Of a DNA stretch of 28,736 nt, positions 1 through 28,736 are shown in pieces (position 1 is the stretch's first letter; every line of letters begins with the position of its first letter). The translations under genes and the position numbers were made by a program. The notes under the pieces were generated by a model that did not search any database, was not told the DNA's origin, and worked only from the letters and a program-made list of their open reading frames with translations. This stretch comes from a virus: IMG/VR virus record IMGVR_UViG_3300033156_000601, positions 1-28,736 of that record. The stretch is one strand, 5' to 3'.

Positions 1-154
1 TAATATCACTGCTTAGGTGGCAATATACATTTTCAGCAATCTTTGTTGGTTTTTTGTCAAGTCTAAAGTATTCATCTATCCATTTTTGGTCTAACAAATC
101 TTGACCGGTATGTTCCATAGCGTACCGTTTTGCGTTTTGTTTTGTTAGTTTCAT
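1..154 (-). CDS. Partial small protein, paralogue of the 1265-1555 gene
   Basis: The 5' end of a leftward gene whose 3' end lies outside the window; 51 codons are visible without a stop. The ATG at 154 follows a GGGAAG ribosome-binding site. The start MKLTKQNAKRYA matches MDLTKKNAKQYA at the start of the 1265-1555 product, and both continue with a similar stretch (DEYFRLDKKPTKI versus NQVFKLYKRPVKL). The two are therefore paralogues within one operon. I recognise no known domain and infer no function beyond an accessory viral protein. Confidence 0.7.
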   Translation of the reverse strand, partial: MKLTKQNAKRYAMEHTGQDLLDQKWIDEYFRLDKKPTKIAENVYCHLSSDI

Positions 155-182
155 TTTATTTTCTTCCCATAAATTTTAAAGA

Positions 183-377
183 CTATTCTAAATCATAGTC
201 ATCTTCACAGGACATTACGCTTGTAATTCTGTCCTTTTCTTCGTTCAACACTTCAACAAGTTCGAAGAAATCTACGCCTTCAAGTACTATTTTAAGCTCT
301 CCGCTTTTTAATACAGTTCCTTTGGGCGTAGCTATAGCTTCAGATATCCCGCCCGGGTTAAGTTTCACAGTTTGCAT
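183..377 (-). CDS. Small acidic hypothetical protein
   Basis: A 64-residue leftward ORF. The ATG at 377 has a well-placed GAGGAGG ribosome-binding site about eight bases upstream. The product is acidic at its C-terminus (CEDDYDLE) and has an alternating hydrophobic pattern that suggests a small beta-rich fold. It lies between the partial gene at 1-154 and the acetyltransferase gene, in the same strand and operon. No family is recognised. Confidence 0.7.
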   Translation of the reverse strand: MQTVKLNPGGISEAIATPKGTVLKSGELKIVLEGVDFFELVEVLNEEKDRITSVMSCEDDYDLE

Positions 378-395
378 TTTTAAAAACCTCCTCGT

Positions 396-806
396 TTATT
401 TTATTTTCTTTATAGCCAGAACCGTGTCGCTGTGTTCTATAAACTTAAACCCATTTTCCATAAGCAGATTAAGCTCAGGAGTGTTGTTACTGTTAACCTG
501 CGCTATTATAAACCTAAAACCGTTTTCTTTAGCTAAATCTATCTTAAAGTCCATAAACGTTTTTGCTATACCTTTTCGCCTATATTTCTTCTCAACATAA
601 AGCCCGCAAGAGTACATCATACAACTTTGGGGCACAGGTATCAAAATATTCTCTGCAATGAAATCGCCTTTTTTTCTAATTGTAATATGGCATTCAGGTA
701 TCTCACCATAATGAGTCACATCAACTTTAAAGTCTTTATTTATTCTTCTTAATCTATTATCGAACGTGTCGAGCACGTATTCTGGTACATATATTTCAAT
801 TGTCAT
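396..806 (-). CDS. GNAT-family N-acetyltransferase
   Basis: A protein of 136 residues with a GNAT fold. The acetyl-CoA-binding motif A is visible as VEKKYRRKGIAKTFMDF, with the RRKGIA pyrophosphate loop. It is followed by the motif B-like NNTPELNLLMENGFKFIE, where the NGF segment is typical of the family. GNAT enzymes transfer acetyl from acetyl-CoA to an amine; the substrate cannot be read here. I place the start at 806, where GGAGGGT lies just upstream. A TTG codon seven residues further upstream is in frame but has no better site. In a virus it could modify a host protein or small molecule, which is inference. Confidence 0.85.
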   Translation of the reverse strand: MTIEIYVPEYVLDTFDNRLRRINKDFKVDVTHYGEIPECHITIRKKGDFIAENILIPVPQSCMMYSCGLYVEKKYRRKGIAKTFMDFKIDLAKENGFRFIIAQVNSNNTPELNLLMENGFKFIEHSDTVLAIKKIK

Positions 807-823
807 TTTTACCCTCCAATTCT

Positions 824-1240
824 TCAAATAGTACCGATATGATTAACTTCACTAAAGTGACACAGTCTTTTAACTTTTTTCAAAAAACTATCTACATTGT
901 CTGGTTCACCACTAATAATCATGGTACCCATAAATTCGCGTGCCAAGTCCTCCGAAAATCTCTCAAACGAAGTCCATTCTATTGGGTTTATTTCAATTGA
1001 GAACTTTACATGTTCATTACTATACGTAAAAACTTTATTGGTTTCATCTTCCTCGCACTTCATGTCTTTTATTAACTCATTAAAGTTGCTAAGCTTTTTT
1101 ACAGAACAAGCCTTTATAATCAGATATTTTGTTTTGATTATATTTGGGTTCCTTTCATTTCTATAAATAACTTCGCAGCTAACCTTTATAACCTCTTCGT
1201 GTTTCCCATGTGGTAATACATAATATTTGGTTGTTTCCAT
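824..1240 (-). CDS. Hypothetical accessory protein
   Basis: A 138-residue leftward ORF whose ATG follows AAGGAGGT at ideal distance. The sequence is mixed alpha/beta without an obvious membrane segment, repeat or metal-binding cluster. It sits 18 bases upstream of the acetyltransferase gene in the same operon, so the two are probably co-expressed. No family is recognised. Confidence 0.75.
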   Translation of the reverse strand: METTKYYVLPHGKHEEVIKVSCEVIYRNERNPNIIKTKYLIIKACSVKKLSNFNELIKDMKCEEDETNKVFTYSNEHVKFSIEINPIEWTSFERFSEDLAREFMGTMIISGEPDNVDSFLKKVKRLCHFSEVNHIGTI

Positions 1241-1264
1241 TTTTTTACCTCCTTGTTTTTTAAT

Positions 1265-1555
1265 CTAATAAGTCTTATGCACACAAACCTTGCGTGTTTT
1301 AAGGTTTATATGAAAATTCTCATACTTTGTAATGATTATAATTTCGTCACGGTGTTTGTACCAGTTATAATAATCGTATAAACTAAACCAGCCTTTGTTG
1401 TCTATTACAACTATTCTAAATCCGTGCATATAGATACCATCAGCACCAAGTTTTACTGGTCTCTTGTACAATTTAAACACTTGGTTTATATGCTCATCAT
1501 TTTTATCTGCATCTAATAGAGCATACTGTTTAGCATTCTTTTTAGTTAGATCCAT
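1265..1555 (-). CDS. Small protein, paralogue of the gene at the window's left edge
   Basis: A 96-residue protein with an AAGGAGGAG ribosome-binding site. The N-terminal NAKQYALLDA helix and the following segment match the partial product at 1-154. The C-terminal half is rich in Tyr and Trp (GWFSLYDYYNWYKH) and looks beta-stranded. Two copies in one operon point to duplication of an accessory gene. No known domain is recognised. Confidence 0.75.
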   Translation of the reverse strand: MDLTKKNAKQYALLDADKNDEHINQVFKLYKRPVKLGADGIYMHGFRIVVIDNKGWFSLYDYYNWYKHRDEIIIITKYENFHINLKTRKVCVHKTY

Positions 1556-1588
1556 TTTCTCCTCCTTATTTACAAATCATTTAGCAGT

Positions 1589-1744
1589 TCACGAGACTTC
1601 AATTTTCTCACAATATTTTAAAAAATCATCTGTTGCCAGTTCGCTTAACTTTAAGCTAATACACTCTTCAATTAACTCTTCTTTAGTGAGTTTACTATAC
1701 CTTTCTCTTAATTCTTTCCTTAGTTTTCCATAATCAAATTTCAT
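1589..1744 (-). CDS. Small helical protein, 51 residues
   Basis: A short ORF read directly from the minus strand. The ATG at 1744 follows GAGGGTGG, and the gene fills the gap between two well-supported neighbours in the operon. The product begins MKFDYGKLRKELRERYSKLT and is predicted to be mostly helical and charged. The C-terminus contains one Cys (KYCEKIEVS). Placement and ribosome-binding site are the main support. Function is unknown. Confidence 0.6.
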   Translation of the reverse strand: MKFDYGKLRKELRERYSKLTKEELIEECISLKLSELATDDFLKYCEKIEVS

Positions 1745-1756
1745 TTTACCACCCTC

Positions 1757-2299
1757 TTAACTTATCTTTTTTCCACAACGAGGACAATACTTGTAAGTGT
1801 CCATAATATCATCACAACCACACTCGTTACATTCATAAGCATCATAAGTCTTGTTCCAACGAGTAACAAACTTAAGGTTATGTTTAAGCATTTTAAGCGC
1901 AGGGTACAGGAAAAAAATAGCTTCACTCCATAACTTGTCCCTATTACTATTTTTGGTAAACTTTATGGCTTCATCAAAATTATTAAACTGTTTAGTATTT
2001 TTTTGTAGTGTGCGTTTTATATAATTATAACCTTCAATATTCTTTTTCAAACCGTCAATTTCGTCTTTTCTTTCGTTAAAATCAGTAGTCCATAGTATAA
2101 TCTTATTTTCACATTTTAGTATTACATAAAATGTTCCTTTTAAATAACTGCTATATCTTTCAAACTCTTTAGGGTCTGTCCAGTACAAAATCTTAACTTT
2201 GTTAGTGTCAAGATAAAACTTTAGCGCTTTAAACTGGTCACCACCTTGCCAACTCCAGTCTTCTTTCTTTTTAATAAGATATTTTGTAAGATCTACCAT
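1757..2299 (-). CDS. Protein with C-terminal zinc ribbon
   Basis: A 180-residue protein with an AAGGAGGC ribosome-binding site. The last 30 residues form a zinc-ribbon pattern: Cys-x2-Cys (CNECG) then, after a short spacer, Cys-x2-Cys (CPRCGKKIS). The N-terminal part is Lys/Trp-rich and has a beta-strand pattern (KILYWTDPKEF, TFYVILKCENKIILWTTDF). A zinc ribbon at the end of an otherwise unknown protein suggests contact with nucleic acid or protein. The start codon overlaps the end of the 37-residue ORF at 2293-2406. No specific family is assigned. Confidence 0.75.
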   Translation of the reverse strand: MVDLTKYLIKKKEDWSWQGGDQFKALKFYLDTNKVKILYWTDPKEFERYSSYLKGTFYVILKCENKIILWTTDFNERKDEIDGLKKNIEGYNYIKRTLQKNTKQFNNFDEAIKFTKNSNRDKLWSEAIFFLYPALKMLKHNLKFVTRWNKTYDAYECNECGCDDIMDTYKYCPRCGKKIS

Positions 2300-2406
2300 T
2301 TTTGCCTCCTTATATAAACTAATTTACAAGATGTTCTGCAATGTTCAGGGAACAGTTTGTCTATGAACTCTTTAATAATTTCTTTTTTATTAATTTGAGT
2401 ATTCAT
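2293..2406 (-). CDS. Very small ORF, 37 residues, translationally coupled on both sides
   Basis: The ATG overlaps the stop of the 2403-2972 gene as ATGA, with AGAAGG upstream. The stop overlaps the start of the 1757-2299 gene. The product (MNTQINKKEIIKEFIDKLF at its start) looks helical and has two Cys near the end (HCRTSC). It may be a real small protein or only a coupling ORF that carries ribosomes to the next gene. Confidence 0.45.
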   Translation of the reverse strand: MNTQINKKEIIKEFIDKLFPEHCRTSCKLVYIRRQKW

Positions 2407-2972
2407 TTTTTCGCCTTCTTTAAACTGCTAAAACAACAATCATCTATTAATACAACAAGATGATCACCAGTGTAGAGCCATTTCTTTCCTTTGTAATAAA
2501 AATATTTTTCTCTACTTTCTTTATTATCATACAAAGCCACTGCTGTTTTATATAAAGGCTTAGCTTTCAATTTCTTTAAAAAATATTTCTCAGCCATGTC
2601 ACAGTGACTACCATCAGCAAATGGACAAAATATGAGCTTACCTTTTTTATCAAACTCGCTTAAGCCCTTACCATCCATCTTATCCATTACTCTCTGTACC
2701 CATTTTTCCAGTTCCTTTTTCCTAATTTTTTCTCTTTCTTTTTCAGGCACAAGATACTTTTTTAGACTTTTATCAACATATTCTCCTTCTTTTGGCTTAC
2801 CATCCACAGGCCTTCCGAACCAGTCTTCTATGTGCGTGTAATTATCCATGTGGTCAAAAAACTTCCTGCCATATTCGTCAGTGAAACAATTATGTCTGTC
2901 ATGGCAATAATAATTAAACCTTACAAGTTTTTTAGTCTTTTTATGTACCAAAGTTTGACCGCTTATTATCAT
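2403..2972 (-). CDS. Hypothetical protein, 189 residues
   Basis: A leftward ORF starting four bases after the stop of the zinc-finger gene at 2976-3311. The first 60 residues look like a small beta domain (GQTLVHKKTKKLVRFNYYCH). The centre is a Lys/Glu-rich helical stretch and the C-terminal third contains several Cys and aromatic residues (FCPFADGSHC). The ribosome-binding site is weak (AGGGGC). It belongs to the same accessory operon as the Cys-rich proteins, but I do not recognise the family. Confidence 0.7.
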   Translation of the reverse strand: MIISGQTLVHKKTKKLVRFNYYCHDRHNCFTDEYGRKFFDHMDNYTHIEDWFGRPVDGKPKEGEYVDKSLKKYLVPEKEREKIRKKELEKWVQRVMDKMDGKGLSEFDKKGKLIFCPFADGSHCDMAEKYFLKKLKAKPLYKTAVALYDNKESREKYFYYKGKKWLYTGDHLVVLIDDCCFSSLKKAKK

Positions 2973-2975
2973 TTT

Positions 2976-3311
2976 TTACGCCCCTAGTTCACTTTTAGCA
3001 TAACATTCGTGGCTACAATAGTGTCTAAATTCAATGTGCACGACTTTATCCTTAATCCTCTTACCGCAATAATCGCATACAGTTACCTTCTCACCGCAAC
3101 TTTTACAAATCTTAACAGCATTGTACGTTCTAAGTTTAGCAAAATTGATTAATCCTTCCATTGCACACTTCTCGCTACAAAAATGTTCTTTAAAGAAACA
3201 CGAATTAATACAAATTAAAGTACTATTTAACTTTTTTCCACAATTTGCGCATTCGTTAACAATCCTTTCGCACACTTGGCAAACTGCTAGTTCTTTGATT
3301 TTTGTTTTCAT
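2976..3311 (-). CDS. Double treble-clef/TRASH-like zinc protein
   Basis: A 111-residue protein built of two repeats. Each repeat has Cys-x2-Cys, a second Cys-x2-Cys about six residues later, and a final FCSxxC or YCSxxC. Repeat 1 runs from CQVC through CANC to HFCSEKC; repeat 2 runs from CKSC through CDYC to HYCSHEC. This is a treble-clef arrangement similar to TRASH or MYM-type fingers. The single-repeat products at 3313-3471 and 3965-4141 match repeat 2 (CKxC...VCDxC...), so this gene is the duplicated version. It has a GGAGGT ribosome-binding site. A zinc-bound scaffold for protein or nucleic-acid contact is the likely role, by inference. Confidence 0.75.
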   Translation of the reverse strand: MKTKIKELAVCQVCERIVNECANCGKKLNSTLICINSCFFKEHFCSEKCAMEGLINFAKLRTYNAVKICKSCGEKVTVCDYCGKRIKDKVVHIEFRHYCSHECYAKSELGA

Positions 3312-3312
3312 T

Positions 3313-3471
3313 TTATACCTCCTTTATTTTTTTAAGCCTTTCAGCCCCCAAGTAACAGTTTGTGCAACAAAAATGTTTACATTCCTTACACAAAAACCTA
3401 TCACCTTCTTTAAATTCGTATGTACAAAAATCGCAAACAGTTACCTTTCCTTTACAGTTTTTGCATATCAT
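3313..3471 (-). CDS. Single treble-clef zinc protein (family B)
   Basis: A 52-residue protein read from the minus strand. It has CKNC, CDFC and then CKEC plus CxxC near the end, eight or more Cys in 40 residues. It matches the 3965-4141 product almost residue by residue (VCDFCTYEFKEGD versus VCDVCLHEFKEGD) and also matches the second half of the 2976-3311 protein. The stop lies two bases before the start of that double version. It sits immediately downstream of a family A gene (3489-3977). Zinc binding is inferred from the Cys pattern. Confidence 0.7.
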   Translation of the reverse strand: MICKNCKGKVTVCDFCTYEFKEGDRFLCKECKHFCCTNCYLGAERLKKIKEV

Positions 3472-3488
3472 TTTATTCCTTATCTTTT

Positions 3489-3977
3489 CTAAACTTCTGT
3501 AATATCCAATCTTTTCAGAATTTTTATATACTCCTCATAACCATATCTGTCAATTATGAACTTCCTTAATATTGAAATCATGTAAGCAAATCTATTATTA
3601 GTAATTTTTAATTTATCACTTACAGTTGGGCAACAATAAGCGTTACATATTTTAGACTTTAATAGATAACCAAGTTTACATCGTTTAGTCTTAGGGTCAA
3701 AAAATCCGTATTTCTTGCTAAATCTGAACCTTTTCTTAAGAAAATTTACATACTCTGGTGAGCTGTCAGGGAAATAATTAAAATAACCATCTTCTTCAGC
3801 ACAATCAACACAACAACCTCTTTTGATTTTTTCATTCTTATTTGAACCACACCAAAACTCTGAAACGCAATTTTTACAGAATTTGTTTATTTTTGAGTTA
3901 TAATCGTCTGCTTGTACATCAAGTGACCTAAGCAAGTTTTCAAACAATTTTCTTAAGTCAGTATTTAGTTTTTCCAT
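3489..3977 (-). CDS. Cys-rich family A protein, copy 1
   Basis: A 162-residue protein and one of three paralogues in this operon. The shared core is CxxC, then RGCCVDCAEEDGYF, then a KYGFFDPKTKRCKL block, then LKSKICNAYCCP, followed by a helical C-terminus. The GCC-x2-C and later Cys positions are kept in all three copies, which points to a metal site (zinc or iron-sulfur) rather than chance. The CC-containing core recalls the YkgJ-type Cys-cluster proteins only loosely. The start overlaps the end of the zinc gene at 3965-4141. Function is unknown. Confidence 0.75.
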   Translation of the reverse strand: MEKLNTDLRKLFENLLRSLDVQADDYNSKINKFCKNCVSEFWCGSNKNEKIKRGCCVDCAEEDGYFNYFPDSSPEYVNFLKKRFRFSKKYGFFDPKTKRCKLGYLLKSKICNAYCCPTVSDKLKITNNRFAYMISILRKFIIDRYGYEEYIKILKRLDITEV

Positions 3978-4141
3978 TCTCTTTTCAAAACCTTACTTCT
4001 TCCAAGTCTTAAGCAACAAGCCGTGCTACAATAATGCTTGTCACCGTGATTGCACAAGATTACATCACCTTCCTTAAACTCATGCAGACAAACATCGCAA
4101 ACATATATCTGTTTACCACACCTTTTACATACCAGTGCCAT
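3965..4141 (-). CDS. Single treble-clef zinc protein (family B)
   Basis: A 58-residue protein that starts MALVCKRCGKQIYVCDVC and continues with a third metal-ligand group around HYCSTACC. It is the paralogue of the 3313-3471 product. Its stop overlaps the start of the family A gene at 3489-3977, so the two are translationally linked. The start is ten bases after the stop of another family A gene (4151-4684). The alternating A-B-A-B order is discussed as a finding. Confidence 0.7.
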   Translation of the reverse strand: MALVCKRCGKQIYVCDVCLHEFKEGDVILCNHGDKHYCSTACCLRLGRSKVLKREWKN

Positions 4142-4150
4142 TTTATACCC

Positions 4151-4684
4151 CTATTTTTTTAAATTTATACCTAACTCTTTTACTTTTTTATTATAAAGTT
4201 TGAACTGTTGTGTATACCTGTTATTGAACAGTCTCATAGCATTTTTAGGTTTATCCCAACATTTTATATCGAATATTATATCATTCCTTAATTTATCCAT
4301 ATTTTCACACACATTAAATAACAATGTTTCTATAAGCGGATTACAATGATATCTCAGACACTTTACGCTACGCAAATGAACAGGAAGTTTACAACATTTT
4401 TTATCAGTATCAAAGAAACCATAATCTTTATCAAATTTGATAAACCTTTTAATCTTATCCAAATCCTCTTTATAATGATATCCTTTATTTTCAACACACT
4501 TTACACAACACCCGGCGTTTATTTTTTTACCTGTATTAAGTTTTTTCCAGTATTCAGGGCACACTTTTGGGCAAAGCTTTTTGTACCTGTTCAGTATAAA
4601 TTTTACACATAGTATGTATGAGATTAATTCTACATACTTATTATTTAAATGTTTTGAGTAATTAAACTTAAACTCTTTTTCCAT
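4151..4684 (-). CDS. Cys-rich family A protein, copy 2
   Basis: A 177-residue paralogue of the 3489-3977 and 5004-5486 products. It shares INAGCCVKCVENKGYH, the KDYGFFDTDKKCCKLP block and LRSVKCLRYHC. It differs by having CPKVCPEYW in place of the first CxxC and a longer charged C-terminal helix. No clear GGAGG lies before the ATG, so translation may rely on coupling with the gene upstream. Metal binding is inferred; the role is unknown. Confidence 0.75.
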   Translation of the reverse strand: MEKEFKFNYSKHLNNKYVELISYILCVKFILNRYKKLCPKVCPEYWKKLNTGKKINAGCCVKCVENKGYHYKEDLDKIKRFIKFDKDYGFFDTDKKCCKLPVHLRSVKCLRYHCNPLIETLLFNVCENMDKLRNDIIFDIKCWDKPKNAMRLFNNRYTQQFKLYNKKVKELGINLKK

Positions 4685-4706
4685 TTCACATAACCTCTAA
4701 TGATGC

Positions 4707-4982
4707 TTAGTAAGAGTTATACCATTCATAGTCTTCCATTAACTTTATCAGTTTTAAACGTGTTTCTTTTTTAAGTTTGTTAAATTTATTATCCATAAAC
4801 TCAGCAAATTTAGCCCTTGTTCTTATTCTTTGACCAGATATTCTATTAAAATCTTTTAAGAATTTAGAACTTTCGAATAGCCCTTTATACGCATGGACAG
4901 TAAAAATTAGTTTACCTTTGTAACGTCTTTTATGGATACCTTGCGCATTAAACCATAATTTATTTGCATCATTTCTAACCAT
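4707..4982 (-). CDS. Small basic hypothetical protein
   Basis: A 91-residue, strongly basic protein with a good AGGAGG ribosome-binding site. It has clusters of Arg and Lys (HKRRYKGK, RIRTRAKFAEF) and a helical C-terminus. The charge suggests nucleic-acid binding, but no known fold is visible. It separates two family A genes in the operon. Confidence 0.7.
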   Translation of the reverse strand: MVRNDANKLWFNAQGIHKRRYKGKLIFTVHAYKGLFESSKFLKDFNRISGQRIRTRAKFAEFMDNKFNKLKKETRLKLIKLMEDYEWYNSY

Positions 4983-5003
4983 CTCAATCCTCCTATTTTT
5001 TAA

Positions 5004-5486
5004 CTAAACATGCCTCTTTGCAAGTTTGGCAATTTCTAAAAACTTTTTAAGCCCGTATCTGTGTAGTATATACGTTCTAATCTCATCAAAAGCCAAGCAA
5101 GGGTTCTTTGAGACGTCTATACCTTTCAACGCTTCCGGACAGGCATAAACGTTGCATGTATACGATTTAAACATTGTTGGCAGTTTACACTTTTTTGTTT
5201 TAGTGTCAAAGAACCCGTCAACTTTGTTAAAACCAAACTTCTTTTTTACGTAATCAATAAACTTAGAATTATCTCTGTCTGAGAAATAACCTTCAGACTT
5301 AGCGCACCATACACAACATCCTCTTTTGGTTTTTTTACTTTTATTCCACTCTACCCAATCAGCATCCTTACAATCTTTACAACTTTTATTTATTTTATAG
5401 TTATTATCTATAATATCCCTTACAATGTACGCTATGCTCATCACAAGCATATCTTTTTCTAACTTGCCGATTTTTTTTGAGTTCAT
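5004..5486 (-). CDS. Cys-rich family A protein, copy 3 (first gene of the operon)
   Basis: A 160-residue paralogue carrying CKDC, TKRGCCVWCAKSEGYF, the KVDGFFDTKTKKCKLP block and KSYTCNVYACP. It is the most upstream gene of the leftward operon. No clear Shine-Dalgarno precedes the ATG, which fits a short-leader archaeal transcript. A TATA-like GGTTATAATCC lies about 45 bases upstream on the minus strand, but its BRE is weak. The conserved spacing of Cys among three copies argues for a preserved metal site. Confidence 0.75.
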   Translation of the reverse strand: MNSKKIGKLEKDMLVMSIAYIVRDIIDNNYKINKSCKDCKDADWVEWNKSKKTKRGCCVWCAKSEGYFSDRDNSKFIDYVKKKFGFNKVDGFFDTKTKKCKLPTMFKSYTCNVYACPEALKGIDVSKNPCLAFDEIRTYILHRYGLKKFLEIAKLAKRHV

Positions 5487-5533
5487 TTTTACATCATTAA
5501 CTCAATTTGCCTATTTACCCATTAGGATTATAA

Positions 5534-5578
5534 CCGACTGAGGCGCCTCAACCATTTAAGATTGATGCCTCCAGCCGG
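5534..5578. other. Extended imperfect hairpin, possible structured RNA
   Basis: The arms pair as CCG, CUG, AGGC and UCAA on the left with UUGA, GCCU, CAG and CGG on the right, broken by small bulges. Inside the left arm is the 12-base palindrome TGAGGCGCCTCA. It could be the leader of the leftward operon, part of a rightward small RNA, or a DNA cruciform at an origin. The sequence alone does not decide. Confidence 0.5.
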
Positions 5579-5736
5579 ACTTTTGGTGATTTTTTTGTGA
5601 AATCATAATTAGAGTTAAAATAAGGCAAATACCCAGAGGACTTCATAGCATTCACTATTGAAACCCCCTTTAACGGGCGGTGAGAATTAGAATTACCTTA
5701 TCCCAACTCTATAACCTACAATACGCGTTAGAATTA

Positions 5737-5880
5737 AAGACGCCTCAAACTGAGGCTTTTTTTGCGTATTGCAAGGTATAACTATAAAGACGCCTTTAGA
5801 CGCCATTTAAATTTGTATCTAAAATTGCCACAAGACGCCCTTTAAATTATTTGGAACACTTTGGCGCTTATGGCGCTTAA
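5737..5880 (+). repeat. Short GACGCC direct repeats and GGCGCTTA pair
   Basis: AAGACGCC occurs at 5737-5744, 5787-5794 and 5832-5839, and TAGACGCC at 5797-5804. The last two are followed by similar A/T text (ATTTAAATT, CTTTAAATT). A tandem GGCGCTTA pair lies at 5863-5870 and 5872-5879. They resemble iterons or protein-binding sites next to the A/T-rich stretch. Confidence 0.5.
5742..5763 (+). terminator. Hairpin followed by a T run
   Basis: GCCTCA and TGAGGC form a six-base-pair stem with an AAC loop, followed directly by seven T. It reads as an intrinsic terminator on the plus strand only. No rightward gene precedes it, which hints at a short rightward RNA from the 5500-5740 region. Confidence 0.55.
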
Positions 5881-6042
5881 AATGAAACCTTTATAAACCC
5901 ATTTCCAATCTAATATATAAATATACCGAATGGGCGATTTTGATTATAAGAAATTAATCATTAATAAGTAATAAAAAGATATAAGAATAAATATATAATA
6001 AAGAACAATAAATTTAATAAAATAAATAATAGAATAATAAAA

Positions 6043-6795
6043 TTAATCAATAAAAGAAATATTAAGTATTTTTTTAAGGTTTTTTGTTATTCTATTTCTC
6101 ATAAAATCATAATCAAAAACAAAACCATATTTTTTAATTAATGTTTTATAGTATTCTTGTGATTTTGCATATTTCTTTTTAATTTTAACAAATGGCATAA
6201 TTTCTTTTACATTTTGTGTATAAGTTTTAAACTTATCAAATATGTATAAATCGTGCTGATTTATTAGTTCTTTTAAAGGATATTTACGGTTTTTATAATT
6301 TTTTATGTTCTTTTTGATTTCTTTATTCAAATAGTTAATTACACTATTTAAGAAATTTGTTCTTTTAATTTCAGAAATAACCTTATTAAGAGTTATAAGG
6401 TTTTGTTCATATTTCTGTAATGTATTATTTAAATTGTTCATTATGGGACTTATAAGTTTGCTATTCATTAATAACTTATCATTTGTGAATAGCAATAAGT
6501 CCTTTATTATTTCTTTTTGAACAAATGAATGTTTTTTAATTGTTTTTTTGGTTTTAATCAATTGTTCTAACTCTTGCAATTGTGATTTTAAAAACAATAT
6601 TTGATTTTTGGTTTTTTTGAGTATTATAATTTTTTGTGTTAGTAGATTGAAATACTCTTGTTTTTTGTAAATTTCAAGTTCTCTTAAAAATTTCAAGTAA
6701 TTAAGCATTTCAGAATGCTTTTCAAGAACATAAAAACCTGATAACCTTATAGGTTTAATGAAACCTGTTCTAACATAATTGATTTTTATTACCAT
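6043..6795 (-). CDS. Lys-rich coiled-coil protein, 250 residues
   Basis: A leftward gene with very strong A/T composition. The product is dominated by Lys, Ile, Leu and Asn and looks helical almost throughout, with heptad-like stretches around residues 30-85 and 115-170. No Cys cluster, Walker motif or membrane segment is visible. The first 30 residues (VRTGFIKPIRLSGFYVLEKH) look beta-stranded. The ribosome-binding site is weak. It begins 18 bases beyond a terminator, so it probably needs read-through. A structural or DNA-organising role near the repeats is possible but unsupported. Confidence 0.65.
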   Translation of the reverse strand: MVIKINYVRTGFIKPIRLSGFYVLEKHSEMLNYLKFLRELEIYKKQEYFNLLTQKIIILKKTKNQILFLKSQLQELEQLIKTKKTIKKHSFVQKEIIKDLLLFTNDKLLMNSKLISPIMNNLNNTLQKYEQNLITLNKVISEIKRTNFLNSVINYLNKEIKKNIKNYKNRKYPLKELINQHDLYIFDKFKTYTQNVKEIMPFVKIKKKYAKSQEYYKTLIKKYGFVFDYDFMRNRITKNLKKILNISFID

Positions 6796-6813
6796 TTTAA
6801 GAAATCAAAAAAT

Positions 6814-6849
6814 AAAAAAAAGGTTATATGGTTTTAATAACCATATAAC
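6814..6849 (-). terminator. Intrinsic terminator overlapping the stop codon of the 6834-7196 gene
   Basis: An 11-base-pair perfect stem (GTTATATGGTT with AACCATATAAC) is followed on the minus strand by C and eight T. The stop codon of the gene lies in the five-base loop and the last codons form one arm. Confidence 0.75.
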
Positions 6850-7196
6850 ATTTTGGCGTATTTACGCAATTTTGAAGTCAAAACACTTTTTGTAAATGCT
6901 GTTATCTCCTTATTTTCAAGGTTTTGGGCTTGTTCTGTTAGGTTCTCAAAATCTATACCCAACTCCTTTAAATCGGTTCTTATCTTATCGCTGGTTATTT
7001 CTAATAAAACCTTATTGGTTTTATGTCCTTCTACTTCTTGCTCATTCGGTAAATCAACTTTAAAAGTCAATTTACCATTACCCGATAATAAATCATTTAT
7101 ACGATTTAATCGGGTTTCGGCTCTTTTAACAATATCATTAAAACCGATATTGTTAATCTGTTTAACAGGTTTAACCTGTTCTGTTACTGATTTCAT
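6834..7196 (-). CDS. Hypothetical protein, first gene after the tandem promoters
   Basis: A 120-residue protein of mixed charge. The middle is beta-like (GKLTFKVDLPNEQEVEGH) and the C-terminal third is helical (KSVLTSKLRKYAKMLYGY). An AGGGGGTT ribosome-binding site lies upstream. It stands out for its control: a leader of about 100-290 bases with two hairpins, four promoter-like units upstream, and a strong terminator inside its end. Such heavy regulation suggests an early or regulatory protein. No known DNA-binding motif is seen. Confidence 0.7.
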   Translation of the reverse strand: MKSVTEQVKPVKQINNIGFNDIVKRAETRLNRINDLLSGNGKLTFKVDLPNEQEVEGHKTNKVLLEITSDKIRTDLKELGIDFENLTEQAQNLENKEITAFTKSVLTSKLRKYAKMLYGY

Positions 7197-7222
7197 TTTG
7201 GTTTAACCCCCTATTTCTTTAT

Positions 7223-7291
7223 ACACATATAGTAATCTAACTATATGTGTAGTTTTGGTTTTGCTATGCCGTCAAGGGCATAACCCAAAAC
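7223..7291 (-). promoter_or_regulatory. Structured leader with two hairpins before the 6834-7196 gene
   Basis: ACACATATAG and CTATATGTGT (7223-7232 and 7241-7250) form a perfect ten-base-pair stem with an eight-base loop. Next to it, GTTTTGG pairs with CCAAAAC (7252-7258, 7285-7291), enclosing TATGCC with GGCATA (7265-7270, 7277-7282). Both lie inside the predicted leftward leader, so RNA regulation is possible; a DNA operator is the alternative. Confidence 0.6.
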
Positions 7292-7299
7292 ATATATAG

Positions 7300-7508
7300 G
7301 TATACTATAAGTATATTTAAATCTTTTGGTTTTGAAATTTAAAAATCATAAAGTCCAAAAAGTAAAGATATTTAAGTTTATAAAGTTTTCTATTAGAATT
7401 TTAAAGTCCAATAAGTAAATACTTATAAGTATTTAAACCTTTCGATTAGAATTTAAATGTCCAATATTTAAAGATATTAAACTATATAAATTTTTCGGTT
7501 TGGTTTTT
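7300..7508 (-). promoter_or_regulatory. Tandem leftward promoter-like units, 53-base period
   Basis: Three units share AAAGTCC or AAATGTCC with GTCC at 7353, 7406 and 7459, exactly 53 bases apart; a partial unit lies to their left. On the minus strand each contains a BRE/TATA-like block: CCGAAAAATTTATATAG (about 7482-7498), CGAAAGGTTTAAATA (about 7430-7444), GAAAACTTTATAAAC (about 7376-7390) and CCAAAAGATTTAAATATA (about 7312-7329). They all point to the 6834-7196 gene. Confidence 0.6.
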
Positions 7509-7514
7509 TATTAC

Positions 7515-7710
7515 TTTAAAGTAACAATTTTTCTTCTTTAACTTTATAGTAGTAACAATCCTAAAATCTTTAACTTTTGAGTGGTAAATTTAAATTTATC
7601 ATTTTAAAATAGTAACAATTCCTATTTGTCATTTTGCAATAGTAACAAAGTTCTTTTTTATCATTATTTAGTAGTAACACCCGCTGTTGTTATTTTATAG
7701 TAGTAAAAAA
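7515..7710 (+). repeat. Phased repeat block 1 (TATAGTAGTAACAA-type), seven units
   Basis: The core GTAA begins at 7521, 7553, 7584, 7612, 7642, 7674 and 7703, giving steps of 32, 31, 28, 30, 32 and 29 bases. The fullest form is TTTATAGTAGTAACAA (7543-7558). Flanks differ between units. The step is close to three turns of B-DNA, so bound proteins would sit on one face. The last unit abuts the promoter of the 7762-7917 gene. Confidence 0.75.
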
Positions 7711-7722
7711 AAGAATAATAGC

Positions 7723-7738
7723 ATAAAGTTTATAAAGG
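7723..7738 (+). promoter_or_regulatory. Archaeal promoter for the 7762-8285 cassette
   Basis: AAAGTTTATAAAG places a TATA box about 28 bases before the ATG at 7762, as expected for a leaderless transcript. No Shine-Dalgarno precedes this ATG. The last repeat of block 1 lies just upstream of the BRE. Confidence 0.7.
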
Positions 7739-7761
7739 GTTTTGTGTTTTTTATTATTAAA

Positions 7762-7917
7762 ATGGAAAACACAAAATTAACACAAAATAAGGTATGTATG
7801 CCATCTATGGCGAACATAAAAACCATAGCCAAACTTAAATGTGGGTGTGTTATGGTGGGTAAGATTAAAACGCACTTCTGTTTTAATTGCTGGGAGAAGT
7901 ACAATAGGGGGTATTAA
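7762..7917 (+). CDS. Small zinc-binding protein, 51 residues
   Basis: The first gene of a rightward cassette bracketed by the two phased repeat blocks. I start it at the ATG at 7762 because of the promoter spacing; an upstream extension would run through the TATA box. The C-terminal half holds KCGC and then HFCFNCWEKY, a Cys-x-Cys plus Cys-x2-Cys arrangement with a nearby His that could bind one zinc. The rest is basic. A DNA-binding regulator of the flanking repeats is an attractive idea but rests only on context. Confidence 0.65.
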   Translation: MENTKLTQNKVCMPSMANIKTIAKLKCGCVMVGKIKTHFCFNCWEKYNRGY

Positions 7918-7919
7918 AA

Positions 7920-8285
7920 ATGGATATATTAAGTAGAATACTAAAAGATTTAGCAAATAATTTGACTGATTACATAAAACCAGATATACTTTTTAATGTA
8001 TTATTGCACATTAACAATAAATACAGAAGTAAGTTTAATGATTGTAGTAATGTAGAGTTAATAAGAGATATAAAAACCATATTTGATTATAAAAATATCA
8101 AATATGACTTTATTTCAGAAAATAAAACTATGACTAAATCTATAAGTAAGAACACAATCACAATACAGGGGGATATTGATACCGATATAAAAAATTGTAT
8201 TGCAAAAATGATACAAGAATACTACGGCGTACCTGATGAGATTGTTATAAGCAATAATGATAATATAACATATTTTAATTTTTAA
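7920..8285 (+). CDS. Hypothetical protein of the repeat-flanked cassette
   Basis: A 121-residue protein starting three bases after the zinc gene, with AGGGGG at the end of that gene as ribosome-binding site. The N-terminal 75 residues are mostly helical (LSRILKDLANNLTDYIKPD) and the C-terminal part alternates strands and helix (NTITIQGDIDTD). No helix-turn-helix, Walker or nuclease motif is visible. With its partner and the flanking repeats it may form a replication, partition or regulatory unit, which is inference. Confidence 0.7.
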   Translation: MDILSRILKDLANNLTDYIKPDILFNVLLHINNKYRSKFNDCSNVELIRDIKTIFDYKNIKYDFISENKTMTKSISKNTITIQGDIDTDIKNCIAKMIQEYYGVPDEIVISNNDNITYFNF

Positions 8286-8296
8286 TTTTTTTATTA

Positions 8297-8604
8297 TTTT
8301 ATAGTAGTAATTATTCTAATTATTTTTTATTCTATTTTTTTAAAATTAATTTCAGCTTTAAAAATTGTTTTTTAACCTGTATTAATTTTCATTACTACTA
8401 AGTGGTACTAACTATTTTAGAGTAATAACAGCTTGTTACTACTATAATATACGACATCTATTATATAGTAGTAACAAATTGTTTATTTGTTATTATGAAA
8501 TAGTAACAAATGTATTTATTGCAACTCTTAAATAGTAACAAATCTGGTTTTAACTACTATTGAGTAAATACAGATTTTGGTTGCCATTTTTGAGTGGTGA
8601 AAAA
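8297..8604 (+). repeat. Phased repeat block 2, with direct and inverted copies
   Basis: Direct copies lie at about 8298-8310, 8415-8430, 8461-8478, 8492-8510 and 8525-8542, with weaker ones at 8559-8570 and 8587-8604. From 8471 the GTAA/GTGA cores step by 32, 32, 29 and 33 bases. Inverted copies are at 8391-8400 and 8433-8447; the latter is the exact reverse complement of TTATAGTAGTAACAA in block 1. No gene is seen between 8286 and 8641. Confidence 0.7.
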
Positions 8605-8641
8605 TGGAAATATAGTATAGCCATGTCATCACAACACGGAT

Positions 8642-9073
8642 TTAATTTTTTGAACTCTTTGAGACGCCTCTAGCTTTATATTCATAGGATCCATCTTTTG
8701 AGGGTGTTATTTTTATGTTATTATTGATAACAACCCACTGTTTATTGTTTTTTAATGTTTTGCATTTAGATTTAGTTTGTATTATTTCTTGTATGTTTAT
8801 TACCAGATCAAACAAAAGCGTCTCGTTTTTTATTTTAGTGTTCATAATTGAAGCACTGATATTACTTTCAAAGCCTTTATTGATAATAGTAAGTTCTTCT
8901 AAGCCATCGGTAAATTTAAAGGATTTTACATTTACATTAAAATCGTCAAAGTTAATTCCGTTTTTAGCTTTAATATTTTCAATAACAAAAGAAAACCCCG
9001 GGGTGCCTTTAAAGTATTCAAACACCTTAACTATTTCACTTGATCCAAGATACTTTCCTTTTGATCGCGCCAT
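8642..9073 (-). CDS. Hypothetical protein, 143 residues
   Basis: The last gene of the leftward terminase transcript, ending beside repeat block 2. The product has a basic start (MARSKGKYLGSSEIVKVF) and a beta-rich body with alternating hydrophobic residues. A modest AGGTATC lies upstream of the ATG, which follows the preceding gene by three bases. No family is recognised. Confidence 0.7.
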   Translation of the reverse strand: MARSKGKYLGSSEIVKVFEYFKGTPGFSFVIENIKAKNGINFDDFNVNVKSFKFTDGLEELTIINKGFESNISASIMNTKIKNETLLFDLVINIQEIIQTKSKCKTLKNNKQWVVINNNIKITPSKDGSYEYKARGVSKSSKN

Positions 9074-9076
9074 TTG

Positions 9077-9271
9077 TTAAGATACCTCTAATTGTTTATA
9101 CTTTATCCCAGCCTCATCTAGCTTCTTTAGACACCGTCTTTCAACCAAAAATTCGTTTACCTTGCTTGAGTATACAACATTATCACTTTTTAGGGTATGA
9201 TTTAACATGATATAAAACCCTTTTTCTTTGTTTTTCCTTGTTCCGGTTAGTTTTATTTTTCTGTATGCCAT
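9077..9271 (-). CDS. Small basic protein, 64 residues
   Basis: Its ATG overlaps the stop of the 9271-9588 gene (TAATG), so translation is likely coupled. The product is Lys/Arg-rich with a beta-like N-terminal half (AYRKIKLTGTRKNKEKGFYI) and a helical end. No known domain is seen. Confidence 0.65.
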   Translation of the reverse strand: MAYRKIKLTGTRKNKEKGFYIMLNHTLKSDNVVYSSKVNEFLVERRCLKKLDEAGIKYKQLEVS

Positions 9272-9588
9272 TATACAACCTTAGTTATCTTGTTAAAGGC
9301 GCGCTTGTTTTGTTTATCAAGAAAAAAGATCACCTCCTTTTCCCCAGCGCATTCCCTAACTTGCCCAACTGTTAACCATTCTTTAGCGGTTATGTTGTTG
9401 ACTTTAACCTTGACAAGCACTTTACCTTTAACTAGATCCGTGTTGCGTTTAATAGCAATCTGGTCATAATCTTCATCAGGCACAAACTTCACGCACAAAA
9501 CGTCGTCTCCGTGATAGGAAACAACCTTGGCGTCAAACGTGTCGGTTTTAAACTTCATTCCTTTGTACTCAAGTTCTAGCGATTTCAT
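9271..9588 (-). CDS. Beta-rich hypothetical protein with its own internal promoter
   Basis: The frame is open for 34 codons further upstream, but I start at the ATG at 9588 (MKSLELEYKGMKF). A BRE/TATA element centred about 26 bases before it would give a leaderless transcript, and there is no Shine-Dalgarno. The 105-residue product is rich in Val and Lys and looks like a compact beta fold (KGKVLVKVKVNN). The upstream extension would lie inside another gene in a different frame. Function unknown. Confidence 0.7.
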   Translation of the reverse strand: MKSLELEYKGMKFKTDTFDAKVVSYHGDDVLCVKFVPDEDYDQIAIKRNTDLVKGKVLVKVKVNNITAKEWLTVGQVRECAGEKEVIFFLDKQNKRAFNKITKVV

Positions 9589-9607
9589 GTATATTGTAAA
9601 TACCTTC

Positions 9608-9994
9608 TTATTTATAAAGTTTACGGATCTTAAAAAGCAAACCCATAAGTTTAAAATTAAGCCCTGGTTCAAGGCCCTTAGCGCGTTCATAGTACCTGTC
9701 CAGTTGATCTTTTTTTCCTATTACGTACTTAGTGTACAACTTAGCCACTGCCTTTTTATAATCCCTTGGCCTTTTATTTTTTGGAAGCAGTTCTGTCAAG
9801 ATACAATCATAAAACCTTTCCTCCAGTACACTGTTACCGTGAAAGCTTCCAAACTTGTTTATGTCCATGTCAACGTAAACAGTGTTACCTGAACTAACTA
9901 TCACGTGCGCAAGCGCGTGCATGTCTTCAGTTGACACGATTTTGTCAAGGTTGCCTGAAACGATAAGCAGCCCGTCCTTTTTAGTTAGCTTCAT
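9608..9994 (-). CDS. Hypothetical protein, 128 residues
   Basis: A leftward gene with a GAGGTGA ribosome-binding site, just downstream of the transglutaminase-like gene. The N-terminal half alternates short strands and helices (DGLLIVSGNLDKIV, NTVYVDMDINKFGSFHG) and the C-terminal half is helical and basic. Its last codons double as the promoter of the next gene. No family is recognised. Confidence 0.7.
   Translation of the reverse strand: MKLTKKDGLLIVSGNLDKIVSTEDMHALAHVIVSSGNTVYVDMDINKFGSFHGNSVLEERFYDCILTELLPKNKRPRDYKKAVAKLYTKYVIGKKDQLDRYYERAKGLEPGLNFKLMGLLFKIRKLYK
9609..9626 (-). promoter_or_regulatory. Promoter embedded in the 3' end of the 9608-9994 gene
   Basis: On the minus strand CGTAAACTTTATAAATA gives a TATA box centred about 26 bases before the ATG at 9588. 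The same bases encode the final residues RKLYK and the stop codon. Confidence 0.6.
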
Positions 9995-10005
9995 TTTGAG
10001 TCACC

Positions 10006-10749
10006 TCAAACTATTTTATACTTTTTCCTGTCAAACGTTCGCTTAGCTGTAGCCGTCTCAAACTCGTGCCAGGCCAGTTTGTCGTTGTAACTGAACCAGA
10101 CATGTTTTATTCCTATTATATCTTTAGAGTCACCGAACACTGGCAGTTCGTTTATGTTTTCAGGAATAATATAATAAGGGCTGGTACTATTCAAGTGCAC
10201 CCACGTTTTTTGGTCATCAAGAAGGTAGTACACTGTACAATGCCCAAACCCTGAATAAGTCACGCCTGCAGTAACACGAACACGATACCTTGGCACCCCC
10301 ATGGCAATCAGCATGCTCGCTATTGAGTTAGCATAATCATCACAATCAAGTCCCTTGCCGAGCTTTCTAAGTGCCCTGAGCTCGAACGGAAACACCCACA
10401 TTTCTATAGTATTGAAAGTGTCCTCGTCATAAGCGTACTTAAAAAATTCCTTTTGATGAGCGTCGTAAGCTTTCATGACAACATCGTCAGTTTTCAGTTT
10501 ATTTACTACTTTAAAGTCGTGCTTTTTCAACCAGTTTTGTATATTGACATCGTTAGGCTGCACGAAAGTTCTTACGTCAAGCGACACTCTTTTGTCGTTG
10601 TAAGGGAAAGGCAAGACCCTTCCAACGTATGTCACGTTAGACACTGGATGCTTATTGTTCCAGTAATTTTCATAATATCTACCACTATCAAGTGACGATA
10701 TTATCAAGTTGCATGTCTTTATTATTAGGTTTTTTATTTCGGTTTTCAT
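10006..10749 (-). CDS. Transglutaminase-like cysteine protease-fold protein
   Basis: A 247-residue protein with the papain-like transglutaminase core. Catalytic Cys136 lies in GKGLDCDDYANSIASMLIAM, His170 in SGFGHCTVYY, and the third position is probably Asn187 in WVHLNSTS. Members of the fold act as proteases, peptide-bond or amide-modifying enzymes. The start overlaps the stop of the large terminase gene as ATGA, so the two are made together. In a tailed virus it could process virion proteins or help degrade or cross-link the envelope during entry or exit; the sequence does not decide. There is no signal peptide. Confidence 0.8.
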   Translation of the reverse strand: MKTEIKNLIIKTCNLIISSLDSGRYYENYWNNKHPVSNVTYVGRVLPFPYNDKRVSLDVRTFVQPNDVNIQNWLKKHDFKVVNKLKTDDVVMKAYDAHQKEFFKYAYDEDTFNTIEMWVFPFELRALRKLGKGLDCDDYANSIASMLIAMGVPRYRVRVTAGVTYSGFGHCTVYYLLDDQKTWVHLNSTSPYYIIPENINELPVFGDSKDIIGIKHVWFSYNDKLAWHEFETATAKRTFDRKKYKIV

Positions 10750-12128
10750 ATTGCCACCATATCAACAAACTCTTTTTGATCAGACGTAACCTTGCAGGCA
10801 AGTATAAGCGCTGCTACCGTGTCATCGTGTTTAGCCGTGGAAAGGTACGTTTCGACGTTAGTCTTGGTTTTACTCTTCCTGAACCCTATAAGTTCATCCA
10901 CGAGCCTTTCAGCAAAATGTTTAGTCTCAGGGTCGGAAGGGTTAGCAGGTATAACCAAAACAGACTTACCGTGTTTGTCAGGCTGCATGATCATTTGCAG
11001 GTTAACCAGCATTTGTTTCCGTTCACGCGCATAGAACGGTCCTTCGAGCACAGGGTAACCTTCAGATAACAGGTCTTTATATATAGTAGAACCAACATTA
11101 GACGGATCAACTATACAAAAGTTAGCCCTATACTTTTTGAACAGGTTTCTTATCCTTTCCTTTTTAGACTCAACATGTTCACCCTTGTGCAGTTCACCGT
11201 GAAGTATGGTAACTTTACCCGAGTACCGTTCAACGACTACGTAACAATCAAAGTCAGCCCTGTCCGCGCTCGACATGGCAAAGTCAGCGCCAATGACCAC
11301 GCACGAGTTTTCTGATTCTGGTAACCCGAACCGTTTATTTTTGTCAAGGCAATTATATATCCAGTCATGCGGAAACACGGCTTTATCGTTACCCACTTTA
11401 GGGTTTAGCATGAACTGTGTCTGGAACGCTTCCTCGCCGATCCTTTTACGTATACTGTTAAGTTCTTCAATGCTAAACTTCTCAGGCCAGATCGGTTTGC
11501 CTTTAATAATCGCCGGATACTTTTTATGAAAATAATCAGAATTTCCTGCCAGTTCTTCAACCATGTCGCCAGGGTTATCAGGCACACCAACGCAACAAAT
11601 CGTGCCCTTGGTATGCGAAACCGTGGGCTCTATACCTTTCCAGTATACTTGCCTATCGGTTATGTCTTGTACTTCGTCAACGAACACGTAATGCAAAGAC
11701 AGTCCTTTGATCTTTGTAGTGAACGCTTTCGCGTACAGTTTTGAACCGTTGTTAAGCTTTATACCTTTCTTGCCCCATGTTTCAGGGTTGTCTGGTTTAA
11801 GTTCTCTCAGTATATCATTGTTTTCAATTAAAGTCTTTATGTCTTCAAGAATCTTGATAGCCTGCCCTTCCTCTGACGCAGTAATCAGAACGTTACGTTT
11901 TTCGTGGTAGAACGTTAACCAGATTGGATAAAGTATCCCAAGCACCATGGACTTTCCGTGCTGCCTTGGCGCTTCTATCATTGAAAACCTGTGCCTTGAA
12001 ACAATGTCAGCCCACTCAACGTGAAAATCCTTGAGCCTAAAGTCTGGCGAAATGGTCGGGCCCACTAGTTCGTTGCAGAACTTTTCAAAATCGAAGTAAC
12101 ATTTGTCAAGAAAAAGTGGATCATTCAT
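10746..12128 (-). CDS. terL: Terminase large subunit (packaging ATPase/nuclease)
   Basis: A 460-residue motor protein that drives DNA into the head and cuts it. The ATPase domain shows Walker A at residues 53-60 (APRQHGKS), Walker B around Asp151-Glu152 (YVFVDEVQD) and a coupling motif near residue 181 (CCVGVPDN). The RNase H-like nuclease domain shows acidic residues at Asp282 (IGADFAMSSADRADFD), Asp341 (FCIVDPSN) and Asp435-Asp436 (KHDDTVAALI). I take the ATG at 12128, next to the stop of the small subunit; the longer frame starts with TTG. It is transcribed away from the portal gene, unlike most tailed viruses. Confidence 0.95.
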   Translation of the reverse strand: MNDPLFLDKCYFDFEKFCNELVGPTISPDFRLKDFHVEWADIVSRHRFSMIEAPRQHGKSMVLGILYPIWLTFYHEKRNVLITASEEGQAIKILEDIKTLIENNDILRELKPDNPETWGKKGIKLNNGSKLYAKAFTTKIKGLSLHYVFVDEVQDITDRQVYWKGIEPTVSHTKGTICCVGVPDNPGDMVEELAGNSDYFHKKYPAIIKGKPIWPEKFSIEELNSIRKRIGEEAFQTQFMLNPKVGNDKAVFPHDWIYNCLDKNKRFGLPESENSCVVIGADFAMSSADRADFDCYVVVERYSGKVTILHGELHKGEHVESKKERIRNLFKKYRANFCIVDPSNVGSTIYKDLLSEGYPVLEGPFYARERKQMLVNLQMIMQPDKHGKSVLVIPANPSDPETKHFAERLVDELIGFRKSKTKTNVETYLSTAKHDDTVAALILACKVTSDQKEFVDMVAI

Positions 12129-12471
12129 TTTCTTTTTTCTTTTCACGTTCTTCTTTCTTTTTAAGGTAATGAGCTTTCCTGTCAATTAAAATATCCTTGC
12201 CCTCGAACGAATCACGCGGCCAGATAATTACCGTGCACGCCCTGTCAACGTAAAACTTTGGAAGGGTTACCAATGTAGCATTCTTGCCGTGTTTCCTTAT
12301 CACTTTGTTAACAACAGCAACAGATTTCCTGAACAATATTTGAAACGCCCTGCACACTGCTGCCATCTCTTCATAAGTCAAGGTTTCAGTTTCAGCGTTA
12401 ACCTTGTCAACAAACTCAGACTCGTTAAGTTCACCGTTAAGAAATTGTATAGCAAGGTCTTTAAGTCTCAT
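12121..12471 (-). CDS. terS: Probable terminase small subunit
   Basis: A 116-residue, mostly helical, charged protein whose 3' end overlaps the large terminase gene by eight bases. The ATG at 12471 lies about 26 bases downstream of a strong BRE/TATA and has no Shine-Dalgarno, as for a leaderless gene; a longer frame would run into the promoter. The C-terminus is highly basic and acidic (KKKEEREKKKENE). Assignment rests on position and size. It should recognise viral DNA and load the large subunit. It could instead be an unrelated small protein. Confidence 0.65.
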   Translation of the reverse strand: MRLKDLAIQFLNGELNESEFVDKVNAETETLTYEEMAAVCRAFQILFRKSVAVVNKVIRKHGKNATLVTLPKFYVDRACTVIIWPRDSFEGKDILIDRKAHYLKKKEEREKKKENE

Positions 12472-12491
12472 AATATATATGTGTTTTTTAT

Positions 12492-12510
12492 TATTTATAA
12501 ACTTTTCGGT
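12492..12510 (-). promoter_or_regulatory. Leftward BRE/TATA promoter of the terminase operon
   Basis: On the minus strand ACCGAAAAGTTTATAAATA. The TATA box is about 26 bases before the ATG at 12471. The 17 bases AACCGAAAAGTTTATAA recur exactly at 14237-14253. Confidence 0.8.
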
Positions 12511-12530
12511 TGTTTCGATTTTACGAAACA
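12511..12530. promoter_or_regulatory. Inverted repeat between divergent promoters (candidate operator)
   Basis: TGTTTCG, six bases, then CGAAACA form a perfect inverted repeat. The right arm is the BRE of the rightward promoter; the left arm abuts the leftward BRE. A dimeric regulator here could switch both operons together. Confidence 0.6.
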
Positions 12531-12540
12531 TTTATATATA
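12524..12540 (+). promoter_or_regulatory. Rightward BRE/TATA promoter of the S-layer-like gene
   Basis: CGAAACATTTATATATA lies about 55 bases before the ATG at 12594. A start some 25 bases downstream leaves a leader of about 30 bases with a ribosome-binding site. Confidence 0.75.
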
Positions 12541-12564
12541 TGTATTAACTATATTATTGTAGAC

Positions 12565-12585
12565 TTGGGTTATCCCAAAGGAGGT
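12565..12585 (+). promoter_or_regulatory. Small hairpin and strong ribosome-binding site
   Basis: TTGGG, TTAT, CCCAA form a five-base-pair hairpin directly followed by AGGAGGT before the ATG at 12594. Sited near the expected 5' end, it may protect the mRNA or tune initiation. Confidence 0.5.
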
Positions 12586-12593
12586 AAAATACA

Positions 12594-14198
12594 ATGGAAA
12601 CATTGAAAAAAGTTGGCGCTGTTGTTGGTGCAGCAGTGGTCGTAGGTTCTTTAGGACTAGCTGGTCATAATACTAGCAAAGCCAGCAACCTTGCAGAGGA
12701 CCTAGCAGAGTTACAGTCAAAGATCAGCAGCGGTGAACTTGTGCCTGCTGACAGTATAGATTTGACTGTCGACAACCAGGCAGCGATTGATGAGGCACTA
12801 AAAAATGTTGACCTCACACAGGATAATGATGCTGCTATCCGTGAAGCCATGCAACAGTTGGCTGAAGAGAACGAAGCCCTGGAATTCGATGAAGAGTCGG
12901 GCAAAGTCGTTCTTGCTTCACCAGCGGTTACCGGCGAATCGGTTGAAAACCTTGAAAACGCGTTCACGTTGAATGACGTAAGCTTCGGCGACTCGTTCAA
13001 TGTAGAAATCGACTCTGACGACCTGGTCAAACTGTTCAGTGGCGACGTCAGTTTCGACGATGACGATATTGAGGTTGAGGAAGTTGTCAAGCTTATGGAC
13101 GGTGCCAAGATAGCATTCTCTGGTAGTTCAGAGTTTAGCAAATCCCTTGGCGCGTTACCGCAACTGGTAATGTTAAACAGGAACAGCCTGGTCCACGGGT
13201 TTGAAATCAAGGACGAATTAGACCTTGACAAGATTTCTGTTGACAAACCGCTGAAATTACCGTTCTTAAACGGTGAAGAGTTAAAGATAGTCGAGCTCGG
13301 TGACGATTCAATGGTTATCCAGGCAGGCAAAGAATTTTTGCTTGAGGCTGGAGAGTCTGTTGACGTTGAGGGTAAGTCTGTCAAGTTAGTCCTAGTTGGA
13401 GACGACTCTATTGCGGTAGAGGTTGACGGTAAAAAGGTTTTGGTTGACAAAGATTCGGACTCAGAGGTAGAAGGCTTGAAAGTTTTAGTCCTTGACACGT
13501 TCAGGTCAGATAATCCTCGTGAAGGCATGGCAAACTTGTTAATCGGTAAAGACACTTACAAAGAAGTAACCAACGGTGACGGGTTTGACAATGACGATTC
13601 AAGCGAAGCTGACTGGGTTTGGATGGTCAGTCCAGAATTTATCGGCGTGAAGTATAACAAGATACTGAACGAAGACGGCGAAGCGCTCAAACCAGGCGAC
13701 AAGTTGGTCACACCTGGCGGCGTGTCTGTCAGCATAGTGCACAAAGAGGAGAGCAAGATAGGTTTAGACTTAGACTTTGACGAAGTTGAGATTGACGAAG
13801 TACTGGAACCAGTGCTAAGGCTGCAACTTTCAGGTGACAAGTTTGAGTTTACCATGGACGACAAAGAGGAAAGAAGTGACAAATTATACTTTGACTGTTC
13901 AAGTTTCTACGCTCTTGACGACAATGAATTAAAAGTAGTCAGTGAAATTAGTATACGAAAGACAGGCGACATCGTTGACTCTGATTTGGTATTACACGGT
14001 GTAGACATTGACGTAAACTGCGTTGACCAGGAATTTTCCAAGCTTGAACTTAACGGTTTGGACTTGAGCAACAGAGACGAAGACACTTTAGGCGATGACG
14101 GGTTAGTAGTTAAAGCCGTTTCAGACCTTGAAGACGCAGACGAAGTCAGTTTACTTATACCAAAAGAACAAGAGAAGGTTGATTTAGTCTTCTCTTAA
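12594..14198 (+). CDS. Secreted acidic S-layer-like protein
   Basis: A 534-residue, strongly acidic protein. The N-terminus has a hydrophobic signal-like segment (about residues 6-25, VGAVVGAAVVVGSLGLAG) after basic residues. The body repeats short beta elements. Around residues 225-310 the order of segments (a GEELKIVEL strand, KEFLLEAGESVDVEGKSV, a VEGLKVLVLDTF strand, then NLLIG) recalls S-layer proteins of methanogens and DPANN archaea, from memory of that family. It has its own promoter, hairpin leader and T-rich 3' tract, so high expression is likely. It would be exported and could join or mimic the host surface layer, or be a virion surface protein. A plain secreted beta protein is the alternative. 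Confidence 0.6.
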   Translation: METLKKVGAVVGAAVVVGSLGLAGHNTSKASNLAEDLAELQSKISSGELVPADSIDLTVDNQAAIDEALKNVDLTQDNDAAIREAMQQLAEENEALEFDEESGKVVLASPAVTGESVENLENAFTLNDVSFGDSFNVEIDSDDLVKLFSGDVSFDDDDIEVEEVVKLMDGAKIAFSGSSEFSKSLGALPQLVMLNRNSLVHGFEIKDELDLDKISVDKPLKLPFLNGEELKIVELGDDSMVIQAGKEFLLEAGESVDVEGKSVKLVLVGDDSIAVEVDGKKVLVDKDSDSEVEGLKVLVLDTFRSDNPREGMANLLIGKDTYKEVTNGDGFDNDDSSEADWVWMVSPEFIGVKYNKILNEDGEALKPGDKLVTPGGVSVSIVHKEESKIGLDLDFDEVEIDEVLEPVLRLQLSGDKFEFTMDDKEERSDKLYFDCSSFYALDDNELKVVSEISIRKTGDIVDSDLVLHGVDIDVNCVDQEFSKLELNGLDLSNRDEDTLGDDGLVVKAVSDLEDADEVSLLIPKEQEKVDLVFS

Positions 14199-14220
14199 TT
14201 TTTTTATTTTTTTATTTTTT
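14199..14220 (+). terminator. T-rich terminator after the S-layer-like gene
   Basis: The stop codon is followed at once by three runs of six or seven T separated by single A. Archaeal transcription ends at such tracts without a hairpin. A new promoter follows at 14237. Confidence 0.65.
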
Positions 14221-14236
14221 ACTACTTCTACATAAA

Positions 14237-14256
14237 AACCGAAAAGTTTATAAGTA
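14237..14256 (+). promoter_or_regulatory. BRE/TATA promoter of the 14282 gene and portal operon
   Basis: AACCGAAAAGTTTATAAGTA; the TATA centre is about 31 bases before the ATG at 14282. It shares 17 identical bases with the leftward terminase promoter, suggesting co-regulation. Confidence 0.8.
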
Positions 14257-14281
14257 TAGAATTACTATTATATAGTAGGAA

Positions 14282-14539
14282 ATGGTAACTAGACAATTCT
14301 ATGAAAAATTAAAACTGCCTTTTAAAAAGGTAAAGAGCATAGTAGTTCAAAATAAGGATAAACTTGTGTACTTCAAAGACCTAGTGATACTTGTAGTAGT
14401 ATACGGTATAATGTTAAACCTTTCGCTTAACTTATTGCTGAACATAAAATTCTCATTACTTAACATAATATCGTCAGGTCTGTTGTTTTATTTGATAAAA
14501 ACTGAACTACCGATAATAATAAAGGAGTGTAAGCAATGA
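14282..14539 (+). CDS. Small membrane protein, two predicted helices
   Basis: An 85-residue protein with hydrophobic stretches at about residues 32-52 (KDLVILVVVYGIMLNLSLNL) and 58-72. The N-terminal 28 residues are basic and likely cytoplasmic. It starts close to its promoter with little room for a ribosome-binding site. The stop overlaps the portal start as ATGA. A holin or an early membrane-associated assembly factor is possible; no family is recognised. Confidence 0.65.
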   Translation: MVTRQFYEKLKLPFKKVKSIVVQNKDKLVYFKDLVILVVVYGIMLNLSLNLLLNIKFSLLNIISSGLLFYLIKTELPIIIKECKQ

Positions 14540-15789
14540 AACCAATATCATCTATACTTGTAAAAGAAAACATAATAAACCCAAAGTTTGAAGGTGGCAA
14601 GGGATCCAAAGAGTCCAAAGAATTAACACCTACCGCTAAACGTGTAAGCCTTAAAGAACTTGAACTGGCTTACTATAACGACGGTTTGATATTTAACTCA
14701 GTAAACAAGATTCTTCAACGCATGTTCAACCAGGGTAAGTTTAAGATAGTAGTAAAGGATCAAAAAATAAAAAACTTTATGAACGAGTTCACTGAAAACA
14801 TAGGCAACTCTGGCTCAGCCCTAACATGGAAGGAACTGTTGCGCAACATAGCGTTCAATGCCTGCGTGTTCGGCAGAGCGCCAGTCGAAAACGTGTTCAA
14901 TAAGCGTGACAACCGTATAGTAGACTTTGACATAATAAACATAAAATCTATCGATTACGCTAAAGATACAAACAAAAACATAGTACTGGATAACAACGGC
15001 AGGCCTGTTGGTTACATACAATCTTTACCACTTAACCATCCATTCGACCCAGGCGTACAAAAACTGCCAAAAAACGTTGTACCGCCTAACAACAAGTACA
15101 TTTACATCCCAGCAAAAAAGGTTGCAATGATTTCACTTTACCAAATCGGTGACGGTTTTTACCCGGTAGGCCTTGTTGAACCAATTTATACTGACAGCTT
15201 AAGAAAGCTTAACCTTAAATCAGCCGCAGCGAACGCTGCGTACTGGTTGGGGTGGCCAATACTTCACGCAAAGTTAGGCAACCAAAACCACGAACCGAAC
15301 GCTCAACAGATAGGCAACATGCTTAAAGTATTGAAAGAACTCGATTACAAGAAACAGTTGGCAACGCCTTATTATTATGATATAAACGTGATCCAGGGTG
15401 ACACTGACGCTTCACGCAGTGCTAAAGAAAACGTTGAGCTGTTTGAAGATGAAGAAGTATCTGGGTTAGGCATACCCAAATCAATCGCAAAGAACTCAAC
15501 TGACAAGTCAGGCACAGCTGTCCAAAGACATCTTATGATGTCATTCAATTTAACAGTTATAGACATAGCTGACCGCATTTGCGAGTCAATAACAAAAAAC
15601 ATGTTCAAACCATTAGCAGAGTACGAAAAGTTTGACGAAGTACCGAGACTGGTGTTTGAATTAAGTGGTACAGATGAGTTAGACGCTGTAGCTAGAAGGT
15701 TACTGCGTTATGTAGATGCAGGCATACTAAAGCCTGACCAAAAGATAGGCGATTTACTTTTAAGTTTAGAAAATTTACCGGAGGAATAA
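14536..15789 (+). CDS. Portal protein (DUF935/Mu gp29-like)
   Basis: A 417-residue protein matching the portal group related to Mu gp29. Visible landmarks are the N-terminal FNSVNKILQRMF helix, the segment AFNACVFGRAPVENVF, a strand-loop region with DNNGRPVGYIQ, and the C-terminal GLGIPKSIAKNSTDKSGTAVQ stretch typical of the stem/crown region. Portals form a dodecameric ring at one vertex through which terminase packages DNA. It has a GGAG ribosome-binding site and overlaps the membrane protein gene. The order portal, protease, capsid downstream supports the call. Confidence 0.85.
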   Translation: MKPISSILVKENIINPKFEGGKGSKESKELTPTAKRVSLKELELAYYNDGLIFNSVNKILQRMFNQGKFKIVVKDQKIKNFMNEFTENIGNSGSALTWKELLRNIAFNACVFGRAPVENVFNKRDNRIVDFDIINIKSIDYAKDTNKNIVLDNNGRPVGYIQSLPLNHPFDPGVQKLPKNVVPPNNKYIYIPAKKVAMISLYQIGDGFYPVGLVEPIYTDSLRKLNLKSAAANAAYWLGWPILHAKLGNQNHEPNAQQIGNMLKVLKELDYKKQLATPYYYDINVIQGDTDASRSAKENVELFEDEEVSGLGIPKSIAKNSTDKSGTAVQRHLMMSFNLTVIDIADRICESITKNMFKPLAEYEKFDEVPRLVFELSGTDELDAVARRLLRYVDAGILKPDQKIGDLLLSLENLPEE

Positions 15790-15793
15790 AAAA

Positions 15794-15997
15794 ATGAAAA
15801 AAGCTTTATCAGGTTGGAATTTCAAGGCATGGTTCCTTGGTAACTGGAGCACTGTTAAGGAAGTTATCAAGGTAGGCGTACCGTTGGCAGTTGGTTTAAT
15901 GTCAACAAAGAACCCTGTTCTGGCAGGCGCTATCACGATAGTTGGAAAGTTCTTGCTGGACTTAGGACATTATATGTTTAAGGAGCTTACCAAATAA
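15794..15997 (+). CDS. Small hydrophobic protein, 67 residues
   Basis: It starts four bases after the portal stop, with CCGGAGGAA as ribosome-binding site. Two hydrophobic stretches (VGVPLAVGLM, AGAITIVGKFLL) separated by an STKNP turn suggest a helical hairpin in the membrane, as in some small holins. The ends are basic. No family is recognised. Confidence 0.65.
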   Translation: MKKALSGWNFKAWFLGNWSTVKEVIKVGVPLAVGLMSTKNPVLAGAITIVGKFLLDLGHYMFKELTK

Positions 15998-15999
15998 AA

Positions 16000-16155
16000 A
16001 TGGCAGTAGCAGTATCAATCAGCGGACACTGGAGATCTGTGTCAGGCACTTTAGCCGAAGTGTTAGGTTACTTGGGTGACAATAGCATACCTGGCAATGC
16101 AGTAAAAGGCATGGTCCACGATGGGACAAAATTTGTCTGTCTAGTATCATTATAA
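16000..16155 (+). CDS. Small hypothetical protein, 51 residues
   Basis: An ORF read directly between two tightly packed genes; it ends two bases before the next start. The product is neutral and beta-like, with GHWRSVSGTLAEVLGYLG and a C-terminal HDGTKFVCLVSL. AGGAG lies about thirteen bases upstream. Tight packing is the main support; function unknown. Confidence 0.55.
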   Translation: MAVAVSISGHWRSVSGTLAEVLGYLGDNSIPGNAVKGMVHDGTKFVCLVSL

Positions 16156-16157
16156 TT

Positions 16158-19100
16158 ATGAAGCTAACATTCCTTGGCACTGGACCGTGCTGTGGAACTA
16201 TCGAAGAAAGAAAAGGCAGGTTTAGAAGTTCTTTATACATTGAAGACCGTGACATAAAGATTTTGGTAGACTGTTCACCAGACTTTTCAGAGCAAGTTAA
16301 AAAGTTTAACGTAAACGTTATAGACTTTCTTATCTTAACACACGGTCATGAGGATGCCGTAGCAGGTTTACCGCAGTTAAAAAAATTTCTTGATGGGAAA
16401 AAGATTTTAGCAGTCATGGAAAAAAAGACCAGGGACATAGTGTTAAACAAATTTAAAGATGTTACTGACTACCTGGAAATACGTTTAATGTCGCCAAATG
16501 TAGCATTTAAAATAAGAGACATTGACATTGTTCCATTCAGGGTTATACACTCAATACAGCCAGGGTTTCCTACAGTAGGCTTGAAATTGAATAATATCAT
16601 ATACGCCGAAGACATGGAAGCCCTAGCTCACGCTAAAGACAAAGAACTGTTCAAAAGATCTAATATAATCATAATTGACGCAGCGATGTGGTTAGGGAAA
16701 CACATAAAAGGCCACATGAATGTTAAAGACGCTTTAGAGTTTGCTTTAGAGTTTTCGCCTAAAAAATTGATTCTTACACAAGCAGGCAGGACTTATCCTG
16801 AGCACAATAAAGCCGAGGTTATAATAAAAAAGTTATGGAAAGAGATGGGCGGTTCACCAGACACAGACGTAATGCTTGCCAAGGATGGAATGATAATAAA
16901 AACTGAAAGCCTTATACGAAGTACACTAAAACGCAACAATAACGCAATTTGTTTGCCTGATTCTCATTGCGAGATGCTAATGAACAACGAAAAAGATTTA
17001 GTTGTACTTAATTCAGAGTTAACATCAAAAATAGGAAAGATCTTTTACCTGACCAGCCAACAAAAGTGTTATGGCCTAGCAAGAGTGAACGAAATATTCA
17101 AGGTAAAAGATTTTGAAGAGTTATATGATAGGCACAAGATCAGTCCTGAAGAAAAACAAAAATGGTGGCCAAACACTAACGCTTTGTACGCTTACAAGAT
17201 AGAAGTGTTAAGAACGTTCGAGCCAGTAATGGTAAAGTTATCAAAAAATGACATTTTCACAGAAATATTAGAATTCGTTCAGGTAGAAGAACTTATAAAA
17301 GATATACACAACTACGATCCAAAACAAGTTAACACGAACGTTCTTCTTGACGATTTTAGGATAGTCAACGCATGGTACGCTACCAAACGTCGTGGTAAAA
17401 AGTTCAAGTACAGCCTTGAAGAAATTGTTAACCTTGCAAAGTTAATATACAAGGAACTAAAAAAGCGCGGTGTACAGTTTCATCCGGAAAAGATGAAAAG
17501 TTATTCTAAGGAACTATTCAACAAAATCTCAAAAAGTTCAGTTATTAACATTGACCTAAAAGATCCAAACTTGCTCGACAACTTTGACGATTTTAAAATC
17601 ATAGACAACTTTATTTCAGTTTGCGGTTCAGTAGTTGACCAAAGGGCGGACCATGAACCTAATGACATGGACCTGCATATAAGGCTCAGCATGGACCACG
17701 CTGTAACTTGCCCTAACTGTAAAAGAGAGTTCGTGTACAATTGTAACGAGTACATAAAACGCGCTGTAGAAGTAAGGTTATGGAAAATGTTGAACAAGAA
17801 CTGTCCTGAGCTGTTAGACAAACTTCACATGATCTGGGGCGATCCCGAAGGTTCGCATGATACTTATGTTCCTTTATACGATCTTGTGCTTAAAAGAATA
17901 TTGCCAATTAAACGAGTAGAAATGAGGTTATTGGTAGATAAACAGGAAAAATACTTGCCACAAAAACCAGTCAGTCCTGCTTTTCACGATGTAGACGAGT
18001 TAATTTCGCATTTAAAGAATTATCCTTACTATGTTGAAGAAAAGGTTAACGGTTTTCATTTTATAGCAATAAAGTCTGATAATGATGTAAAGGTTTACAC
18101 AGAAGATGGTAAAGATATGACAAAACACTTACCAACGTTTGTTAAAGAAATAAAGAAGTTATCATCAGTTAACTTCTCAATAGATGGTGAGCTTTTTATA
18201 GTAGAAAATGGAGTACAAAAAGGCAGAGCCGATTTGATTAAGTTTGTTACACAAAAAGAAATCCCTGACGATAAAAATGTGCATGCTAAGGTATGGGACA
18301 TAACATTTTATAAACGAGATTTAAAAAACTTAGCTCTTAGGGTAAGGAAACAATACCTTAAAAAGCTTCATTTCACTGACAGAATAAAAGAAGTGAGAAC
18401 CAAATTTTGTGAAACCGAGAAAGAAGTTAGAGACGCCATAAACTCAATGTCAAAGATTAAATACTCAGAAGGCGCCGTTGTGAAAGAAGCTGACTCAACG
18501 TACTCACCTGGCAAAAAAATCAGTGCATGGTTAAAGTACAGAAATTATCTTTACTTCAATTTACACGTCCTAAAAGTAATAAAAAACGAAGCTGGCAATT
18601 ATAACTACCTTGTAGGAGTAAAAGCTTCTGATAAAAACATTGACGAGTCAAAGGTTGAAAACGGTTATTTAGTTTTAGGCAAAACGTTCAATACTAAATT
18701 TAAAGCAAACGAAGGAAGCAATATAGAGGTACAAGTTGAAGAGGTCTGGAGGCATGAGTCAAAGGACGGAACGTTTTATTATTCAATACACAAACCTAAA
18801 GTAATCGGCCCTGCAAAAGGCAAAGTTTCGACAATTAAAGACCTGGACGATGCTGTAGTTTCACTTGGAATGGTAGTCATAGAAAACAAAAAGACTGATA
18901 AAAGTGAAGGTGGTGGTCATCTTAAGCCTGAAGAAAGCATAATAAACTTCCCAAAAACTGTGCAAGCTGATTACAAAAAAAACATTGGAAAACGCAACAA
19001 GTACATAATACATGCTCACCAGATAGGCAAAAGTATACACTTTGACATAAGGCACAAAGTAAACGATCATCTTCAAGGGTTTACCGTGTTTACTACTGGC

Positions 19101-19502
19101 GATTATCCAAACTTCAAAAACTTAAAAGGCGAAGTGAAGCATTTCAGGGGCGCTGTGAAAGAACCTCAGCCAACTGAATGGTTAAGATTTGAAGGTGTTA
19201 CAGAACCAGGCAAGATTGGCGCTTTAAGATCAAAACAATTCGGAGGCGTCTTTACAATAATATCTAAAGGCGAATATGAAGTACTAGAAGTAGACGATCA
19301 TAAGATCCACATAAAGTATTATCCAGAAAGTGGTAAAATAAACAAAAAACCTATCGAAGAAGCAAAAGAAAGAAACTGGCCAGTATGGAACCCTGGAGAA
19401 AATCTAATAAATTTCAACAAAACTATTTCTTACCATATAGCACACATAGGTGATAAACATATAATGCTAATTGACGAACTAAAAAATGTCAAAAGTAAGT
19501 GA
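16158..19502 (+). CDS. MBL-fold / nucleotidyltransferase / ATP-dependent DNA ligase / 3'-phosphoesterase fusion
   Basis: A 1,114-residue fusion. Residues 1-255 are a metallo-beta-lactamase domain (THGHEDAVAG at 61-70; His131, Asp152, His186 retained). Residues 262-360 look like a PUA/ASCH-type domain, followed by a helical linker. Residues 470-600 hold a nucleotidyltransferase-like motif (Gly490-Ser491, Asp503, Asp505) and CPNC. Residues 610-920 form an ATP-dependent ligase: Lys629 in EEKVNGF, Asp676/Glu678 in SIDGELF, Glu771 in SEGAVVKE, Lys793 in AWLKYRN, then an OB-like part. Residues 945-1110 resemble the LigD 3'-phosphoesterase (His954, His961, Asp963). It could process and seal DNA ends. 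Domain borders are approximate. Confidence 0.8.
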   Translation: MKLTFLGTGPCCGTIEERKGRFRSSLYIEDRDIKILVDCSPDFSEQVKKFNVNVIDFLILTHGHEDAVAGLPQLKKFLDGKKILAVMEKKTRDIVLNKFKDVTDYLEIRLMSPNVAFKIRDIDIVPFRVIHSIQPGFPTVGLKLNNIIYAEDMEALAHAKDKELFKRSNIIIIDAAMWLGKHIKGHMNVKDALEFALEFSPKKLILTQAGRTYPEHNKAEVIIKKLWKEMGGSPDTDVMLAKDGMIIKTESLIRSTLKRNNNAICLPDSHCEMLMNNEKDLVVLNSELTSKIGKIFYLTSQQKCYGLARVNEIFKVKDFEELYDRHKISPEEKQKWWPNTNALYAYKIEVLRTFEPVMVKLSKNDIFTEILEFVQVEELIKDIHNYDPKQVNTNVLLDDFRIVNAWYATKRRGKKFKYSLEEIVNLAKLIYKELKKRGVQFHPEKMKSYSKELFNKISKSSVINIDLKDPNLLDNFDDFKIIDNFISVCGSVVDQRADHEPNDMDLHIRLSMDHAVTCPNCKREFVYNCNEYIKRAVEVRLWKMLNKNCPELLDKLHMIWGDPEGSHDTYVPLYDLVLKRILPIKRVEMRLLVDKQEKYLPQKPVSPAFHDVDELISHLKNYPYYVEEKVNGFHFIAIKSDNDVKVYTEDGKDMTKHLPTFVKEIKKLSSVNFSIDGELFIVENGVQKGRADLIKFVTQKEIPDDKNVHAKVWDITFYKRDLKNLALRVRKQYLKKLHFTDRIKEVRTKFCETEKEVRDAINSMSKIKYSEGAVVKEADSTYSPGKKISAWLKYRNYLYFNLHVLKVIKNEAGNYNYLVGVKASDKNIDESKVENGYLVLGKTFNTKFKANEGSNIEVQVEEVWRHESKDGTFYYSIHKPKVIGPAKGKVSTIKDLDDAVVSLGMVVIENKKTDKSEGGGHLKPEESIINFPKTVQADYKKNIGKRNKYIIHAHQIGKSIHFDIRHKVNDHLQGFTVFTTGDYPNFKNLKGEVKHFRGAVKEPQPTEWLRFEGVTEPGKIGALRSKQFGGVFTIISKGEYEVLEVDDHKIHIKYYPESGKINKKPIEEAKERNWPVWNPGENLINFNKTISYHIAHIGDKHIMLIDELKNVKSK

Positions 19503-19626
19503 AAAAGAAGTAAACAAAATAATAGAATTAACATTAAAAGGCCTTAACCGTAAAGAGATTTCTAAAAAATTAAACAGGTCAAAGGACACTATTTGGCGTT
19601 ATCAAAAGAAATTTTGTTACCTTTGA
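19486..19626 (+). CDS. Small helix-turn-helix protein, 46 residues
   Basis: It overlaps the end of the ligase fusion by 17 bases. The segment LTLKGLNRKEISKKLNRSKD followed by TIWRYQKK has the pattern of a resolvase/sigma-type helix-turn-helix: a helix, a turn at NR, and a recognition helix starting at SKDTI. It may be a DNA-binding regulator; its position just before a promoter (19632-19643) would suit local control. No Shine-Dalgarno is seen, so it may depend on coupling. Confidence 0.6.
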   Translation: MSKVSEKEVNKIIELTLKGLNRKEISKKLNRSKDTIWRYQKKFCYL

Positions 19627-19631
19627 ATAGT

Positions 19632-19643
19632 AAAATTTATAAG
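19632..19643 (+). promoter_or_regulatory. Promoter of the protease-scaffold/capsid operon
   Basis: AAAATTTATAAG puts a TATA box centred about 30 bases before the ATG at 19670, with no ribosome-binding site between, as for a near-leaderless transcript. The BRE is weaker than at 14237. Confidence 0.65.
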
Positions 19644-19669
19644 TCCGAACCGATATTTACTATATTAAG

Positions 19670-20851
19670 ATGGTAAATAGAAAGAATTCTGCTAAAAAAG
19701 AAAAAGTTAAAGACATCGAGTTGCCATTTATAAAGAAGAATCAGGAACTATTTTCACCTGGCGTATGGAACAATTTATTTTATTCAGCTGAAGAGATAGA
19801 AAAAGCATTCAAAAACACTGACTGGGAAAAAAAAGAGGTCAGGTCACTTTTTTCTGACCATTCTGACAGAAGTACAAGAGACTGGCTAGGATTTGTAGAA
19901 AACGTAAGATTTGATAACGGAAAAATAATTGGCGACTTGTACATTGTCGATGAGGACTTGGCAAGGAAACTGAGTTTCGGTGCTAAGTTTGGTATTTCGC
20001 CAAAGGTAGCAGGCTTTGATGATAACGGCGCGATGAAAGATTTCGTGTTTGAAAACAACAGCGTTGTCGTTACTCCAGCCTGTAATACTACTTACATAAA
20101 CAATAAGGAGGAGAAAATGGACAAGATAAAAGAAAAACTTGAGGAACATGTATCTCCTGAGGAAGAAAAAGAGGAAGAAAAAAAGGAAGACGTCTCTGAG
20201 GAAAAGGTTGAACAAGAGCCTGAACAGGCTGAGGAACCTGAAAAAGCAGAAGAACCTAAAGAGGAAGAATCTGCTGAAGCTTCAGAGGAAAAATCCGAGG
20301 AACCTTCCGAACAAGGTGAGAGTGAACCTTCAAAAGAGCAAGAGGAACTTGAAAACAGTGAAGACTTAAAGAAAGAGAAGGAATACCCTTACCCTGGAAG
20401 AAACAAGTATCCGAAAGAAGAAGGTGCTGAAGACCTTATCATGCACCCTGAATTCGCGGATTTCCTTAAGGAGAAAAAGAAAAAGTATCCTGAGATGGAT
20501 TTGGCATCAGTGCTGAAAGCGTTTCAGGAAAAGTTAGACAGTACAGCAAAGTACGAACAAATGAGCCAGGACGAGCTTGAAGAAATATATAACCACATTA
20601 GTAAACTGTTGAAGAAAGACAAGAAAGAAGAAGAAATGAGTGAAAACAAAGAAGTAATTGAGCTTAGCCAAAAGCTTGAAAACAGTGAGAAGGTTATAAA
20701 AGAGTTATCCGAAAGGCTCGAAAAGACTGAAAAACTGTTATCAGAACCTGAAAAGGTTATACAAAAAACAGTTGAGTTAGAGGCCAACGACGACGAGGAA
20801 GATAATGTGAGCCCTGACGAAAAAATGTTTAATCTGCTTAAGGCAGAATAA
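19670..20851 (+). CDS. XkdF-like maturation protease fused to scaffold
   Basis: A 393-residue protein. Residues 20-145 resemble the XkdF-type head protease: His64 in FSDHSDRSTRDWLG and Ser110 in KFGISPKVAGF are candidate catalytic residues, ending in SVVVTPAC. Residues 150-250 are a very acidic Glu/Pro/Ser-rich stretch. Residues 280-375 form a coiled coil (VIELSQKLENSEKVIKELS), as in scaffolding proteins. It lies directly before the capsid gene, the usual place for protease and scaffold. A strong internal start at codon 150 should also give the scaffold alone. The assignment of catalytic residues is inference. Confidence 0.75.
   Translation: MVNRKNSAKKEKVKDIELPFIKKNQELFSPGVWNNLFYSAEEIEKAFKNTDWEKKEVRSLFSDHSDRSTRDWLGFVENVRFDNGKIIGDLYIVDEDLARKLSFGAKFGISPKVAGFDDNGAMKDFVFENNSVVVTPACNTTYINNKEEKMDKIKEKLEEHVSPEEEKEEEKKEDVSEEKVEQEPEQAEEPEKAEEPKEEESAEASEEKSEEPSEQGESEPSKEQEELENSEDLKKEKEYPYPGRNKYPKEEGAEDLIMHPEFADFLKEKKKKYPEMDLASVLKAFQEKLDSTAKYEQMSQDELEEIYNHISKLLKKDKKEEEMSENKEVIELSQKLENSEKVIKELSERLEKTEKLLSEPEKVIQKTVELEANDDEEDNVSPDEKMFNLLKAE
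20117..20851 (+). CDS. Nested scaffolding protein from an internal in-frame start
   Basis: Codon 150 of the protease-scaffold gene is ATG with GGAGGAG ending four bases before it, one of the best ribosome-binding sites in the window. The full-length start has none. The product would be 244 residues, acidic then coiled-coil, lacking the protease domain. This repeats the lambda C/Nu3 design, where a nested start supplies scaffold in excess over protease. Confidence 0.65.
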   Translation: MDKIKEKLEEHVSPEEEKEEEKKEDVSEEKVEQEPEQAEEPEKAEEPKEEESAEASEEKSEEPSEQGESEPSKEQEELENSEDLKKEKEYPYPGRNKYPKEEGAEDLIMHPEFADFLKEKKKKYPEMDLASVLKAFQEKLDSTAKYEQMSQDELEEIYNHISKLLKKDKKEEEMSENKEVIELSQKLENSEKVIKELSERLEKTEKLLSEPEKVIQKTVELEANDDEEDNVSPDEKMFNLLKAE

Positions 20852-20865
20852 AATAGGAGGTAAAA

Positions 20866-21801
20866 ATGAAAAAAACTATTCAGGAACTAGCAAACGAAAC
20901 CACAACTTCATCTACTGGTATCAGCGACGTCCAGGGAGAGGAATGGTTAAAAGAGATCTTAGCAACAGCTAAGCAAAAAATGTTCTTTGACCAGTTCGCT
21001 TTCCACGTCAATGTACCGAAAGGAGTTAAAGACATGCACGTGCCAATTTCAACTTCGCACTTGAGTTTCACGAGCGTTTCAACTGAAGCAAGTGCAAGAA
21101 CTTTAACAGAGGTTACTAACCTTACAGTTAAAACTTTCACGCCTGTGTCAGCTAAATACGGCGCTGCTATCGCTAAAGAAGTAATGGATACTTCACAGGT
21201 TGACGTTGTAAAATGGGCAAGGGAAGAAATGGCATACAATATGGCTCTTGACATGGACAAAGCTTTCGCAAGCGCGTTAGAGTCAGCAAGTTCTCCAGCT
21301 GCAACACTTTACGGTGGAGACGCTTCAGCAACAAACAACCTGGCAAGCGGCGACATTTTAACAACCGACTTGATCGCTAAAGCGCAGAGATACCTTAAAG
21401 CTAACGGTTGGTACCCGGAGAACAGCAGGCCATTTGTCTTGTTCATACCAGCAGTTGCAGAGGAATCTTTGCTCAAGGACAGTCAGTTCGTTAACGCTTC
21501 AGAGTACGGCAGTGACAGGGTAGTCGCTAACGGCGAGATTGGCGAATACTTGGGTATAAGAGTCATTGTGAGCGAACAATGTCCAAGTTACAGCAACTGG
21601 GGCAGCGGTTCATTAGCAGGCCACGTGTGCTTCTTGGTTAAAGCGCAGGTTGCTTACGGTATAGCCATCAGGGAAAAACCAACCCTCGATTGGGAATACA
21701 AGAAGGACGAAGCTGCGCACTACATTTACTTGGACACAGCTTTCAAGTGTGACACATTGCAAGAAAACGCAATCGTTGTCATAAACGTATCGGATGCTTA
21801 A
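20866..21801 (+). CDS. Major capsid protein (HK97 fold)
   Basis: A 311-residue protein preceded by AGGAGGT. The helical N-terminal arm (EEWLKEILATAKQKMFFDQF), the strand-rich centre with LTVKTFTPVSAKYGAAIAKEV, the long spine-like helix WAREEMAYNMALDMDKAFASAL and the C-terminal strands around YGIAIREKPTLDWEY fit the HK97 fold. Position after protease/scaffold and before decoration and connector genes agrees. The composition is less A/T-rich than the left half of the window, as expected for a highly expressed gene. A hairpin terminator encloses its stop codon. Confidence 0.88.
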   Translation: MKKTIQELANETTTSSTGISDVQGEEWLKEILATAKQKMFFDQFAFHVNVPKGVKDMHVPISTSHLSFTSVSTEASARTLTEVTNLTVKTFTPVSAKYGAAIAKEVMDTSQVDVVKWAREEMAYNMALDMDKAFASALESASSPAATLYGGDASATNNLASGDILTTDLIAKAQRYLKANGWYPENSRPFVLFIPAVAEESLLKDSQFVNASEYGSDRVVANGEIGEYLGIRVIVSEQCPSYSNWGSGSLAGHVCFLVKAQVAYGIAIREKPTLDWEYKKDEAAHYIYLDTAFKCDTLQENAIVVINVSDA

Positions 21802-21819
21802 TAGCATCCTAATTTTTTT
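21792..21819 (+). terminator. Hairpin terminator with the capsid stop codon in the loop
   Basis: GGATGCT and AGCATCC pair over seven bases with a TAAT loop that contains the capsid stop codon; a run of seven T follows. The last codons form the left arm. Confidence 0.7.
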
Positions 21820-21827
21820 ATTTATCT

Positions 21828-21881
21828 CTTAGTTGGGCTCATATGAGCAATTCCGGCTAATGGATGGTTAAACTAAGGAGG
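21828..21881 (+). promoter_or_regulatory. Folded leader before the decoration-like gene
   Basis: CTTAGTT (21828-21834) pairs with AACTAAG (21871-21877) and encloses the perfect palindrome GCTCATATGAGC (21837-21848). The right arm overlaps the ribosome-binding site AAGGAGG (21875-21881), so folding could reduce initiation. No clear TATA box is seen. Confidence 0.5.
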
Positions 21882-21889
21882 AAAACAAA

Positions 21890-22945
21890 ATGGGACAAAG
21901 ATTTGGATGGCATTCAGGCGTTGTACATGCTAAGGATGTCAAGGTTCAGGGAGATTTATATGTTCAAGACGACATAGTTTTTTCTGACGTTTCAGCTGGC
22001 GTTTTAGGTGTCACTGGCGGTATTGACATGAGTGGTACCACAAGTGCCATCGGCATAGACTTGAGCGGTGGTACGTTCAGCACTGGTGCTATCAGGCTTG
22101 GTGATGATGACAAGCTCATATTCGGTGCAGGTAACGACGCAAGCTTTGAATACGACGAAGATGGTACTGATAACCTGAGATATGATGGAGCAGATATGAT
22201 ATTCGACACTGCTACCAAGTTATTGTTCAGGGATAGTGCATTATACATAAACTCAGCTGATGATGGTCACTTGGACCTTACAGCCGATACAAGCATTGAC
22301 GCTAATGCAAAGATTTCTTTAGACGCTGCTGGTGGTAGCGCTTCAGCTAGTGGTTTGCTTATGGGTATAGGCACATCAGGCGACCCGGCTGCTTCATCTA
22401 CAGCAGATGATAAATTTATAGAACTAAGGTGCAAATCCACTGCGACAAGCGGTGATAACAGGTTACTTTACATGCGTTACGAGTTAGGTGGCGCTAGCGG
22501 CGGTGGAGAATGTTTAAGAGCTTTCTCTAAGATTACTGCTGCAAACGGCACTGCAAGGGGCGCACATATTAGCTTGGACGTTGACTCAGCAGGTAGTTGT
22601 TCAGGATTAGGTGCTGGTGTTGACGCACAGATCATGGCTCCTGACGCAGCATTATCAGGCGGAACATACGCTGCACAAAACATTGAATGGTACGCAGCAG
22701 GTTCAAGCACTGACGTGAGCGGTGTAACCGAATCAAGCTTCATAAGGTGTTCATTGGGCGGAGACTCAACCGGTGCTGCTAACATTGAAGATAACGCACA
22801 CTTGTTAGTCATAACAGGTGGTAGCAACGCTTCAGGTAACATAGTAGGCGCAGCCGGAGACGAACCAACCTGGACAAGTAAAACACACTTGATCAGGTGC
22901 AAGCTTAACGGAACAGTTGCATACTTAGTTGCAGTACAACTGTAA
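21890..22945 (+). CDS. Capsid decoration or fibre-like protein
   Basis: A 351-residue Gly/Ala/Ser/Asp-rich protein. The first 150 residues show repeated short strands (VQGDLYVQDDIVF, SGTTSAIGIDLSGGTFSTGAIRLGDDD, SADDGHLDLTADTSIDANAKISL), a pattern seen in trimeric beta-helical fibre and head-decoration proteins. The C-terminal part is a more compact beta domain ending in LNGTVAYLVAVQL. Placement right after the capsid gene, with its own leader and T-rich tract, suggests an abundant virion component. It has a strong AAGGAGG site. A tail-fibre role is less likely from position. Confidence 0.65.
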   Translation: MGQRFGWHSGVVHAKDVKVQGDLYVQDDIVFSDVSAGVLGVTGGIDMSGTTSAIGIDLSGGTFSTGAIRLGDDDKLIFGAGNDASFEYDEDGTDNLRYDGADMIFDTATKLLFRDSALYINSADDGHLDLTADTSIDANAKISLDAAGGSASASGLLMGIGTSGDPAASSTADDKFIELRCKSTATSGDNRLLYMRYELGGASGGGECLRAFSKITAANGTARGAHISLDVDSAGSCSGLGAGVDAQIMAPDAALSGGTYAAQNIEWYAAGSSTDVSGVTESSFIRCSLGGDSTGAANIEDNAHLLVITGGSNASGNIVGAAGDEPTWTSKTHLIRCKLNGTVAYLVAVQL

Positions 22946-22956
22946 ACATAACCTGA

Positions 22957-22984
22957 TTTTTTTATTTTTTTAATTTAATTTTTT
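22957..22984 (+). terminator. T-rich tract after the decoration-like gene
   Basis: Two seven-T runs separated by A, then TAATTTAATTTTTT, directly abut the ribosome-binding site of the next gene. It may only partly terminate, lowering expression downstream. Confidence 0.5.
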
Positions 22985-23000
22985 AGGAGGTTTGAACAGA

Positions 23001-23318
23001 ATGAGAAAAATAAGAATAGAAAACTGGAAATCATTAGTTGATGGAAAGGAAATAGAAGAAAATATTGTGGTAGTACTAAAAGTGCTAGTGTCATCACAAA
23101 AACCAGAAGACATGCCAAAAGGCCTTGAAGGCTTCAGGTTATTCAACAGGCTATCAAAAGCGTTCGATGACGCTGAAGATAACGAATATTTAATACTAGA
23201 AGAACGAGAGTATGAATACCTGAAAAAGCTTGTTGAATCATCAGTTCCACCGCAATGGGGCTTTAACAAGAACATAACTAATGCTATTGAATCTTTTTTA
23301 AACGCAAAGGAGGAATAA
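23001..23318 (+). CDS. Small hypothetical head-region protein, 105 residues
   Basis: I start at the ATG at 23001, ten bases after AGGAGG; an in-frame TTG at 22992 is too close to that site. The product has a beta-like start and then helices (EGFRLFNRLSKAFDDAEDNE, EREYEYLKKLVESS). Similar small proteins often lie between capsid and connector genes in tailed viruses, but I cannot assign a family. Confidence 0.7.
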   Translation: MRKIRIENWKSLVDGKEIEENIVVVLKVLVSSQKPEDMPKGLEGFRLFNRLSKAFDDAEDNEYLILEEREYEYLKKLVESSVPPQWGFNKNITNAIESFLNAKEE

Positions 23319-23319
23319 A

Positions 23320-23595
23320 ATGGTACACAGAATTAAGGTAGGTGGCAAGTTTAGCGTTAACAACCTTCCTAATGAAATAAAAGATAAACTAAGGGACAGG
23401 TTAATGGAAAAGTTAGGCATTGTTCCACTAAACGAACCAAAGAAAAAAAAGGAAAAAAAGGTTAACCTTGAAAAAATGTCAAAAGACGAGCTTGAAGATT
23501 TCGCAAAGAAAAAGTTCAAAGTAGATCTTGACAAAAGAAAAAGCAAACGCAAGCTTGTATCAGAAGTAAAGAAACTATTAGGGTTAGGTGAATAA
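23320..23595 (+). CDS. Small protein with C-terminal HeH/SAP-like helix pair
   Basis: A 91-residue protein with AGGAGG upstream. The C-terminal 45 residues read KMSKDELEDFAKKKFKVDLD then KRKSKRKLVSEVKKLL, the helix-extended-loop-helix pattern found in many phage head proteins and in SAP/LEM-type DNA-binding domains. The first 40 residues are beta-like. It is very basic. A role in contact with packaged DNA or in head completion is possible. Confidence 0.7.
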   Translation: MVHRIKVGGKFSVNNLPNEIKDKLRDRLMEKLGIVPLNEPKKKKEKKVNLEKMSKDELEDFAKKKFKVDLDKRKSKRKLVSEVKKLLGLGE

Positions 23596-23597
23596 TC

Positions 23598-24080
23598 ATG
23601 GCGGCAACGTTCGCATGGGTTGAGTACTTAGAAACATCAACAACCACGGCTACACCAACCAACCTTAACATGGGCAGCACGGTAGCAGCCAACCTTTCAC
23701 CTAGTACATACCCTATAACTGCTGGCAACTACAGTTACGAGAAATGGATCAAAGTAAACTTCAGTGGCAGTTTCACAAGGATAGAAAACATCAAGTTTTG
23801 GAAATCGGCAGGCGATTATATAACAGGCGAAGTGATAAACTTCACTGGCCAAGTAACTTCATACGCAACACCAACAGATTCAGCCAGTTCATATGCAACA
23901 TCAGCAGTACCCACATCAGAGCCAGGCTCAGCAAACGTAGGCATTGGCGGCAGTTTATCAGGTAGTTTAACCGCTGCAGGTTCGTCTGATTTCATAGTAT
24001 TACAAGCATCAATAAGCTCATCAGCAAGCTCAGGCGCGGTTAATACGAAGACTTTCACTTTATCATATGATGAAGTTTAA
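23598..24080 (+). CDS. Beta-rich Ser/Thr-rich structural protein
   Basis: A 160-residue protein rich in Ser, Thr, Gly and Ala with no charged clusters. It looks like one Ig-like or jelly-roll beta domain (YSYEKWIKVNFSG-type strands, then SSDFIVLQASISSSASSGA and a final KTFTLSYDEV strand). Its position among head-completion genes suggests a minor virion component. The next gene starts inside its 3' end. No family is recognised. Confidence 0.65.
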   Translation: MAATFAWVEYLETSTTTATPTNLNMGSTVAANLSPSTYPITAGNYSYEKWIKVNFSGSFTRIENIKFWKSAGDYITGEVINFTGQVTSYATPTDSASSYATSAVPTSEPGSANVGIGGSLSGSLTAAGSSDFIVLQASISSSASSGAVNTKTFTLSYDEV

Positions 24081-24435
24081 CTACGAACTTAAGCCTAAAT
24101 TCGAGGCAGAGTTAGCCGGTAACGTGTTAGTATGCGCTACAGATTTTGACACTGGCTGGGAAAGGCCTGGTAAAGTAAAAAGGTTCACGATAGTTTTAGG
24201 CGACTCAAAGTTTGTGGTTGACCTAACAAACGGCGACTTTATCATATCAGGTGAACGAATAAAAGGCATTGAAGGTTTGTTTGGAGATTACTCGTTAGTA
24301 TTCTTCAAACGAAATAAAGTTAACTTCAACCAATCAGGCGGAATTGAAGACAAGAACGTTTCGCTTTACTTTGGTTACAAAATTAAAGGAAAAGAACTGT
24401 TATTCAAAATTGATTTGGGGTTTGACAAAAGATGA
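24067..24435 (+). CDS. Beta-rich hypothetical protein, 122 residues
   Basis: It overlaps the preceding gene by 14 bases and the following one by an ATGA. The product alternates strands (FTIVLGDSKFVVDLTNGDFI, YSLVFFKRNKVNF, ELLFKIDLGFDK), giving a compact beta fold. Together with the flanking genes it forms a tightly coupled string. Function unknown, perhaps a minor virion protein. Confidence 0.65.
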   Translation: MMKFNYELKPKFEAELAGNVLVCATDFDTGWERPGKVKRFTIVLGDSKFVVDLTNGDFIISGERIKGIEGLFGDYSLVFFKRNKVNFNQSGGIEDKNVSLYFGYKIKGKELLFKIDLGFDKR

Positions 24436-24560
24436 CCGAGACAATAAACAGTGACGCTTACATAATAGTGGAAGATATAAAACCTGAAGTGATAGAAGTC
24501 AACTTTGAAAAACCTGAGATAATAATTTGTACAGTGAGCCCAACAAGGTACAGAAAATGA
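24432..24560 (+). CDS. Very small protein, 42 residues
   Basis: An ORF with ATGA overlaps at both ends, which supports it strongly despite its size. The acidic product (IIVEDIKPEVIEVNFEKPEI) has a repeating Pro/Glu/Val pattern that would form short strands. Function unknown. Confidence 0.6.
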   Translation: MTETINSDAYIIVEDIKPEVIEVNFEKPEIIICTVSPTRYRK

Positions 24561-24778
24561 ACAAACTAATCGAAGAGTTCAAGAAATCCAACGGCAATGT
24601 TACATTCACAAACAAAGAAATACTAATGTACATTGCAGGCAGGCTCGACAGGGTTGACAAAAAGATAGAATCATTATCGGGTTCAATAATATCAGTCAAA
24701 GCCAGGCTAAAATATTACTGGGCAGCTATTGGTGTAATATCATCAATTTTAGCGTTTATAATAAAAAAAGGTTTATAA
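24557..24778 (+). CDS. Coiled-coil plus one membrane helix, XhlA/holin-like
   Basis: I start at the ATG at 24557, overlapping the previous stop; the longer frame would run inside that gene. The 73-residue product has a helical segment (LDRVDKKIESLSGSIISVKA) followed by a hydrophobic helix (YYWAAIGVISSILAFIIKKGL) with a basic tail. This layout matches XhlA-type and similar small phage membrane proteins. A role in lysis or membrane contact is possible. Confidence 0.65.
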   Translation: MNKLIEEFKKSNGNVTFTNKEILMYIAGRLDRVDKKIESLSGSIISVKARLKYYWAAIGVISSILAFIIKKGL

Positions 24779-24779
24779 T

Positions 24780-25646
24780 ATGGGCGTTTTAATTAAATGG
24801 AAAAAACCATCATCGGAACTTTCATATAACTATGCTAGAGTGTACAGGTCAGACTCACAGTACGGCACTTACACGCTAATAAAATCACAAGACATAAGCG
24901 ACAACAGTTATTATGACCCTGATGGTACAGGCTCTGACTGGTACAAGATAACATTTTACGACTCAGTCAACGACAACGAAAGCAGTTACTCTGACCCAAT
25001 ACAGGGTTCCAGTCATATAGGCTATTGTTCAGTTGACGAAGTAAGGGCGATGACAAACGTAACAGAATCACAAGTAACCGACACACAGTTAGCGTTACTG
25101 ATAGAAATGGCCTCTGCCCAAGTTAACGCAGACATAAACGAACGTCACGAAGACGAAGAGGTCAAATACATTAACGAAGAAAAAAGCAACGAGATTGACG
25201 GTACCACTATTACGTTTTACACTCGAGGTTATCCAATAGGAGACAAAGAAAACTATTACAAGATAACAACCGACCAGGTCTACGCTTACACGATTGACTC
25301 TGACGGTTTAAGGCACGATATAAGCGTTTCATCCATTGACGCTGAAAAAGGCAAGGTAGTTCTTTCAAGAGCTATCAATACTAACGAAACATTATACTTC
25401 ACATACGATTCAACCCCTAAACTTATCGACCCTCCTCACAGATTAGTCAAGCTTGCAACCATTTGGCTCACTGCAGCGTTTGCTTACTCAAAGATAAACC
25501 TGGGCAAAGCGCCAAGGTTCAGGCAAGGTCCGCTCACGGTGTTCAGGGACACCACTGCTCACAAAGAATACATGGCAAGGTACCATAACGAGCTTGAGCG
25601 TATCACTAACCTTATACAATCAAGTGAGAGGGAAAACACGATATGA
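24780..25646 (+). CDS. Head-tail connector with N-terminal fibronectin III-like domain
   Basis: A 288-residue protein. Residues 1-78 look like a fibronectin type III fold (IKWKKPSSELSYNYARVYRS, then Y-D-x-D and WYKITFYDSVNDNESSYS). Residues 80-288 resemble a head-tail adaptor: the start CSVDEVRAMTNVTESQVTD with TQLALLIEMASAQVNADI is typical of gp6-type connectors, followed by an inserted strand region and a C-terminal helix. The connector sits under the portal. A fused Ig-like domain could decorate the neck. Confidence 0.75.
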   Translation: MGVLIKWKKPSSELSYNYARVYRSDSQYGTYTLIKSQDISDNSYYDPDGTGSDWYKITFYDSVNDNESSYSDPIQGSSHIGYCSVDEVRAMTNVTESQVTDTQLALLIEMASAQVNADINERHEDEEVKYINEEKSNEIDGTTITFYTRGYPIGDKENYYKITTDQVYAYTIDSDGLRHDISVSSIDAEKGKVVLSRAINTNETLYFTYDSTPKLIDPPHRLVKLATIWLTAAFAYSKINLGKAPRFRQGPLTVFRDTTAHKEYMARYHNELERITNLIQSSERENTI

Positions 25647-26140
25647 CTGGCAAAGTACAGTACATAGAATCAGGGGCATACATAACCGGCAAACAAACAA
25701 TCACCGGTTCAGCTTACATTGAATCGGATCATCATAGCATCAAGTCAGACGCAATAATAAAAAAACCCGAGACAACAATCCTGTGCGATGGAAGCATAGT
25801 CAACGAAATCATTGAAGAGTTCGGAACAACAGTAATCATCCGTAAGATGAACAGGAGTGTTTCAAGCTCTGACGATCCATATTATACAGGGGTAGTAGGT
25901 TACAGTGACTACAAACGCACAGTACTCATCCAACAATGGACAGCCAACGATTTCGAGGTAATCGAAGGCAACTACAAGGCAGGCGAAGTTACTTTCGTGT
26001 TCGAGGTAACTGATAAAGACCTGGCAGTGCCAGGCAACAAAGTGTTATACGCAGGCCAATGGTACGAAATATACAGAGTACTAAAACATCCAATGCGCGA
26101 CACTTTGTACATGATAGAAGTAAGAGTTAAACGTGTTTAA
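25643..26140 (+). CDS. Probable head-tail stopper (head closure) protein
   Basis: A 165-residue protein overlapping the connector gene by ATGA. The C-terminal 80 residues are beta-barrel-like (RTVLIQQWTANDFEVIEGNY, KVLYAGQWYEIYRVLKHPMRD) and match the usual layout of head-closure proteins. The N-terminal 60 residues contain repeated GxYIxG/S motifs (YIESGAYITGKQTITGSAYI) of unknown purpose. Position after the connector supports the call. Confidence 0.65.
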   Translation: MTGKVQYIESGAYITGKQTITGSAYIESDHHSIKSDAIIKKPETTILCDGSIVNEIIEEFGTTVIIRKMNRSVSSSDDPYYTGVVGYSDYKRTVLIQQWTANDFEVIEGNYKAGEVTFVFEVTDKDLAVPGNKVLYAGQWYEIYRVLKHPMRDTLYMIEVRVKRV

Positions 26141-26180
26141 CATTTTTAACCTGAACGCAATTTAAAAGGTCGGTGACCAA

Positions 26181-26657
26181 ATGGCAACGGAAACATTAAA
26201 CGGATATTCGTACATAATCAACGCTCAGAAAGACAGTATAGTCCCAGACGTGTTTGGTTTTTTCTTTAACCTTATAAGCAACGGTGTTACAGACCCAAAC
26301 TCAAGGACGAAATTTTGTTACCCTACCTGGCCAAATGTTGACATTGATAACTCAGATTCTTACCCTATAATAATCATAGAATCACCAGAATTCAGGTGGA
26401 AAAAGTTTACATTCACCAAGCGCGATTATATCATGACAATAAAAATCCACATATTTTCAACCACAATGAAACAGCTTGACTCATTAACTTCACAAGTAAT
26501 AAACACAATAAGAGACGCCGTTAAGTCTATCAGAGGCTTACGCATTGATAACATAATGTTAAACGGTGTAACAACCGATCATGTAAAACGTGACACGTTA
26601 ACTATTCACACTAAAGATATAGAGTTCATATTTAATATAGTATTTAACCATGGCTAA
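26181..26657 (+). CDS. Probable tail terminator/tail completion protein
   Basis: A 158-residue alpha/beta protein in the neck region. The pattern YPIIIIESPEF, then DYIMTIKIHIFSTTMKQLDS and a helix LTSQVINTIRDAVKSI, ending in IEFIFNIVFNHG, matches the gpU-like fold of tail-terminator proteins, which cap the tail tube at the head end. It overlaps the next gene by eight bases. The order (terminator before gp10-like) is the reverse of many siphoviruses, so the roles of the two could be swapped. Confidence 0.6.
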   Translation: MATETLNGYSYIINAQKDSIVPDVFGFFFNLISNGVTDPNSRTKFCYPTWPNVDIDNSDSYPIIIIESPEFRWKKFTFTKRDYIMTIKIHIFSTTMKQLDSLTSQVINTIRDAVKSIRGLRIDNIMLNGVTTDHVKRDTLTIHTKDIEFIFNIVFNHG

Positions 26658-27159
26658 AGTAGTCCTAGGAACAAACTTGCCAAAGAATTATGGCAGACGA
26701 TTGGCGATTAAAATAGACAAAGAGACAGCACCACTTTTAGCGCTAGAGCTAGCTAAATTTGCAAAAAAGTCAGCAAAACTAAGAGCGCCAAGGGACACAA
26801 CCTTTATGGCTGAGAGCATTGGATACGAAATGGTTAACGAGAAAGAGTACTTAATAGGCGTGTTCGGTGCAGCTGGAAGGTATGCAAAGTTCATTGAAGA
26901 AGGGTTCACTGGGCATTATATACCAGTACAATACATAGAGCTACACGAAATGAACCCTGGAACGATAGGTTCACGAGAACTAATGCGCGGTCTTGGATAC
27001 AAAGGATCACCAAGCGATACAGGAAAAATCCCAACTTTCGTTTACGTTTCAGGCGAAGCAAGACCGTTCCTTGCACCAGCAATAGATTCAGCGTTTAATA
27101 ACATTGAAGTACTAGGGATAAGAGCCGTGACAAGATCACTTGGAGGTGGTATAAGATGA
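26650..27159 (+). CDS. HK97 gp10-like neck protein
   Basis: A 169-residue protein with the gp10 pattern: a helix with AKKSAKLRAPRDTTFMAESI, then a strand pair with YLIGVFGAAGRYAKFIEEGF, and the final EARPFLAPAIDSAF helix. These features (APRDTG-like turn, Y-A-x-F/V-E-x-G, R-P-F-L-x-P-A) are the hallmarks of the family that joins head and tail. It overlaps both neighbours. Confidence 0.82.
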   Translation: MAKVVLGTNLPKNYGRRLAIKIDKETAPLLALELAKFAKKSAKLRAPRDTTFMAESIGYEMVNEKEYLIGVFGAAGRYAKFIEEGFTGHYIPVQYIELHEMNPGTIGSRELMRGLGYKGSPSDTGKIPTFVYVSGEARPFLAPAIDSAFNNIEVLGIRAVTRSLGGGIR

Positions 27160-27323
27160 AGATAAAAAATGTGTCAGGAGTTGTTAGAAGTTTCAGGCAC
27201 AAGAACGGTAAAATGTGCATAATAGGAAAAGGCGAAATTTTCGAATCAGAATCAATAGGCGATAACATCGGCTTTGAAGAGGTAAAAGAAAAGCAAAGAA
27301 AACCAAAGGAGGATAATGAATAA
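27156..27323 (+). CDS. Small tail-region protein, 55 residues
   Basis: Read between the gp10-like and tube genes, overlapping both (ATGA and TAATG). The product has short strands (VSGVVRSFRHKNGKMCIIGK) and a basic-acidic tail. Small beta proteins at this position are common in tailed viruses but their role is not established. Confidence 0.65.
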   Translation: MKIKNVSGVVRSFRHKNGKMCIIGKGEIFESESIGDNIGFEEVKEKQRKPKEDNE

Positions 27324-27970
27324 TGGCAGGCGAATATTCAGGTAAAGCTCCAGAAACATGGAGCGAGAAAGCTTTAGTAGCTGTAGACATAGAAGGCGGC
27401 AACACAATACTTTTTAACACAATAACAGAAAGCGTTGACTTAGACTTAGGCGAGAAAGGGTTTGACAGTATAGCAACCGTGGGCGGTGGCAGGCTTGTAA
27501 AGTTCAACCCTGAAGAAGACAGTTCATGCACACTAGAAATGTACCCGATTGCCGCAGGCAACCTGTGGAGCACTGACGGTTCAGAGGGCATAGGTTTTTA
27601 TGACTTGTTACAACCAAAAGACAGCACTTACGATGGTAGCACTACGGTCATACAAGAGATCACAAACAGTCTTACAAGAAACAGGTGCAGGCTTACTATT
27701 TTATGGACAAACGATACAAGCATTACAGACCCAACCTCAGCAATAAGTTCAGCTTACGCAGTGTTAAGGGTCAGCATGTGCGGTTACTTCACAAAAGTGA
27801 CTCCAAGTTTCACTGACAAGGTTTTAAAAGTAACAGCAAATTTTAAGGCACCAGCGTTCAAGAAAGACGGTTCATCCAACATACAAGTCATGTCCACAGA
27901 CGATGCCAGCGTGTCAAATATAACCCAGTTGGGAGCATTTACAAGCTCTGACAACTTCCCAACATCATAA
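27323..27970 (+). CDS. Major tail tube protein
   Basis: A 215-residue beta-rich protein in the normal place for the tube subunit: after the neck genes and before the chaperones. Visible strands include KALVAVDIEGGNTILFN, SCTLEMYPIAAG, RNRCRLTILWTND and VLKVTANFKAPAF. The moderate length and the neutral, Ser/Thr-rich composition fit. It has an AAAGGAGG site and is followed by a T-rich tract. No sheath gene precedes it, which favours a non-contractile tail. Confidence 0.72.
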   Translation: MAGEYSGKAPETWSEKALVAVDIEGGNTILFNTITESVDLDLGEKGFDSIATVGGGRLVKFNPEEDSSCTLEMYPIAAGNLWSTDGSEGIGFYDLLQPKDSTYDGSTTVIQEITNSLTRNRCRLTILWTNDTSITDPTSAISSAYAVLRVSMCGYFTKVTPSFTDKVLKVTANFKAPAFKKDGSSNIQVMSTDDASVSNITQLGAFTSSDNFPTS

Positions 27971-27971
27971 A

Positions 27972-27990
27972 TTTTTTTATTTTTTAATTT
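27972..27990 (+). terminator. T-rich tract after the tail tube gene
   Basis: Seven T, an A, six T, then AATTT, directly before AAAGGAGG of the next gene. The same text follows the decoration-like gene, so it is probably a partial terminator. Confidence 0.5.
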
Positions 27991-28007
27991 AAAGGAGGAA
28001 TAGAAAT

Positions 28008-28286
28008 ATGGGAAAAGAAGAACAAGAAAAGCTAGAAGAAATTAAAAAGAAAGTAATAAGAAAGTATACAAGCCTTGAGTTTCCAAACTTAAAAATATCA
28101 AGGGTACCAGAGAAACTAAAAAGTTATTTAATAGACTACGCAAACGAAAACTGTTGCGGTGACTACGGTTGGGCATTAAGCGTATTACTTGGCCCACAAA
28201 TTGAAAAAAACAACGTGTTATTGGAAAGACTCAAGAAGCTTGAAAACAGGCTAGAACAACTTGAAAAGGAGGTTAGAAAAGAATGA
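28008..28286 (+). CDS. Small coiled-coil protein, 92 residues
   Basis: An AAAGGAGG site precedes the ATG. The last 30 residues form a clear coiled coil (NVLLERLKKLENRLEQLEKE). The N-terminus is helical and basic, and the centre has CCGDYGW. It overlaps the chaperone gene by ATGA. It could help tail assembly, judged only from position. Confidence 0.65.
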   Translation: MGKEEQEKLEEIKKKVIRKYTSLEFPNLKISRVPEKLKSYLIDYANENCCGDYGWALSVLLGPQIEKNNVLLERLKKLENRLEQLEKEVRKE

Positions 28287-28579
28287 GCGAAATAGACAAA
28301 CTAATACCATCCGACGAGGAACGAGAAATAAACGGTATAAAGTTTAAAATACCAAAGCTCAGGGTAAAACACATGGGCATAATAAGCAAGTTAGAGTCGC
28401 CTCAAACAAGACCGGCTGCTTTAAGGGAGCTCATAAAATTAGTAATAAAAAAAACATTCCCTGACGCGAACGAGTCTCAGATAGACGACTTGGACTTTGA
28501 ACTAGTGACCAAGATAATGGAAGCACTAGCCGAAGTAAATGACCTCGGAACAGTCAAAACAACTAACAAGCTTGGTTAA
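28283..28579 (+). CDS. Tail assembly chaperone (gpG-like)
   Basis: A 98-residue protein. The pattern EREINGIKFKIPKLRVKHMG, then a helix with TRPAALRELIKLVIKK, then FPDANESQIDDLDFELVTKI is that of small tail-assembly chaperones that follow the tube gene in siphoviruses. These often make a longer form by ribosomal frameshifting. Here the +1 frame stays open through the end of this gene and beyond the window, consistent with a gpG/gpGT pair. Confidence 0.7.
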   Translation: MSEIDKLIPSDEEREINGIKFKIPKLRVKHMGIISKLESPQTRPAALRELIKLVIKKTFPDANESQIDDLDFELVTKIMEALAEVNDLGTVKTTNKLG

Positions 28580-28736
28580 CCGTGTATTCGGTCGACCCAG
28601 TTTAGATGAAACGATAACGTTCATCGAGGTAATGAAAATCGTTGGAGGGTACGAGCAACTGCTCAACCTTCCAATAAAAACATTTAACCAGATAGTTTTA
28701 GGGTTAAAAGAAATAAACAGAAGGGAAAATAAAGCC
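28539..28736 (+). CDS. Partial chaperone extension or separate gene, running off the window
   Basis: The frame +1 to the chaperone is open from 28536 to the end and encodes VNRVFGRPSLDETITFIEVM followed by a helical stretch. An in-frame ATG at 28539 could start it, but no good ribosome-binding site lies near. It could instead be the second half of a frameshifted gpGT protein. The 3' end is outside the window. Confidence 0.5.
   Translation, partial: MTSEQSKQLTSLVNRVFGRPSLDETITFIEVMKIVGGYEQLLNLPIKTFNQIVLGLKEINRRENKA

Follow-up and report, generated by a model that had tools for sequence, protein, structure and literature searches.

The locus examined here raises the question of what phased repeats are doing on both sides of a small two-gene cassette, and whether they serve replication, partition or gene control. 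The cassette lies in a 28,736-bp stretch that we call the window, an IMG/VR record, analysed over its whole length, that is classed as linear and is probably a fragment. A large terminase, a portal and an HK97-type capsid protein are all encoded in it, the combination by which a tailed virus (Caudoviricetes) is recognised. Capsid relatives in IMG/VR show 57-69% identity and terminase relatives number ~40; the nearest named relative of the capsid protein, at 30% identity, is the major capsid protein of Altiarchaeum virus Altivir_8_HURL (BK059162). Unlike the window, Altivir_8_HURL, one of the Altiarchaeum viruses described in PMC8324899, shows neither the array nor the cassette genes. Leaderless TATA-type promoters common to the relatives, together with a capsid relative that infects Altiarchaeum, suggest that this is probably a tailed virus infecting archaea. 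A host search by way of genome contigs found no provirus and no host genome, and the window contains no tRNA or Rfam matches.

Measurement of the repeats, which were located at the positions given, bore out much of the geometry described in an initial sequence-only reading. Seven units do lie to the left of the cassette at steps of 28-32 bases (31, 32, 28, 30, 32 and 29), and the block to the right, in which direct and inverted copies had been seen, holds five in-phase units (steps of 32, 32, 32 and 30) together with inverted copies at 8433 and 8389 (Table 1). The suggestion that such spacing would align bound protein on one face of the DNA is plausible for the right array, where each step corresponds to 3.05 turns, and holds only approximately for the left (2.7-3.05 turns). 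The left block had also been placed directly against the cassette's TATA box; it is indeed near, but its last unit stops 18 bp before the box (7729) and does not abut it. The repeated unit, initially taken to be a 14-mer, proved to be a 25-bp imperfect dyad with the consensus TTTGTTAYTAT-NNN-ATAGTAACAAA in the aligned units, the right half being the more constant. Dyad matches average 6.3 of 11 positions, compared with 3.4 in the local background. A competing axis at -1.5 bp still gives 5.8 matches, indicating that the symmetry is real but partial, and because the unit is itself dyadic, part of the "inverted" matching reflects its own symmetry. Conservation peaks at AGTAACAA and reaches its minimum in the TATA-like part, which argues against reading the units as plain TATA boxes. 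Two other identities were considered and rejected: an array of TATA boxes, since units 3-5 have no TATA sequence and the TATA part is the least conserved, and a CRISPR-like array, since a conserved part of up to 25 of ~31 bp leaves intervals too short for spacers.

Table 1. Repeats, genes and operator-like sites in the window (scores refer to the symmetric matrix unless labelled direct).
Feature	Position	Strand	Remarks
Divergent neighbour of the cassette	6834..7196	-	120 aa; weak ribbon-helix-helix candidate, possible array binder
Three 53-bp tandem repeats	7344..7502		~5 turns each; TATA-like core in each; 74-77% identity to first copy; adjoin left array
Left unit 1	7504..7528	+	TTTTTTATTACTTTAAAGTAACAAT; score 20.9
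Left unit 2	7535..7559	+	TCTTTAACTTTATAGTAGTAACAAT; score 19.2
Left unit 3, degenerate	7567..7591	+	AGTGGTAAA; in phase, weak: 3.7 symmetric / 6.9 direct
Left unit 4	7595..7619	+	score 19.9
Left unit 5	7625..7649	+	TTTGTCATTTTGCAATAGTAACAAA; score 22.6
Left unit 6	7657..7681	+	score 20.1
Left unit 7	7686..7710	+	score 21.0
Cassette TATA box	7729..7736	+	TTTATAAA; 33 bp before ATG at 7762; leaderless-type archaeal promoter
Cassette gene 1	7762..7917	+	51 aa; CxC-x10-CxxC; small zinc-type protein
Cassette gene 2	7920..8285	+	121 aa; GGGGGT ribosome-binding-like sequence upstream
Isolated direct unit	8290..8314	+	directly 3' of gene 2; 15.1 symmetric / 19.8 direct
Inverted copy	8389		
Inverted copy	8433..8446	-	exact match to TATAGTAGTAACAA
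Right unit 1	8454..8478	+	score 16.4
Right unit 2, best dyad	8486..8510	+	TTTGTTATTATGAAATAGTAACAAA; score 25.5; 10/11 paired positions
Right unit 3	8518..8542	+	score 21.9
Right unit 4, weak	8550..8574	+	in phase; score 9.7
Right unit 5	8580..8604	+	score 13.2
Large terminase	10746-12185	-	
Operator-like dyad	14258..14282		over start site of the leaderless gene 14282 promoter (TATA 14247), before portal gene
Portal	14536-15789		
Metallo-beta-lactamase/DNA ligase fusion	16158-19502		one 1114-aa protein; ligase ATP-dependent
Operator-like dyad	19613..19637		overlaps BRE/TATA region (TATA 19636) of the leaderless gene 19670 promoter, head-protein operon
HK97-type capsid protein	20866-21801		

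The repeats are genuine and greatly exceed chance expectation. Between 7500 and 8610, AGTAACAA occurs 8 times, whereas across 2000 order-3 simulations of equally A/T-rich DNA no 8-mer with at least two G/C exceeded 5 copies; the excess over A/T-rich expectation, on which the sequence-only reading had staked its case, is thus present. TAGTAAC is found 9 times on both strands of the 28,736 bp, with 8 of the 9 copies inside 7550-8540. A 25-nt weight matrix identified 11 sites scoring ≥12, compared with none in 482 and one in 18 of 500 simulations; since these same sites went into the matrix, the test is in part circular. The symmetric matrix used for the scores in Table 1 was derived from ten array units, leaving out left unit 3.

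Both blocks occupy well-defined intergenic positions. The left array occupies the region from which the minus-strand gene 6834-7196 and the plus-strand cassette diverge, and the right array fills the gap (8286-8641) between the cassette and a converging gene, 8642-9073. These stretches are the most A/T-rich non-coding DNA of the record (GC 0.19-0.22), and direct repeats at near-helical steps adjoin a small gene there. The 53-bp tandem repeat next to the left array runs to three to nearly four copies over 7300-7502. As first read, the cassette encodes a zinc-type protein and an unknown protein, for neither of which a relative was found. Comparison of the two with IMG/VR, phages, plasmids, Pfam, PHROGs, NCBIfam and the PDB returned nothing convincing; gene 2 has no family or structure match by sequence, and its structure model is poor (pLDDT 52). 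The ribosome-binding-like sequence ahead of gene 2 is in keeping with its place as second gene in an archaeal operon.

Operator-like dyads are also present at two late promoters of structural genes, which favours a regulatory locus that acts beyond itself. By the symmetric matrix, 19613-19637 (TTTGTTACCTTTGAATAGTAAAATT, score 12.9, shuffle p 0.0018) and 14258-14282 (core TACTAT-TAT-ATAGTA, score 11.6, shuffle p 0.005) are the two best sites in the genome outside the repeat island. These p-values come from dinucleotide shuffles of each of the 15 non-coding gaps of ≥40 bp outside the island; significant sites (p ≤ 0.01) occur in 2 of the 15, with nothing in the other 13. After Bonferroni correction over the 15 gaps this statistical evidence is modest, at 0.08 for the 14282 gap and 0.03 for the 19670 gap. 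In a control with 2000 symmetry-preserving permutations of the matrix columns, the two highest-scoring sites of the genome fell in these two gaps in 0.1% of trials, and in 0 of 2000 did both gaps attain the observed scores. A site within coding sequence at 27780 scores nearly as high (11.4). All three TTTATAA[AG] leaderless promoters examined, with TATA boxes at 7729, 14247 and 19636, carry sites. A TATA box ~30-35 bp before the start ATG is the archaeal leaderless pattern, and in many relatives a TATA-type sequence precedes the ATG of the gene 14282 or gene 19670 homologue by ~30-35 bp; the like distance suggests that these two promoters are probably real. Archaeal repressors act at the BRE/TATA region and the start site (PMC5569661).

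The motif was also followed in related viruses. No homologues of the cassette, or of any gene to the left of 10.7 kb, were found in the relatives, and since the motif recurs in viruses without the cassette, it seems to be a property of the virus group and not of the cassette. TAGTAAC, a word chosen from the window, was followed through related loci in 76 kb of non-coding DNA freed of redundancy. It forms clusters within 60 bp in four contigs, which places it first of 420 words of the same composition, the next best reaching two; in one of the four (L161) the cluster is probably coding. In relative L032, near-identical TAGTAGTAACAAAA / AGTAGTAACAAAATA copies recur at 35-bp steps close to the end of the contig, ahead of the terminase block; this phased array, at 10260-10447, is truncated by the contig end. 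Relative L029 has two TAGTAACAT copies, spaced by 19 bp, upstream of a gene for a 120-aa protein, and in L168 (6769-6811; also in L169) an inverted TAGTAACTACA pair surrounds a TATA box and is likely to be an operator pair. Searching IMG/VR for sets of three TAGTAACA-type copies yielded coding repeats or chance matches, and a longer TTGTTACTACT pair gave 13 matches, mostly coding, one of which is the capsid relative L032/L186. A generic scan of the relatives for phased repeats was swamped by low-complexity words. Another relative, G002, carries repeats of its own in a non-coding island (L027 3061-3345; at least five copies of the ATATAGYRAYAGCTA type), and their sequence is unlike that in the window.

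We propose that the repeats act as operators: a dimeric regulator encoded by the virus would bind them, control the cassette and repress late operons, much as SvtR, F55 and AvtR do. We consider this account probable. The array would then most likely serve as the hub with which the virus switches its own genes, and less likely as a new replication origin. Seven operators would stand upstream of the cassette's leaderless promoter and about five more downstream; since the steps are near three helical turns, bound dimers could cooperate along the helix, and contacts between the two blocks could span the cassette. The array may set or buffer the amount of regulator as well as autoregulate, and the single operators at the two late promoters would allow the regulator to keep late genes blocked until there is a change in its level or occupancy. 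Against the operator model, a dozen sites exceed the needs of ordinary autoregulation, and the right array lies between converging genes without a known promoter. A broader version, which we advance only tentatively, is that one dimeric regulator of unknown family uses the dozen or so phased dyads flanking the cassette to couple control of the cassette, and possibly replication, with the timing of late operons, the half-site TAGTAAC being common to an entire group of uncultivated tailed archaeal viruses.

Known regulators of archaeal viruses come mainly from crenarchaeal viruses. Among these precedents, SvtR controls its own promoter and that of a structural gene, the targets of F55 are tandem repeats that cover BRE and start sites, and ribbon-helix-helix (RHH) proteins spread cooperatively along multiple operators (PMC5569661). 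The window resembles the SvtR, AvtR and F55 systems in having imperfect inverted or tandem repeats at the cassette's own and other viral promoters, over BRE or start sites, and in having a repeated operator motif, above chance, at multiple sites. It differs in that their viruses are rod-, filament- or spindle-shaped whereas this one is tailed, in a consensus unlike that of F55 (ATAGATAGAGT) or AvtR (ATnnTnnTAnnACnTT), and in the dozen phased operators that flank the cassette, with the regulator represented here by candidates alone. What we describe is a well-ordered regulatory array from a group of viruses that has gone unstudied; its details are new, its kind familiar. How tailed archaeal viruses of uncultivated hosts regulate their genes has hardly been explored, and because the operator sequence, the target promoters and a list of candidate binders can all be read from one fragment, the proposal is testable in vitro.

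An iteron-type origin with copy control is a less likely reading, although one with a reasonable claim to attention. An initiator, either the gene 2 product or a host factor, would bind the left block as iterons, open the A/T-rich DNA and be autoregulated, and the right block would titrate or handcuff it, as incA and incC of P1 and F do. In P1 oriR/incA and F oriS/incC, iterons flank rep at steps of ~2 turns, and the window shares with them a small gene flanked by direct repeats, A/T-rich DNA, near-integral helical steps and a mixture of half-sites and dyads, and has the 53-bp repeat family alongside. The well-conserved direct halves, of which only some form full dyads, also recall the iterons and operators of RepE and RepA. 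The steps here are near 31 bp, however, no Rep homologue was recognised, and no adjacent initiator, helicase, primase or polymerase gene is recognisable, gene 2 matching no family; copies at unrelated late promoters would moreover be unexpected for iterons. GC skew, put forward earlier as a guide to the origin, tracks the orientation of the genes, and skew at third positions does not point consistently to an origin. Origin and operator functions could coexist, and if the array were also a replication origin it would represent an initiator system without a known relative. Of the roles entertained in the sequence-only reading (a new kind of iteron origin, a partition site or a self-regulated locus), the regulatory locus is favoured, in a form that acts beyond itself; an origin is less likely, and partition improbable.

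The remaining readings are all improbable, in differing degree. Stoperator-like sites, at which a binder halts transcription, would fit the position of the right block, exactly in the interval where genes converge (8286-8641), which it would insulate, and this reading we regard as improbable. In mycobacteriophages, immunity repressors work through numerous asymmetric stoperators (PMC9283540), one site being present in many copies per genome, some of them outside promoters as here; those sites are scattered and asymmetric, whereas the copies in the window are clustered, phased and partly dyadic. The off-island copies lie at promoters and not between genes genome-wide. All stoperators known to us are scattered singly, and we know of none phased at ~3 turns. 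Still less probable is a centromere-like partition site to which a small cassette-encoded adaptor would bind: phased repeats do adjoin a small operon, an arrangement also seen in parC/ParR and tubC/TubR, but the cassette lacks a ParA, ParM or TubZ-like motor gene, none was named among the proteins scanned in the fragment, and the late-promoter copies fit poorly. We give the least credence of all to functionless DNA, either low-complexity A/T-rich sequence or the relic of a tandem duplication; the region is 78-79% A/T with simple A/T repeats nearby, but it shows a strong excess over A/T-matched simulations, G and C are present in its conserved part (AGTAAC) whereas the flanks diverge, and the half-site word clusters in related viruses.

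For the operator model, the candidate binders can be placed in a provisional order, with the product of 6834-7196, a weak ribbon-helix-helix candidate, first and cassette gene 2 or gene 1 next. Comparison of 6834-7196 with PHROG points weakly to Arc-like repressors (E 0.019 and 0.037), and a low-confidence single-sequence model (pLDDT 65) predicts a strand at 62-67 followed by helices at 70-78 and 83-91; fold comparison by Foldseek and VIA-align gave no meaningful match, a negative that is not evidence in itself. The L029 gene 15564-15923, which lies next to similar repeats, was considered as the only possible homologue of 6834-7196 and rejected, being colinear with it at a similarity that is not significant (shuffle p 0.1). 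An inverted repeat, CACATATAG-N8-CTATATGTG, at 7224-7249 covers the likely minus-strand promoter of 6834-7196 and contains a partial ATAGTAA half-site.

Several other features of the genome were observed. Three minus-strand Cys-rich proteins (3489-3977, 4151-4684 and 5004-5486) resemble paralogues and have a common GCCVxC motif, and none has a Pfam match above cut-off. Matches of the relatives to the fusion protein at 16158-19502 are mainly to its middle and ligase parts. The terminase block (10746-12531) lies on the strand opposite the capsid gene, whereas the two are on the same strand in relatives where both were located; judging from these gene orientations, the block is evidently inverted in this virus relative to its relatives.
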